From Chloroflexota bacterium (GTDB lineage Bacteria; Chloroflexota; Dehalococcoidia; JACPEP01), in assembly GCA_016183425.1 (NCBI GenBank), contig JACPEP010000011.1, positions 1 through 55,927 of the forward strand: 55,927 nucleotides of DNA. Direction: 5' to 3'. A model generated the notes under the pieces. It was not told the origin of the DNA. It ran no database searches and saw only the letters and a program-made list of their open reading frames with translations. The translations under genes and the position numbers were made by a program. Below, one piece after another: positions 1 to 55,927 of this stretch. Position 1 is the stretch's first letter. Every line of letters starts with the position of its first letter.

Positions 1-67
1 ACCGCGGTGCCACTAGTTTGAGGTACTTCCTTCGTTCATCTACGGTCATCCTGTCATCGCTCGGCAT
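1..67 (-). CDS. N-terminal fragment of a transposase, cut by the window edge
   Basis: Reading leftward from an ATG at 67, 22 codons are open to the window edge (MPSDDRMTVDERRKYLKLVA followed by PR). A GAGGGGG ribosome binding site lies just before the ATG. The basic MTVDERRKYLKL-type start resembles the N-terminus of integrase-like insertion-sequence transposases. The imperfect terminal repeats just upstream (79-135) support a mobile element. The family cannot be settled from 22 residues. Confidence 0.5.
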   Translation of the reverse strand, partial: MPSDDRMTVDERRKYLKLVAPR

Positions 68-78
68 GATCCCCCTCA

Positions 79-135
79 GTAACATTTCTAGTTGAGTGAA
101 CCATACCCCATCCGGTAACATTTTACATGAGTGAA
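79..135. repeat. Imperfect direct repeat pair at the end of the insertion sequence
   Basis: Two copies of a roughly 21-22 base unit occupy 79-100 and 115-135. Each begins GTAACATTT and ends GAGTGAA, and their start points are 36 bases apart. Repeats of this kind upstream of a transposase start are typical of transposase-binding sites at an IS terminus. The outer end of the element probably lies close to 140. Confidence 0.5.
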
Positions 136-144
136 TACGTAGGA

Positions 145-173
145 TTGACATCCCATGGCCAAGGCAGTATGCT
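145..173 (+). promoter_or_regulatory. Sigma70-type promoter upstream of the hydroxylase operon
   Basis: A perfect TTGACA at 145-150 is followed by 17 bases and TATGCT at 168-173. It lies 66 bases before the first ATG of the operon and only about 10 bases beyond the IS terminal repeats. The IS end may therefore have contributed to expression of the operon. Assigned from consensus only. Confidence 0.55.
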
Positions 174-239
174 TTCTCTCGTCCCCGGGCATCACGATAT
201 GCTAAGGGCAGAGAGAGCCAATCCCCAAGGAGGTGGACG

Positions 240-1064
240 ATGATCGTAGATGAGTTGATCTCCTCTTTAGAAGTTGGTTTGCACAAAAGGCCCCTGACCA
301 TCCAAGAGGTGTGCATCGGGGTCTTTTACACCGCGGTGAAGCTAGCCGATGGACACGTGGGCGTGGCTTTCACACCTCGAGATATGGAGGACACGGTATG
401 CTGCCCCAGTTCGGCGGCGGAGGCGCCACCGGCGGGCCGGCTGGCCGGCCAGGACGCTTGGGCACTGACCCGGGAAGCATTGAGCCCCTTTCGCCTCCGA
501 CGCGCCGTGGGAGTAGCCACTCTCAACGCCCTCTCCGCCTCCCTTATGACGGAGAAAGGTGTGCCTGGAGGGCGATTGCTCAGGGGGGCCGACGCCCTGG
601 ATGAGGTGTCCTTCGCCAGCCAGGACAAGGTGGTGCTGGTAGGAGCTTTCATTCCCTTCATCCGAAAGCTCAAGGAGAAGGTGGCCCAGATATGGGTCAT
701 CGATAAGCACCCAGCGGCCCTGAAACCCCAGGAGCTTCCCTTCTGGCGCCCGCCGGAGAGGGCGACGGAGATCCTCCCCCAGGCCGATGTGGCCATCATC
801 ACTGGCTCATCCCTGGTAGAGGGAGGGTTGGACGAGCTGCTGGAGCTCTGCACCCACGCCCGAGAGGTGGTTCTGGCCGGTCCCACGGCCAGTCCCTGGC
901 CGGAGCCCTTCTTCTCCAGAGGCGTTACCGTTCTGGGCGGCATCAGAGTAACCGACGCCACCAGCTTTATGCGGCTGGTGGCCGAGGGGGGTTCCGGCTA
1001 CTTCTTCACCGGCCCGGCAGAGAAGATAGCCATTGTAGCGGGCAATGGCCATAGAAAGCAGTAG
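240..1064 (+). CDS. DUF364/DUF4213-type putative heavy-metal chelation protein
   Basis: This 274-residue soluble protein starts at an ATG placed 5 bases after an AAGGAGGT site at 227-234. An N-terminal region with GVFYTAVKL and a proline-rich stretch is followed by a Rossmann-like C-terminal half. The segments KVVLVGAFIPFIRKLKEK, VWVIDKHP, ADVAIITGSSLVEGGLDELLEL and REVVLAGPTASPWPEPFFSRGV match the general pattern of the DUF364 family, for which metal or cofactor chelation has been proposed but not proven. It overlaps the next gene by 20 bases, so the two are translationally linked. It may serve metal or cofactor supply for the downstream molybdenum enzyme, which is inference from position only. 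Confidence 0.7.
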   Translation: MIVDELISSLEVGLHKRPLTIQEVCIGVFYTAVKLADGHVGVAFTPRDMEDTVCCPSSAAEAPPAGRLAGQDAWALTREALSPFRLRRAVGVATLNALSASLMTEKGVPGGRLLRGADALDEVSFASQDKVVLVGAFIPFIRKLKEKVAQIWVIDKHPAALKPQELPFWRPPERATEILPQADVAIITGSSLVEGGLDELLELCTHAREVVLAGPTASPWPEPFFSRGVTVLGGIRVTDATSFMRLVAEGGSGYFFTGPAEKIAIVAGNGHRKQ

Positions 1065-3834
1065 ACAGATGCGCCTCTCCTTCACCGTCAACGGAATGCC
1101 TCGCGAACTGGAAACGGAGCCCGACCGGACGCTGCTTCGAGTGCTGCGGGATGACCTGGGACTCACGGGCACCAAAGAGGGGTGCGATGGCGGGGAGTGC
1201 GGCGCTTGCACTGTTCTGGTGGACGGCCGGGCGGCCATGTCTTGTCTCCTTCCCGCCTCCCGGGTTCAGGGGCGCCAGGTGACCACCATCGAGGGGCTGG
1301 GCACGCCGGAGGCCCTTCACCCCATTCAGGAGGCTTTCGTCCAAAAGGGGGCCGTCCAGTGTGGCTTCTGCACACCCGGGATGATAATGACCACCAAAGC
1401 CCTTATGGACGCCAACCCCAACCCCAGCCGAGAAGACATCGTGCGACGGCTCTCCCGCAACCTGTGTCGCTGCACCGGCTACGTGAAAATAATAGAGGCC
1501 GTGGAGTACGCCGCCCATCTGCTACGGGGCGGAGCAAGAGTGGCGCCGCCGGCGGGCGATGGGCCCGTGGGCATGAGACTGCCCCGCCGCGACGCTGGGG
1601 ACAAGGTCACCGGAGTTGCCAAGTACACCGCCGACCTAAAGATGGAGAGGATGCTCCACGGCAAGGTGCTGGGCAGCCCCCACCACCATGCCCTCATCCG
1701 TGCCATAGACACAAAAGAAGCCATGGCCTTACCTGGTGTAGCGGCGGTGGTAACCGCCAGAGACATCCCGGGCCAGAACTCCCTCAACTGGCGGGGCGAG
1801 CCTATGGGGGAACCCCTCTTGGCGGAGGAGAAGGTGCTCTACGTAGGCCAGCCCGTGGCTCTGGTGGCAGCGGCCACCCCGGAGCTAGCCGCTCGGGCCG
1901 CCTCCCTCATCAAGGTGGAGTATCAGCCCCTGGAGCCTATCATGGACCCCGTGGCCGCCGCCCATGAAGGTTGCCCTCAGATTCACCCTATGGGCGATAT
2001 CGACCCCGTGCGGCAGGTGGTGCGGGGCGATGTAGCCGTCGGCTTCGCTCAGGCCGAGGTGATAGTAGAGAACACCTACCGCACTCCCTTCCAAGAGCAC
2101 GCCTATCTGGAGCCCGATGCCGCCCTCGCCCATATGGACGAAGAGGGACGGATGATTGTGCGTACCTGTACCATGTTCCCCCACCCCACTCGCCTCGCCG
2201 TCGCCAGCCTGCTTAACCTTCACCCCGAGAAGGTCCGGGTCATCCAGATGACCATTGGCGGCGGCTTCGGGGGGAAGTACGTGGAGCACTGCTGGCTTAT
2301 GGCCCCCCTCTTGGCCCACAAGGCCGGTCGCCCGGTGAAGCTGGTCTACAGCCGCCAAGAGGTCATGCTGGCCACCAAGAAACGCCACCCCTTCGTCATG
2401 ACCTACCGCACCGGCGCCACCAGAGACGGTCACCTGGTGGCCTTGGAGGCTCGGCTCATCGATAACCACGGCGCCTACATGGGGTTCTCCCCTGGTCTCA
2501 TCTACCCGGAAACCATGTATGCCGCCACCGGGCCGTACTATTGGCCCAACGTTCACATCCACGCCCAGGCTGTATGCACCAACGCCCCCAAGACGGGAGC
2601 CATGCGGGGTCTGGGGGGCATCCAAGTGGCCTTTGCCATCGAATCTCAAATGGATCTCATGGCCCACAAGCTGGGCATCGACCCCGTGGAGTTTCGTCTC
2701 AAAAACGCGCTACAGGTGGGTTCCACCCTCCATACAGGCCAGGTGCTCACGGAAAGCGTGGGCATAAAGCAGACCCTGGAACTGGTGAAGGAAAGCTACC
2801 GCAAGGCCAAAGAGGAAAAGAAGACACCGGCCACCAGCTCGCCGGTGCGACGGGGCGTGGGGGTAGCCTCCGGCTGGCGGCTCATGGGGGGAACGGCCTT
2901 AATGCCAGGACGGGTGGACATTCCAGTGCCCATCTACGTGGAGCTGCTGAGAGACGGACGAGTGGAGGTCACCGTGGGCATCTCCGAGGTGGGACAGGGC
3001 ACCGAGACGGCCCTGGCCCAAATGGCCGCCCAAGGCCTGGGGGTGCCCCTGGAGTCCATCCTCATCACCCTGGGAGATACCGATGTCACCCCTCACTACA
3101 ACACCACCGCTATGAAGGGAACCTACGACCACGGCCAGTCCATCCAGGATGGGGTGAGACAGCTAAAGGCAGTCCTAACCCGTGCCGCCGCCCAAGTGCT
3201 GGAGGAAGGGGAGGAAAACCTTCGCATGGAGAAGGGCTTCCTCTTCTCATCCCGCGACCCCTCCCAGACGGTTTCCCTGGCCCACATGGCAGCGGTTCTG
3301 GAGGGAAAGGGAGTTTCTCGAAGGTATGTAGGCAAAAGCCAGCCCCGCCCCTTTATCCCCCTTGACCCCAAAACGGGGCAGGGCCTCTACGCCTACATCT
3401 TCCTCTACAACACCCAGGTGGCTCAGGTGGCGGTGAACACGGCCACTGGCGAGGTCAAGGTGGAGCGCATCGTGTCCGCCTCCGACGCCGGCACCATAAT
3501 AAACCCCACCCTGGCCGAAGGCCAAGTGGAGGGATCCATCCTCACCGGCCTGGGCTTTGCTCTAAAGGAGGACTTCATCCCGGGCCGCACGCGGAGCTTC
3601 AAGGATTACCCTATCCCGACCATCAAGGACATGCCGCAGATAGTCAACCTCTTTGTGGGAGAGGCAGCACCCTCGGCGTCCTTCGGCGCCAAGGGGGTGG
3701 GGGAGACCGGCACCTTTGCCACCGCCCCCGCCATCGCCAACGCCATCGCCAACGCTACCGGAGCCCGCGTCTACCAGCTCCCCGCCCTTCCTCAGAGGGT
3801 CTTGCAAGCTCTAGAGAGCGCCCGAAGGGCTTAG
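1045..3834 (+). CDS. Xanthine dehydrogenase-family molybdenum hydroxylase, fused 2Fe-2S and molybdopterin subunits
   Basis: The 929-residue protein fuses an N-terminal two-cluster [2Fe-2S] domain to a molybdopterin-binding catalytic domain. The plant-type cluster cysteines are C47, C52, C55 and C67 in CDGGECGACTV. The second cluster has C106, C109, C141 and C143 (CGFC and CRCTGY). An a/b hammerhead domain starts near residue 180 and the large Mo-binding region follows. The expected active-site glutamate is E887 in GAKGVGETG. No FAD subunit is encoded nearby, so electrons probably leave through an external acceptor, as in aldehyde oxidoreductase-type enzymes. An ATG at 1069 (MRLSFTVNG) just after the upstream stop is a credible alternative start. 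The substrate is unknown; the amidohydrolase and TPP-enzyme neighbours suggest an organic acid, aldehyde or N-heterocycle. Confidence 0.9.
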   Translation: MAIESSRQMRLSFTVNGMPRELETEPDRTLLRVLRDDLGLTGTKEGCDGGECGACTVLVDGRAAMSCLLPASRVQGRQVTTIEGLGTPEALHPIQEAFVQKGAVQCGFCTPGMIMTTKALMDANPNPSREDIVRRLSRNLCRCTGYVKIIEAVEYAAHLLRGGARVAPPAGDGPVGMRLPRRDAGDKVTGVAKYTADLKMERMLHGKVLGSPHHHALIRAIDTKEAMALPGVAAVVTARDIPGQNSLNWRGEPMGEPLLAEEKVLYVGQPVALVAAATPELAARAASLIKVEYQPLEPIMDPVAAAHEGCPQIHPMGDIDPVRQVVRGDVAVGFAQAEVIVENTYRTPFQEHAYLEPDAALAHMDEEGRMIVRTCTMFPHPTRLAVASLLNLHPEKVRVIQMTIGGGFGGKYVEHCWLMAPLLAHKAGRPVKLVYSRQEVMLATKKRHPFVMTYRTGATRDGHLVALEARLIDNHGAYMGFSPGLIYPETMYAATGPYYWPNVHIHAQAVCTNAPKTGAMRGLGGIQVAFAIESQMDLMAHKLGIDPVEFRLKNALQVGSTLHTGQVLTESVGIKQTLELVKESYRKAKEEKKTPATSSPVRRGVGVASGWRLMGGTALMPGRVDIPVPIYVELLRDGRVEVTVGISEVGQGTETALAQMAAQGLGVPLESILITLGDTDVTPHYNTTAMKGTYDHGQSIQDGVRQLKAVLTRAAAQVLEEGEENLRMEKGFLFSSRDPSQTVSLAHMAAVLEGKGVSRRYVGKSQPRPFIPLDPKTGQGLYAYIFLYNTQVAQVAVNTATGEVKVERIVSASDAGTIINPTLAEGQVEGSILTGLGFALKEDFIPGRTRSFKDYPIPTIKDMPQIVNLFVGEAAPSASFGAKGVGETGTFATAPAIANAIANATGARVYQLPALPQRVLQALESARRA

Positions 3835-3866
3835 GCCGTGCTTTGGGCCGATAAAGGAGGTAAGCT

Positions 3867-5555
3867 ATGGCCATCATGACCGGAGGCCGAGCCATCGCCG
3901 AAGTGCTGCGGGAGTCGGGGGTCGAACATTGCTTCGGCTTCACTGGCGGCCAAACCCCCCTCACCCTGGGAATCTACGACACGGAGATGTCCTTTTTCTA
4001 TGTCCGAAACGAAATGAGCGCCTCCCTCATGGCCGATGGCTACGCACGGGTCAGTATGCGCCCCGGGATTTGTACCGCCTCCGTCAACGGGGTGCCCCAC
4101 CTGGCCACCGGGCTCCACGAAGCCTGGGCCTCCTCCATACCGGTAGTGGCCATTACCAATGACCGGAACCCGCAGGAGCTGTGGCGCAACCCCCATTCCT
4201 ACGTCGACCAGGAAAGCCTTTTCAAGCCCATCACCAAGTGGACGGCGCGGGTGGGTCACATCCAGCGCCTCCCGGAGATCACCCGCCGCGCCTTGCGGGT
4301 GGCCACCACCGGAAGGCCGGGCCCCGTGGCCGTCATCGTCCCCAGCGATATCCTCGCTGAGGAGGCCGAGCTAAGTATCAACGTGGACGAAGAGTGCGGC
4401 CGCTACCCCGCCTTAAGGCCGGGTATCCTCAGAGAGCAGGTGGACCAGTGTGCGGAGCTACTTCTGGGGGCGCGGCGGCCCGTAATTGTGGCGGGAGGAG
4501 GCGTGCTCCTTTCTCAGGCGTGGGAGGAGCTGAGGGAGCTGGCGGAGCTTCTGGACATCCCCGTGGGCACCACCCAGATGGGCAAGGGGGCTTTGCCCGA
4601 AGGTCACCCCCTGGCCATAGGGGTGGTGAGCGGCATGCTCACCGGACGCGGGGGTCGGGGAGAGGTGGCGCGGGAGGTGCTGGCGGAGGCGGACCTGGTT
4701 CTCCTGGTGGGCACCCGAACCGACGCCGCCGCCACATATGGCTGGAGCCTCCCCCAGCCCACCTCCACCATTATCCATATAGATATCTCCCCCGAAGAGA
4801 TAGGTCGTAACTTTCCCGGGGAGATCGGCGTCCTCGCCGACGCCCAGGTGGCGCTACGGGAGATTAGCCAGGAGCTGACCCGCCACGGCGGGCGGGCGAC
4901 CAAACCTGCCGTCGTAGGAGGCACCCCCCGCCTGCGGGATATTCAGCGGCGGGTGGCCGCCTGGCGGGAGGAGGTAGCTCCCCGCAGAGACTGGGATTCG
5001 GCCCCCATCAAGCCCCAGCGCCTGATGAAGGAGCTCCAGGCCTTCGTGGACAGCAACACCATGGTCGTCGCCGACGCCGGCAATAGCTGTCGCTGGGTGG
5101 CCAACTACCTGGATGCAGTGACGGTGGGGCGCAACTTCATTTTCCCTCGGGGCTTCCCCGCCATCGGCTACGGCTTCGCCATGGCCCTGGGGGCCCAGGT
5201 GGCGGCGCCGGAGCGACGCGTCATCTGCGTCGCCGGCGACGGTGGCTTCGGCTATACCATTATGGAGCTGGAAACGGCCCTGAGGCACCAGATAAAGGTG
5301 GTGGCCATCGTCCTCAACAATGGGGTGCTCCAGATGGAGCGGGATAGCATGATTCGGGGCTTCGGCCGGGCGGCGGCGGTGGACTTCCTCCCTACGGACT
5401 TCCGAAACATCGCCCAGGCCTACGGCTGCTATGGAGTGCGGGTGGAGCGCCCCCAGGACATCCGAGACGCCATCGCCAGCGCCCTGGCGCAGGAACGGCC
5501 CGCCGTTGTCGACGTAGTGACCGACCCCCAGGAACCACCCGTGGGGTGGCAATAG
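3867..5555 (+). CDS. Thiamine pyrophosphate-dependent enzyme of the acetolactate synthase/decarboxylase family
   Basis: The 562-residue protein has the usual three-domain layout of TPP enzymes: N-terminal pyrimidine-binding domain, central domain (near residues 190-330) and C-terminal pyrophosphate-binding domain. The cofactor-activating glutamate is E49 (VRNEMSASLMADGYAR). The metal/TPP motif begins at about residue 457 (GDGGFGYTIMELETA) and ends in VVAIVLNN. An AAAGGAGGT site precedes the ATG. The sequence does not show which reaction is catalysed: 2-keto acid decarboxylation, carboligation and oxalyl- or sulfo-type chemistry are all possible. It follows the molybdenum hydroxylase by 32 bases and precedes an amidohydrolase, suggesting one catabolic operon. 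Anabolic acetolactate synthase is less likely because no small subunit or branched-chain genes are nearby. Confidence 0.85.
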   Translation: MAIMTGGRAIAEVLRESGVEHCFGFTGGQTPLTLGIYDTEMSFFYVRNEMSASLMADGYARVSMRPGICTASVNGVPHLATGLHEAWASSIPVVAITNDRNPQELWRNPHSYVDQESLFKPITKWTARVGHIQRLPEITRRALRVATTGRPGPVAVIVPSDILAEEAELSINVDEECGRYPALRPGILREQVDQCAELLLGARRPVIVAGGGVLLSQAWEELRELAELLDIPVGTTQMGKGALPEGHPLAIGVVSGMLTGRGGRGEVAREVLAEADLVLLVGTRTDAAATYGWSLPQPTSTIIHIDISPEEIGRNFPGEIGVLADAQVALREISQELTRHGGRATKPAVVGGTPRLRDIQRRVAAWREEVAPRRDWDSAPIKPQRLMKELQAFVDSNTMVVADAGNSCRWVANYLDAVTVGRNFIFPRGFPAIGYGFAMALGAQVAAPERRVICVAGDGGFGYTIMELETALRHQIKVVAIVLNNGVLQMERDSMIRGFGRAAAVDFLPTDFRNIAQAYGCYGVRVERPQDIRDAIASALAQERPAVVDVVTDPQEPPVGWQ

Positions 5556-5609
5556 CCAGAGAGGGTCTAAAGGGGGATCTAGCCTGGGTAGACGAGAAGG
5601 AGGGTCGCC

Positions 5610-6542
5610 ATGATCATTGACGTGCACAACCACTTTGTGCAGCGCAACTTCATCTCCGAGGACTGGTGGACGGGGTGGGTCAAGCGGCGCATCGCCCGGG
5701 ACGCCCCCACCCTACCTCCCCCCGATTTAGAGAAGCTCAAAAAGGAGTTCGTCACCCCCGTCCACGACGCCACCGGGGAGCGGGTGGTTTCCGGCCTGGA
5801 GGCGGCGGGCATCGACATGGGGGTTCTCCTCCCCCTGGACTTCGGTATGCTCATCCGCGATCCCGAGACGTCCATAGTGGAGCAGAACCGCCGCAACGCC
5901 GAGCTGGCCCGAAAATACCCCCACCGCCTCATTGCTTTTGTGGGGCTAGACCCCAATCGGGGTCAGAGCGCCCTGGACCTCTTCGAGACGGGGGTCAAGG
6001 AGTGGGGGATGCGGGGGCTGAAGCTGCATCCCTGCGCCGGTTTTTATGTCAATGACAAGTGCGTCTACCCCTTCTACGAGCTGGCCCAGGACCTGAACGT
6101 GACCGTCCTCACCCATTTGGGCACCGAGTTCCCCCCCATCCGAGCCAAGTACGGTCAGCCCGTTTTCCTGGACGACGTGGGCTGCGACTTCCCCCGGCTG
6201 CGCATCATCGGCGCCCACGTGGGCAGCCCCTGGGACACAGAGGCCATCAAGATCGCCTCTATCCACGACAACATCTACCTGGATATCGCCGGGAGACACT
6301 TCATGCTCTTCGCCAATGCCGGCGATTTCTATCGCAACCTGCGGATGCTCCTGGACATCCTCCCCTACAAGCTGGTCTTCGGCACCGACTACGAGTTCGG
6401 GCCCCGAGAGCGGTTGAAAGAGTACGTGGACGCCGTCCGGGAGGCGCCGCGACGGGGCCGGGAGCACGGCGTGAACTTCACCGAAGAAGAGATCGACCTC
6501 CTTCTGAGCGGCAACGCCAAACGCGCCCTGGGCATGGATTAA
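5610..6542 (+). CDS. Amidohydrolase-2 family protein (ACMSD/decarboxylase-like)
   Basis: The 310-residue TIM-barrel hydrolase begins MIIDVHNHF, the DxHxH-like metal motif of amidohydrolases. Later ligand candidates are the histidine in LKLHPCAGFYVND, the histidine in VTVLTHLGTEFPP and in IIGAHVGSPWDTEA, and the aspartate in KLVFGTDYEFGPRE. These are family hallmarks of the COG2159 group, which includes metal-dependent decarboxylases of aromatic and amino acids as well as hydrolases. A strong GGAGGG site precedes the ATG. It is the last gene of the 240-6542 set and is followed by a GC-rich hairpin. It may act on a product of the hydroxylase or TPP enzyme; the substrate is not identifiable from sequence. 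Confidence 0.85.
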   Translation: MIIDVHNHFVQRNFISEDWWTGWVKRRIARDAPTLPPPDLEKLKKEFVTPVHDATGERVVSGLEAAGIDMGVLLPLDFGMLIRDPETSIVEQNRRNAELARKYPHRLIAFVGLDPNRGQSALDLFETGVKEWGMRGLKLHPCAGFYVNDKCVYPFYELAQDLNVTVLTHLGTEFPPIRAKYGQPVFLDDVGCDFPRLRIIGAHVGSPWDTEAIKIASIHDNIYLDIAGRHFMLFANAGDFYRNLRMLLDILPYKLVFGTDYEFGPRERLKEYVDAVREAPRRGREHGVNFTEEEIDLLLSGNAKRALGMD

Positions 6543-6548
6543 TGGGGT

Positions 6549-6569
6549 CCCGGGGGCAAAGCCCCCGGG
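6549..6569 (+). terminator. GC-rich hairpin after the hydroxylase operon
   Basis: A perfect 9-base stem, CCCGGGGGC and GCCCCCGGG, encloses an AAA loop seven bases after the amidohydrolase stop codon. No T-tract follows, only CTGGGGTTTGG. It may be a Rho-independent-like pause or mRNA-stabilising hairpin, or a REP-type element, rather than a strong terminator. Confidence 0.45.
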
Positions 6570-6643
6570 CTGGGGTTTGGAGGGCCTTATGTGAAGGAGA
6601 TGAGGGCAGAGAGGCATTCTCATAATTTGTGGACGATTCTGAT

Positions 6644-6735
6644 CCGCCTCAGGCGGGCTAAAGAATCTCCATAGGCACACTGAGATTCTTCGGTCGTCCG
6701 CCTTTGGCGGACTTCCTCGGAATGACATTATGTCA
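6644..6735. repeat. Structured intergenic repeat with nested inverted repeats
   Basis: The gene-free stretch 6543-6881 contains four clean inverted repeats. CCGCC/GGCGG is at 6644-6656. AAGAATCTC at 6661-6669 pairs with GAGATTCTT at 6682-6690. TCCGCC/GGCGGA is at 6697-6711, and TGACAT/ATGTCA is at 6723-6735. The phrasing around GATTCTTCGG and GGAATGACA resembles short dispersed intergenic repeats of environmental Chloroflexota and related genomes. Copy number cannot be judged from this window. Confidence 0.5.
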
Positions 6736-6825
6736 ATCGATTATGATCATTGGGACGGCGACAATAATCAACACCCCGAAAAGACTACCAAGCGGCCGCC
6801 ACCCGCTGCTGGGCAGTCAGAAACG

Positions 6826-6854
6826 TTGCGTTGGCCTGAGACGGGCAGTATACT
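6826..6854 (+). promoter_or_regulatory. Putative promoter for rel
   Basis: TTGCGT at 6826-6831, a 17-base spacer and TATACT at 6849-6854 precede the rel ATG by 28 bases. The -10 is good and the -35 matches only in TTG. Nothing else in 6736-6881 looks like a gene. Confidence 0.35.
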
Positions 6855-6881
6855 TGAGAAAAGGGTTAGCTGGGTGGAACC

Positions 6882-9080
6882 ATGAAGCTGGATACAGAAA
6901 TACACTCCCACGGGCCCCTGGACGACGGTTCGGCATTGGAGAGCCTCCTGACCAGGGTCAGAGAATACCTCCCCGCCACCAAATTGGGCATTATTCGCGA
7001 CGCCTACGCCTTCGCTGCCCAGGCCCATGAAGGGCAGTTGCGCCGTTCCGGGGAGCCCTTCTTGGAGCATCCTCTTCACACCGCCATGACGGTGACGGAG
7101 CTGTGGATGGACGCCGCCACAGTGGCAGCCGCCCTCCTTCACGATGTCCCGGAAGACTGTGCGGTGCCCATGGCCGAGATAGAGGCCCGTTTCGGCAAAG
7201 AGGTGGCACGCCTGGTAGATGGCACCACCAAGCTGGGGAGAATCTCTTTTGCCGTGGGCGAAGAGTCGGTGGCTCGCTCCAGCGAGGAGCAAGCGGCTAA
7301 CCTGCGCAAGATGCTGGTAGCCATGGCCCAGGATATACGAGTGGTCATCATCAAGCTGGCCGACCGATTACACAACTTGCAGACCCTGGAGGCCATGCCA
7401 GCCGACAAGCGCCGCCTCATCGCTCAAGAGACCATGGATATCTACGCCCCCCTGGCCCATCGTCTGGGCATGTGGCGCACCAAGTGGGCTCTGGAAGACC
7501 TGGCCTTCCGCCACCTGAACCCGGACACCTATCACCGTATCGCCCGGCTCCTGTCCGCCCGACGGGCCAGTCGGGAGCGGTACATAGAGGAGGCCGGCGC
7601 CTTACTAGTGCGTGAGTTGAAAGCCGCCAACATAGAGGCGGAGGTCACCGGCCGTCCCAAGCACATCTACAGCATCTATACCAAGATGGAAAAGTACGCC
7701 GCCATAGGCAAAGACTTCAGCGAAATCTATGACCTTCACGCTCTAAGGATACTGGTCAACAACATCCCAGACTGCTATACCGCCCTGGGCGTGGTACACA
7801 ACCTGTGGCGTCCCATACCGGGCCAGTTCGACGATTATATCGCCAACTCCAAAGAAAACATGTACCAGTCCATCCACACCACTGTCATCGGAATAGGCGG
7901 GCGACCTTTGGAGGTTCAGATCCGTACCTACGACATGCATCATATAGCAGAGTACGGTGTCGCCGCCCACTGGCGCTACAAAGAGGGGGGCAAGGGGGAC
8001 GTCCGCTTCGAGGAGAAGCTGGCATGGCTGCGACAGCTTCTCGAGTGGCACAAAGAGGTCAGCGGCGCTGAAGAGTTTATGGAATCGGTAAAGACAGACC
8101 TCTTCCCCGACCAGGTCTTCGTCTTTACCCCTAAGGGAGAGATCAAAGACCTTCCCACTGGCTCCACCCCCATCGACTTCGCCTACCTCATCCACACCGA
8201 CCTGGGCAACAAGTGCATCGGAGCCAAGGTTAATGGCCGCCTGGTATCCCTGAACTACCAGCTCCAACATGGGGACGCGGTGGAGATACTCACCACCAAA
8301 GGAGCCCGAGGCCCCAGTCGAGACTGGCTGAACCTCAACCTGGGATATGTCAAAACGTCCCATGCCCGAAGCAAGATCCGCCAGTGGTTCAAGCGCCAGG
8401 AGCGGAGCGATAACATCCAGCACGGCAAAGAGATGCTGGAAAAGGAGCTAAAGCGCCTGGGCCTGAGCGTCAGCGAAGAGGAGGTAGCTCACCTCTTCAA
8501 GCACGACAAGGTGGGCGATTTCCTGGCCGCCCTGGGGTGTGGCGAGATCACCATCCATCAGGTATCGTCCCGGTTGGTGGCTCAGGAGGAGCCACCCGCC
8601 CCCACCACGGGGACGCCGTCGCTTCCCCGCACTCCCTCCATTCAGGTGCTGGGAGTGGGCGACCTCCTCACCCAAATGGCCCGCTGCTGCAACCCTGTCC
8701 CCGGAGACGACATCATTGGCTACATCACCCGCACCCGGGGGGTCACCGTCCACCGCAAAAACTGCGTCAATGTGGTCCGAGAAACGGAGCGCGAACGGCT
8801 CGTTCCCGTAAGCTGGGGGCGGGACGTTAACGTTTATCCCGTGGCCATTCAAATCGAGGCCTGGGATAGAGTAGGGCTAGTGCGAGACGTCTCAACCACT
8901 ATCTCCGACGACAAGGTCAACATCGCCTCCATTAGCGCCCGGGAGAACGGAGACCGAACCATGACCATCCACCTCACCGTGGAGACCACCGGCCTGGCTC
9001 AGCTTAGCCGTGTCATGTCGCGCCTGGAGGGGGTTAAAGGTATCCTCAGCGTGAACCGTCGTGTGGAAGGGGCTAAATGA
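6882..9080 (+). CDS. rel: Bifunctional (p)ppGpp synthetase/hydrolase of the RelA/SpoT family
   Basis: The 732-residue long RSH protein carries all expected domains in order. The HD hydrolase domain covers roughly residues 40-190, with the metal motif HDVPED intact. The synthetase domain (about 240-350) has GRPKHIYSIYTKM and ENMYQSIHTTV. A TGS domain follows near residues 405-465 (VFVFTPKGEIKDLPTGSTPIDFAY). A helical/zinc-finger region includes CCNPVPGDDIIGYITR. A C-terminal ACT domain ends the protein. Both catalytic centres look intact, so it should make and degrade the stringent-response alarmone. It is likely a single gene with its own promoter (6826-6854). The length is normal for the family. 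Confidence 0.96.
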   Translation: MKLDTEIHSHGPLDDGSALESLLTRVREYLPATKLGIIRDAYAFAAQAHEGQLRRSGEPFLEHPLHTAMTVTELWMDAATVAAALLHDVPEDCAVPMAEIEARFGKEVARLVDGTTKLGRISFAVGEESVARSSEEQAANLRKMLVAMAQDIRVVIIKLADRLHNLQTLEAMPADKRRLIAQETMDIYAPLAHRLGMWRTKWALEDLAFRHLNPDTYHRIARLLSARRASRERYIEEAGALLVRELKAANIEAEVTGRPKHIYSIYTKMEKYAAIGKDFSEIYDLHALRILVNNIPDCYTALGVVHNLWRPIPGQFDDYIANSKENMYQSIHTTVIGIGGRPLEVQIRTYDMHHIAEYGVAAHWRYKEGGKGDVRFEEKLAWLRQLLEWHKEVSGAEEFMESVKTDLFPDQVFVFTPKGEIKDLPTGSTPIDFAYLIHTDLGNKCIGAKVNGRLVSLNYQLQHGDAVEILTTKGARGPSRDWLNLNLGYVKTSHARSKIRQWFKRQERSDNIQHGKEMLEKELKRLGLSVSEEEVAHLFKHDKVGDFLAALGCGEITIHQVSSRLVAQEEPPAPTTGTPSLPRTPSIQVLGVGDLLTQMARCCNPVPGDDIIGYITRTRGVTVHRKNCVNVVRETERERLVPVSWGRDVNVYPVAIQIEAWDRVGLVRDVSTTISDDKVNIASISARENGDRTMTIHLTVETTGLAQLSRVMSRLEGVKGILSVNRRVEGAK

Positions 9081-9131
9081 ACCTCATCCCAAAAGCGAAG
9101 CCGCGAAGAAGTTAGAGTCTAGGAGGTCGCA

Positions 9132-9536
9132 GTGATTACCAAGCTTATGCGGGTGACTATTGTTGTTCGGGATGAAGAGGAAGCCCTCAACTTCTACACC
9201 GAAAAGCTGGGGTTTGTGCAACGCGCCGATGAGACCTTTGGGCCTGGAGTACGCTGGCTGACGGTTGCCCCCAGGGATCAAAAGCACCTGGAGATCGTCC
9301 TGCAAAAACCCAACCCGCTTTTGCATGGCGAGGCGGGAGCCAAAGAGCTAGAAGAGCGCATCGGCAAAGGGACAGCCTGGGTGTTCGGAACTGATGACTG
9401 CCGGAAGACGTATGAGACCCTGAAGGCCCGCGGCGTAAAGTTCCTCAGCCCACCGCAAGAACAGCACTATGGTGTCCAAGCAATTTTTGAAGACCTCTAC
9501 GGCAACCAGTTTGTCCTGGTGGAACCCCGTCCTTAA
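9132..9536 (+). CDS. VOC (glyoxalase/bleomycin resistance) family protein
   Basis: The 134-residue protein has the paired beta-alpha-beta-beta-beta pattern of the vicinal-oxygen-chelate fold. One half starts KLMRVTIVVRDEEEALNFYTEKLGFV; the second has WVFGTDDCRKTYETLKARGVKFLSPP and ends YGVQAIFEDLYGNQFVLVEPRP. Residues E56 (HLEIVLQKP region) and E near the C-terminus (FEDLYGNQFVLVE) are plausible metal ligands. The start is a GTG preceded by AGGAGGT at 9121-9127. The substrate is unknown. It sits between rel and a cupin gene. Confidence 0.85.
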   Translation: MITKLMRVTIVVRDEEEALNFYTEKLGFVQRADETFGPGVRWLTVAPRDQKHLEIVLQKPNPLLHGEAGAKELEERIGKGTAWVFGTDDCRKTYETLKARGVKFLSPPQEQHYGVQAIFEDLYGNQFVLVEPRP

Positions 9537-9573
9537 AGCCGCCGCCTTTCCGCCTTGAGAAGACGACACACCA

Positions 9574-9909
9574 ATGGCTTACATAAAACAAGCGGAGGAA
9601 ACCCCGTGGGAGCCCGGCCGAACGCCGAACCGCCAGCTAAGGAGGCTCATCAACGCCGATGATACGCCTCTCCTACACACGGTGCTGGTGCAACTAGGGC
9701 CGGGGGAGGCGGTAAGTCTCCACAGTCATTCTGTACTGGAAACCATGTATATCTTGGAAGGCGAGGGGCACGGCCAAGTGGCAGGAGAGAGGGGACCATG
9801 CCGCCCGGGCACCATAATGTACGCCCCGGCAGGGGTAGAGCATGAGCTCAAGAACACAGGGCAAGGGAATATGGTTGTGCTATGTACCTTCTGCCCACCT
9901 AACATGTAG
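9574..9909 (+). CDS. Small single-domain cupin protein
   Basis: This 111-residue protein contains both cupin motifs. Motif 1 is GEAVSLHSHSVLETMYILEGEG with H, H and E ligands. Motif 2 is PGTIMYAPAGVEHELKNTG with the third histidine. It probably binds one divalent metal. The ribosome binding site is weak. It follows the VOC gene by 37 bases and may be cotranscribed. The function could be a small isomerase, dioxygenase or regulatory sensor; nothing in the sequence decides. Confidence 0.8.
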   Translation: MAYIKQAEETPWEPGRTPNRQLRRLINADDTPLLHTVLVQLGPGEAVSLHSHSVLETMYILEGEGHGQVAGERGPCRPGTIMYAPAGVEHELKNTGQGNMVVLCTFCPPNM

Positions 9910-10108
9910 CCACAGGGATACTGCTTGCGGCGTGAATCAACGGCTATGTTTGGGTAGAGGGCAGACCTACCACCAGGGAGGATGTGTCGGTTTATCGCCG
10001 AGGTAAAAAGCACTGTCCAGTAACGCTATCCTACGGGACACCGAGTACGCGCCTCCGCTCTCTGTTCTGGCCTTAGACTAACGGGACGCCAAAATCCCCA
10101 AACACGTG

Positions 10109-10134
10109 AAAAAAAGCCTAACCGAGGGGTGGGC
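10109..10134 (-). terminator. Rho-independent terminator of the ZIP transporter gene
   Basis: Downstream of the ZIP stop codon the minus strand reads GCCCACC, loop CCTC, GGTTAGGC and then seven T residues. The stem has one mismatch and one bulge and abuts the T-tract. The rest of 9910-10144, between two converging genes, shows no supported gene. Confidence 0.55.
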
Positions 10135-10144
10135 CAACCCTCCA

Positions 10145-10897
10145 TTATGCGATAAAAAGCATGAGGATTCGCTGCGAAGCATAGAAAAGGGCGAAACCGA
10201 GAAGGACCCAAAAGAAAACCTGTCGCGAGGGGGAACGCGCCGCCGCGGGCAGCAGGTCGCTTGCGCCGATATGGATGAAAGTCCCCGCCGCCAGAGCCAG
10301 AGACGCCCTGATCGCAAAAGAATCGACGCTCCCTAGAGACAGCGTCACTGCCGTTCCCACCACCGTGGTGAGCCCCACCATAACCGTCGCCACCATGGCC
10401 GCCGTCCTCCCCCATCCCGCACCGCGAACAGTGCCGGCCACCGAGAAACCGGAGCCTACATCGTGGGCCATCACCGCCAGAAACATCAAGATTCCCAGGG
10501 AAGGACTGGCTAGAAAACCGGCCCCTATGGCCACGCCATCCATATAATCGTGAACCGTCCAACCCACAATCGCAGCCACGCCCGTGGCAGGATGGATCAG
10601 CGCAGCCTCCCTTCTTTCATTTCGGCGAACTCTGCCCAAAAGCCCTTCTATGAGATGCTCGCTGACAAAAATAAGGAGAAAGCCGAGAAACACGTAGGGG
10701 GCCACAGCGGTGCCATCCTCAAAAGCCTCGGGGATGACATCTAAAAAAACGGCCGCCAGCAGAAACCCCCCACCCAACCCGAGGTAATTACCGGTAGTGG
10801 CTGCCGTCAGGTTGCGGGAGTAAATGGCCAAGCCCCCGCCAACGGTATTGCCTACCGCTGTCAAAAGACTGAGTACCATAGCCACCCAGATCTCCAT
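10145..10897 (-). CDS. ZIP-family divalent metal transporter
   Basis: The 250-residue protein has about eight predicted membrane segments with a charged cytoplasmic segment after the third (LIEGLLGRVRRNERREAALIHPATG). The metal-site helices carry VHDYMDGVAIGAGF and MAHDVGSGFSVAG, the H-D-x-x-D-G and H-D versions of the family's HNxPEG and HExxE motifs. ZIP proteins move zinc, iron or manganese into the cytoplasm. The gene is divergent from ftsH. Its roughly 100-nucleotide leader contains a possible pseudoknot (10966-11005), so RNA-level metal control is possible. The start ATG at 10897 follows an AGAGGGAG site. Confidence 0.85.
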   Translation of the reverse strand: MEIWVAMVLSLLTAVGNTVGGGLAIYSRNLTAATTGNYLGLGGGFLLAAVFLDVIPEAFEDGTAVAPYVFLGFLLIFVSEHLIEGLLGRVRRNERREAALIHPATGVAAIVGWTVHDYMDGVAIGAGFLASPSLGILMFLAVMAHDVGSGFSVAGTVRGAGWGRTAAMVATVMVGLTTVVGTAVTLSLGSVDSFAIRASLALAAGTFIHIGASDLLPAAARSPSRQVFFWVLLGFALFYASQRILMLFIA

Positions 10898-10965
10898 TTA
10901 GAACTCCCTCTTTGGAGCCTATCTAGTCCGCAACGCTAGCCGGGTTCTGCCACCTGCCAAGCAAC

Positions 10966-11005
10966 AGCCCCTCTTCTTTTAGAGGTCCGTGGGCTATTAG
11001 CGGAC
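10966..11005 (-). promoter_or_regulatory. Possible pseudoknotted leader RNA of the ZIP gene
   Basis: Three short helices interlock. AGCCC (10966-10970) pairs with GGGCT (10991-10995). CTCT (10971-10974) pairs with AGAG (10981-10984). GTCCG (10985-10989) pairs with CGGAC (11001-11005), whose loop holds GGGCT. This is an H-type pseudoknot arrangement about 70-110 nucleotides before the ZIP start codon. A further hairpin GCCC/GGGC lies at 11012-11024. It matches no riboswitch class that I recognise; chance pairing is possible. Confidence 0.3.
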
Positions 11006-11085
11006 AAACACGCCCCCTCTGGGCAAAATACTAACTTGAGCAAGACATGATGTCAATCATGAGTTTTCCTTTATCTGCCCTTTTC

Positions 11086-11094
11086 TGCTATAAT
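11086..11094 (+). promoter_or_regulatory. Extended -10 promoter of ftsH
   Basis: TGCTATAAT at 11086-11094 is a perfect extended -10 element (TG, one base, TATAAT). It lies 38 bases before the GTG start of ftsH. No good -35 hexamer is present, which is common for extended -10 promoters. Confidence 0.55.
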
Positions 11095-11132
11095 GGCAGA
11101 AGAGGATGATGTCCGTTTGATCTCAGACGCGG

Positions 11133-13088
11133 GTGGTTATGGATAGCAGGTGGTTTCGCAATAGCTTTGTCTACCTACTGATATTGGTGGCGGTGGTAGC
11201 CATCTTCTTCACCTTGTTCCAACCAGGCTCCTCCACCAAAGAAATGGAAATCAGCGAGGTCATCGACCGAGCCAAGAACGGTCAGGTGGAGAAGATCGAG
11301 GTCCAGGGAGACATCCTCCACGTCATCACCAAAAGTGGCGAGAAGTTCCGTTCTCGCAAGGAGAATAGTGCCAGCTTCTTGGACGTGCTGAACCGTGCGG
11401 GGGTCAAAACGGGGGAGGGTGGCGTGGACGTGGTGGTTCAGGAACCCAGTCAGTTCGGTAGCTGGTTTCCTCTCCTCATCAACTTTTTGCCCCTCCTTTT
11501 TCTGGGATTTGTTTTCTTCTTTTTGATGCGCCAGGCTCAGGGCAGCAACAGTCAAGCTCTCTCTTTCGGCAAAAGCCGGGCCCGAATGTTTACCGGCAGC
11601 CGACCCACCGTTACCTTTGCCGACGTGGCGGGAGTAGATGAGGCCAAGCAAGAGCTCCAGGAGGTGGTGGAGTTTCTCCAGTATCCAGAGCGCTTTGCCG
11701 CCTTGGGCGCCCGTATACCCAAGGGTGTCCTTTTGGTGGGCCCGCCGGGCACGGGGAAGACCCTTCTTAGCCGAGCGGTGGCCGGGGAGGCGGGGGTGCC
11801 TTTCTTCTCCATCAGCGGCAGCGAGTTTGTAGAGATGTTTGTGGGGGTGGGCGCCTCTCGAGTGCGAGACCTTTTCGAACAGGCGAAAAGAAATGCCCCC
11901 TGCATCATCTTCGTGGACGAGATAGATGCTGTGGGACGGCAGAGGGGGGCTGGCCTGGGAGGGAGTCACGATGAGCGGGAGCAAACCCTGAATCAGATCC
12001 TGGTGGAGATGGACGGCTTCGATACCAACACTAAAGTCATCGTCCTCTCGGCTACCAACCGTCCCGACATCCTGGACCCCGCTCTCCTGCGACCAGGTCG
12101 CTTCGACCGCCAGGTGGTTTTGGATCGCCCCGACATGAACGGCCGCAAAGCTATCCTGGAGGTTCACGCTAAGGGCAAGCCTCTGGCTCCCGACGTGAAC
12201 CTGGAGACCCTGGCCAAGCAGTGCACTGGCTTCACCGGTGCCGACCTGGCCAACTTGGTGAACGAAGCGGCCATCCTGGCCGCCCGGCGGAACAAGAAGG
12301 TCATCGGAGCCGGAGAGTTTGAAGATGCCATCGACCGTGTCATCGCCGGGCCGGAGCGCAAGAGCCGCCTCATCAGCCCCAAAGAGAAAGAGATTACGGC
12401 CTACCACGAGGCGGGACATGCCCTGGTGGCGCGCCTCGTGCCCAACGCCGACCCGGTTCACAAGATATCCATCGTTGCCCGGGGAATGATAGGGGGCTAT
12501 ACCCGCGTTCTGCCCGCGGAAGATCGCTATCTGTGGACGCGCTCCCAGTTCAACGATATGCAGGCCTGGGCTCTGGGCGGACGGGCGTCGGAAGAGCTGG
12601 TTTTTGGGGAGATAACCACCGGCGCCGAAAACGACCTGGACCGAGCCACTAAGATCGCTCGCAAGATGGTCATGGAGTACGGTATGAGCGACCGTCTGGG
12701 CCCGCGTACCTTTGGCCGCCGAGAAGAGCTCATCTTCCTGGGCCGGGAGATCGCGGAGCAACGGAACTACAGCGAGAAGGTCGCCGAGGAAATCGACGAC
12801 GAGGTGCGCAGGATTATCGAGAATGCCTACAACGTGGCCAAAGACATTCTAACCGCACATCGCCGCAAGCTAGATCAGATAGCCCAGCGTCTCATCCAGA
12901 AGGAGACCCTAGAGGGAGAGGAATTGGAGGCCCTTTTCAACGCCCCGGTGGACGGTCAACCGGTAGGGGCGGCTTCCGGAACGGGACAAGCTGCGGCGAC
13001 GCCTCCTGCCTCCCCAACTCCGGTTCCTTCTAAAGAGGAAAAACGGGGGCCCCTTCCCCAGGCGACTCCTTACCCATCTACCCCGTAA
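11133..13088 (+). CDS. ftsH: ATP-dependent membrane zinc metalloprotease FtsH
   Basis: The 651-residue protein has two N-terminal membrane segments (about residues 10-28 and 111-130) flanking a short extracytoplasmic domain. An AAA+ module follows with Walker A GPPGTGKT, Walker [13 protein letters not shown] and the second region of homology [20 protein letters not shown]. The protease domain has the zinc motif HEAGH and the third ligand in [10 protein letters not shown]. It degrades misfolded membrane and short-lived cytoplasmic proteins. The C-terminal tail is rich in Pro, Ala and Thr and probably disordered. GTG at 11133 or ATG at 11139 could be the start. Confidence 0.97.
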
Positions 13089-13164
13089 GGCATCCCCTTC
13101 GGCTCAATACCTTTTAGCTCAAATTAGGCACGGGCGAAGCCCTCTCGCCACCACCCTTGGGAGA

Positions 13165-13173
13165 TGTTATAAT
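13165..13173 (+). promoter_or_regulatory. Extended -10 promoter of the tldD-uppP-tldE group
   Basis: TGTTATAAT at 13165-13173 is a perfect extended -10. It lies 64 bases before the ATG at 13238 and would place the transcript start near 13180. That argues against translation starting upstream of it. Confidence 0.5.
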
Positions 13174-13237
13174 CTGGGCTGTCCAATTGGTCTATAGCAC
13201 ACTAAGGTTGGCACAACGTGCTTCGAGGGTGGAACTA

Positions 13238-14683
13238 ATGAAGAATATGCTTCTCAGGGCGCTGGATACGGCCAAAAGTCGGGGGGCAACCTATGCCGAC
13301 GTTCGGATGGTGAAGGAACGCCGACAGGGCATCACGGTCAAGAACGGACGGGTGGAGGCGCTAACCTCCGGAGAGAGCAGCGGGTTCGGGGTCAGGGTTC
13401 TGACGCATGGGGCCTGGGGGTTTGCCAGCAGCTCGCGGCTGGAGCCCAAAGAGATGGATAGGGTGGTGGCGGAGGCGGCGGCGATCGCCGCCGCCTCCGC
13501 CACTGTAAGTGGCCCCCCCGTGGACCTGGGCGAGCCAAGAAAAATGGTGGCCAACTATCGCACTCCGGTGATCAAAGACCCCTTTGCCGTGCCCCTGGAG
13601 GAAAGGATAGACCTTCTGGTCCGGGCCAGCCAGGAGATGGCCCGAATAAAAGGGATCATGGTCGCCGAGGCGAGTATGGAGTGTCTGCGTCAGGAAAAGA
13701 CCTTCATCAGCACCGAGGGCAGTCACATCCAGCAGGAGATAGTGGAAACCGGCTGCGGCCTGGAGGCCACCGCCGTCGCAGAGGGGGAGATGCAGCGGCG
13801 CAGCTACCCCAACAGCGTCGGCCGCCACCAGGGCACTGAGGGCTACGAGTTCGTGGAGCGATACGACCTGGTGGCCAACGCCCCTCGCATCGGTGAAGAG
13901 GCGGTGGTCCTCCTCTCCGCTAAACCTTGTCCCTCTGGGGTGACCACCGTCATCCTGGATGGCAGTCAGGTGGCCCTTCAGGTCCACGAGAGCTGCGGCC
14001 ATGCCGTAGAGCTGGACCGGGTGCTGGGTATGGAGGCGGGATTCGCCGGCACCAGCTTCCTCACCATGGACAAGCTGGGGAACTTCCGCTACGGCTCTCC
14101 TATAGTTAACATCACTGCCGACGCCACCATCCCTGGCGGACTGGGCACCTTCGGCTACGACGACGAGGGGGTGCCCGCCCAGGCGGTGCCCATCGTTCGG
14201 GAGGGGATTCTGGTGGGCTATCTCACCTCCCGAGAGACGGCGGCGGTCCTGGGGCAGAAAAGCGGCGGCGCTATGCGGGCCGACGGCTGGAACCGCATCC
14301 CCCTCATCCGCATGACCAACGTCAACCTGGAGCCTGGAGGTTGGCGTCTGGAGAACCTCATCGCCGATACCGACGACGGTATCTACATGCAGACCAACAA
14401 AAGCTGGAGCATCGATGACCGGCGCCTCAACTTCCAGTTCGGCACCGAGATGGCCTGGGAGATTAAGGGGGGCAAGCGGGGAGCCATGCTCAAAAACGCC
14501 ACCTACACCGGCATCACCCCCCAGTTCTGGGCCAGTTGCGACGCCATCTGCAACCGGGACCATTGGGTGGTCTGGGGCACCCCCAACTGCGGCAAGGGGG
14601 AGCCGGAGCAGGTGGCCCACGTGGGCCACGGCGCTGCCCCAGCCCGCTTCCGCAACGTGAGAGTGGGGGTATTGAAATCTTGA
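13238..14683 (+). CDS. tldD: TldD-type zinc metalloprotease subunit
   Basis: The 481-residue protein has the TldD fold. The metal motif is VHESCGHAVELDR, an HExxGH-type site, and the C-terminal cysteine region is GTPNCGKGEPEQVAHVGH. TldD and TldE form a heteromeric protease that trims unfolded peptides and modified-peptide precursors. In known systems TldD carries the zinc site. The ATG at 13238 is chosen because GAGGGTGG lies 5 bases upstream and an extended -10 sits just before; the reading frame is open further upstream without a ribosome binding site. Its partner tldE lies two genes on, separated by uppP. Confidence 0.93.
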   Translation: MKNMLLRALDTAKSRGATYADVRMVKERRQGITVKNGRVEALTSGESSGFGVRVLTHGAWGFASSSRLEPKEMDRVVAEAAAIAAASATVSGPPVDLGEPRKMVANYRTPVIKDPFAVPLEERIDLLVRASQEMARIKGIMVAEASMECLRQEKTFISTEGSHIQQEIVETGCGLEATAVAEGEMQRRSYPNSVGRHQGTEGYEFVERYDLVANAPRIGEEAVVLLSAKPCPSGVTTVILDGSQVALQVHESCGHAVELDRVLGMEAGFAGTSFLTMDKLGNFRYGSPIVNITADATIPGGLGTFGYDDEGVPAQAVPIVREGILVGYLTSRETAAVLGQKSGGAMRADGWNRIPLIRMTNVNLEPGGWRLENLIADTDDGIYMQTNKSWSIDDRRLNFQFGTEMAWEIKGGKRGAMLKNATYTGITPQFWASCDAICNRDHWVVWGTPNCGKGEPEQVAHVGHGAAPARFRNVRVGVLKS

Positions 14684-14751
14684 CGGGGGATTAAAAACCC
14701 CGTAATGTGTGCTTCACACGTGAGAACTGACTCTGCATTCTGGCCGGGGAG

Positions 14752-15588
14752 GTGGTAGCAGGTCCAGTGCCGTTGCTCCACGCCATCGTCCTGGGAGTGG
14801 TTCAGGGCATCACCGAGTTCTGGCCCATATCATCCTCCGGCCACCTTATCCTTTTCCCCAACCTTCTGGGCTGGCCAGCCCAGAGCTTGAGCTTCGATAC
14901 TACTCTTCACATGGGGACGCTGGCCGCTTTGATCATCTACTTCTGGCGGGACTGGCTGGTGATGCTCCGCTCCGTGGTCCATGACCTGACGCAGCATCGA
15001 ACGGCGTGGCCACGTTATGCCCAGCCATCTCGCCTGTTTATCCTCATCCTCTGGGGAAGCGTGCCCGCGGGCGTGGCGGGGCTGCTCTTCAACAACTACA
15101 TCGAAGACAACCTGCGCTCTCCTTACCTGGTGGCTGCCATGCTCATCATAGTGGCTGGGGTCATGACCTACGCCGAGCGGGCCAAGACGGCCTCAGAAGA
15201 GATGGAGTCCCTGAACTGGCGGCGTTCTCTGCTCATTGGCCTGGCCCAAGCACTGGCTCTGGTGCCGGGCACCTCCCGCTCCGGCATCACCATATCCATC
15301 GGTATGTTGTCTCATCTGGAGCGCACGGTGGCCACCCGTTTCTCTTTCCTCCTGGCCACGCCGATCATATTGGCGGCGGGGCTCTGGGAGATGAGACACC
15401 TCCTGGGCTCCAGTGTCATGACGGATGAGTGGCTTAGCCTGGCGGCCGGGTTCGGTGCCTCCATGGTGGTGGGCATCGTAGCCATCGGTCTTCTCCTTCG
15501 TATCCTCCAACGCTACTCTCTGATGCCCTTCGTGGGGTATCGACTGGCTTTGGGGACGGCCCTGGTGGTATACTTCCTGGGACGATAA
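14752..15588 (+). CDS. uppP: Undecaprenyl-diphosphatase UppP (BacA family)
   Basis: The 278-residue polytopic membrane enzyme has both family signatures, the EFWPISSSGHL segment (usual form E-x-x-P-x-S-S-S-G-H-L) and VPGTSRSGITI. It dephosphorylates undecaprenyl diphosphate, recycling the lipid carrier for peptidoglycan and surface polysaccharide. The start is a GTG at 14752 or 14767; the GGGGAGG at 14746-14752 is too close to the first and rather far from the second. It is inserted between tldD and tldE. It should also serve the large polysaccharide locus of this window. Confidence 0.95.
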   Translation: MVAGPVPLLHAIVLGVVQGITEFWPISSSGHLILFPNLLGWPAQSLSFDTTLHMGTLAALIIYFWRDWLVMLRSVVHDLTQHRTAWPRYAQPSRLFILILWGSVPAGVAGLLFNNYIEDNLRSPYLVAAMLIIVAGVMTYAERAKTASEEMESLNWRRSLLIGLAQALALVPGTSRSGITISIGMLSHLERTVATRFSFLLATPIILAAGLWEMRHLLGSSVMTDEWLSLAAGFGASMVVGIVAIGLLLRILQRYSLMPFVGYRLALGTALVVYFLGR

Positions 15589-15605
15589 GCTAGGGGAGGT
15601 GGCCT

Positions 15606-16943
15606 GTGCGAGATGAAAAAGAGCTAAAGGCAATGGCAGACCTGGCCCTGGCCCACAGCCGGGCCTCCCAGACCGAGGTGCTTCTTTTCGTCACCGACTC
15701 TGCCCTGACGCGCTTCGCCAACAATCATATTCATCAAAACGTGGCAGAAAGAAACGCCTCCCTGATGGTTCGCGCTGCGGTGGGGAGGCGGATAGGCGTC
15801 GCATCCAGCAACATCGTTGCCCCCCAGGGTGTGAAGGACACGGTGGAACGAGCCGGGGAGTTGGCCCGCCTGGCTCCGGAGAACCCCGATTTTATTTCCT
15901 TGCCCCCTCCAGCACCGATAAGATCTGCTGAAGCCTACTTTCCCGCCACCGCCCGTTTTGGCCCCCAGGAGCGGGCAACGGCGGTAGGGGTCATCTGTGG
16001 CCAGTCTAAGGAGAAGGAACTGGTTGCCTCCGGGGCCTTCAGTGTTGCCACGTCTCAGATGGTGGTGGCCAACTCTTTGGGCGTCTTCGCCCACCATATG
16101 GAAACGGTAGCCGAGCTGAGCGCGGTGATTAAGTCTCTGTCCAGCTCGGGCTATGCCCACCGCCTCGCCCTGGACGTGTCCCAGATAGACCCGGTAAAGG
16201 TGGCCCAAGAGGCGATAGACAAAGCCGTCCGGGGGCAAGACCCCACTCCCTTAGAGCCCGGGGAGTACGAGGTCATTCTGGAGGAGTACGCCGTCAGCGA
16301 TATCCTGGATGCTCTGGCCTATCTAGGTTTCAGCGCCCTGGCAGTGCAGGAGGGACGGAGCTTCATGGCGGGCCGCTTGGGACAGCGGGTAGTGGGGGAG
16401 AACATCACCATCTGGGACGATGGCCTGGGTGCGGCAACTGTCCCCATGCCCTTCGATTTCGAAGGGGTGCCCAAAGAAAGGGTGGATCTGATAGCAGACG
16501 GGGTGGCCCGGGGGGTGTGCTACGATAGCTACACGGCGGGCAAGGAGGGTCGCGTCTCCACCGGCCATGCCCTCCCACCCGGAGAGACCTTCGGCCCCGT
16601 GCCCCTGAACTTGTTTCTTAAAGAGGGCCAGGCCACCAAGGAGGAGATGATAGCCTCCACGCAACGGGGCGTTTACGTCACCCGCTTCTGGTACACCCGC
16701 CCCGTGGAGCCCATGACAGTGACCATCACGGGCATGACCCGGGATGGCACCTTCCTGGTGGAGAAAGGGGAGATCACCCGGCCCATCAGGAACCTACGCT
16801 TCACCCAGAGCTACCTGGACGTACTGAGACAGGTGGAGCTAATCGGGCGAGAGAGCAAGCTGGAGCGAACTGGCTTTTCCTATAACCGGGTGCCGGCGTT
16901 GAAGGTGGGCCGCTTCAACTTCACCGGGGCGACGGAGTTCTGA
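15606..16943 (+). CDS. tldE: TldE/PmbA-type metalloprotease partner subunit
   Basis: The 445-residue protein has the PmbA/TldE domain order but lacks the HExxxH zinc motif, as expected for the non-catalytic partner of TldD. It starts at GTG 15606 with GGGGAGGT six bases upstream, 17 bases after uppP. Segments such as VTDSALTRFANNHIHQNVAERN and the C-terminal FTQSYLDVLRQVELIG match the family. With TldD it probably forms the heteromeric protease. No modified-peptide precursor gene is seen nearby. Confidence 0.9.
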   Translation: MRDEKELKAMADLALAHSRASQTEVLLFVTDSALTRFANNHIHQNVAERNASLMVRAAVGRRIGVASSNIVAPQGVKDTVERAGELARLAPENPDFISLPPPAPIRSAEAYFPATARFGPQERATAVGVICGQSKEKELVASGAFSVATSQMVVANSLGVFAHHMETVAELSAVIKSLSSSGYAHRLALDVSQIDPVKVAQEAIDKAVRGQDPTPLEPGEYEVILEEYAVSDILDALAYLGFSALAVQEGRSFMAGRLGQRVVGENITIWDDGLGAATVPMPFDFEGVPKERVDLIADGVARGVCYDSYTAGKEGRVSTGHALPPGETFGPVPLNLFLKEGQATKEEMIASTQRGVYVTRFWYTRPVEPMTVTITGMTRDGTFLVEKGEITRPIRNLRFTQSYLDVLRQVELIGRESKLERTGFSYNRVPALKVGRFNFTGATEF

Positions 16944-16984
16944 GATTGTTGTCTTTTGCCCGCCCGCCTGGCCGGTAAACTTGA

Positions 16985-18001
16985 ATGATGATCGTTAGAA
17001 GCAAGGCGCCCCTTAGAATCAGCTTCGCCGGAGGCGGCACCGATGTCGCCCCCTACTTTCAGGAGGAAGGAGGCCTGGTTCTCAGCACCACCATCGACAA
17101 GTACGCTTACGCCTCTCTGCGACTTCGGGAGGATAGGAGCATCTCGGTGCGTTCCCTGGACTACGATGTAGTGGCCAAATACCATCGCGACGAGCCCCTC
17201 ATGTACGATGGCAACCTGGACCTGGTTAAAGCGGTCATCAAGCACATGAACCAGTACGATGAGGCCCAAGGCCTGGACCTTTTCCTCCACACCGATGCCC
17301 CCCCTGGCTCAGGGCTGGGCTCCTCCTCCACCATGATGGTGGCCCTCATCGGCGTCTTCAAGCACTGGCTGCGCCTTCCTCTCACCCCCTACGAGATCGC
17401 CGAGTTGGCTTACTCCATCGAGCGGCTGGAGCTGGGCATCAAAGGCGGGATGCAGGATCAATACGCCGCCGTCTTCGGTGGCTTTAACTTCATCGAGTTC
17501 ACCGACTCTGCCGTCATCGTCAATCCCCTTCGGGTCGCCCCCCATATCCTCAACGAGCTGGAGTACGCCCTCCTCCTGTGCTACACGGGAGAAACCCGTC
17601 TCTCGGCCAACATCCTGACCACTCAGATAGAGGGCTACGTTCAACGCCATGAAGAGGTGGTAGCCAGCCTGAGGCACCAGAAGGAAATGGCCATTCAGAT
17701 GAAAAACGCCCTTCTTCGGGGGCGCCTCAATGACTTTGGGGACCTTCTTCACCAGGCCTGGCTGAGCAAGAAGAAGCTGGCTTCCCAAATAACTAACCCT
17801 CAAATCGACCGCCTCTACCAGGTGGCTCAGGATCAGGGAGCCCTGGGAGGAAAGCTACTGGGCGCCGGAGGGGGCGGATACCTGCTTCTGTTCTGTCCCT
17901 TCGACAGAAAGCACATCATCGCCGAGGAGTTGGAAAAAGCCGGGGGCCAGGCAGTTAAGTTCGGCTTTGAAGACGGCGGCCTCCAGACCTGGGAGGTGTA
18001 A
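16985..18001 (+). CDS. GHMP-family sugar kinase (heptose 7-phosphate kinase-like)
   Basis: The 338-residue kinase begins with RSKAPLRISFAGGGTDVAPY, typical of the HddA/D-glycero-D-manno-heptose 7-phosphate and L-fucose kinase branch. The ATP loop is APPGSGLGSSSTMMVAL and the C-terminal GHMP motif is KLLGAGGGGYLLLF. It should phosphorylate a hexose or heptose phosphate feeding nucleotide-sugar synthesis. No matching nucleotidyltransferase or isomerase lies next to it, so the sugar is uncertain. The start is one of two adjacent ATGs (16985 or 16988). rsmI follows after 30 bases. Confidence 0.87.
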   Translation: MMIVRSKAPLRISFAGGGTDVAPYFQEEGGLVLSTTIDKYAYASLRLREDRSISVRSLDYDVVAKYHRDEPLMYDGNLDLVKAVIKHMNQYDEAQGLDLFLHTDAPPGSGLGSSSTMMVALIGVFKHWLRLPLTPYEIAELAYSIERLELGIKGGMQDQYAAVFGGFNFIEFTDSAVIVNPLRVAPHILNELEYALLLCYTGETRLSANILTTQIEGYVQRHEEVVASLRHQKEMAIQMKNALLRGRLNDFGDLLHQAWLSKKKLASQITNPQIDRLYQVAQDQGALGGKLLGAGGGGYLLLFCPFDRKHIIAEELEKAGGQAVKFGFEDGGLQTWEV

Positions 18002-18031
18002 CGGAGGCGACCCCAGCCTCCCTTCGAAAAA

Positions 18032-18889
18032 ATGGCCACCCTCTATATCGTCGCCACCCCCATCGGCAATCTGGAAGATATCACCTTAAGAGCCCTCAGG
18101 GTGCTCCGAGAGGTAGCCCTCATCGCCGCCGAGGACACCCGAAAGACAAAGCGCCTCCTTAGCAACTACGGCATATCTACACGGCTCACTAGCTACCATC
18201 AGCACAGTCCCTCTTCAAAGCTGAGCTATCTTCTTCAGTTCCTGGAAAAGGACGACGTGGCCCTGGTGTCAGAGGCGGGTATGCCAGGTATCAACGACCC
18301 CGGCTTCCAGCTCATCGCCGCCGCCATAGAGAAGGGAATACCGGCGGTTCCCCTCCCTGGCCCCTCTGTGGTTACCACCGCCCTGGCCATCTCTGGCCTA
18401 CCTACCGACCGGTTTTTGTATGTGGGCTTTCTTCCCCGCCGCCGGGCGGATAGACGTCGCCTTTTGGAGACAGTCAAAGATGAGGTCGCCACCCTGGTGA
18501 TCCTGGAAGCTCCCCACCGCCTCCACCCCTCCCTCGCCGATATGTTGGAGGTTCTAGGCGATAGAAGGGTAGCGGTGTGCCGCGAGCTGACCAAACTCTA
18601 CGAGGAGGTGTGGCGCGGCCCCCTCTCCGGAGCTTTAGACCACTTTCAGAAGCCCCGGGGAGAGTTCACCCTGGTCATTGAGGGTGCCGCCCACAGCAAG
18701 AGACCAGAGGAAACCGCCGCTATAAACATAGAAGGAGAGCTGGCCCGCCTGGCTAAGGCCGGCATGGGGGCTCGCGAGGCGGTGGCGACGGTGGCCCAGG
18801 CCAGCGGCCGCCCCAAAAAGGAGGTCTACCAGACGTGGCTACAGCTTAAAGCTTCCGCCCGTAGATCCCCAGAAGCCCGGCATCCTTGA
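18032..18889 (+). CDS. rsmI: 16S rRNA (cytidine-1402-2'-O)-methyltransferase RsmI
   Basis: The 285-residue protein shows the family start TLYIVATPIGNLEDITLRAL, the AEDTRKTKRLL segment, and VSEAGMPGINDPG and PLPGPSVVTTALA of the tetrapyrrole-methylase fold. It methylates the ribose of C1402 in 16S rRNA. Its 3' end overlaps the convergent FAD oxidoreductase gene by 44 bases. In many genomes methionyl-tRNA synthetase follows rsmI; here it does not. Confidence 0.95.
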   Translation: MATLYIVATPIGNLEDITLRALRVLREVALIAAEDTRKTKRLLSNYGISTRLTSYHQHSPSSKLSYLLQFLEKDDVALVSEAGMPGINDPGFQLIAAAIEKGIPAVPLPGPSVVTTALAISGLPTDRFLYVGFLPRRRADRRRLLETVKDEVATLVILEAPHRLHPSLADMLEVLGDRRVAVCRELTKLYEEVWRGPLSGALDHFQKPRGEFTLVIEGAAHSKRPEETAAINIEGELARLAKAGMGAREAVATVAQASGRPKKEVYQTWLQLKASARRSPEARHP

Positions 18890-20093
18890 TGCGCTGGACG
18901 ATCTTCTCCTCCTCCATGGTGTCCATGCCCAACTCCACATAGCGGGGATCCACGTGGGCGTGGCCCTGGGGAAAGTCGCACAGGGTATGGCGCTCGTTGA
19001 TGTACTTCAGGAAGAAGCCGATCATGGTACTCTCGGGCATGGAGTGAAGCTCCTTTATCCCCAGGGCAGTGCGCGCGGCATTGTGGCCGGCGATGTCTCC
19101 CGTGAAGATGCACTCCACCAGGGCAGAGTAGGAGCCCGCTCGAAGGCCGCAGCAGAAGAGGTTTTCTTTGCCTTCCACCCTCATGGTCAGGTCGTGGGGG
19201 GCGCCGGGATTGGTCTTGATACAGTTGCCCACGGCCGCCAGGGGATGCACCATCCAGGCATCTTCAAAACCAGGCAGGCTGCGCAGTATGTCCAAGGGAA
19301 GGGTCTGGACGAAGAGCTTGACATAGGGCATGAGATAGATGAGCTTGTCCTTGCCTAGATTGGCACGCACCGGACGTTCGGGGCGAGGCCAGTACTTCAT
19401 AAAATCGTGGTTCTGCCATTTTTCGGGGAACTCATAGTAATAGTAGCCCGACTCGGAGGCTCGCATCTCCCGCAAAAGCCAGGGGGCGATGCTGTCGGGA
19501 TGGATGTATATGCAGGAGTAGTAATCCCCTTTGGTAGGCAGGTCACGGACGCCGGCCGCCTCGGATACACCCAATCGGTCGCCGTAGATAGTGCACTTCT
19601 GGCCGCAACCCACGCACCCCACTCCAAACTTAGTGCATATCTGGACCCCCCCCGTATTGCCCGTGGCATCCACGAAGGCATCCCCTTCGATGTGGCGGCC
19701 GTCTTCCAGCACCACCGCCTGGACGGTGCCGTTCTCTTGCACCACATCCACGACGCGGCTCCTCAACATCACCGGGATGCCCGCCCTCTCCACCACCCGC
19801 CTCATGGCCTCCTCCACTTTGGTGGCATCGAAGATGAAGCTGATTTTGCGGCCAAACTCGGACTGACGGAAGATGGCGATGGACTCCATGCCCTCGATAA
19901 CGTCCTTACCACCCCCCTCCATGGCCTTGGTCTCCATCCGGGCGATGTACTGGATAAGATGGCCGGTAAGGGGGCCCGTTCCCGAAAGGGTATCCATCCT
20001 CTCTATTAGGATGCTCTCCACCCCCGCCTTCTTGGCGCTGATGGCGGCCGCACAACCGGAAAACCCGCCTCCCACCACGACAACTCGCTTCAT
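18846..20093 (-). CDS. FAD-dependent oxidoreductase with a CxxCxxxC motif
   Basis: The 415-residue flavoprotein begins MKRVVVVGGGFSGCAAAISAKKAG, a classic FAD dinucleotide-binding loop. It has the DATGNTGG segment of the FAD_oxidored type and a C-terminal FAD-closing region (ENLFCCGLRAGSYSALVECIFTGDIAGHNAA). Near residues 160-175 is CVGCGQKC, which could bind a metal or Fe-S cluster. It resembles the flavin domain of HdrA-like or fumarate reductase-type proteins, but the substrate is unknown. An AAAGGTGAG site precedes the ATG. It converges on and overlaps rsmI by 44 bases, and appears monocistronic. Confidence 0.8.
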   Translation of the reverse strand: MKRVVVVGGGFSGCAAAISAKKAGVESILIERMDTLSGTGPLTGHLIQYIARMETKAMEGGGKDVIEGMESIAIFRQSEFGRKISFIFDATKVEEAMRRVVERAGIPVMLRSRVVDVVQENGTVQAVVLEDGRHIEGDAFVDATGNTGGVQICTKFGVGCVGCGQKCTIYGDRLGVSEAAGVRDLPTKGDYYSCIYIHPDSIAPWLLREMRASESGYYYYEFPEKWQNHDFMKYWPRPERPVRANLGKDKLIYLMPYVKLFVQTLPLDILRSLPGFEDAWMVHPLAAVGNCIKTNPGAPHDLTMRVEGKENLFCCGLRAGSYSALVECIFTGDIAGHNAARTALGIKELHSMPESTMIGFFLKYINERHTLCDFPQGHAHVDPRYVELGMDTMEEEKIVQRIKDAGLLGIYGRKL

Positions 20094-20198
20094 ACTGAAC
20101 TCACCTTTTCTATCTCTCGGTCCCTTACGGACTATCTAGCCTCAAACCAGTTTACCATAGGCCACCCTTTCTGAACAATCCAACCCCTTACGCCCCAT

Positions 20199-21293
20199 CT
20201 ATCCCTTACGACGCCGGATAACATAGATTGCGCTGGCTTTGAAGGTGGCTGTCACAGACTTCCCCTCGGCCAAAAATAGATCGGAGACGGACTGCTTGGT
20301 GACCAGGCTTACTAACGGGAAGCCACAATCGACAACCAGCTTGAACTGAGGCCCTTGTGGGATGCATTTCAGCACTCGTCCTGGCAGCCGATTTCGGGCG
20401 CTGGAAAGCAGTCCCCTTTCGCCACCCGGCTCAATGATGATATCCTCCGGCCGTATGCAGGCCGTCACCTCCTCCCCCATCCCATACTCCCCCACCACCA
20501 CCACCTCCCGGCCTCCCACACGAAAGATTGCCAGTCCATCTCCCCCTTCTGAGATACGGCCAGTGATGATATTCTCTACCCCCACAAAGGCAGCCACGGC
20601 TTCCGTGGCCGGAAAGCTGAAGACCTCCTGAGGCGTGCCTACCTGATGAATCTGACCGCCAAACATTACGGCCACCCGATGGCCAAAAACCTGGGCCTCC
20701 GTTCGGTCATGGGTTACGAAGACAGTGGCAAACCTCACCTGGCTCAGTATGGCCTGAAGGTCATCCATGAGGGACGTCTTTGAAGGGGCATCCAGGGCAG
20801 CGAAAGGCTCGTCCAAGAGCAACAGGTTTGGCTCCAGAACCAGGGCCCGGGCCAGACTCACCCTTTGGGACTCCCCCCCTGATAGGGTGTGGGCGAGGCG
20901 TTTCTCCAAATGGGCAACGCCCAGTCGCTCCATCCAGTGGCCAACCCGCTGCCTGATTTCAGAAAAAGGTAGCCCCCGAAAGCGAAGGCCGGTGGCCACG
21001 TTTTCGAAAACGGAAGTTCGGCGCAGCAGAGGCTGTTGCATAACGATGGCCAAGCGCCGACGGTGAGGGAGAAGGTCGCCGCGAAGATCAACCTCCTGGC
21101 CAGCCAGGAAGAGTCGGCCCCGCTGGGGCCTCTCCAGCAAGGCCAGCACCCGAAGCAGTGTGCTTTTGCCAGAGCCATTGGGCCCGATGATGGACAGCGT
21201 CTCCCCACCCCCCACGGTTAGCCGGGGCAGGTCGAGAACCACTTTCCCATCGTAGACCACTCGAAGATCCTCGCCCCGTAGCAGGGGATTCAT
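20199..21293 (-). CDS. tupC: Tungstate ABC transporter ATP-binding protein
   Basis: The 364-residue ATPase starts MNPLLRGEDLRVVYDGKVVL. It has Walker A IIGPNGSGKSTLL, a Q-loop at MQQPLLRR, signature LSGGESQRVSLARAL, Walker B LLLLDEPFAALD and the H-loop VFVTHDRTEA. The last 110 residues form a TOBE-like oxyanion-sensing domain. The ATG overlaps the stop codon of the permease gene as ATGA. The reading frame is open upstream, but that part is only a shadow of the permease. With tupA and tupB it imports tungstate, useful for W- or Mo-pterin enzymes such as the hydroxylase at 1045. Confidence 0.92.
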   Translation of the reverse strand: MNPLLRGEDLRVVYDGKVVLDLPRLTVGGGETLSIIGPNGSGKSTLLRVLALLERPQRGRLFLAGQEVDLRGDLLPHRRRLAIVMQQPLLRRTSVFENVATGLRFRGLPFSEIRQRVGHWMERLGVAHLEKRLAHTLSGGESQRVSLARALVLEPNLLLLDEPFAALDAPSKTSLMDDLQAILSQVRFATVFVTHDRTEAQVFGHRVAVMFGGQIHQVGTPQEVFSFPATEAVAAFVGVENIITGRISEGGDGLAIFRVGGREVVVVGEYGMGEEVTACIRPEDIIIEPGGERGLLSSARNRLPGRVLKCIPQGPQFKLVVDCGFPLVSLVTKQSVSDLFLAEGKSVTATFKASAIYVIRRRKG

Positions 21294-21991
21294 GGCGGTA
21301 TCCTTCCTCTCTGTTGCAGATGCGTGAGGGCCAGGTTGACCAGATAGGCCACGACAAGAAGAATAATGCCCAGGGCGATGGCTAGGCCAAATTCGCCACG
21401 GTTGGTCTCCATGACCATGGCTGTGGTCAGAACCCGGGTTTGGCCCTTTATGTTGCCCCCCACCATCATCACCGCCCCCACCTCGGAAATTACGCCGCCG
21501 AAGCCAGCCATCACCGCCGTCAAGAGGGGTAGCTTGGCCTCCTGCAAAAGAATCCACAGCATTTGCCATCGGGACGCCCCCAGGCCCAGCATCTGCATCC
21601 TGAGTCGGGGGTCCAACTGGGCGATGGCCGCCATGCTGACACCGGTGACAATAGGAGCCGCAATGACTACCTGGGCAATGACTATGGCCATAGGAGTGTA
21701 AAGGAGATGGAGAAGCCCCAGGGGGCCACTTCGCCATAGCAAGATGCTGACCAAAAGCCCCACCACCACTGGAGGCATCCCCATACCGGTGTTGACCAGG
21801 CTCATAGCCAGGCTCCGGCCTGGAAAGCGAGCCAGAGCCAGGAAGGTGCCATAGGGCACTCCAATAAGAAGGCTGATCAGCGTGGCGCTGCCGGAAACCA
21901 GCAGCGACAGCAGCACTACTTCCACCACCTGGGGCTCCCGGTTGACGATGAGCCAGAAGGCCTGGGTTACGCCTTCCCAGAGGAGGTCCAT
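21290..21991 (-). CDS. tupB: Tungstate ABC transporter permease
   Basis: The 233-residue protein has about five or six membrane segments and the EAA-like loop (PRLRMQMLGLGASRWQMLWILLQEA) that contacts the ATPase. Segments such as GMGMPPVVVGLLVSILLWRSGPLG and ISEVGAVMMVGGNIKGQTRVLTTA are characteristic of TupB/WtpB-type permeases. It lies between tupA (2-base gap) and tupC (ATGA overlap), so the three are one operon. Confidence 0.92.
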   Translation of the reverse strand: MDLLWEGVTQAFWLIVNREPQVVEVVLLSLLVSGSATLISLLIGVPYGTFLALARFPGRSLAMSLVNTGMGMPPVVVGLLVSILLWRSGPLGLLHLLYTPMAIVIAQVVIAAPIVTGVSMAAIAQLDPRLRMQMLGLGASRWQMLWILLQEAKLPLLTAVMAGFGGVISEVGAVMMVGGNIKGQTRVLTTAMVMETNRGEFGLAIALGIILLVVAYLVNLALTHLQQRGRIPP

Positions 21992-21993
21992 AG

Positions 21994-22842
21994 CTAGCGG
22001 GCTGTCTTTTCCCTTTTCTCCAGGTCAGGGATGAAGAGAGGCTCCCCAAACTTGGCAACACCGAAGCTGGCGATTTGCGTCTGAACCTGGGAGGAGGTAA
22101 GGTAGCGAACCAGGGCCTCGCCCCCGGTACCGTTCACTCTGGAAAAGCGCTGGGGATTGACCTGCATTACCGAATAGGTATTGAGTAACTGGGGAGCGTC
22201 CTCCACCATGGCTTCCAGGGTCAGGTTCTTTTTAAGAGAGAGGAAGGTGCCTTTATCAGTTAGGGTGTAGGCCACCTTCTCTGAGGCCACTACTAGCGTC
22301 TGCCCCATCCCCTGCCCCGTCACCTGATACCAGCTTCCCGAAGGGGATACCCCTGCCGCCGACCAGAGCTTTTTCTCTTTCACATGGGTGCCCGAATCAT
22401 CGCCTCGGGAGACGAAAAGGGCCTTAGCTGCCGCTATCTTCCTCATGGCAACGGGAGCATCTCTGCCCCCCTGGATGCCCGTAGGGTCCCCAGACGGACC
22501 GACAACAAGGAAGAAGTTGTGCATGATGGTGGTTCGATTTAGGACGGCCCCCTCCCCCACCAGCTTGGCCTCGGACTCAGGATCGTGGGTCAGCAAGACA
22601 TCCGCCTCCCCCCTTTCCCCCATTGCCAGCGCCGCGCCCGAACCCACGGCGATGGTCTTCACCTGATAGCCCGTTTCCTTCTCGAAGCTGGGTATGAGGG
22701 CATCCAAGAGGCCGGTGTCATAGACGCTAGTGGTGGTAGCCAGGATTACCTCGGGCACCGCAGGCTTTTGATTCGCCCCCTGAGACTGGAAAGGGGAAGC
22801 GCAGCCGACCAAGCCAAAGAAGAGAAGGCCGACGAGGACTAT
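21994..22842 (-). CDS. tupA: Tungstate-binding lipoprotein, with an unresolved start next to tRNA-Glu
   Basis: The mature part matches TupA: ATTTSVYDTGLLDALIPSFE, then VGSGAALAMGERGEADVLLTHDP and RTTIMHNFFLVVGPSGDPTG. A hydrophobic stretch ending FGLVGC is a lipoprotein signal with the acceptor cysteine. No ATG or GTG lies between the tRNA gene and this signal. The first in-frame ATG (22920) is upstream of the whole tRNA-Glu gene, and translating the tRNA gives an artificial 26-residue leader. An ATA at 22842 is the only codon that would give a compact signal peptide, and the TTG at 22812 would remove most of it. The reported start is therefore a guess; the body of the gene is certain. Confidence 0.8.
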   Translation of the reverse strand: MVLVGLLFFGLVGCASPFQSQGANQKPAVPEVILATTTSVYDTGLLDALIPSFEKETGYQVKTIAVGSGAALAMGERGEADVLLTHDPESEAKLVGEGAVLNRTTIMHNFFLVVGPSGDPTGIQGGRDAPVAMRKIAAAKALFVSRGDDSGTHVKEKKLWSAAGVSPSGSWYQVTGQGMGQTLVVASEKVAYTLTDKGTFLSLKKNLTLEAMVEDAPQLLNTYSVMQVNPQRFSRVNGTGGEALVRYLTSSQVQTQIASFGVAKFGEPLFIPDLEKREKTAR

Positions 22843-22918
22843 GGTAGCGCATGGGGGATTCGAACCCCCGATCTCCTCCTTGAGAGGGAGGTGTCCTGGG
22901 CCGCTAGACGAATGCGCC
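22842..22918 (-). tRNA. tRNA-Glu (anticodon CTC), CCA encoded
   Basis: The minus strand folds as a cloverleaf. The acceptor GGCGCAU pairs with AUGCGCU (with one G-U), followed by discriminator A and an encoded CCA. The anticodon arm is CCTCC, loop CTCTCAA, GGAGG, giving anticodon CTC. The T arm is CGGGGGTTCGAATCCCCC-like. The 3' end abuts the tupA coding region. Without CCA the gene is 74 bases (22845-22918). Confidence 0.95.
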
Positions 22919-23092
22919 ATAAACGCTAACCACATAGCCCCACCGCCATTTTGCCAGCCTCAGTGGGGCCACAAGGAAGCACATCGCAGCCTATTATCGC
23001 CCACGCCGGGGGGGAAAGTCAAGCTAAAGGGATTGAGGGAGATATCTTTCGCCCCCCCCTGGAAATTCGAGTCTAGGGTAGAAATAATCCAA

Positions 23093-23121
23093 TTTACATC
23101 CCTCCCTTCACCTGATATAAT
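23093..23121 (+). promoter_or_regulatory. Strong sigma70-type promoter of the polysaccharide locus
   Basis: TTTACA at 23093-23098, exactly 17 bases, and TATAAT at 23116-23121 form a near-consensus promoter 58 bases before the BY-kinase ATG. The stretch 22919-23092 between the tRNA and this promoter holds no supported gene. Confidence 0.7.
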
Positions 23122-23179
23122 GCTGGCTGACAATGGCTTATCATTGCATATTTACTCATCTGCTTTAGGGGGAAAGCCT

Positions 23180-24940
23180 ATGGAGTTTCGCAGGTTCCAG
23201 GCTATCGTTTGGAAGTGGCTGTGGCTTGTCATCTTGGGTACTGCTGTTGTGACCCTCACTACTTACTGGATAAGCGTCACCTCTACCCCCATTTATCGCG
23301 CCTCGGCTACCTTGCTCGTCGAAGCGGGCCTTCCTGAACCCAAAGATGAGGCCGCCGCCCTTCTCACCATCGACAGGGTCGCCCGAACGTACATCCAGTT
23401 GATCTCATCGCCGGACCTCATGGAGGAGGTTATTTCCGGCCTGGGTTTAGACTTCTCCCCTACCGCGTTGGCATCCAAGATCAGCGGTAGCCCCGTGCCC
23501 AGCACCCAGCTCTTCCAGATTCAGATAGAGGACAGCAACCCCCTCCGCGCCCGGGAGATAGCCAATCGGGTGGCCGAGTCCTTCGTTAAGCGCAATACCC
23601 GAATGCGACAATCTCGTTTCGATGCCGCCAAGGCGGAACTGGACGAGCAAATAGGCAACGTGGAGAAGGAGATCGAGCGCGTTCAAGGCGCTATTAATTC
23701 CCTGGGCGACCCCAAGGACCCCAAGAATCTGGCCCTGCCCGATTTTGTAAGGGCGGAACAAGGGCGGCTCCAGGCTTCCCTGTCCAAAAACCAGATAATA
23801 TACTCTACTCTCCTCCAAAGTGCTCATGATTTACGTCTCTCTACCGCACGCTATGCCAACAACGTTTCCATCTCCACTCGTGCCGAGGTGCCCCCCAGTC
23901 CCATCAAGCCTCGGGTGTTTTTTAATACCGTGCTGGCGGCGTTGTTGGGCTTCCTGGCTTCCCTGGGGTTGGCCTTCTTCCTGGAGTTCCTGGACGATAC
24001 CATCAAGAGCGTCGAAGACATAAGCCAATTTTTGGGCCTTGCCTCCCTGGGGGCCATATTTCGGATCACCGGGAAAAAGATCGAGGACAAACTGGTCACC
24101 CGCTTACACGCCCGATCGCCCATAACGGAGGCTTATCGTGGTTTGCGCACCAGCCTTCAGTTTACCTCTGTGGATCGGCCCCTGAGGAGCCTTCTCGTCA
24201 CCAGCGCCAGTCCCATGGAGGGCAAAAGCACCACCGTAGCCAACCTGGGCATTGTAATGGCTCAAGGAGGGAAAAGTATCGTTATTGTAGACTCCGACCT
24301 GCGGCGGCCCATTATGCACCGCTTTTTCCAGTTGCCCAATACCCAGGGCCTGACCACCCTACTGGTGGAGGACAATCCCATAATAGATGGCATACTTCAG
24401 GCCACCGAGATAGACAACCTCCGGGTGCTGACCAGCGGCCCCCTGCCCCCCAACCCCGCCGAGCTTCTGGGCTCCCAGCGCATGAAAGAGGTGCTGGAGG
24501 AGCTCAAGAGGAAGGCCGATATCGTTCTTTTCGATAGTCCTCCCACCCTGGCCGTCACCGATGCCTCGGTATTGGCGGGTCAGGTTGACGGGACGATGCT
24601 GGTGGTGGATGCCGGAAATACCCGGCGTGGGGCAGCCCAGAGAGCCAAGGAGCAACTGGTAAAGGTAGGAGCTAACCTTATTGGTAGCGCCCTGAACAAG
24701 CTTTCCTCTCGCGGCGGTGCTGGCTATTATTATTATTATTACTACTACTATAGCGAAGATGGAGAGCGGCGTGGCCGCCGGTCCCGCCGCAAAGCTCTGG
24801 GGAGGCTAAGGGTTGCCGGGGCCTCTCTGGCGGCGTTGGTGCTCCTGGGCGGAGGATTCACACTGTGGTCCCCCCTATCGACTAACCTCCTTCTCAAGAA
24901 TGCAGTAGAGGTTATCAAACATCTTCTAACACGGCCTTAA
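23180..24940 (+). CDS. Wzz/BY-kinase: polysaccharide chain-length and tyrosine-kinase protein with nine-tyrosine cluster
   Basis: The ATG at 23180 has AGGGGG 7 bases upstream; the open frame extends further up but runs antisense through the tRNA. The 586-residue protein has an N-terminal Wzz domain between two membrane helices (about 12-32 and 244-264). A cytoplasmic BY-kinase domain follows: Walker A SASPMEGKSTTVANLG with K349, Walker A' IVDSDLRRP, and a downstream VLFDSPPTLAVTD. A tyrosine cluster follows at residues 516-524, nine Tyr in a row. After a basic stretch there is an additional predicted membrane helix (about 543-562), unusual because in known BY-kinases the Tyr cluster ends the protein. 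It should control polymerisation and export of the polysaccharide. Confidence 0.92.
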   Translation: MEFRRFQAIVWKWLWLVILGTAVVTLTTYWISVTSTPIYRASATLLVEAGLPEPKDEAAALLTIDRVARTYIQLISSPDLMEEVISGLGLDFSPTALASKISGSPVPSTQLFQIQIEDSNPLRAREIANRVAESFVKRNTRMRQSRFDAAKAELDEQIGNVEKEIERVQGAINSLGDPKDPKNLALPDFVRAEQGRLQASLSKNQIIYSTLLQSAHDLRLSTARYANNVSISTRAEVPPSPIKPRVFFNTVLAALLGFLASLGLAFFLEFLDDTIKSVEDISQFLGLASLGAIFRITGKKIEDKLVTRLHARSPITEAYRGLRTSLQFTSVDRPLRSLLVTSASPMEGKSTTVANLGIVMAQGGKSIVIVDSDLRRPIMHRFFQLPNTQGLTTLLVEDNPIIDGILQATEIDNLRVLTSGPLPPNPAELLGSQRMKEVLEELKRKADIVLFDSPPTLAVTDASVLAGQVDGTMLVVDAGNTRRGAAQRAKEQLVKVGANLIGSALNKLSSRGGAGYYYYYYYYYSEDGERRGRRSRRKALGRLRVAGASLAALVLLGGGFTLWSPLSTNLLLKNAVEVIKHLLTRP

Positions 24941-24987
24941 AGTTGATTCTTTTAGAGAGATAGGCGACTACCTAGGGAAGGGCAACG

Positions 24988-26772
24988 GTGGAAAGAACCA
25001 GTTTTGGGCTGTCTCGGAATCTTTTAAATCTCTTCACAGCTATCCTCGGTCTTGTCCTCCTGGTAGAGGTGGCCCTCGTCGTCCCTGAGCTGCCGCCGCG
25101 CACGGTGGTAGACGGGAGCCGGTTGATGATAGGGCCGGGGATAGTCCTGCTCCTATTGGCCTTTTGTGTTTACCTACGCACGGAGGGACTATCACTCCTC
25201 AGCTTTGGGAGGCCTGCCCTAGACAATCGGGCCCACGTATGGGGGTTGGTGTTTCTCATTGCACTGGGGCCTCTTTTGGGGGCGGGAATCTTCTACGTCT
25301 TGCAAATATTGCCCACCGCTGTCGCCCTACCCACGACCTTAGTCCTCTTGGCCCTGATTCCCCTTTTTGTCTTGGCGGCCACCAAGACCCACCTGGCCTT
25401 GTTGCTTTTCCTCCTCCTGTTGCCCCTGCTGAGTTTCATTCACAGCGAGACTAGCTATGGGATGGGTCTACAATCATCCACACTGGTCATTCCCCTGGAG
25501 AAAATCGACCCCGTCCTATTTGTTAATGGTACACTCAGTTTTGCTAATCCAATCATTGGCTACCTTCTCACTATGCCCGTGGAGGCCACTTTCGTGGGCG
25601 TTCTAGCCCTGGGCTGGCTGATCAAGACCTTTGCTAACCAGGAAGGGTTTTACAGGACGCCTCTAGATGTTCCCATTCTGGTTTTCCTACTGGCCGCCTT
25701 CGTCTCATCCCTCTTTTCCAGCCGATGGGACTACTCTCTGGTCTACATGGTGGAGGCAATTCTCGCCCCCATAGTCCTGTACTACATAGCAGTCAGCGCC
25801 ATGACCACCAAGAGGCGGGTGAGCTATGCATTGGCGGCTTTGATTCCCATGGGCGCGGTTACCGCCCTGTACCATTTTCATAAAATAGGGCAAATAGGCT
25901 CCTCTTGGGCTGAGCTTTTGTCCACATCGGAGTCTTTAGTGAATTTATTCCGAAGGAGCTGGCTTTTCGGCAACGCTAACCTGGAGGCCAGTGCCCTGGT
26001 ATTGTTATTGCCCATCGTCTTTTACTTTACTCTGGGGGAAAGAAGACGGTCGGTGAAGCTTCTGGCCGGCCTCCTTCTCCTTTTTTTGGTGCTAGAAACC
26101 ATCTTCAACAGCTCCCGAGGCGCCTGGCTGGCGGGGGGGGGTCAGATAGCGGTCCTTTTTTTCTTTGGTTTCCAGTCGCGGCGCAGTTTTCTTTACTCAG
26201 CTCTCCCCGGTCTGGCGGTGGCCACGGTATTCTTCTGGCAGTATAGCGGCATCCAGATTTTAGCGGAGCAGAGAACGGCTTTCATATTCGGGGCAGAGGA
26301 CCTGGCGGTGGGTGCCCGCTGGGATTTGTGGCGTATTACCCTGGGTATGATGGATAAATACTGGCTGGTAGGAATGGGGCTAGGCAACTTTCTTGTCGAA
26401 GTGCCTACTCCCCTGGGTTATATTTGGCCCCTCCCCGATGCCCACAATCTCCTCCTATCCGTCCTGGCCGAGGCGGGGTTGGTACCCTTTGTTGCCTTGG
26501 TGGCCATTCTTGTAATTACCTTTAAGGAAGGGATTGCTGTCCTGAAGGAGGCTCGCGGTACCCCGACCTATACTATTGCCCTGGTCTTGCTGGTTAGTTT
26601 GGGGGGATTCTTCGTGAACGCTATGACCACCGGCGCCGAATTCGGCCATAACCGGAATATTACCACCACCGTGCTCTGGTGGGCCGTCATGGGGCTCTTT
26701 ATGGCCGTCAGGCGTCTGGTTGTCCAAGGGGAGACGCCCCCGTCGCGAGTATCGGGGGGAGGCACGCCATAA
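24988..26772 (+). CDS. O-antigen ligase/polymerase-like membrane protein (Wzy_C)
   Basis: The 594-residue protein has roughly twelve or more hydrophobic segments. Wzy_C landmarks are the periplasmic-loop motif NSSRGAWLAGGG, GMGLGNFLVEVPTPLGYIWP and PDAHNLLLSVLAEAGLVPF with the conserved H-N pair. It starts at GTG 24988 after GGGAAGG. It probably polymerises repeat units (Wzy) given the Wzz-type neighbour; a ligase role cannot be excluded. The stop TAA overlaps the ATA that precedes the next coding region. Confidence 0.87.
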   Translation: MERTSFGLSRNLLNLFTAILGLVLLVEVALVVPELPPRTVVDGSRLMIGPGIVLLLLAFCVYLRTEGLSLLSFGRPALDNRAHVWGLVFLIALGPLLGAGIFYVLQILPTAVALPTTLVLLALIPLFVLAATKTHLALLLFLLLLPLLSFIHSETSYGMGLQSSTLVIPLEKIDPVLFVNGTLSFANPIIGYLLTMPVEATFVGVLALGWLIKTFANQEGFYRTPLDVPILVFLLAAFVSSLFSSRWDYSLVYMVEAILAPIVLYYIAVSAMTTKRRVSYALAALIPMGAVTALYHFHKIGQIGSSWAELLSTSESLVNLFRRSWLFGNANLEASALVLLLPIVFYFTLGERRRSVKLLAGLLLLFLVLETIFNSSRGAWLAGGGQIAVLFFFGFQSRRSFLYSALPGLAVATVFFWQYSGIQILAEQRTAFIFGAEDLAVGARWDLWRITLGMMDKYWLVGMGLGNFLVEVPTPLGYIWPLPDAHNLLLSVLAEAGLVPFVALVAILVITFKEGIAVLKEARGTPTYTIALVLLVSLGGFFVNAMTTGAEFGHNRNITTTVLWWAVMGLFMAVRRLVVQGETPPSRVSGGGTP

Positions 26773-26777
26773 AAACG

Positions 26778-27902
26778 GTGGCCCACTGCTGTTGGCTGAC
26801 GGCCGAAGGTATGGTTTCGCCCTTCGTAGTCAACCAGGTATGCCGCCTTAGTGGCTACCGGTCCCTCGTGTTTACCTATGACAGGATACCTGCCAATGGC
26901 CAGGAGGTCTATCCGGGCGCAGAAGTGTATGGTCCCTACTGGGGTTCCCCCTTGAAGCGAAATCTAAATCGGGCGACCAATCGTCTTCTGGGATATCCGT
27001 GGACCTTAGGACAGGCTATCCGCCAACAGGGGGTGAGGCTGCTCCACGCCCACTTCGGCCCCTATGGGTTGTATTCATTGCCCCTGGCACAACGCTTCCG
27101 ATTGCCCCTCGTCACCTCCTTCTACGGCTACGACATGACCTCCCTGGCTCGGGAACCCGCCTACCGTAGCGGTCTAGATCGCCTATTTAACCAAGGCGCT
27201 CTCTTTTTGGTAGAAGGGGAGAACGCCCGCAGAACGTTGATCGACCTGGGGTGCCCGCCCGAGAAGATAACCGTCCATCCCCTGGGCATCGACCTGGAAC
27301 GATTCCCCTTTCAATCTCGAAGCATGGATCAGAATGGTGAGGTCAAGCTTCTCATGTGCAACCGCCTGGTGGAGAAAAAAGGCATACCCTTCGCCCTCGA
27401 AGCCCTGGCCCAGGTGGCTTTTTCCCCTCCCAAAGTGACCATGACCATCCTGGGGGACGGGCCTTTGCGGGAAGAAATAACGGCTATGATTCAGCGCCTG
27501 AGGTTGGAGGACCGGGTTACTCTGGCCGGCGCTGTCTCCTATTCTCGTTACCGCGAGGAGCTGTATCGGCACCACATTATGGTGGCCCCCAGCGTAACAG
27601 CCAGTGACGGCAACACTGAGGGCGGTGCCCCCACGGTGCTTCTGGAGGCTCAGGCCTCGGGGATGCCCGTTCTCGCCACCTACCACGCCGACATACCGGA
27701 GGTGGTGAAAGACGGGGAGAGCGGATTTCTGGTGGCCGAGAGAGATGGGGACGGGCTAGCGGAGAGAATGAGGCAGCTCATGAATACGCCTTCCTTGTGG
27801 CAGGCCATGGGCGAGGCGGGTCGAAGGCATATGGTAGAGAGACACAACCTGGAAACCCAGAACCGAAAGCTGGAAGAGATTTACGATGACCTCATCCCAT
27901 AA
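26778..27902 (+). CDS. Glycosyltransferase of the GT4 type
   Basis: The protein of about 374 residues shows a GT-B fold: N-terminal acceptor half (LLHAHFGPYGLYSLPLAQRF, TSFYGYDMTSL) and C-terminal donor half (KLLMCNRLVEKKGIPFALEAL, ILGDGPLREEI). The catalytic EGGAPTVLLEAQASGMPVLAT segment is the E-x7-E motif of GT4. The start is uncertain. GTG 26778 is conventional but 15 bases from the GGGGGGAGG site; an in-frame ATA at 26769 has ideal spacing and overlaps the previous stop. It transfers a sugar to the growing lipid-linked unit; sugar unknown. Confidence 0.87.
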   Translation: MAHCCWLTAEGMVSPFVVNQVCRLSGYRSLVFTYDRIPANGQEVYPGAEVYGPYWGSPLKRNLNRATNRLLGYPWTLGQAIRQQGVRLLHAHFGPYGLYSLPLAQRFRLPLVTSFYGYDMTSLAREPAYRSGLDRLFNQGALFLVEGENARRTLIDLGCPPEKITVHPLGIDLERFPFQSRSMDQNGEVKLLMCNRLVEKKGIPFALEALAQVAFSPPKVTMTILGDGPLREEITAMIQRLRLEDRVTLAGAVSYSRYREELYRHHIMVAPSVTASDGNTEGGAPTVLLEAQASGMPVLATYHADIPEVVKDGESGFLVAERDGDGLAERMRQLMNTPSLWQAMGEAGRRHMVERHNLETQNRKLEEIYDDLIP

Positions 27903-28623
27903 ATCCGAGGCGGGCAAGGTAAAGCAAATAAAGGACTTCTACGATAGGAAGTACTTCCAAGAGGGAGACAACGCCTTTCGTCCCTATGAAGCCTATCCCA
28001 TTTTCCTGAGCTATCTCGAGGTAGCCAGAGAGGGTCGTCTCTTGGACATAGGCTGCGGCAACGGTTTTCTCCTTCGTGCCGCAGAGAAAGCTGGTCTGGA
28101 GGCCTACGGCATCGACATCTCTGAAGGCGCGGCAGAAGTGGCTCGACTTAGCGCCCCGCTTTCTGAAGTCCAGGTGGGTAAAGCAGAAGAGTTGAATTAC
28201 CCGGAGGCTTTCTTTGACTACATTACCTGCCTGGGTACCCTGGAGCACTGTCTTGATATTGATAGAGCTTTGGGGGAAATAACACGGGTGGCCAAAGACG
28301 CTGCCAAACTCTGTATCGTAGTGCCCAATCTAAATTATGTCTTCTGGGAGCACGATTTCGGCCACATAGGCACCGAACAGCGCGATATCCAAGAACAACT
28401 TTTGGATTACTCCGGATGGGTATCTCTACTCACCGGCCACGGATTAGCCATTCAAAAAGTGCATCATGACAAGTGGTTCGCCAAAAACACGCCGCTTATT
28501 TTCACCAAAAACCCAAGATGGATGCTGGCCAGAGCGTGGTATCGGCTGCGATGGCTGTTTATGCCATTGCAGCAAACCTATCAGTTTGTCTTCATCTGCA
28601 CCAAGGACAAAGGCATCAAATGA
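27886..28623 (+). CDS. Class I SAM-dependent methyltransferase
   Basis: The 245-residue protein has motif I LLDIGCGNGFLLRAAEKAG, motif II YGIDISEGAAE, and motif IV DYITCLGTLEHCLDIDRAL. It overlaps the upstream glycosyltransferase gene by 17 bases and the downstream radical SAM gene by ATGA, so the three are tightly coupled. It probably methylates a sugar or sugar nucleotide of the polysaccharide. There is no signal peptide or membrane segment. Confidence 0.85.
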   Translation: MTSSHKSEAGKVKQIKDFYDRKYFQEGDNAFRPYEAYPIFLSYLEVAREGRLLDIGCGNGFLLRAAEKAGLEAYGIDISEGAAEVARLSAPLSEVQVGKAEELNYPEAFFDYITCLGTLEHCLDIDRALGEITRVAKDAAKLCIVVPNLNYVFWEHDFGHIGTEQRDIQEQLLDYSGWVSLLTGHGLAIQKVHHDKWFAKNTPLIFTKNPRWMLARAWYRLRWLFMPLQQTYQFVFICTKDKGIK

Positions 28624-29756
28624 GAGATCTCCTCCGGTCGGTTAAAAAAGCGGTCCATTACTTGAGGCGGGGAAAGGGACGTTATCTCGTTAATCTCTCC
28701 TTCGCCCAGTTGGGGGCCAGGCTCCTGCCCGCCTATCTCCTATCCCAGCCAACCCACCTACAGATCGAGCCTACCACTGCCTGCAACCTGGACTGTCTCA
28801 TCTGCGGCCGCCACCAGTTTACCCGACGAAGCAAGAACATGAGCCTGCCAGAGTTCCGACGCATAATCGCCCAGTTCCCATTCTTGCGCTCTGTCTCCAT
28901 CCAGGGCTTCGGCGAGCCGCTGCTAAACAAGGACATCTACTCTATGATAGCCTACTGCTATTCCAAGGGGATAAAGACGGTGACGGTAACCAACGGCGTT
29001 CTCCTAGACTACCGGGCGGGTGAGAATCTTGTCCAATGTGGTCTGGACACCCTCATCATCTCGGTGGACTCTCCCCAGCCCCAGGTCTTTGAGAATATTC
29101 GACGAGGAGCCAGCTTTGAACAAGTCTGTGACAACGTAAAGGCCGTGGTCGCCTTAAAAAAAGGCCAGCGTGCCGAGGCGCCCAAGGTCGTGCTTCGGGC
29201 TACCGCCATGAAGGAAAACATTTTTCAACTGCCTCAACTGGTGAACCTGGCCAAAGAGCTGGGGGCCGATGGCGTATCCATCGCCAACCTAATCCCCGTG
29301 GATGGCACGGAGATGGCCATCCCGGAGCAGTTGGTGGCAAACCTAGACCCCACTAACGTTCATCGCGCTTTCACACACTTATCGCGAGACAACGCCTTGG
29401 ATATCGCCATCCAGGATGGCATTGCCACACCACCTCACATTCAGGCCGAGCCTCGGGAGAGATGGTTGAGGAAGAGGGGATACTATTGTTGGTGGGCGTG
29501 GGAGGGCAGTTACATCGAGGAGGATGGCTACGTATCTCCCTGCTGCTACAGTCCTTATTATCGAAGAGATCCCTACGATGTGGGGCCGAATATCTTCGAG
29601 ACCCCTTTTGCCCGCATCTGGAACAGCCCCCAGTGGCGGCAACTGCGTCGGGAGCTGGCCTCGGGCAAGCCGCCGGCCATGTGCCGCGGCTGTTGGGTAG
29701 TGCGGGCAAAGATGCCCCGGGAGAATGGCACTGAGAACCAGGCAAAGGAGACTTAG
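28620..29756 (+). CDS. Radical SAM enzyme with SPASM-like domain
   Basis: The ATG at 28620 overlaps the previous stop (ATGA) and is preferred over longer in-frame starts. The 378-residue protein carries the cluster motif CNLDCLICGRHQFTRR (CxxxCxxC) near residue 58 and GFGEPLLNKDI as the SAM-binding GGE-like motif. A C-terminal cysteine-rich domain (YCWWAWEGSYIEEDGYVSPCCYS, later CRGCW) resembles a SPASM auxiliary-cluster domain. Such enzymes in polysaccharide loci catalyse radical changes of sugars, or methylthiolation- or epimerisation-like chemistry. The reaction is unknown. Confidence 0.87.
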   Translation: MRDLLRSVKKAVHYLRRGKGRYLVNLSFAQLGARLLPAYLLSQPTHLQIEPTTACNLDCLICGRHQFTRRSKNMSLPEFRRIIAQFPFLRSVSIQGFGEPLLNKDIYSMIAYCYSKGIKTVTVTNGVLLDYRAGENLVQCGLDTLIISVDSPQPQVFENIRRGASFEQVCDNVKAVVALKKGQRAEAPKVVLRATAMKENIFQLPQLVNLAKELGADGVSIANLIPVDGTEMAIPEQLVANLDPTNVHRAFTHLSRDNALDIAIQDGIATPPHIQAEPRERWLRKRGYYCWWAWEGSYIEEDGYVSPCCYSPYYRRDPYDVGPNIFETPFARIWNSPQWRQLRRELASGKPPAMCRGCWVVRAKMPRENGTENQAKET

Positions 29757-29759
29757 CCC

Positions 29760-30941
29760 ATGACCAGCAGCGATAGCCCAGTTAGAGATAGCTTCCTTGT
29801 CTTTGGCAGCCCGGCTATCGAGGAAGCTGAGATCCAGGAGGTGGTGGCGACGCTCCGTTCCGGCTGGCTCAGCACCGGCCCCAAGACCCATCTCTTTGAG
29901 GAGGAGTTCCGCCGGTACATCGGCTGCCACCACGCCCTGGCACTCAACTCCTGCACCGCTGGCTTGCACCTGGCCCTGGACGCTATTGGAGTGGGGGAGG
30001 GAGATGAGGTCATCACCACTCCCGTCACCTTCGCCGCCACCGCCAACGTCATCGTGCATCACCGCGCCCACCCTGTCTTTGTAGACATACGTCGGGATAC
30101 CATGAACATAGACCCGGAGCAGATAGAGGCCAAGATCACCCCTCGCACCCGGGCCATTCTTCCGGTACATCTGGCCGGGCGTCCCTGCCAAATGGACGCC
30201 ATAATGGACATCGCCCGCCGCCACAACCTCTTCGTCGTCGAGGATGCCGCCCATGCCGTGGAAGCCGAGTATCAGGGCCAGAAGGTGGGCACCATCGGAC
30301 ACATCACCGCTTTCTCCTTCTACGTCACCAAAAACGTGTGTACCGGAGAGGGGGGGATGGTGACCACGGAAAACGATGACTGGGCGGAGGAGATGCGCCT
30401 GCGCAGCCTGCACGGCATCAGCAAGGATGCCTGGAAACGCTACTCTGCTGAGGGGTACCAGCCCTACGAAACGATATACCCCGGCTATAAGTTCAACATG
30501 ATGGACATCCAGGCCTCCCTGGGGATTCACCAACTGGCCCGCGTGGAGGAGAACCACCGGGTGCGAGAGCGCTGGTGGCACCGCTACAACGAGGCTTTCT
30601 CCGAGATGCCGGAGCTTATCACTCCCCTGGAGGAGGAAGGGATACGCCATTCTCGCCACCTCTACACCATCCTCATCAGACCGGAACGCCTCCAGATCGA
30701 CCGGGACCAGTTTGTGGAAGCTCTGAAGGAGGAGAACATCGGCACCGGTATCCACTTCACTACCCTACATCTCCATGCCTACTACCGGCAGACATTCGGT
30801 TTTCGAAGGGGGGATTTCCCCAACGCCGAGTTCGTCTCCGACCGCACCATCTCCTTGCCACTATCTGCCAAGCTGACGGAGAGAGACGTAGATGATGTGG
30901 TGGCGGCGGTGAGGAAGGTAAGCGACAGGTATCGACGCTGA
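29760..30941 (+). CDS. DegT/DnrJ/EryC1/StrS aminotransferase
   Basis: The 393-residue PLP enzyme has VVEDAAHAVEAEYQGQKVGT and the Schiff-base lysine K191 in SFYVTKNVCTGEGG. N-terminal features GSPAIEEAEIQEVVATLRSGWLSTGP and NSCTAGLHLALDA match sugar aminotransferases. It should make an amino sugar from a nucleotide-linked keto sugar. The stop overlaps the next ATG as TGATG. Confidence 0.93.
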   Translation: MTSSDSPVRDSFLVFGSPAIEEAEIQEVVATLRSGWLSTGPKTHLFEEEFRRYIGCHHALALNSCTAGLHLALDAIGVGEGDEVITTPVTFAATANVIVHHRAHPVFVDIRRDTMNIDPEQIEAKITPRTRAILPVHLAGRPCQMDAIMDIARRHNLFVVEDAAHAVEAEYQGQKVGTIGHITAFSFYVTKNVCTGEGGMVTTENDDWAEEMRLRSLHGISKDAWKRYSAEGYQPYETIYPGYKFNMMDIQASLGIHQLARVEENHRVRERWWHRYNEAFSEMPELITPLEEEGIRHSRHLYTILIRPERLQIDRDQFVEALKEENIGTGIHFTTLHLHAYYRQTFGFRRGDFPNAEFVSDRTISLPLSAKLTERDVDDVVAAVRKVSDRYRR

Positions 30942-31777
30942 TGGGCGCTGAGACACGAGATAGACTATACTGGGAGGAGCGAGCGAAACTTATGGGCCCC
31001 CATGCCGGGGGCTATGTAGATCCTGTGAAATATAGTTACGAGGAGAAGGTAAGGCGTCGTCTTTTCCAACAGATGGTTCATCTTTGGCAAGGGATGAAAG
31101 TTTTGGATGTGGGCGCTGGAGTGGGGAACTGGTGCTTTTGGTATGAGGTTAGCGGCTGCCAGGTAACTGGCATCGATTTCAGTGAGGAGATGGTGTCTCT
31201 GGCCCAAGAACAGGCCCTAGAGCGAGGAAGTAAGGTTCAATTCTTTCGCCGGGCAATAGAGGACTGGGAAGGCAGTCAAGAAGAGTTCGACGTCATCACC
31301 GCCATCACTGTCTTGCAGCACATCATTGATGAGGGGTGCTTTGAAAGAGCCGTTGCTAACATGGCTCGCCTAGTGAAAAAGGGAGGCCATATTGTTGTTT
31401 GCGAAGCTGTAGGGCACGAAGATCGCCTGGAGGGAAAGTATCTTCGTATCAGGCCTCAGGAAAGATATCACTTCTACTTTGGGAGACAGGGGTGCCGCCT
31501 GGTAGAAGGAAAGGGCGTTCGCTATCAAGCATATCTCATTTATGATTTGTACATGCGTCTCAGGAGAAGCATCGTGTCCACTCTGAAAAAAGAGGCACCC
31601 CCTTCTCTCCTTCCGGTCACATCCGAGCGCTGGAAAAGAATGGGCGGGGGCAATGGTCGGGTCGGTAACCTTCTCCTGCGTCTCTCAGGAGCTGTGGACA
31701 GGCTTATAGGCCACCTTCCCTGGGTGAAAAAGCGCTTTTGCAAGGTAACCATGATGCTTTTTGAGAGAACTTTATAG
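30941..31777 (+). CDS. SAM-dependent methyltransferase
   Basis: The 278-residue protein contains motif I VLDVGAGVGNWCFWYEVSG, motif II VTGIDFSEEMVSLAQ and AITVLQHIIDEGCF, followed by KKGGHIVVCEAVG. The C-terminal half is basic. It overlaps the aminotransferase stop by one base. It is likely a sugar or amino-sugar N- or O-methyltransferase acting after the aminotransferase; inference from position. Confidence 0.83.
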   Translation: MGAETRDRLYWEERAKLMGPHAGGYVDPVKYSYEEKVRRRLFQQMVHLWQGMKVLDVGAGVGNWCFWYEVSGCQVTGIDFSEEMVSLAQEQALERGSKVQFFRRAIEDWEGSQEEFDVITAITVLQHIIDEGCFERAVANMARLVKKGGHIVVCEAVGHEDRLEGKYLRIRPQERYHFYFGRQGCRLVEGKGVRYQAYLIYDLYMRLRRSIVSTLKKEAPPSLLPVTSERWKRMGGGNGRVGNLLLRLSGAVDRLIGHLPWVKKRFCKVTMMLFERTL

Positions 31778-31795
31778 GTATCTTAAGGCACATCA

Positions 31796-33130
31796 TTGAT
31801 AAAAGATAGTTCTTTGTCCTTAGCAACTGCTCTCCTCCGATTTGTTGTCGGCATGGCGGCCAGCATTATGGTGGCGCGCCTCCTGGGCCCTGAGGGCAAG
31901 GGGGAGTACGCTCTCCTTGTTTTGGTGGCGGCCATGCTCTTCAACCTGGGCAATCTGAGCATAGGGAACTCCATCGTCTACTACGTGGGTGGGGGCAAAG
32001 ATAGGCTTGAGGACATCGCCGCCGCCGCTCTGACGGCTGCTCTGGCCCTGAGTGTGGCAACGATGGTCTCCTTTGTCCTTCTTCTGGCGTTTCTCGGCCA
32101 GGCTATCCTTCCCGGCCTCACCCCCTGGCTCCTGCTAGCTATGGCATTCCTTGTCCCCGTGCGTTTCGTCACCTTCTACTATCAGCAGTTCATGGTTGCC
32201 ACTCATCGGGTACCTCAGTACAGCGTCACGGTGGTGGTCGGCCTCTTGGGGTACTTTAGTCTGCTGGTTATGTTGCTGCTGATAGTGCCCCTGGGGGTTG
32301 TCGGGGCCGTGGTAGCCACCGCCGGAGGGGATGTCGCGGCCCTGGGGGCCTCTCTATGGCTGGCGACGCGAGGGGTACCCTGGCGCCTCTCCTTTCCGGG
32401 GAAGCTGGTGTGGCGGTTCCTGGTTTTTGGAGCCAAGAACCACGCGGCGGTTTTGACGTCCTATCTGGGTTACCGCCTGGACATGTTTCTGGTAAACCTC
32501 TTTCTGGGCGTGCTTTTCGTGGGCTACTACTCGGTGGGGGTGGGGGTGGCCGAGATGCTCCTTTTTCTGGCCGCCTCGGTGGAGATGGTTCTCCTTCCTC
32601 GAACCTCCTCTCTGTCCTGGCAAGAGTCCAGCCGTATGGTGCCTGTGGTAGCCCGCAACACCATTTTTCTTTCTGCTCTGGGAGCGGTGGGGCTTTTAGT
32701 ATTGTCCCCGTGGCTGGTGCCTTTTCTCTACGGCTCTGTTTTTGCTCCTTCTGTCTTTCCCCTACTTATTCTTCTGCCCGGGATCGTCCTCCGAGGGGGA
32801 GATAAAATCCTATCGGTCTACATCGTGGGACGGGGCCGTCCTTTGATTTGTACCCTGGCTGCCACCGCCAACCTAGTAAGCAATATCGGCCTCAACCTGT
32901 TCCTCATTCCCCGCTGGGGATTGGGTGGCGCCGCCCTAGCCTCCACTGTCTCCTACTCCGTGAGCTTCATCATAGTGCTTTCCATATTTCTGAAAATGTC
33001 CCGAGCAGACCTGTGGCAAAGCATCATCATCAGAGGCGAGGACTTCGCTCTCTATCGGCGAACCTCTCTCCAGATAGGGTCTCGCTTGATGGCAGCGGCT
33101 CCATGGCACGTACCGGAAGGCACCAACTGA
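31796..33130 (+). CDS. Wzx-type polysaccharide flippase (MATE/MOP superfamily)
   Basis: The 444-residue membrane protein has about twelve hydrophobic segments. An N-terminal FVVGMAASIMVARLLGPEGKGEYAL matches the usual signature of polysaccharide biosynthesis flippases. It starts at TTG 31796, with TAAGG upstream. It should move lipid-linked repeat units across the cytoplasmic membrane to the Wzy-like polymerase. The next gene begins one base after its stop. Confidence 0.9.
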   Translation: MIKDSSLSLATALLRFVVGMAASIMVARLLGPEGKGEYALLVLVAAMLFNLGNLSIGNSIVYYVGGGKDRLEDIAAAALTAALALSVATMVSFVLLLAFLGQAILPGLTPWLLLAMAFLVPVRFVTFYYQQFMVATHRVPQYSVTVVVGLLGYFSLLVMLLLIVPLGVVGAVVATAGGDVAALGASLWLATRGVPWRLSFPGKLVWRFLVFGAKNHAAVLTSYLGYRLDMFLVNLFLGVLFVGYYSVGVGVAEMLLFLAASVEMVLLPRTSSLSWQESSRMVPVVARNTIFLSALGAVGLLVLSPWLVPFLYGSVFAPSVFPLLILLPGIVLRGGDKILSVYIVGRGRPLICTLAATANLVSNIGLNLFLIPRWGLGGAALASTVSYSVSFIIVLSIFLKMSRADLWQSIIIRGEDFALYRRTSLQIGSRLMAAAPWHVPEGTN

Positions 33131-33131
33131 C

Positions 33132-34103
33132 ATGATGCTCCCGGGACCTAAGTTCTCCATCATTATCCCGGTTGCCCCCCACCGGGAAGCCGCCGTGCTC
33201 TCTTCCTTGGAGAGGCTCAACTATCATAAGGATGGCTACGAAGTAATTGTAGAGGAAGGGTACAATCCCTCTTTGAATCGCAACCGGGGGGTTGAGAGGG
33301 CTCGCGGCGAGATCCTGGCCTTTGCCGACGATGATTGTTTGGTGGACAAGAACTGGTTGACAGCGGCGGAGGCCTTTTTTGCCCACCATCCAACAGTGGA
33401 AGTAGTGGGAGGGCCACAACTGACGCCCCCCAGCGACGGCTTTTTTGCTCGTGTCTCGGGCTATGTTTTGGCCTCCCTTTGGGGTGCCTATCGAATGAGC
33501 AGCCGTTATCAAAAGGGGGCTACTAATCTAAAGGCCACCGAGCTAAACCTCACGTCGGCCAACTTCTTCATCCGACGCCGCCTTTTTGACAAACTGGCCA
33601 TGTTCGACTCCCGTCTCTACCCCAATGAAGAGACGGAGCTGCTGTGGCGAATAAAGAGGACAGGGGGCGAGATAGCCTACTATCCCGACGTAGTGGTCTA
33701 CCATAAGCGCAGGCCAGACTTCTCTTCATTTGTAAAACAATGTTTCAACTACGGCGCCGGCCGGGCGCGACAGAGCCGTATCACAGGCACCCTCCCTGGC
33801 CTCGGCGTCATCATCCCTCTAATCTTTCTTCTCAACATGGCTTTGCTCCCTATCCTAAGCCAAGTGCATCCTCTCTTCTGGGGGCCCTGGGCAGTTTATG
33901 GCCTAGTGACCGTTTTGGTGTCTTTTAAGGTCTCGGCTCACAATCGTCATCCCCTAGCCTTTGTTCTCCTTCCTTTCCTCTTCTTTACGATCCATTGCGC
34001 CTACCCCATAGGGGTAGTAGTGGAGACGGTCCGCCTCCTATTTTCTCCGCGGCCAGCGCCGGGCACCCATGGGAAGAAGAAAGAACCGAGTATTGGGGCT
34101 TAA
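33132..34103 (+). CDS. Membrane-associated family 2 glycosyltransferase
   Basis: The 323-residue protein starts FSIIIPVAPHREAAVLSSLE. It has the nucleotide-sugar/metal DxD region ILAFADDDCLVDKNW, an acceptor ED-like motif (NEETELLWRIKRTGG) and two or three C-terminal membrane helices (from about residue 225). This is a GT2-type enzyme anchored to the membrane. Sugar unknown. Confidence 0.9.
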   Translation: MMLPGPKFSIIIPVAPHREAAVLSSLERLNYHKDGYEVIVEEGYNPSLNRNRGVERARGEILAFADDDCLVDKNWLTAAEAFFAHHPTVEVVGGPQLTPPSDGFFARVSGYVLASLWGAYRMSSRYQKGATNLKATELNLTSANFFIRRRLFDKLAMFDSRLYPNEETELLWRIKRTGGEIAYYPDVVVYHKRRPDFSSFVKQCFNYGAGRARQSRITGTLPGLGVIIPLIFLLNMALLPILSQVHPLFWGPWAVYGLVTVLVSFKVSAHNRHPLAFVLLPFLFFTIHCAYPIGVVVETVRLLFSPRPAPGTHGKKKEPSIGA

Positions 34104-34106
34104 AAG

Positions 34107-35564
34107 ATGAAGGTGGCCATTGCTTACCCGCCCATAATCAAGAACGGCAGATACCCTCTTCTATCTCAAAACCGCCAGTTTCGCTACAGTAGCTCTCCTT
34201 ATGTCAAGATATTCCCCCTGGTGCCGGCCTCCGCCGCCACCCTTCTCAAGGAAGCCGGGCACCAGGTGCTCTGGTTGGATGGAGTAAACGAGCGGCTTTC
34301 TATCCAAACCTTTTGGGGGCGTCTGAACGCCTTCAGCCCCGACTTGGTGGTCATGGAGACCAAAACTCCCGTATTGGCTCATCATTGGAGCTGGGTGAAG
34401 AATTTGGCAGAGGCGGGATTCAAGACGGTGCTGATGGGTGACCACGTCACTGCCAATCCAGAGGAGTCTTTGGCTAACAGTCCTGTGGACTATGTTGTCG
34501 GCGGCGGCGACTACGATGTCGCCCTGCTGGGGCTGGTGGATCACCTGGAGAGAGGCTCGCCCTTATCGGCAGGGATCTACTTCCGCCGCTATGGTCGGGT
34601 GGAGAGCAGCGGCTCCCCCCAACTGACAGCGAACTTAGATGCGCTCCCCGTCATCGACCGAGAGCTGACCCAGTGGCATATCTACGGCGAGGCCTATCTC
34701 CACCACCCCTGTGCCTATATTCTCACCGGACGTGGCTGTGGGGGAGGGCCTCAAGGGCCGGGACGATGTGCTTTTTGCGTTTGGCAGCACACCCTGTGGC
34801 AGCGTACTCGCCGGTTGCGCTCTCCCAAGAAGGTAGTTCAGGAAATAAAAACCTTGGCGGAGCGCTACCGCGTGAGGGAGGTCTTTGATGACAATGAAAG
34901 CGGTGGGGTATGGAATCAAGAATGGTTAGAGGCCTTTTGCCAGGAGATGAAACGGGAAGGGCTGGTGGGCCGGGTGTACTTCTCTTGCAACGCCCGAGGC
35001 GATAGCCTGACCCCGGAGCGGTGCCGCCTGATGAAGGAGGGCGGTTTCCGTCTGCTGAAGGTGGGCCTGGAATCGGGCAATGAGGAGACCCTTCTCCGCC
35101 TCCACAAGGGAGAGAGTCTGGAGGATATCGTCCGCGGGGTGAAAACGGCCAAAGAGCACGGCTTATGCGTCCTCCTCACCACCATGACCGGCTATCCCTG
35201 GGAAAAGGAGGAGGATGCTGAGAAGACCTATCAAGTGACCAAAAAGTTGATGCTGTACAACACGCAACTGGGCGATTCTCTGCAATCCAGTGTTTTAGTG
35301 CCCTACCCAGGCACCCCACTTTACAGGGAGTGCCTGGAGCGGGGGTGGTTCGACATTGACCCCAGGGACTACAGCCAGTATGACATGTCTCATCCCGTGC
35401 TGCGCTGCTCCTTCGACGCTATGGCGTGGTGTGATCAAATGTGGAATATCCACAAGCACCCCCTTTTCCTCTTGAAAACTCTGCTCCAGGTGCGCTCACG
35501 GGATGACATTACCCTTTTGGGGCGGGGGGTAACCTCCTTGCTGGGCCACAACAAGGATTTTTAG
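34107..35564 (+). CDS. B12-binding radical SAM protein with widened cysteine motif
   Basis: The 485-residue protein has an N-terminal Rossmann-like B12-binding domain (KVAIAYPP, FSPDLVVMETKTP, VLMGDHVTANPE, VDYVVGGGDYDVALLGL) and a radical SAM barrel. The cluster cysteines are C211, C221 and C224, C-x9-C-x2-C, instead of the usual CxxxCxxC. The insertion GGGPQGPGR sits between the first two. VFDDNESGG and LLKVGLESGNEETLLRLHKG match the barrel of B12 radical SAM enzymes. The family often methylates unactivated carbon or phosphorus; the role in the polysaccharide is unknown. Confidence 0.85.
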   Translation: MKVAIAYPPIIKNGRYPLLSQNRQFRYSSSPYVKIFPLVPASAATLLKEAGHQVLWLDGVNERLSIQTFWGRLNAFSPDLVVMETKTPVLAHHWSWVKNLAEAGFKTVLMGDHVTANPEESLANSPVDYVVGGGDYDVALLGLVDHLERGSPLSAGIYFRRYGRVESSGSPQLTANLDALPVIDRELTQWHIYGEAYLHHPCAYILTGRGCGGGPQGPGRCAFCVWQHTLWQRTRRLRSPKKVVQEIKTLAERYRVREVFDDNESGGVWNQEWLEAFCQEMKREGLVGRVYFSCNARGDSLTPERCRLMKEGGFRLLKVGLESGNEETLLRLHKGESLEDIVRGVKTAKEHGLCVLLTTMTGYPWEKEEDAEKTYQVTKKLMLYNTQLGDSLQSSVLVPYPGTPLYRECLERGWFDIDPRDYSQYDMSHPVLRCSFDAMAWCDQMWNIHKHPLFLLKTLLQVRSRDDITLLGRGVTSLLGHNKDF

Positions 35565-35567
35565 CTT

Positions 35568-36401
35568 GTGAAAAAGGTCAGCCGCTATCTCTTTTTGTTA
35601 GGACTTGCCCTGTTGGCATACCTTCTGGCCTCTTTGGACAGAGGACACCTCTGGCAGCTCGGTAAGATGGGGGACTTTCTCAAAATCGTTACCTTACACC
35701 AGGAAGCTGGGGGTGCCCTATCTCACGGGATTTCGGCGGCGGTGGAAAGGATTCTCAATTCTTTGGCCTTGGCCCTTCTGTCGGCCATCGGTCTGCTCTA
35801 CGTCTCGGCCACATTCTCCTTGGGGGGAGGGGTATGGTTATCCCTGGCACCGGTGACTATGGTGGCTCTGGTATTATTCTTGGCCACTCGGCAGGTGGTT
35901 TGGCAGAAAGGGCTGGGCTCCCTGGCGGCAAGGCTGGGAAAACCCCTTCTACAGGGGCGGCTGGGGGGGGTGGAGGGTTTTTACGACGCCATATCCCTGC
36001 TTCAAAAGAGGCCGGAGGCACTGGTAATCGCCTTTCTGCTCCTTAGCACTACGTGGCTCCTTACAGTAGTCAGGGAGTTCCTTCTTTCCCAGGCATTGAA
36101 GCTTCCGGTGGATTTCGGCTATTTTCTCCTCGTTTCGCCAGTGGTGGCGGTGGTTACCCTTATGCCTATCTCAGTAATGGGAGTAGGGACGCGAGACTAC
36201 ACCCTGATACTGCTTCTGGGCACTCTGGGCATAAGTCAGGAGGCGGCGGTATCTCTCTCGTTACTCATGGTGGGGATAGTCACGCTGCCCATGGTGGCGG
36301 CGGGTTCCTTGGTCGCCTGGAAACAGCGACTGGCAGCTCCCCCGGAGGTTAGCCAGTTGGCGGACAAAACAGAAAGAACATGGAGGCAGCGGGACTATTG
36401 A
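35568..36401 (+). CDS. UPF0104/LPG-synthase-TM-like membrane protein, shortened
   Basis: The 277-residue protein has six or so membrane segments and the family C-terminal signatures (SPVVAVVTLMPISVMGVGTRDYTLILLL). It starts at GTG 35568. Compared with the next gene's product it lacks about 60-70 residues: after the first helix the sequence jumps to GGALSHGISAAVERILNSLALAL, where the family has two further helices. This may be an internal deletion. The family is often called flippase-like, but its function is uncertain. The 3' end overlaps the next gene by 22 bases. Confidence 0.75.
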   Translation: MKKVSRYLFLLGLALLAYLLASLDRGHLWQLGKMGDFLKIVTLHQEAGGALSHGISAAVERILNSLALALLSAIGLLYVSATFSLGGGVWLSLAPVTMVALVLFLATRQVVWQKGLGSLAARLGKPLLQGRLGGVEGFYDAISLLQKRPEALVIAFLLLSTTWLLTVVREFLLSQALKLPVDFGYFLLVSPVVAVVTLMPISVMGVGTRDYTLILLLGTLGISQEAAVSLSLLMVGIVTLPMVAAGSLVAWKQRLAAPPEVSQLADKTERTWRQRDY

Positions 36402-37399
36402 AAAAGGTATTCAACTCTAAATATAGAAACCTCTTGCCCCTCATTGGCCTGGGGCTCATGGCCTACCTGCTATGGAAGGTGGGCCTCAAGGAGACCTGGG
36501 AAACCATAAGCCGTATCTCTCTATCTCCTCTACTCCTGATGCCTTTGCTTATGGCCATCTCCTTCTCTATTCAGACTTTCAAATGGCGGTGGCTCCTGGT
36601 GAGACAGGGGTTTCACCTTCCCTTCTTCCATCTGCTAGAGATTCAGATGGTAGCCTTCTTTTACGGATTGGTCACTCCCGCTCGCGTGGGCTACTTTGTG
36701 AAGGTCCTTTATTTGAAAGATGTCACGGGCAGGCCTTTGGGGGCGTGCAGCACCAGCGTGGTCATCGACCGCTTTCTGGATACCGTTTCCCTTTTGTTCT
36801 TCGCTACTGTGGGTGCCAGTATCATGCTTCATCGCTTGTCGGACTCCATATTACCCAGCATTGTCATTGTGCTAATGGTCGTGGGGCTGGGGGGTGTCCT
36901 TATACTGAGCAAAGACCGAAGCGTGCTCGTTTTAGAACTTCTCAAGCGCCTTCCTTTGCCTACCAGTTTAAGAGGGAGGCTTATCTTTACCCTGGATGCT
37001 TTTTACCAGGGTCTTCCCAACTGGTCGAGCCTCGTTGTCCCCTTCATACTGGCTCTGGTGAACTGGGGAATTCTTTATACGCAAATGTACAATGTAGCCC
37101 TGGCTTTGGCCATAGACGTAGACTACTGGGGTTTCATCTTCATCGTTTCCCTGTCCACTATACCCGCCCTGCTACCGGTGACCATAAGCGGGCTGGGGAC
37201 TCGGGAGGTGGCCCTCATCGCCCTTTTGGCACCCTTGGGAGTCAGCAGCCAGGAGGCGGTGGCCATGTCCTTGGTGGGTGTGCTTTTGGTTAGCTACGTG
37301 CCGGGGGTGGTGGGGGCGGTATTGAGCTTCCGCAGAGGGGAAGGGGATAAGGTAGAGAGGGAAATTCTGGGCCATGGGACGATTCACCAAGCTCAGTGA
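36380..37399 (+). CDS. UPF0104/lysylphosphatidylglycerol synthase TM-region family protein
   Basis: The 339-residue membrane protein has about eight segments. Family landmarks are FKWRWLLVRQGF, FFYGLVTPARVGYFVKVLYLKD, STSVVIDRFLDTVSLLF and PVTISGLGTREVALIALLAPLGVS. This is a typical full-length member. Such proteins occur in glycan loci, and transport or flipping of lipid-linked sugars has been suggested. It overlaps the shortened paralog upstream. Low-GC genes begin just after it. Confidence 0.87.
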   Translation: MEAAGLLKKVFNSKYRNLLPLIGLGLMAYLLWKVGLKETWETISRISLSPLLLMPLLMAISFSIQTFKWRWLLVRQGFHLPFFHLLEIQMVAFFYGLVTPARVGYFVKVLYLKDVTGRPLGACSTSVVIDRFLDTVSLLFFATVGASIMLHRLSDSILPSIVIVLMVVGLGGVLILSKDRSVLVLELLKRLPLPTSLRGRLIFTLDAFYQGLPNWSSLVVPFILALVNWGILYTQMYNVALALAIDVDYWGFIFIVSLSTIPALLPVTISGLGTREVALIALLAPLGVSSQEAVAMSLVGVLLVSYVPGVVGAVLSFRRGEGDKVEREILGHGTIHQAQ

Positions 37400-37518
37400 C
37401 GAAGCTGACAAGTGCCTGGAATCCATATCGACTAGCTGCGTCCACCTTATCGGCAAGGGAGGGACACACCCTGAGGCCTTTAAACAAAGGCTTCCTGCTT
37501 CCTGAGACGACAAGCAAG

Positions 37519-38820
37519 ATGGGCAAATATACTATCCTTGATGAAAACGTCGATGCGGCAATTGAGGGGCACCTATCTGTCATAAAAAAGGTCCTGATTG
37601 AAGAGGCACGCCCCATCTCGATAATCCTTTTTGGGGGATTCGGAAAAGGGGAAGGAAGTGTCGAAATTGTAGATGGAAAGATAACCCCCTTTAATGACTA
37701 CGACCTCTACTTGGTTACTAGAAAAAAACTATCCGACAAGCTACTTGATGAACTAACTGTCAAGACCTCACGGGCCATTAATAAGGGGGGGCTTGAGTTC
37801 GCTGAGCATCCCGATAGAGGTTATAACACGACTGATTTCTTTCATGTGGACATCAGAAACATCCTTGAGGACAGATTATCAAGGTTGAATAGAACACAGA
37901 GAACCTTCGAGCTAAAGTATGGGAGTCAGGTTATTTGGGGGGATGAATCTGTTATCGAAAGAATTCCCGCCATCGGGAAAAATGAACTGCCCCTCTCCGA
38001 AGGCATTAGAAACCTGTTTAACAAAATTCATACGTTGCTGTTGTGCATGGACCCAAACAAACTTGCCTACAAGGAATTAGACACTGATGAAAGAAAAATA
38101 ATCATGTTCTATACCGCAAAAGCCTATCTCAGTATTTCGGAGGCGCTACTGATAAGCTGCGGCAGGTTTGAAGCTACCTATTCAAAACGAGTCGAAGCTT
38201 TCCAGGAGATATATGAGACCGAATTTCCTCGGCTGCATAAGCTGCTTCCTGACCTAAAAGAGAAGGTCAAATGGGCAAGAGATTTCAAGGTCAAATTAGA
38301 TTTCCATCAGGTAGGAGATCCCTTCCGACTATGGTTCAAGGCAAGAGATGACATCGGGATAGCCTTCAAGTATCTTATCAAAACCCATTTAGGTCTAAAA
38401 AGTGATGATTGGGAAGGCATCTCGGCGGCAATCTACAATAGACTCCCCTTTTATTACTTCAATTCGTATCTTACCGACATGCTAAGACAACATCGCTTGC
38501 CTGGCTGCATATCGAAAGTCTTATTCCCAACGCAATATTATCTGAATGTTCTTTACACCTATCGATTATGGAAAAAGGGGAAATTGGTGTTTTCGCCCCT
38601 ACTAAGTTGGAGAGACGTAGGATTGAGGCTTGCAATTCCCATGATCCTGTATCTGTTCTCCATGGAAGACAGGGGGACCCTGAACCAAAAACTGGTAGAA
38701 GTGTCTAGGTATTATTTTGGGAAAACGGTTCCTCAAAAAGAAGTGTCGGCCGATCCCCTCGAGTTGAGAATACAAATCCTAGACTTGTACGGGGCGTATT
38801 GTACTCAAAGACTCGTGTGA
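37519..38820 (+). CDS. Nucleotidyltransferase-domain protein
   Basis: ATG 37519 is preferred over the upstream in-frame ATG at 37396, which overlaps the previous gene and translates to non-family sequence. The 433-residue protein has the DNA polymerase beta-type nucleotidyltransferase core: SIILFGGFGKGEGSV followed by FNDYDLYLV (GG and D-x-D metal ligands) and HVDIRNI as the third carboxylate. The C-terminal 250 residues look helical (YTAKAYLSISEALLISCGRF), like the helical domains of antibiotic-type or HEPN-linked transferases. The substrate is unknown. Codon and base usage are clearly more AT-rich than upstream. Confidence 0.75.
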   Translation: MGKYTILDENVDAAIEGHLSVIKKVLIEEARPISIILFGGFGKGEGSVEIVDGKITPFNDYDLYLVTRKKLSDKLLDELTVKTSRAINKGGLEFAEHPDRGYNTTDFFHVDIRNILEDRLSRLNRTQRTFELKYGSQVIWGDESVIERIPAIGKNELPLSEGIRNLFNKIHTLLLCMDPNKLAYKELDTDERKIIMFYTAKAYLSISEALLISCGRFEATYSKRVEAFQEIYETEFPRLHKLLPDLKEKVKWARDFKVKLDFHQVGDPFRLWFKARDDIGIAFKYLIKTHLGLKSDDWEGISAAIYNRLPFYYFNSYLTDMLRQHRLPGCISKVLFPTQYYLNVLYTYRLWKKGKLVFSPLLSWRDVGLRLAIPMILYLFSMEDRGTLNQKLVEVSRYYFGKTVPQKEVSADPLELRIQILDLYGAYCTQRLV

Positions 38821-38853
38821 TACGAGCTTCAGCGGCAGAAGGGAGATTAAGAG

Positions 38854-40242
38854 ATGAAGGTACTATTGATAGCCCCCAACTACCGCAAGGTCTATCGATA
38901 TGTCGGCGAAGAAGCGACGATGATTTTACCACCCATTGGATTAGCCTACATCGCCGCATTTCTACGGGAAGAAGGTATTCCAGTTGAAATCCTAGATCTG
39001 GCGGCTTTGAATCTTGACGATAGTCAAACCCAAGAAGAAATCGAGCGACGAGATCCGGACATCGTCGGTATCACGGCGGTTACCAACACTATTGAAGAAG
39101 CATACAACGTTTCGAGACTTGCCAAGAGATCTAACAGGAAAGTCATTGTAGGCGGTGCTCATGCTTCTATATTGCCGGAGCAAACGCTAGAGGAGTGCAA
39201 AGACATCGACATAACCGCGCGAGGTGAAGGGGAACACACCTTACTCGAAATTGCAAGGGGGAAACCACTGAACGAAGTGAAGGGTATTTCTTACAGAGTG
39301 GGGAATACCATAGTAACAAACCCGCCTCGTCCTTTCATCAAAAGGCTTGACGAGTTACCATTTCCGGCGTGGGATCTCCTGCCTTTGAAAAGATATTGGT
39401 CGCCCGGTGTAAAGAGATACCCATTTGCCCTGTTGGTCACCTCGAGAGGTTGCCCATATAGTTGCTCATTTTGTACAACTCGTACCGTTTTGGGAAAAGA
39501 GTTTAGATCTCGTAGCCCCGAGAATGTCATAGCAGAAGTAGATGAGCTAGTGAATAGATATGGAGTTAAGGAAATCAATATTGTTGATGACAATTTTACC
39601 CTTCTTCCAGATCGAGCTGAGAAAATATGCGATCTATTGATCGAGAGGGAATACGATCTTATATGGAAAACGGGGAATGGTATTCGAGCCGATCGCGTGA
39701 CCTATCCACTGATACTAAAGATGAAAAGGGCCGGCTGCTATTTCCTTGCTTTTGGAGTCGAGTCGGGAAACCAAAAAATTCTTGACTTGATAAATAAGGG
39801 GGAAACACTGGAACAGATACGGACCGCAGTAAAATGGGCTAAGGAAGCCAGGTTAATGACGGAGGGGTTCTTCATGATTGGCAACGATGGGGAAGGTGAA
39901 AAGGAGATAAGAGAAACTATTGAATTTGCGAAAGAACTCGACGTGGATTTTGCCCAATTTCAAATCTATATTCCTTTCCCTGGCTCAAGTCATTCCGATA
40001 AAATCATAAGCGAGGGAAATTTACACGCTAGGTCTTGGAAGGACTACAATGCCTTTAACAAGCCGATTTTTTCGTACGGTGGTTTGACTCCTGAGCTAAT
40101 GGAAAGGATGCAAAAGATAGCCTACCGGGAGTATTATCTGCGCCCCCAGATTATATTCCGGAAAACTCTGGAAATTCGCTCCTTCAAACAACTGAAGGCG
40201 TACTTTCGGGCAGCATTGAGTGTTTTGAAATTTCAGCATTAA
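38854..40242 (+). CDS. B12-binding radical SAM protein (paralog 1)
   Basis: The 462-residue protein has an N-terminal B12-binding domain (LLIAPNYRKVYRYVGEE, IVGITAVTNTIEEA, VIVGGAHASILPEQTLE) and a radical SAM domain with the cluster motif SRGCPYSCSFC, then INIVDDNFTLLPDRAEKI and FLAFGVESGNQKIL. It is closely similar over its whole length to the product of 43165-44568. Radical SAM methyltransferases of this type modify many substrates; here a sugar or lipid carrier is likely by context. A GGGAG-type site is upstream. Confidence 0.9.
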   Translation: MKVLLIAPNYRKVYRYVGEEATMILPPIGLAYIAAFLREEGIPVEILDLAALNLDDSQTQEEIERRDPDIVGITAVTNTIEEAYNVSRLAKRSNRKVIVGGAHASILPEQTLEECKDIDITARGEGEHTLLEIARGKPLNEVKGISYRVGNTIVTNPPRPFIKRLDELPFPAWDLLPLKRYWSPGVKRYPFALLVTSRGCPYSCSFCTTRTVLGKEFRSRSPENVIAEVDELVNRYGVKEINIVDDNFTLLPDRAEKICDLLIEREYDLIWKTGNGIRADRVTYPLILKMKRAGCYFLAFGVESGNQKILDLINKGETLEQIRTAVKWAKEARLMTEGFFMIGNDGEGEKEIRETIEFAKELDVDFAQFQIYIPFPGSSHSDKIISEGNLHARSWKDYNAFNKPIFSYGGLTPELMERMQKIAYREYYLRPQIIFRKTLEIRSFKQLKAYFRAALSVLKFQH

Positions 40243-40290
40243 GACCGTAATAGCGTTAGAACGTCTGCTTAGATGAAATCATACGGTCTT
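40241..40290. repeat. Inverted repeat after radical SAM paralog 1
   Basis: AAGACCGTA at 40241-40249 is perfectly complementary to TACGGTCTT at 40282-40290, with a loop of about 32 bases. The first arm contains the stop codon of the radical SAM gene. There is no T-tract. It may be a transcript-end or stabilising structure. Confidence 0.35.
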
Positions 40291-40368
40291 CCCAACCCAG
40301 ACGGCAGGTGCTACATTGTTGCGGAGTCCGAATCTATTTGTGTGCAAAAGGGGGGGTGAGAGCCGAAA

Positions 40369-41511
40369 ATGTTATGTATATACCTGGATGCATTCAAGCC
40401 GGAGTATTTGCAATATACAACATATCTGAAGTCGCTGGCAGAGGAGAATCTGCACGGTGACCTGGAGACAGTCCTAGGATTTACGGGGATTAGCGCTACC
40501 TTTCTCACCGGTCTTTATCCTGATAAGCACAAAGTCTTTGCCATTTTCGATCATTCACCAAATGCTTCGTTAGGCTGGATTCGGAACCTGAGATTCCTGG
40601 GCAGAACCGCTCTCAACTGGCTAGTCAACCTCAAAAGGTTGGCTGAAGACAACCGCTTCTTCTTCTCACTAGCCAAGATTCCTCTAGCGAAAACGCAGCA
40701 TTGGGATGTCTCAATGAAGAAAGCATGGCCACAGCAACACTCCCTTAGCCAAAAGACCCTCTTTGATTACCTACGAGACAACGGCAAGACCTTCATATCT
40801 ATTGATTGGCCCAACATCATTACCAATAATAAAGAGTCCCTTTTTTGGAACCGCTCCAATGAGAACATCTTCCGGTTGGTACAAAAAAACAGAAACAAAT
40901 ATGACTTCTGTTTCGCCCACTTTTTAGACCTTGATTATCTGAGCCACGACTTTAGCGTTGATTCAAGCGCGGCAGTAAACTGCGTAAAGGAACTAGACGA
41001 CTATTTGCGCAGGCTCGATGCCCAAGAGATGGTGATTTTTTCGGATCACGGCATGCTTAAGATCAAGGGCCACATCGACGTTGAAAGAGAGCTGGGAGAG
41101 CTCGACTGGGAGTTTGGTACTGATCTGGTCTACTTTCTAGACTCAACATGCGCAAGATTTTGGTTCAAGAACCCAAGAACACGAACTCTAGTCACTGAGA
41201 AACTTCAAAATATACGATGGGGGCGTGTCTTAACCCAAGACGAGATGGCGGAATACAGATTACCCAGGGATCTGTGCGATTTGTTCTTTCTGGCGGATCC
41301 TGGTTACCTCATACTTCCCAACTTCTTTCAGGGGAGTACTCCGGTCAAGGCCATGCATGGCTATGATCCCAAGCATCCCGACCAACAGGCATTCTACTTA
41401 ATAAAAGGAACATCTGGACAAGTGAATGCTCACATGACCGATATGTTGCCGACAATACTGCGGTTGATGGGGCTGCCCCAGATCGAATGCGATGGCAAAC
41501 CTCTAGTCTGA
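40369..41511 (+). CDS. Alkaline phosphatase-superfamily (phosphodiesterase/sulfatase-like) protein
   Basis: The 380-residue protein has the metal and nucleophile landmarks of the superfamily: CIYLDAFKPEYL, the nucleophile region GFTGISATFLTGLYPDKH, AHFLDLDYLSHD, VIFSDHGML and AMHGYDPKHPDQQAFYLI. No signal peptide is evident at the N-terminus, so it is probably cytoplasmic. It may cleave or transfer a phosphate ester in glycan assembly. A GGGGGGUG-type site precedes the ATG. A decayed relative lies at 42668-42901. Confidence 0.85.
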   Translation: MLCIYLDAFKPEYLQYTTYLKSLAEENLHGDLETVLGFTGISATFLTGLYPDKHKVFAIFDHSPNASLGWIRNLRFLGRTALNWLVNLKRLAEDNRFFFSLAKIPLAKTQHWDVSMKKAWPQQHSLSQKTLFDYLRDNGKTFISIDWPNIITNNKESLFWNRSNENIFRLVQKNRNKYDFCFAHFLDLDYLSHDFSVDSSAAVNCVKELDDYLRRLDAQEMVIFSDHGMLKIKGHIDVERELGELDWEFGTDLVYFLDSTCARFWFKNPRTRTLVTEKLQNIRWGRVLTQDEMAEYRLPRDLCDLFFLADPGYLILPNFFQGSTPVKAMHGYDPKHPDQQAFYLIKGTSGQVNAHMTDMLPTILRLMGLPQIECDGKPLV

Positions 41512-41740
41512 TCAACTGGTGACCTCAGGCCGTACGGTTGCTAGTGAGTTTACGTCGTTTCTGGCAACGTCTAGCAGATGCTCCCTCAGAATAAGGGGGG
41601 ACTTGCTTTTTGTAACAGGACGGAGAAATATGGGCCTGAGCTATTAGAGAGAAAAGGCAGTGTCCCGAAAGTGGTGGAAAAAGGAATCGGCATATCCTAC
41701 CCTATAGGAAAGCCAAATAAAAATAAGGGGGGATATACCG

Positions 41741-42475
41741 ATGGAGAAAGGATACCACAAGGGACGGGAATTGACCATGTCAGAGCTGGGGTTATCGCTG
41801 GAAGAGCTTGCCGGCCAACCGCTGGAGCTATTCGCCCGGGAAGGGGCCAAGCTGCTGTTAACCGTAGCCTTGGAGGAAGAGGTGACCGCCCATCTCAGGC
41901 GGCAGCCCTATGAGCGTAGCCAGGGCAAGGTACGCGGCTACCGCAATGGTCATCGGGATCGTCAGGTAAGCTGCGGCGCCGGTAATATCAAGATACCAGT
42001 CCCCCGGGTCTCAGATACCGAGGAAACCTTTCCTTCCCAGTTACTCGAAGCCTGGCAACGCCGCAGCAAACTCATTGAAGAAACAATCCCTCTGCTTTAC
42101 GTTGGGGGGTTATCGACCAGGGACTTCAAGCGGGCACTCAAGCCACTATGGGGAAAGAGCGGCCTCTCCCGCTCCAGTGTTTCACGGGCAAATAAAGCCC
42201 TCAGGGAAGCCTTCAATAACTGGCGCCGTGACTTATCTCTTGAGGAGATAATTTACCTCTTCCCGGACGGCATCTACCTGGGAGTAAGGGGTAATAGCCG
42301 TAGTAAGGAGGCAGTGCTGGTAGCCCACGGTATCACTCGCGAGGGGAAACGGGTAGTCCGGCACCTGAGCCTCGGGGGACCGAGTAGTGGAAGGGTGTGC
42401 TGAATGACCTGGTGGAGCGTGGCTTAAGACGCCCCCAGCAATTGGTCACCGACGGGAACCCGGGCGCGCCCTTGA
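41741..42475 (+). pseudogene. IS256-family (Mutator-like) transposase, frameshifted and truncated
   Basis: The first 220 codons match IS256 transposases (EVTAHLRRQPYERSQGKVRGYRNGHRDRQV, LFPDGIYLGVRGNSRSKEAVLVAHGITREGKR). Around 42387 one base appears lost. The next frame continues KGVLNDLVERGLRRPQQLVTDGNPGAP, including the second DDE aspartate. The sequence then departs near 42475 and the glutamate end is missing. Clearly inactive. Two copies of AATAAGGGGGGA (41590-41601 and 41722-41733) precede it; no certain terminal inverted repeat was identified. Confidence 0.88.
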
Positions 42476-42667
42476 CTTCACCCTGGACGCTCCTTATACT
42501 GTTTTTCCAGAGCTTCCGTATGGTATGACTAAAGGAAACCAGCCAGGCATCCTGATTGAAGGAGATGATGTAGAATCCAGTGTGGAGAGTCTGCGACTCG
42601 TCCCAGGTTCAGGAAACGGAGATTCCCTACCGTAGAGACTTCGTCGGCGACCCGCTGCGAGCCCTGA

Positions 42668-42901
42668 AGCCTGGCTATTCAGTTCCGTCCCAACTATTTT
42701 CAGCACTTCTTCGTTTCCAGAGCTCTGCACGGCTATGGCGACAACATCCCTGAGGTGGCTGGTATCTTGATCGTCAACGGCCCCGATGTTCCTCAGTGTA
42801 AGATTGTCGGTGCCAGGCTGGTAGACATCGTGCCCACGCTGCTGGATTTTATGGCAGTGGGTACCCTGAGCGCTAGCGACAATATCTCTGTGTTACCTTG
42901 A
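42668..42901 (+). pseudogene. Remnant of a second alkaline-phosphatase-superfamily gene (C-terminal part)
   Basis: An open stretch of 77 codons reads QFRPNYFQHFFVSRALHGYG, then DNIPEVAGILIVNG and LVDIVPTLLDFMAV. This is the end of a type I phosphodiesterase-like protein (HGY metal motif, VDIVPTLL helix) and parallels the C-terminus of the gene at 40369. There is no start codon or upstream body. Coding-like but broken sequence (DFTLDAPYTVFPELPYGMTK) at 42473-42632 may be another part of it. Confidence 0.65.
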
Positions 42902-43104
42902 TGGCTTCTTTCTCGGTGGCGTCAAAAACCCAGACGCCAGGGTGAAAGAGTACCAGTTTGGCAAAGGCACCATCCATCAGGGCTGAGCAGGCAATACCGA
43001 AGAGGTGTTTCAGGTGGTGGACAATATGCTTTCGCGATACAAGGCGGGCCTGCCTCAAAGTCGGGAGGCCCACATCCGCCTCAAGATCAACCTCAGCAAT
43101 AATA
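42897..43104 (+). pseudogene. Possible 5' remnant of a DUF362-type gene
   Basis: After the previous remnant, one frame reads LDGFFLGGVKNPDARVKEYQ and FGKGTIHQG, a stop, and then NTEEVFQVVDNMLSRYKAGL followed by PQSREAHIRLKINLSNN. The KINLSNN ending resembles the start of DUF362 proteins, where a conserved KxNLxN segment opens the domain. The assignment is tentative. An antisense ORF here has no ribosome binding site. Confidence 0.4.
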
Positions 43105-43164
43105 TGGTTCCAAAGAGAGCTTTGAGATTATTCTCTATGTCCCGGGATGAAAGGGGGAATGAAA

Positions 43165-44568
43165 ATGAGGGTTTTGTTAGTCAATCCAAACTATCGGAAT
43201 GTATACGCATACATCGGCAACCAAGACATAACGCCTATCTTCCCGCCTATGGGTATAGCTTATATCGCAGCATTCCTACGCGAAAATGGCATTTCTGTTG
43301 ATATTCTGGATGCTAACGCCCTTGCCCTAAGCTTTACAGAAATCAAGCAATTTATCGAGGGGCATAAAGATATTGAATATGTTGGGATTACGGCGGTAAC
43401 AAATACAATTGAAGAAGCTGGTGAAATTGCCAAACTCTGCTGTCCCTCAATCAAAGTCGTTGTTGGTGGCTATCACTCCAGCGCGCTCCCCCGACAAACC
43501 TTGGAGGAGTTTCCCAGGGTAGATATCGTTGTTCGTGGTGAAGGGGAGATAACGATGCTTGAGCTGGTTAGTGGCAAGCCCCTAGATCAGATTAGGGGTA
43601 TTAGCTATAGAGAAAATCATGAGATTGTTGATAATCCACTCAGGGAACATATATCAAATGTAGAGGTCTTGCCCTTTCCGGCTCGGGATCTCTTGCCTCT
43701 TGATAAGTATGCCAGCTTCGGAGCCAAGAGAACACCTCTCGCTCACATTCTGAGCGAGCGAGGGTGTCCGTTCTCTTGTATATTTTGCATAGATCATCTG
43801 GTACACGGCAAAAAGTTCCGTTATAGAAGCCCAGAGGACATTGTTAGAGAAATAGAATTTTTAATGCAGGAGTATGGCGTCAAGGAAATCGACTTCATTG
43901 ACGACAATTTTACTTTGCTGCCTAATAGAGTGGAGAGGTTCTGTGACCTACTTATCTCCAGAGGCATAAACAAGGAATTACTTTGGAGATGTAGTAATGG
44001 AGTGCGAATTGATAAAATCACCCCGTCTTTGCTCAAAAGCATGAGGAGGGCGGGATGCTATATGGTATCACTGGGTATTGAGTCTGGAAATACACAGATT
44101 CTTACCAATATAAAGAAGCGAATAAAATTGGATCAGGTTGAGATGGCGGTGAAGTGGTGCCAGGAAGCTGGAATCGAAACTAGGGGGCTCTTTATGCTGG
44201 GTAACTTAGGCGACGACAGGCAAACCATGGAGGACACCATCAATTTCGCTAAAAAGTTGGACCTTGACAGCGCCACTTTCCATATAACCATTCCATTTCC
44301 TATGACAGAATACTGGAGGATAATCAAAGAGGAAGGCGAGCTGTTCCCCAACTCGTGGAAGGATTACACCCCTTATAAAAAGGTTACCTTTAAGCATGGC
44401 AGTTTGACCCCAGAATTATTACTTGAGATGCAAAGGAAGGCATATCGAGGCTTTTATCTTAGACCACGCTATATGTTCAGGAAATTCCTGCAAGTGCGCT
44501 CCTTGAAACAACTTAGACTAGCTATTGCTTTCGGAAAAGGTGTCCTAAGATTGCAAGGGCATCGGTGA
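43165..44568 (+). CDS. B12-binding radical SAM protein (paralog 2)
   Basis: ATG 43165 is chosen because AAGGGGG lies 7 bases upstream and the product then starts MRVLLVNPNYRNVYAYIG, aligned with paralog 1. The 467-residue protein has a B12-binding domain (VVVGGYHSSALPRQTLEE), cluster motif SERGCPFSCIFC, IDFIDDNFTLLPNRVERF and MVSLGIESGNTQIL. It looks similar to the 38854-40242 product over nearly all positions, roughly half identical by eye. It is AT-rich compared with the remnants on both sides, suggesting later insertion. Confidence 0.9.
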   Translation: MRVLLVNPNYRNVYAYIGNQDITPIFPPMGIAYIAAFLRENGISVDILDANALALSFTEIKQFIEGHKDIEYVGITAVTNTIEEAGEIAKLCCPSIKVVVGGYHSSALPRQTLEEFPRVDIVVRGEGEITMLELVSGKPLDQIRGISYRENHEIVDNPLREHISNVEVLPFPARDLLPLDKYASFGAKRTPLAHILSERGCPFSCIFCIDHLVHGKKFRYRSPEDIVREIEFLMQEYGVKEIDFIDDNFTLLPNRVERFCDLLISRGINKELLWRCSNGVRIDKITPSLLKSMRRAGCYMVSLGIESGNTQILTNIKKRIKLDQVEMAVKWCQEAGIETRGLFMLGNLGDDRQTMEDTINFAKKLDLDSATFHITIPFPMTEYWRIIKEEGELFPNSWKDYTPYKKVTFKHGSLTPELLLEMQRKAYRGFYLRPRYMFRKFLQVRSLKQLRLAIAFGKGVLRLQGHR

Positions 44569-44693
44569 AAGCACTGGGTCATGTCAAGGTCTCCGCTGAA
44601 TGGACCGGGGAAAAGTGTTTTACTCCCGTTTAGCCAAAGAGAAGGGGTTGCTTCCTCTCCAGATGTGGAGGCAGCAAGAAGACAGGTCTCAGT

Positions 44694-44882
44694 AGGGTGT
44701 ACCGCCTACTGTCCTACCTCTCTGGGTATCCCCCAGGACGCCGGTGCTTTTGCTGACCCAGGTGTATTCAGTGCCTCTACTGCTACATGGTCTGTCCCCA
44801 GGAGGCGATAGGGATACGGGGCAGCCTGGGATACCACGAGGTTCATATGAGCAAATACAAGAAAATGGCAGAGACGCTGTAA
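44694..44882 (+). pseudogene. 3' remnant of a ferredoxin-domain gene, perhaps the other half of the DUF362-type gene
   Basis: One frame reads CIQCLYCYMVCPQEAIGIRG (44763-44822) and continues SLGYHEVHMSKYKKMAETL before a TAA. CxxCxxCxxxCP is a complete 4Fe-4S motif. An in-frame TGA just upstream and the lack of a start show it is broken. DUF362 proteins often end with such a domain. The rest of 44569-44984 shows only decayed sequence and a possible extended -10 element (44885-44893). Confidence 0.5.
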
Positions 44883-44884
44883 TG

Positions 44885-44893
44885 TGCTAAAAT
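44885..44893 (+). promoter_or_regulatory. Possible extended -10 promoter for the GT39-type gene
   Basis: TGCTAAAAT at 44885-44893 matches the extended -10 pattern with five of six bases in the hexamer. It lies 91 bases before the GTG of the downstream gene. No -35 is evident. Confidence 0.3.
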
Positions 44894-44984
44894 ACCATCG
44901 CTATTCTGGGTATCTTACCGTGGAACTGGAGCCTCAAAGGGAAGCGGTGCTGAAACAAACTCTCATAGGGAGCCTTTTAGCCTA

Positions 44985-46580
44985 GTGCTGCCTGACTCTT
45001 CGCTGAGTCGACGCACGGCTTCCTTCGTTGAAGGGATCGACGAACAAAGGGCGATCTCCGAGGCCGGCGAAGGAAGGCACAGGAGCCTAATATGGATAGT
45101 GGTGATCATTGTCGTATTGGCGGCCGGATTGCGCCTCTACCGCCTTGGCGTTCAGAGCCTTTGGTATGACGAGATCGTCGGCTTCTCACGTAGCGATGTT
45201 GCTCAATATACTTTGACAGAAGTTATATTCCGGGTTAACTTTCCTGGGGATTTTCTCAACCCCCCAATCTACTACCTAACTATGAACCTTATGTCCCGTT
45301 TCTCCACCTCCGAATTTGCTCTGCGCCTTCCTTCTGCCATAGCAGGGATTTTAGCCGTTTTCTTCGTCTACCTGGCAGCTAAAGCCTCCTTTGGCCCGCC
45401 CGTGGGCATCCTTGCTGCCCTGCTGATGGCTATCTCGCCTTTTGCCATCTATTTCTCCCAGGAATCACGCCCCCATGGTATCCTTCTCCTCTTCGGTCTT
45501 GCCGCTACCTACTTTTTGACAAGGGCCATCCAAACTCGCAGTCCTCGTCACTGGGCGGCCTATGTCTTCTGCGCTGCTCTCGCCTTCTACTCCGGCTTCT
45601 TGGTACTCACGGCTATGATCTTTCTAGTGCAGAACCTGTACCTCTTCTTCCATTGGCGTACTGACAAGAGGTTGCTTGGCCCATGGCTTGCCAGCCAGGG
45701 AGCCATGGCGCTCCTATTCGCCCCCTGGATGCTGTCCCACCTGACCATCTATTGGCAGATATTGACTTCCCCTTCCCATCCCTTTTACGCTTACACCGAA
45801 GTCTGGCCTGGTCCCTCCCCTCTCCTGGTCGCTGCCATCCTGAAGGATTTCTTGCAAGGGGATTATTTCAATCTGGCCTTCCTCCTCCCCCAACTGCCTC
45901 AGGCAGCCCAGGGTCTCCTTGCCCTCCGCTACGTGCCCGTTTTCATTTACTTACCTATCGTTCTAGTGGGCTTGGTTGTCCGCCGACAGAACCGACTGGC
46001 GCTGGTATTGTGGACTGCCTATCTAGCTCTACCCCTGGGAATCATGTATCTCCTTTCCCTGAAGGCTCCCTTTCTGACCGCCCGTCATGCTAGCTTTCTC
46101 GTCCCTGCTGTCCCCATCCTTTTGGCCATGGGTATTCACACCCTACCGTGGCGTGGGCTGCGCAAGGTTTTGATAGTGGGGCTGGTTGTGGTAAGTGTTG
46201 TCTCGCTGGCGAACTATTACCAGAATCCGCAGTATGAGAAGGAACAGTGGCGGGAAGTGGCCCAGTACATCGCCGGGGTGGGGCAGAAGGGAGACGTGAT
46301 TCTTCTTAATCCCAACTATCTTGAGGTTGCCTTCGATCACTACTATAGAGGTAGCGAACCACGGCACGGGCTGGATCGATGGATTGGGGAGGACGAGGAA
46401 AGAGCGGCGATGACGTTGGAGGAGGTGGTGGTGGGGCATACTCGGGCCTGGCTGATACTAGCCCATCGGCCCTCCAGCGGCCAAAAGCTGAAAGAGATAC
46501 TGGAAGAGAGGCATCCTTTGGTGGAAGAAAAGCGCTTCGTTGGCATAGAGGTGTACCTGTATCGTATCTCCAGCGGCTAG
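44985..46580 (+). CDS. GT39/ArnT-like membrane glycosyltransferase (GT-C fold)
   Basis: The 531-residue protein has a polar N-terminus and then about ten membrane segments. The first lumenal loop carries LYRLGVQSLWYDEIVGFS, the acidic catalytic region of dolichyl- or polyprenyl-phosphate-sugar transferases. It continues RLPSAIAGILAVFFVYLAAK and the LLMAISPFAIYFSQESRPHG loop. It uses a lipid-phosphate sugar donor outside the membrane. It starts at GTG 44985 with AGGGAG upstream. The end of the gene lies inside a perfect palindrome. Confidence 0.87.
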   Translation: MLPDSSLSRRTASFVEGIDEQRAISEAGEGRHRSLIWIVVIIVVLAAGLRLYRLGVQSLWYDEIVGFSRSDVAQYTLTEVIFRVNFPGDFLNPPIYYLTMNLMSRFSTSEFALRLPSAIAGILAVFFVYLAAKASFGPPVGILAALLMAISPFAIYFSQESRPHGILLLFGLAATYFLTRAIQTRSPRHWAAYVFCAALAFYSGFLVLTAMIFLVQNLYLFFHWRTDKRLLGPWLASQGAMALLFAPWMLSHLTIYWQILTSPSHPFYAYTEVWPGPSPLLVAAILKDFLQGDYFNLAFLLPQLPQAAQGLLALRYVPVFIYLPIVLVGLVVRRQNRLALVLWTAYLALPLGIMYLLSLKAPFLTARHASFLVPAVPILLAMGIHTLPWRGLRKVLIVGLVVVSVVSLANYYQNPQYEKEQWREVAQYIAGVGQKGDVILLNPNYLEVAFDHYYRGSEPRHGLDRWIGEDEERAAMTLEEVVVGHTRAWLILAHRPSSGQKLKEILEERHPLVEEKRFVGIEVYLYRISSG

Positions 46581-46586
46581 CCGCTG
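46571..46586. repeat. Perfect palindrome over the GT39-type stop codon
   Basis: CAGCGGCTAGCCGCTG is a perfect 16-base palindrome at 46571-46586 with the TAG stop at its centre. No T-tract follows. It could be an operator, a weak hairpin or chance. Confidence 0.35.
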
Positions 46587-46626
46587 AAAAGTAATAGCAA
46601 AGGATGTTTTGACGGGAGGGGGTGGC

Positions 46627-49125
46627 GTGTCCCTGGTCGGGGAAGAAAAGAATAGATCTAGGCTTGTTCTCAAGCTGAAGAGCCTCGTCCCTCTTCTGTT
46701 TTTGTTCCTCTTAATCGGCCTCTTTTTTCGCCAGGTTCTCTTCTCCACCAGCCTATTGATAGCTGGCAAGGATGCCTTGGTGAACTACCCTATAGTCAGG
46801 TTCTTCATTGACGAGGTCGCCTCCGGACGGGGGATACCCCTCTGGGACCCTTACGTATTTGCTGGCTTGCCCGATTACCAGTATGTTTCCTCCTTTGTCG
46901 CCTATCCCGTTTATCTTGTTATCTATTTCTTGCCTGTCGTCACCGCCTTCAACTTGATGTACATCATTCCCTTTTTCATCGCTGCCGCGTCTATGTATCT
47001 CTATGGGCAGAAACAGGGTTTTTCCCCTTGGGGGTCTTTGACCGCAGCCATCGTCTTCACATTCAACGGCTATTTTTTGGTCCGCCTGTGGGCTGGCCAC
47101 CTGGAGGTGATCAACGCCTTCGTCTACCTGCCCCTCTTATTCCTTCTCCTGCAAAGAGTTTTGGAGAGAAAGGACCTGGTCTCCACCTTTCTACTAGGGA
47201 TGAGCATAGGCGTGGTAAACCTTTTTGGTACCCCCCAGTACCCAGCCATGATGTTTCTAGCCTTGGGGGGCTACTTGATATACTGGCTCTATCCTATCCT
47301 TCGCCCTCAGGAGTATCGTTCCGCTTTGAAAATCACCCTCTGCCTGGCTGGGGCGCTGGTTTTGGGGCTGGGCTTGGCCGCTATCTATATACTTCCCAGC
47401 TATGAGAGCTTCCTGCAAAACTATCGCCGGGGGGGCAACTGGACCTTCGCCATGGCTACCTACAATTCTCTTAACCCAAGAGACCTCCTCACCCTTTTCT
47501 TCCCCGACCTTTTCGGCCACGAACTGACGGGGGACTACTGGGGTTCGGCCTTTACGGAGAACATCTTCTATGTGGGGGTTCTGGCCTCTCTGCTGGCCCT
47601 GTATGCGGCGGTAGCCCGGTGGGGCAGAGACAGATCGGTCACCTTCCTCACCCTGCTGGGGGCAGCGGCCATTGTCCTTTCCTTGGGCCGTTACACCCCC
47701 GTTTATGGACTTGTTTATCAGTGGTTACCTCCCTTTAATATGGTGAGAAGCCCCCCCAGGTTCCTCATCGTTGCCGTGTTCAGCCTTTCTCTACTGGCGG
47801 GAGCGGGGTGCGACCTTGTACTCCAAGACAGCCGGCGCCACATATGGAAGAGGGCTCGGGCGCTGGCAATAGGCTACCTTGCCCTGGTGGCTGCCCTTCT
47901 TGCCTCACCCATGATTTTTGCTGGCGCCAGGGGCTGGTTTGTTCGCCTGGGGCAGTGGGTGATTGGCTTTTTCTACCTTGGCCGCCCCACCCACCTCCTC
48001 TCCCTGGAGGAGTACTACACCAAGCTGGATAGCCACCTTCAGGAGGTGTCCCGCTTTATGGGGACCGTGAATCTGGCCAACCCTGCCGTTCATGTGCCCC
48101 TGGGGCTGGCTGTCCTTGCCTTTGGGATTCTTTACCTGGGAGTGAGGTGGCACCTGGCCAAGGGTTGGCTCGGGGTGGCGGTGGTGGCCTTTGTCCTCCT
48201 GGATTTGTGGGCTTTCGGCGCCCGGTTCTTGGCCCCGCTGCCTGTGACGGAGCACTATCGCCAGTGGGGCTTCATCGAGTTCCTCCAGCAGGACGAGGGC
48301 TTCTTCCGCGTGTTCCCTGTGGAGGGGCCACAGGTTCTATTCGAGGAGAACGATGGAGAGGTCTATAAAATAGGCAATATCGACGGTGACAATGCCTATA
48401 TGCTGAGAAGGTTTGTGGAGTACGCTAACGCCGCCAACCAGCGGCCCCTGGTATATCGGGAGCCAAAATCAGACTATTCGTGGCAAGCATACGGCTCCCG
48501 GCTGGTGGACCTTCTTAACGTGAAGTACCTTCTTCGCGAAAAGGGAGAGGTTGTAAAAGACGGGAAGCACCGCTTAGTATATCAGGGAGAGGTGGATATA
48601 TACCAAAACGAGGATTTCTTTCCCAGGGCCTTTTTCGTTCCTCGCTATGAGGTTATCTCTGACGGAGAAGAAATCCTCCAGCGGTTACAGGCGCCCGATT
48701 TCGATCCCAGAGAGGTGGTTATCCTGGAAAAGACGCCACCTACCGGACAAGGAGGTGGCCAGTCGGCCACCGGGGAAGTGGCTATAACCCACTACTCCCC
48801 CAACCGCCTTGAGCTACGCGTAAATGCCCAGGGAAACGGTTTTCTGGTGCTGAGTGAGGTGTATTACCCAGGCTGGAAGGCCTACGTCGATGGGCGGGAG
48901 ACGGAGATATACCGGGGCGACTTTTTGTTTCGCACCATTTTCGTCCCGGGGGGCGATCACAAAGTGGAACTTACTTTCCAGCCGGTTACCTTTTATTTGG
49001 GCGCTAAAATCTCTATCGTCTCATTTTTGATATTTGTGGGCGGCCTGGTATTTGTTTTGATTAGGAAAAGGCGTCTCAACAAAGGGCAGGGTTCCTACAC
49101 ACCCTTGACTTTCAAAAGGGGCTAG
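46627..49125 (+). CDS. YfhO-family membrane protein
   Basis: GTG 46627 is preferred because GGAGGGGG lies a few bases upstream; a TTG at 46609 is the alternative. The 832-residue protein has about twelve membrane segments after VLKLKSLVPLLFLFLL, with DALVNYPIVRFFIDEVASGRGIPLWDPYVFAG (catalytic-type acidic loop, shown split across the first periplasmic loop). A soluble C-terminal region ends FLVLSEVYYPGWKAYVDGRE. This layout is that of the YfhO family, proposed to glycosylate lipoteichoic acid or similar polymers. It follows the GT39-type gene as a probable pair. Confidence 0.87.
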   Translation: MSLVGEEKNRSRLVLKLKSLVPLLFLFLLIGLFFRQVLFSTSLLIAGKDALVNYPIVRFFIDEVASGRGIPLWDPYVFAGLPDYQYVSSFVAYPVYLVIYFLPVVTAFNLMYIIPFFIAAASMYLYGQKQGFSPWGSLTAAIVFTFNGYFLVRLWAGHLEVINAFVYLPLLFLLLQRVLERKDLVSTFLLGMSIGVVNLFGTPQYPAMMFLALGGYLIYWLYPILRPQEYRSALKITLCLAGALVLGLGLAAIYILPSYESFLQNYRRGGNWTFAMATYNSLNPRDLLTLFFPDLFGHELTGDYWGSAFTENIFYVGVLASLLALYAAVARWGRDRSVTFLTLLGAAAIVLSLGRYTPVYGLVYQWLPPFNMVRSPPRFLIVAVFSLSLLAGAGCDLVLQDSRRHIWKRARALAIGYLALVAALLASPMIFAGARGWFVRLGQWVIGFFYLGRPTHLLSLEEYYTKLDSHLQEVSRFMGTVNLANPAVHVPLGLAVLAFGILYLGVRWHLAKGWLGVAVVAFVLLDLWAFGARFLAPLPVTEHYRQWGFIEFLQQDEGFFRVFPVEGPQVLFEENDGEVYKIGNIDGDNAYMLRRFVEYANAANQRPLVYREPKSDYSWQAYGSRLVDLLNVKYLLREKGEVVKDGKHRLVYQGEVDIYQNEDFFPRAFFVPRYEVISDGEEILQRLQAPDFDPREVVILEKTPPTGQGGGQSATGEVAITHYSPNRLELRVNAQGNGFLVLSEVYYPGWKAYVDGRETEIYRGDFLFRTIFVPGGDHKVELTFQPVTFYLGAKISIVSFLIFVGGLVFVLIRKRRLNKGQGSYTPLTFKRG

Positions 49126-49145
49126 TCTATCCTTAATTAGCCACC

Positions 49146-49871
49146 ATGAGACGACAACGTATAGATACTCTTTTGGTTGAGAAAGGTTTGGTACCTAGCC
49201 GAGAGAAGGCGCAGGCCTTAATCATGGCCGGAGACGTTCTGGCCAATGACAAGATGGTGGACAAGCCAGGTTATCTCGTCCCTGAGAGCACTACGGTACG
49301 GCTAGTGGGGGGGCTGCCCTTTGTCAGCCGAGGTGGCCTGAAGCTGGATCACGCTTTGGCGGAGTTTGGCCTGGCGGTGGCGGGGCAAGTAGCGGCGGAT
49401 GTGGGCGCTTCTACCGGCGGTTTCACCCACTGCCTGCTGCAACGGGGGGCGCGGCGGGTGTACGCTATCGATGTGGGGTATGGACAACTGGATTACCAGC
49501 TTCGAGTTGACCCCCAGGTCATCGTTATGGAAAGGGTAAACGCTCGCTATCTGGAGAGGCTGGCGGAGCCGGCACACATAGTTACCCTGGATGTATCCTT
49601 CATATCCCTAGAAAAGATTCTCCCCCGAGCGATTGACTGGGTATGTCCTGGTGGGAACATCGTGGCTTTAGCGAAGCCCCAGTTCGAGGTGGGGCGGGGC
49701 CAAGTGAGCCGAGGCGGTTTGGTCAAAGATCCCCTTCTTCATGCCGACGTGCTTGCCCGTCTCATCCTTTGGGGGATAGAGAGAGGACTCCATATCAAAG
49801 GTTTAACTCCATCCCCTATCCTGGGCTCCGAGGGAAATAAGGAGTTTTTCCTCTGGTGGCAAAAACCGTAG
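49146..49871 (+). CDS. tlyA: TlyA-family rRNA 2'-O-methyltransferase/hemolysin-like protein
   Basis: The 241-residue protein has an N-terminal S4 RNA-binding domain (RIDTLLVEKGLVPSREKAQALI, KPGYLVPESTTV, FVSRGGLKLDHAL). An FtsJ-like methyltransferase core follows with ADVGASTGGFTHCLLQRGA, VYAIDVGYGQLDYQL and TLDVSFISLEKILP. TlyA methylates rRNA in mycobacteria and affects capreomycin sensitivity. Its stop overlaps the start of nadK, a common neighbour. Confidence 0.95.
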   Translation: MRRQRIDTLLVEKGLVPSREKAQALIMAGDVLANDKMVDKPGYLVPESTTVRLVGGLPFVSRGGLKLDHALAEFGLAVAGQVAADVGASTGGFTHCLLQRGARRVYAIDVGYGQLDYQLRVDPQVIVMERVNARYLERLAEPAHIVTLDVSFISLEKILPRAIDWVCPGGNIVALAKPQFEVGRGQVSRGGLVKDPLLHADVLARLILWGIERGLHIKGLTPSPILGSEGNKEFFLWWQKP

Positions 49872-50779
49872 GTGACTTTTTGTCCCCCAGCCAGACACTA
49901 GAATCCATAGCCCGGTTGGGGATCCTTTGCCATCCTAATTCAGCCTCGGCCCGAGCTTTAGCCCAGAAATTGGCGGCGCTGGCAGAGGGGATGGGGGTTT
50001 CGGCATGGGTATCCTCTGCCGATAAAGAAGAGGAGGTAGATGCTCAGTTATCGGAGGTGGGTTTACTTCTGGCAGTAGGAGGCGACGGCACCATTCTGCG
50101 AGCGGCCCAGTTGGTTCTTTCTCGGTCCATTCCTTTGCTTGGGATAAATGTGGGGCGACTGGGATTTATGGCCGAGCTGAAACCCCAGGAGGCCTTACAG
50201 CAGCTTCCCGGTCTTCTTAGGGGAGAGGGATGGCTGGAGGAGCGCGCTATGCTTCAGGCGGAGGTTCTTTCCATAGTCGAGGCAGAAGCGCCTCCCTGTG
50301 AAGGAACTCCTTTCCATGCCCTGAACGATATCTATGTAGGACGGGGTATTCCCTGCCGGCCGGTATACATAAAGGTATCGGTGGATGGTCAACTGTTGAG
50401 TACCTACCGGGCCGATGGCATCATCCTGGCTACGGCTACCGGCAGCACGGGATACTCTCTATCGGCTGGCGGTCCCGTGTTTCATCCCCAGTCCAGAGAG
50501 TTTCTTTTCAATCCGGTGTCTCCCCATCTAGCCCTGGGAAATTCTTTAGTGTTGCCCTCCTCGGCGGTGGTGGAGCTGGAGACCCATGCCGATGATGGTG
50601 CTGTGTTTTGTATCGATGGTCAAATAGTTTGTTCCCTCCTTGGCGGAGCCATAGTCAAAGTACAACAAAGCCCCTATGTCACCCGCTTTCTCAGGCGCCA
50701 TCCCGCAGCCCATTTCTATGGCCTGCTGAGCCAGAAGCTGGGGGTAACCCCGATGCTGGGGAATAATAGTAAAGACTAA
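49856..50779 (+). CDS. nadK: NAD kinase
   Basis: The 307-residue enzyme has the catalytic GGDGT motif (LLAVGGDGTILRAA, about residues 72-85), GINVGRLGFMAEL, and YRADGIILATATGSTGYSLSAGG. It phosphorylates NAD to NADP. It starts at GTG 49856, overlapping tlyA by 16 bases. The C-terminus (RFLRRHPAAHFYGLLSQKLG) is normal for the family. Confidence 0.96.
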   Translation: MAKTVGDFLSPSQTLESIARLGILCHPNSASARALAQKLAALAEGMGVSAWVSSADKEEEVDAQLSEVGLLLAVGGDGTILRAAQLVLSRSIPLLGINVGRLGFMAELKPQEALQQLPGLLRGEGWLEERAMLQAEVLSIVEAEAPPCEGTPFHALNDIYVGRGIPCRPVYIKVSVDGQLLSTYRADGIILATATGSTGYSLSAGGPVFHPQSREFLFNPVSPHLALGNSLVLPSSAVVELETHADDGAVFCIDGQIVCSLLGGAIVKVQQSPYVTRFLRRHPAAHFYGLLSQKLGVTPMLGNNSKD

Positions 50780-50796
50780 GGTATAGAGTAGTTGAA

Positions 50797-51303
50797 ATGA
50801 CGCGCCCTCGTGTCGGAATCAAAACTGCCCGCAGTCTGAAGGTAGAAAAAGCCTGTCTCGCCAATGTACCGGAGATTCATCGCCTTATTAACCATTTTGC
50901 CGACGCCGAGGAGATGCTCCACCGGCCTTTGAGCGAGATCTATGAGAACCTTCGGGACTACTTCGTCGTTCGGCAGAGGGATAGGGTGATTGCCTGTGTC
51001 GCCCTCCACATCTGCTGGGCGGATTTGGCGGAGATAAAGTCTTTGGCGGTAGCTGCGGAGTTTCAGGATCAAGGAATAGGCCTGCAAATGCTGGAGGCGT
51101 GTCTTCGAGAGGCCAAAGTGCTGGGCATCCCCACTATCTTTTGTCTCACCTACAAGCCCGATTTTTTCAAGCGCATGGGTTTTCAGCAGGTGGACAAGAT
51201 GGAGTTGCCCCGCAAGGTCTGGGGGGAGTGCTATCGCTGCTCCAAATTTCCCGATTGCGATGAGGTGGCTCTGGTACTCCAGATCGGTAATCAGGGGAGC
51301 TAG
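50797..51303 (+). CDS. GNAT acetyltransferase resembling short ArgA (N-acetylglutamate synthase)
   Basis: The 168-residue protein has the GNAT acetyl-CoA loop AVAAEFQDQGIGLQMLEACL, and the C-terminal KPDFFKRMGFQQVDKMELPRKVW with a cysteine-rich CYRCSKFPDCDEVALV typical of ArgA-like and ArgH-fused acetyltransferases. It could start arginine synthesis by acetylating glutamate, but no arg genes are present here. It follows nadK by 17 bases. Confidence 0.85.
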   Translation: MTRPRVGIKTARSLKVEKACLANVPEIHRLINHFADAEEMLHRPLSEIYENLRDYFVVRQRDRVIACVALHICWADLAEIKSLAVAAEFQDQGIGLQMLEACLREAKVLGIPTIFCLTYKPDFFKRMGFQQVDKMELPRKVWGECYRCSKFPDCDEVALVLQIGNQGS

Positions 51304-51358
51304 AAATCCAAAGTGAAGAATCGGAGGCTCCTAAACAAGGGCGCAGTACCTTCAAGGT

Positions 51359-51892
51359 ATGAAAGAGCCTAGCCTCGACAGCCGTTATCTCTACCGTGGC
51401 CGCATCGTTACCCTTCGCGTGGACACGGTAGAGCTTCCTAACGGCAAAACAGCTCTACGGGAGGTTGTGGAACACCGTCCTGCCGTGGCTATAGTGGCCG
51501 TTGAAGGTGACAAAGTCCTCCTGGTACGCCAGTTCCGGAAAGCGGTGGAGGGGGAGATGCTGGAGGTGCCCGCGGGCGTTATGGACCAGGATGAGGAGCC
51601 AGAGTCATGCGCCCGCCGTGAGCTGGAAGAGGAAACGGGCTATGTGGCCCAAAGGGTAGAGCGGCTGGGGGGCTTCTACCCTTGCCCCGGTTATTCTGGC
51701 GAATACATTCATCTGTACCTCGCCACGGGTTTGCGCGCAACAAAGCAGAACGCTGATGACGACGAGTTCATTGAGCCTCGCTGGGTGTCTCTAAGTCAAA
51801 TTCCAGGGCTTATCGCCTCCGGGGAGATATGTGATGGAAAAAGTATCATAGGCCTTTTAACCTTTTTTCAGCAGGGCTTAGCAAAATGCTGA
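51359..51892 (+). CDS. Nudix hydrolase, ADP-ribose pyrophosphatase type
   Basis: The 177-residue protein has a complete Nudix box, GVMDQDEEPESCARRELEEETGY (G-x5-E-x7-REL-EEETG), preceded by RQFRKAVEGEMLEVPAG as in ADP-ribose pyrophosphatases. It hydrolyses nucleoside diphosphate derivatives. The start codon follows a short hairpin (TACCT/AGGTA at 51347-51359) that includes the AAGG ribosome binding site. Its end overlaps sdhA by 7 bases. Confidence 0.9.
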   Translation: MKEPSLDSRYLYRGRIVTLRVDTVELPNGKTALREVVEHRPAVAIVAVEGDKVLLVRQFRKAVEGEMLEVPAGVMDQDEEPESCARRELEEETGYVAQRVERLGGFYPCPGYSGEYIHLYLATGLRATKQNADDDEFIEPRWVSLSQIPGLIASGEICDGKSIIGLLTFFQQGLAKC

Positions 51893-53556
51893 GTCACGAC
51901 GTCCTGGTAGTGGGCGCTGGCCTGGCGGGGATGAGGGCAGCCGTGGAAATCGCCCCTAAGGCCGATGTGGCCGTGTTGAGCAAGGTTCACCCCTTGCGCA
52001 GCCACTCCGGAGCGGCTCAAGGGGGAATCAACGCCGCCCTGGGCAGCAACGATTCCTGGGAAGCCCACATGTTCGATACGGTAAAGGGTAGCGACTACCT
52101 GGGAGACCAGGATGCCATCGAGATCATGTGCCAGGAGGGGCCCCAGGATATCTATCAAATGGAACACCTGGGAGTGCCCTTTAATCGTACCTCCCAAGGG
52201 ACCCTGGCGCAGCGTCCCTTTGGGGGATCAGGCTTCCCCCGTACCTGCTTTGTGGCCGATATCACCGGCCACGCTATGCTCCACACCATGTACGAATACC
52301 TCAAGAGACGGGGGGTTCGGGTATACGAGGAGTGGTTGGTTTTGTCCCTGGCGGTAGAGGAAGGGGTATGTTGCGGCGTGGTGGCCCTGGACATAGCCTC
52401 TGGCCAGATTCACCCTATGAGGGCCAAGGCGGTTATACTGGCCACTGGTGGCGCGGGACGAATCTACTGGGGCTATAGCACCAATGGGCACGCCAGTACC
52501 GGCGATGGCATGGCCCTGGCCTACCGGGCCGGCCTCCCGCTTATGGATATGGAGTTTGTTCAGTTCCACCCCACCACTCTAAAGGCCAACGGGATTCTTC
52601 TCTCTGAGGGGGCGCGGGGAGAAGGAGGTTATCTGCGGAACGCCGCGGGTGAACGGTTCATGGCCCACTACGCCTCAGAAAGGATGGAGTTAGCTCCCAG
52701 GGATGTGGTAGCCCGGGCCGAGCAACAAGAGATCGACGATGGTAGAGGGGTGGATGGCTGCGTTCTGTTGGATACCCGCCATTTGGGAGAGAAGGTTATT
52801 CAGGAGCGCCTGCCCCAGGTGCGCCAGTTGGCCGTGGATTTCGCTCAGGTGGACCCTGTGAAAAATATGGTGCCGGTGCGCCCCGGACAGCACTACACTA
52901 TGGGAGGCATCAAAACGGACGCCTGGGGAGCGACCTCCTTGCCCGGTCTCTATGCCGCTGGGGAGTGCGCCTGTGTCAGTGTCCAGGGTGCCAACCGGCT
53001 GGGGGGCAATTCCCTTTTGGAAACCATCGTCTTTGGCCGCCGAACCGGCCAGGCGGCGGCATCCTTGGCCGCCGCCAATGGTTTGCCCCCCTTCCCCCAA
53101 GGAATTGTGGCCAAGGCGGAAACCGATGTTCGCACCCTGATGGCGAGGGAAAGCGGAGAAAGGATAGCGTCCCTTCGGTACGAGATGGGGCAGACGATGA
53201 TGGACAAGGTGGGCATCTTCCGCACCCGGGAGCGCCTCAGCCAGGGATGGGAGGCGATACGGGCGCTGCGGGAACGCTACTCAAAGATAGGTCTCCAAGA
53301 TAAAAGCCGGACGTTTAACACCGAGTTGGTGGCGGCATTAGAGTTGGGGCACATGTTGGATGTGGCCGAAGTTATCGCATTAAGCGCTCTTCAGCGAGAG
53401 GAAAGCCGCGGTTCCCACTTTCGCCGCGATTTCCCAGAGCGGGACGATGTCAATTGGCTGAAGCATACTCTGGCCTTCTCCTCTGATGAAGGCCCTCATA
53501 TGGAGTACGGGGACGTTGTTGTCACTAGATTCAAGCCGGAGGTGAGGAAGTATTGA
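51886..53556 (+). CDS. sdhA: Succinate dehydrogenase/fumarate reductase flavoprotein subunit
   Basis: The 556-residue flavoprotein starts HDVLVVGAGLAGMRAAVE. The FAD-linking histidine region is LRSHSGAAQGGINAALG. Catalytic segments are FVQFHPTTLKANGILLSEGARGEGGYL and ERMELAPRDVVARA (arginine), with HYTMGGIKTD and NRLGGNSLLETIVFGR. It oxidises succinate or reduces fumarate. The direction cannot be told from sequence; the two-anchor layout below fits a succinate dehydrogenase-type complex. Confidence 0.96.
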   Translation: MLSHDVLVVGAGLAGMRAAVEIAPKADVAVLSKVHPLRSHSGAAQGGINAALGSNDSWEAHMFDTVKGSDYLGDQDAIEIMCQEGPQDIYQMEHLGVPFNRTSQGTLAQRPFGGSGFPRTCFVADITGHAMLHTMYEYLKRRGVRVYEEWLVLSLAVEEGVCCGVVALDIASGQIHPMRAKAVILATGGAGRIYWGYSTNGHASTGDGMALAYRAGLPLMDMEFVQFHPTTLKANGILLSEGARGEGGYLRNAAGERFMAHYASERMELAPRDVVARAEQQEIDDGRGVDGCVLLDTRHLGEKVIQERLPQVRQLAVDFAQVDPVKNMVPVRPGQHYTMGGIKTDAWGATSLPGLYAAGECACVSVQGANRLGGNSLLETIVFGRRTGQAAASLAAANGLPPFPQGIVAKAETDVRTLMARESGERIASLRYEMGQTMMDKVGIFRTRERLSQGWEAIRALRERYSKIGLQDKSRTFNTELVAALELGHMLDVAEVIALSALQREESRGSHFRRDFPERDDVNWLKHTLAFSSDEGPHMEYGDVVVTRFKPEVRKY

Positions 53557-54275
53557 TGCAGGTCGTTTTTAAGGTTCAGCGCTATCAGCCGGAGAGAGAC
53601 GGGCAGCCCTATTTTCAGTCTTTTCCCCTAGAGCTGCCGGAGCGAGCTACCGTACTGGATGGCCTTCACCAGATCAAAGATGAGCGGGACGGTAGCTTGA
53701 GCTTCCGGCGCTCTTGCCGCAGCGCTATCTGCGGCTCGTGCGCCATGTACATAAATGGGGCTTACCATCTGGCGTGCAACACGGGGGTGGAGACCCTGAA
53801 GGCTCAGGAGATCGTGGTCAGCCCGCTACCCCATTTGAGGGTGATAAAAGACCTTATCGTAGACATGCAGCCCTTCTTCGAGAAGTTCGAGCGGGCCCTG
53901 CCTTACCTTATGACGACTACCCCTCCGCCGGAGCGGGAGCGACTCCAGAGCCCGGAGCAGCGGCGAGCCTTCGAAGAGATGATAAACTGCATACAATGTG
54001 CTGCCTGTTATTCCGCCTGCCCCATGGTGTGGACAGACCCCCAGTACCTGGGGCCAGCGGCCCTGACCAAGGTCTACCGTTTCGTCTCCGACTCTCGGGA
54101 TGAGGTGGGCCGCCAGCGCTTGGCTCTGGTGGACAACGACCATGGAGTGTGGCGATGCCATACTATCTTCAACTGCCACATCGCCTGTCCCAAGAACATA
54201 AACCCCACCTGGTCTATCCAGCAGTTGAAGAGGAAGACGATAGCGCGCCGCCTGCGCTTCTGGGAACGGGGATAG
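53553..54275 (+). CDS. sdhB: Succinate dehydrogenase/fumarate reductase iron-sulfur subunit
   Basis: The 240-residue subunit overlaps sdhA by 4 bases (ATGA-like overlap). It has all three cluster sites: [2Fe-2S] in SCRSAICGSCAMYINGAYHLAC, [4Fe-4S] in CIQCAACYSACP, and [3Fe-4S] in CHTIFNCHIACPKNINP. It carries electrons from the flavin to the membrane quinone. Confidence 0.96.
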   Translation: MMQVVFKVQRYQPERDGQPYFQSFPLELPERATVLDGLHQIKDERDGSLSFRRSCRSAICGSCAMYINGAYHLACNTGVETLKAQEIVVSPLPHLRVIKDLIVDMQPFFEKFERALPYLMTTTPPPERERLQSPEQRRAFEEMINCIQCAACYSACPMVWTDPQYLGPAALTKVYRFVSDSRDEVGRQRLALVDNDHGVWRCHTIFNCHIACPKNINPTWSIQQLKRKTIARRLRFWERG

Positions 54276-54312
54276 ACGGGTTTCTCTCTGGGGAAGAGGA
54301 AGGAGGCAAGTA

Positions 54313-54708
54313 GTGTACCGAGTTCGTCATACCGACCTGTGGCCCAGCCACTACAATCTGGGGATGTGGGTCTGGCTAGCACAGCGTATAAGCGGCATCG
54401 TTCTCGTCCTATACCTTTTCACTCACATCTGGGTTATCTCCTTTTCCATTGCCAACCGTCAGGGTCAAGAGTTTAACCAGGTCATGGCCCTTTTTCAGAC
54501 CCCCCTCTTTCTCAGCTTAGACCTGTTGCTCCTGGCGGGGGTCTTGTTCCATGCTCTCAACGGTATTCGGGTTATCCTGTTCGATCTGGGCATCGGAATA
54601 CGGCAACAGAAGGCCATTTTCTGGGGTGTTTTGGTGATTGTGTCAGCTATTTTTGCCTGGGGCGTGAGCCTGTGGTGGCCTTTTGTCCAGGGGAAACCCC
54701 TGGTCTAG
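54313..54708 (+). CDS. sdhC: Succinate dehydrogenase cytochrome b subunit
   Basis: The 131-residue membrane anchor starts at GTG 54313 after AGGAGG. It has three helices and the family features WLAQRISGIVLVLYLFTHIW and LDLLLLAGVLFHALNGIRVI, with histidines that can ligate heme. It is similar to the next gene's product along its whole length, so the two are paralogs. Confidence 0.9.
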   Translation: MYRVRHTDLWPSHYNLGMWVWLAQRISGIVLVLYLFTHIWVISFSIANRQGQEFNQVMALFQTPLFLSLDLLLLAGVLFHALNGIRVILFDLGIGIRQQKAIFWGVLVIVSAIFAWGVSLWWPFVQGKPLV

Positions 54709-54748
54709 CCACGTAGTCGGCTCGTTAAGGGATAAAGAGAGGAAGGTT

Positions 54749-55159
54749 ATGGAAGCTACCGCAACGGAAGAGCACCTCACATCTACCACCGTTACGGAGG
54801 TGGGGAGGGGTAACTTGGTGTGGCTAATGCAGCGGGTCAGCGCGGCCCTCCTCCTTTTCTTCCTGGGAGCTCATTTCTGGGTGCTTCACTTTGCCGTCGC
54901 CGGAGAGAAGCTCACCTTCCAGGGGGTAGCAGAGCGTCTTCGCACGCCCCTCTTCGTGTTCATCGACCTCGCCCTTGTGGCGGTGGTCGTTTTTCACGGT
55001 CTTAATGGGCTATTGGTTGTGGTCACCGATTTCAACCTCAGTCGCGGAGCGCGCACGGTGGTGGTTTGGCTGCTCTGGATAGTGGGAGTGGTCACCTTCC
55101 TTTATGGAGCCAACGCCCTGCTCCCCTTTATGGGTTATAGCCCTCTCTTCACCCGCTAG
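54749..55159 (+). CDS. sdhD: Succinate dehydrogenase membrane anchor subunit
   Basis: ATG 54749 is chosen (GAGGAAGG upstream); an in-frame ATG at 54683 overlaps sdhC and gives non-family sequence. The 136-residue protein has three helices, VWLMQRVSAALLLFFLGAHFW and IDLALVAVVVFHGLNGLLVV, aligned with SdhC. Both anchors retain a histidine in helix 1 and in helix 2, so two hemes are possible. Last gene of the sdhABCD operon. Confidence 0.88.
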   Translation: MEATATEEHLTSTTVTEVGRGNLVWLMQRVSAALLLFFLGAHFWVLHFAVAGEKLTFQGVAERLRTPLFVFIDLALVAVVVFHGLNGLLVVVTDFNLSRGARTVVVWLLWIVGVVTFLYGANALLPFMGYSPLFTR

Positions 55160-55178
55160 CCCAAAATAATCTAAGATT

Positions 55179-55200
55179 GCCCAGGGCTACCCCTTTGGGC
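55179..55200. terminator. Hairpin between sdhD and the HEPN gene
   Basis: GCCCAGGG and CCC-TT-TGGGC form a bulged stem of about eight pairs at 55179-55200, between converging genes. It is followed on the plus strand by GCATTTAAT. Possibly a weak bidirectional terminator. Confidence 0.4.
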
Positions 55201-55204
55201 GCAT

Positions 55205-55618
55205 TTAATAGCCTAGAGAAGATTGGATGGCATCGGCGATGGCGGACATGAAGTCCCAGGCTTTGCGGAGCCGCTCCCGTACGTACCCCTGGTCGAACTC
55301 GTAATGGTCGGTGTAGTCTCCATCCAGGCGGTCTTTGAAGGACTGCTCATAATATTCAGCCCATTGTTTGTCTACCAAGCCCCTGTCTACAAAATCTCGA
55401 TTAAAAAGCTCCTTTACTGGAAAGTGCTCTGTGGTGGTGAAACCCTTGGTCAGGAGCAAGGCGGTGACGGCATAGTATTGGGCGAAATACAAGCGGCTGA
55501 TAGAATCCCTCAGGTTCTGACTGTCTAAAAGAGAGTGGGCGGCATCCAGGGTCTCCCGCGCTTTACGTAGACGGTACTCTATCAATGACGTTTCTGGTGA
55601 GGTGGCGGTCATCGTCAT
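55205..55618 (-). CDS. HEPN-domain protein
   Basis: The 137-residue protein matches the HEPN (PF05168-like) pattern: LRDSISRLYFAQYYAVTALLLTKG followed by EHFPVKELFNRDFV and RLDGDYTDHYEF. HEPN proteins usually pair with an MNT nucleotidyltransferase in toxin-antitoxin or other systems. No MNT gene lies beside it; the stretch upstream (55619-55696) is short and downstream is sdhD. A strong AGGAGG site precedes the ATG. Role uncertain. Confidence 0.78.
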   Translation of the reverse strand: MTMTATSPETSLIEYRLRKARETLDAAHSLLDSQNLRDSISRLYFAQYYAVTALLLTKGFTTTEHFPVKELFNRDFVDRGLVDKQWAEYYEQSFKDRLDGDYTDHYEFDQGYVRERLRKAWDFMSAIADAIQSSLGY

Positions 55619-55696
55619 GAAACACCTCCTTTTACCTCCTCCTTATATTTTACAACATATTATGACGGAGAATCATTCAAACGCTCCGAAAGGGCT

Positions 55697-55927
55697 CTAC
55701 GTCAATAAGTGTGATGGGCCTCGTGCAGCCTGGGGATTGACCTCCTTATGGTTGCTGAGGAGGACCCTCAGCCTGAAGTTTCTATCGTTTCGGTAGCCAT
55801 AGGCGATACGCTTGATGACCCTTCGCTGCGCTCGAGGGCAGGCTCTTGATCCGGTTGTTCTTGCCCTCCACGAAGCCGTTGGTGTAGGGATGGTCGAAGT
55901 AGTTGAGGATCTCCTGTCGCCAGTCCC
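55697..55927 (-). pseudogene. ISL3-family transposase C-terminal remnant with a 25-base insertion
   Basis: The minus strand reads DWRQEILNYFDHPYTNGFVE and GKNNRIK, then is interrupted, and resumes in another frame as VIKRIAYGYRNDRNFRLRVL ending at a TAG at 55697. NNRIK followed by VIKRIAYGYRN is the ISL3 C-terminal signature. The interrupting 25 bases (55820-55844) shift the frame. The gene continues beyond the window edge. Confidence 0.8.
55820..55844. repeat. 25-base inserted repeat in the ISL3 remnant
   Basis: The extra bases between the NNRIK and VIKR codons read CCTTCGCTGCGCTCGAGGGC on the plus strand and then AGGCT. This resembles the short dispersed element (CCTTCG...CTCAGGGCAGGCT type) often seen inside genes and spacers of environmental Chloroflexota. 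The copy count cannot be seen here. Confidence 0.45.

Follow-up and report, generated by a model that had tools for sequence, protein, structure and literature searches.

We read this locus, at a probability of roughly 40%, as an archaeal-type glycan-modification cassette of four genes that sits inside a bacterial glycan cluster and acts by way of a transient tag. The four genes encode a nucleotidyltransferase (NTase), a protein of the AP superfamily (AP) and two B12-binding radical SAM proteins (rS1 and rS2). As a joint claim, it is very likely that NTase and AP form a module and that the cassette was acquired horizontally. The tie between the two proteins spans DPANN archaea, Verrucomicrobiota and tailed phages, even though the NTase belongs to no Pfam or NCBIfam family. 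It suggests that surface glycans, archaeal N-glycans included, are made with a chemical step as yet unknown.

Setting and origin of the four genes

The window, by which we mean the whole stretch of 55,927 nucleotides analysed, is one of the 52 contigs of a genome assembly that totals 2.7 Mb and is 95% complete; like most of the sequences compared here, it is a MAG assembly. A glycan/exopolysaccharide cluster, annotated with Pfam and for some names by eye, occupies 22.8-49 kb and surrounds the cassette (Table 1). It contains a tyrosine kinase/Wzz-type gene, a polymerase, glycosyltransferases, DegT and Wzx, together with two LPG_synthase_TM flippase-like proteins and PMT_2 and YfhO membrane proteins. 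The gene order runs GT2 - rS3 - flippases - NTase - rS1 - AP, where rS3 is a third B12 radical SAM protein that lies upstream of the cassette and is more distant from rS1 and rS2.

Table 1. Positions of the cassette genes, the debris between them and selected neighbours in the window.
Feature	Position	Strand	Basis and relatives
GT2 glycosyltransferase	33132..34103	+	relatives (33-44%) in three of four archaeal rS3 loci
rS3, B12 radical SAM protein	34107..35564	+	Pfam; orthologs adjoin NTase-AP in four archaeal loci
LPG_synthase_TM flippase-like membrane protein A	35568..36401	+	PF03706
LPG_synthase_TM flippase-like membrane protein B	36380..37399	+	PF03706; relatives (27-34%) in six archaeal NTase-AP loci
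NTase, undescribed family	37519..38820	+	alignment motifs, AF2 model, PDB fold match
rS1, B12-binding radical SAM protein, between NTase and AP	38854..40242	+	Pfam; archaeal ortholog
AP, NPP-like metal-dependent phosphodiesterase (predicted)	40369..41511	+	PF01663, AF2 model, PDB fold, ligand table
IS256 transposase remnant, truncated, frameshifted	41741..42470	+	PF00872; reading frames
Decayed C-terminal end of AP-superfamily gene	42560..42901	+	weak similarity to AP; native-like GC3
rS2, B12-binding radical SAM protein, ancient rS1 paralog	43165..44568	+	Pfam; archaeal ortholog
PMT_2 family membrane glycosyltransferase	44985..46580	+	PF13231; relative in archaeal L025, 29% over 164 aa

GC3 is 0.49 in NTase, 0.46 in rS1, 0.55 in AP and 0.47 in rS2, against 0.56-0.77 in every other intact window gene measured, so that these four genes, and no others, have a foreign composition. 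Native-like values (0.65 for the IS256 fragment, 0.61 for the AP remnant) mark the debris between AP and rS2, which is therefore better read as material of native composition than as a second cassette in decay. The preliminary description had seen in this debris a truncated IS256 transposase and, at 42668-42901, the remnant of a second AP gene. The transposase is indeed there: its N-terminal part (IS256, PF00872) occupies 41741-42403 and, by eye, continues in another frame to about 42470. The remnant, too, is recognisable as an AP-superfamily end, in that 42683-42898 resembles the AP C-terminus (30% identity with the intact AP across 57 aa, E 4e-8) and scores 17.8 bits with the AP profile; a weak piece co-linear with it lies upstream in a different frame. 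It reaches no Pfam family, no intact parent gene was found in 60 relatives, and the IS/AP-remnant stretch is single-copy in the window's genome. As judged from its sequence, the remnant is a decayed AP-superfamily end and not clearly a copy of the intact AP. The fragments on either side of it, 42403-42560 and 42902-43147, yielded no assignment.

Both radical SAM genes are intact and, as had been proposed, paralogous (52% identity over 465 aa, E 7e-172). Each encodes a B12-binding domain and a Radical_SAM domain in Pfam and carries the CxxxCxxC motif, as expected for the B12-dependent radical SAM superfamily. In the radical SAM tree, rS1 is closest to one gene of the archaeon G669 (56% identity, clade support 100/100) and rS2 to a second, different gene of the same archaeon (50%, 98/96). 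These four genes form a joint clade (97/95) separate from the other radical SAM paralogs of the window's genome and from the best-matching genes of 400 genomes of its phylum. Because rS1 and rS2 pair with different archaeal genes, the paralogs must be old and must have been transferred together, their split predating the divergence of the bacterial and archaeal cassettes. On one strand, G669 carries NTase, the rS1 ortholog and AP in the window's order with other genes interspersed; its rS2 ortholog is divergent from NTase, 111 bp away, and one AP gene only was found there. Recurrent adjacency of NTase, B12 radical SAM and AP genes outside this lineage, which the preliminary description had named as the sign of a module, is thus provided by G669.

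These pairings bear directly on the history first proposed for the locus, in which an AP plus radical SAM module was duplicated locally and its second copy then decayed. The paralogy of rS1 and rS2 and the position of the AP remnant ahead of rS2 would fit such a duplication. However, each radical SAM gene has its own partner in G669, where a single AP gene was found, and the AP remnant is only 30% identical to AP and has a native GC3. The radical SAM tree rules out a fresh local duplication of radical SAM and AP genes; for the radical SAM pair it refutes local duplication unless the G669 copies came from the window's lineage. We therefore consider a duplicated and partly destroyed cassette very improbable.

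The archaeal affinity extends beyond G669. Among 236 genomes from the phylum to which the Pacearchaeota record L025 belongs, a profile search gave strong AP-subfamily matches in 12, the contigs being assigned to archaea by the collection's grouping and by neighbouring ribosomal-protein-like genes read by eye. In quick trees with some long branches, the window NTase is nested in DPANN archaea (support 97 and 99) and AP groups with L025 and L138 (support 88). Relatives of rS3 (37-44%; clade support 100/100) lie at the NTase-AP loci L025, L133, L135 and L137, as do relatives of flippase B, and GT2 relatives are found at L025, L133 and L135. At these four loci the genes are near STT3/AglB oligosaccharyltransferase and GlcNAc-1-P-transferase-type genes; Pfam confirmed STT3 in L025 and L135 and the GlcNAc-1-P-transferase-type gene in L025. 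A search of the window's own genome found no STT3, so the cassette there would serve another glycan route. We conclude that the four-gene cassette was acquired horizontally, probably from an archaeon. Transfer from archaea into this bacterium is the simplest reading, its direction being one that we infer. The locus is also a clear example of several genes shared as one cassette between an archaeon and a bacterium.

The NTase-AP pair

Conserved motifs and a predicted fold indicate that the nucleotidyltransferase noted earlier at 37519 is real. Its start at that position (MGKYT) is backed by archaeal orthologs with the same beginning. The protein contains the motifs GGFGKGEG...NDYD...HVDI, and the DxD and catalytic base of ANT/AadA enzymes have counterparts in the putative catalytic residues D60, D62 and D111. 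The AF2 model (pLDDT 82.5) matches best the aminoglycoside adenylyltransferases AAD(9) and AadA in the PDB (E 1.2e-4), at a modest TM of 0.33-0.35 by query length and 0.5 by target. GGFGxGEG, NDYD and the third carboxylate, which is missing in some family members, fit an active enzyme. The window NTase has no Pfam or NCBIfam match, and neither does the family at large.

AP is the intact AP-superfamily protein that had been proposed, and it matches PF01663 (Phosphodiest) at 57.9 bits (E 1.7e-15; gathering cut-off 23), as do all 21 aligned members of its subfamily. Its AF2 model (pLDDT 92.3) is closest to the nucleotide pyrophosphatase/phosphodiesterases Xac NPP and ENPP (TM 0.71, E 2e-19). It has both their fold and their six metal ligands (D7, D189, H193, D226, H227 and H330), which are kept across 31 members with one substitution. 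No signal peptide is visible, which places AP in the cytoplasm. The nucleophile position, located by alignment and not by structure superposition, is T39 in the window and T or S in 17 of the 31 members; elsewhere it is C, Q, V, E, Y, G or W, with the metal site otherwise intact. This variability suggests either that the residue at this position does not serve as nucleophile in the subfamily or that water or the substrate is used directly by some of its members.

Such flexibility bears on a second possible chemistry, in which the NTase would make an NMP ester and AP would then cleave on the nucleoside side or transfer the phospho-group, so that a phosphate or phosphodiester stays behind on the glycan. 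The AP superfamily includes phosphotransferases, and members without a T/S nucleophile may allow direct attack by an acceptor. The closest folds of AP, however, are nucleotide phosphodiesterases that release NMP, and we regard two-step phosphorylation or phosphodiester transfer as unlikely. Far less probable still is an anti-phage defence or toxin-antitoxin island. Such systems do contain members of both the NTase and the AP superfamily, the other fold matches of the NTase include HalB and MNT-HEPN, and PglZ is matched weakly by 3 of 21 AP members. Against this, the neighbours are glycan genes. PADLOC models gave no match for NTase or AP, and the radical SAM proteins match weakly a candidate model only.

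The association of NTase with AP was measured in loci gathered mostly through AP. An AP-alignment scan of 84,980 genomes yielded 44 loci, 27 of the AP subfamily proper, spread over many phyla, and 17 of other AP families. NTase lies within the fetched flanks in 25 of the former and in none of the latter (Fisher 2e-10). It mostly adjoins AP, and in a few loci, such as three in Verrucomicrobiota, it is 5-9 kb off. In archaea, all 12 AP loci contain an NTase. In 7 of the 27 loci the two are fused in one open frame (six independent cases, L031 and L032 being near-copies), which shows that the two proteins act together; a fused AP-NTase is found, for example, at the Bipolaricaulota locus L030. Searches that started from the NTase gave a consistent picture: the three full-length matches in 301 genomes of the window's phylum and both viral matches are linked to AP, which is directly beside the NTase except in the window, where one gene separates the two. 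Four weak partial matches among the 301 genomes had no AP in the short flanks seen. The viral contigs L082, L126 and L127 carry AP and then NTase between major head protein and glycosyltransferase genes. These phage copies of AP gave no match to a single-sequence AP query and were found with the AP alignment; PHROGs confirmed terminase, portal-type and head proteins on L127.

The third component is less constant. A B12 radical SAM gene lies near the pair in one of the 27 genome-scan loci and in 6 of the 12 archaeal loci, which makes it a partner, not part of the core. Rather, the invariant core is NTase plus AP, with the radical SAM protein as at most one of several modifiers. The module of the preliminary description is borne out in that NTase, radical SAM and AP genes recur together, while the distinction between an invariant pair and a variable radical SAM partner had been missed. 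The gene between NTase and AP is rS1 in the window; in G669 it is the rS1 ortholog, accompanied by other genes. In L132 and L135 this place is taken by an NAD-dependent epimerase, encoded exactly between the two, and L130 has an epimerase-like gene together with a methyltransferase just upstream.

Another division of labour would have the NTase cap a hydroxyl of the glycan or its lipid carrier with NMP, in a lasting or regulated manner, and AP uncap it, for chain-length control, protection or regulation, while the radical SAM proteins act independently on sugars. NTase-AP fusions without any radical SAM gene in several phyla, an AP and GT2 domain joined in one ORF in two Chloroflexota, and phage loci with glycosyltransferase, AP and NTase only all agree with it. 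This reading, which we find rather doubtful, leaves unexplained the modifiers that separate NTase from AP in the window, G669, L132 and L135.

Among cultured organisms, Cerasicoccus and Virgisporangium carry the pair, which makes it testable. In the open-licence literature we found no described NTase-AP or NTase-AP-radical SAM glycan system; this is weak evidence, and the core pair appears never to have been described before.

A possible nucleotide-tag route

How might the four proteins work together? The transient tag, which we hold to be the most likely of the mechanisms considered, though at clearly less than even odds, draws on the predicted folds, the gene order and the precedent of fosfomycin biosynthesis. 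In this scheme, the NTase would transfer NMP from an NTP onto a cytoplasmic glycan building block or a lipid-linked sugar, a proposal that leans on the fold of enzymes adenylylating sugar or aminocyclitol hydroxyls. A variable modifier would then act on the NMP-tagged intermediate. In the window the modifiers would be two different HpnJ/BchE-like B12 radical SAM enzymes (catalysing methylation, ring contraction or rearrangement), and in some archaea an NAD-dependent epimerase. The NPP-like AP would finally cleave the nucleotide phosphodiester and so remove the tag, and the neighbouring glycosyltransferases and flippases would assemble and export the glycan. Because only 17 of 31 members have a T/S nucleophile, untagging by AP may use another chemistry.

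More tentatively, we envisage a glycan strategy that crosses domains of life, in which a dedicated NTase-NPP pair, often a single protein, attaches a nucleotide to sugars or lipid-linked sugars and later takes it off again, with interchangeable B12 radical SAM, epimerase and methyltransferase enzymes remodelling the tagged sugars, and which has been passed between archaea, bacteria and phages. The association also places B12 radical SAM enzymes whose substrate is unknown in a concrete setting that can be tested.

Comparison with known systems

The archaeal N-glycosylation (AglB) clusters of DPANN contain relatives of rS3, GT2, flippase, NTase and AP beside STT3/AglB. By contrast, the window's cluster is of the bacterial Wzx/Wzz type, in a genome without STT3. 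The best NCBIfam matches of rS1 and rS2 are to the HpnJ/BchE class, at about 220 bits for HpnJ and 205 for BchE, far below the cut-offs (HpnJ, TIGR03471: 224.3 and 219.1 against 577.6 bits; BchE, TIGR02026: 208.6 and 202.8 against 481.35 bits), and no hopanoid or chlorophyll genes were seen near them. With AAD(9)/AadA (ANT(9), ANT(3'')) the NTase has in common the fold, the DxD and a third carboxylate on the following strand; it differs in its identity of only about 14%, its long extra C-terminal helical region, its GGFGxGEG signature and its linkage to AP and glycan genes. AP likewise has the fold and all six metal ligands of Xac NPP and ENPP, but is cytoplasmic, carries the subfamily motif DSTxARFW, varies at the nucleophile position and is fused or adjacent to NTase.

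The closest parallel in chemistry comes from fosfomycin biosynthesis, where a CMP ester carries 2-HEP, the B12 radical SAM enzyme Fom3 methylates it and FomD sets it free (PMC8158854). As proposed for the window, a nucleotidyltransferase (the Fom1 cytidylyltransferase domain), a B12 radical SAM enzyme and a nucleotide-ester hydrolase act in sequence on an NMP-tagged intermediate (PMC8158854). The window's NTase, by contrast, has an ANT/AadA-type fold and its hydrolase an NPP fold, and the setting is glycan assembly; the likeness drawn here is one of steps.

AP subfamily and the decayed remnant

In the alignment of the alkaline-phosphatase-superfamily (AP) subfamily, the metal ligands are kept, and the nucleophile column is occupied by T, S, C, Q, V, E, Y, G or W, varying most among archaeal members and fused ones. 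Within the window, the decayed sequence on both sides of the AP remnant matched no Pfam family.

Features of the window
Feature	Coordinates	Basis
Nucleophile-column residue of AP (T39)	40483-40485 (codon)	AP subfamily alignment
Decayed sequence flanking AP remnant	42403-42560 and 42902-43147	

B12 radical SAM genes elsewhere

A second glycan region of the window's genome (G000:C43:28000-62000; loci L019 and L020) carries four further B12 radical SAM genes, neighbored by glycosyltransferases, DegT and methyltransferases. In L155 (G037:C19, same class as the window), an ortholog (42-45%) of the upstream radical SAM protein rS3 lies outside any glycan cluster, with neither the nucleotidyltransferase (NTase) nor AP alongside.

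NTase and AP in other contigs

ORFs of 650-750 aa in three Chloroflexota loci, L077, L078 and L079 (genomes G350, G369 and G281), match the NTase profile in part and adjoin GT2-like genes; that of L078 begins with a GT2 domain and has no AP nearby. These ORFs possibly represent a GT2-NTase fusion lineage.

L031 and L032 are almost the same sequence, filed under an Acidobacteria and an Ilumatobacteraceae MAG from one common site, and one of them is probably misbinned. In L081, AP is located at the contig end. On the viral, tailed-phage contigs L082, L126 and L127, the order is AP then NTase; the two genes lie shortly downstream of the region that encodes the major head protein, with glycosyltransferase genes around them.
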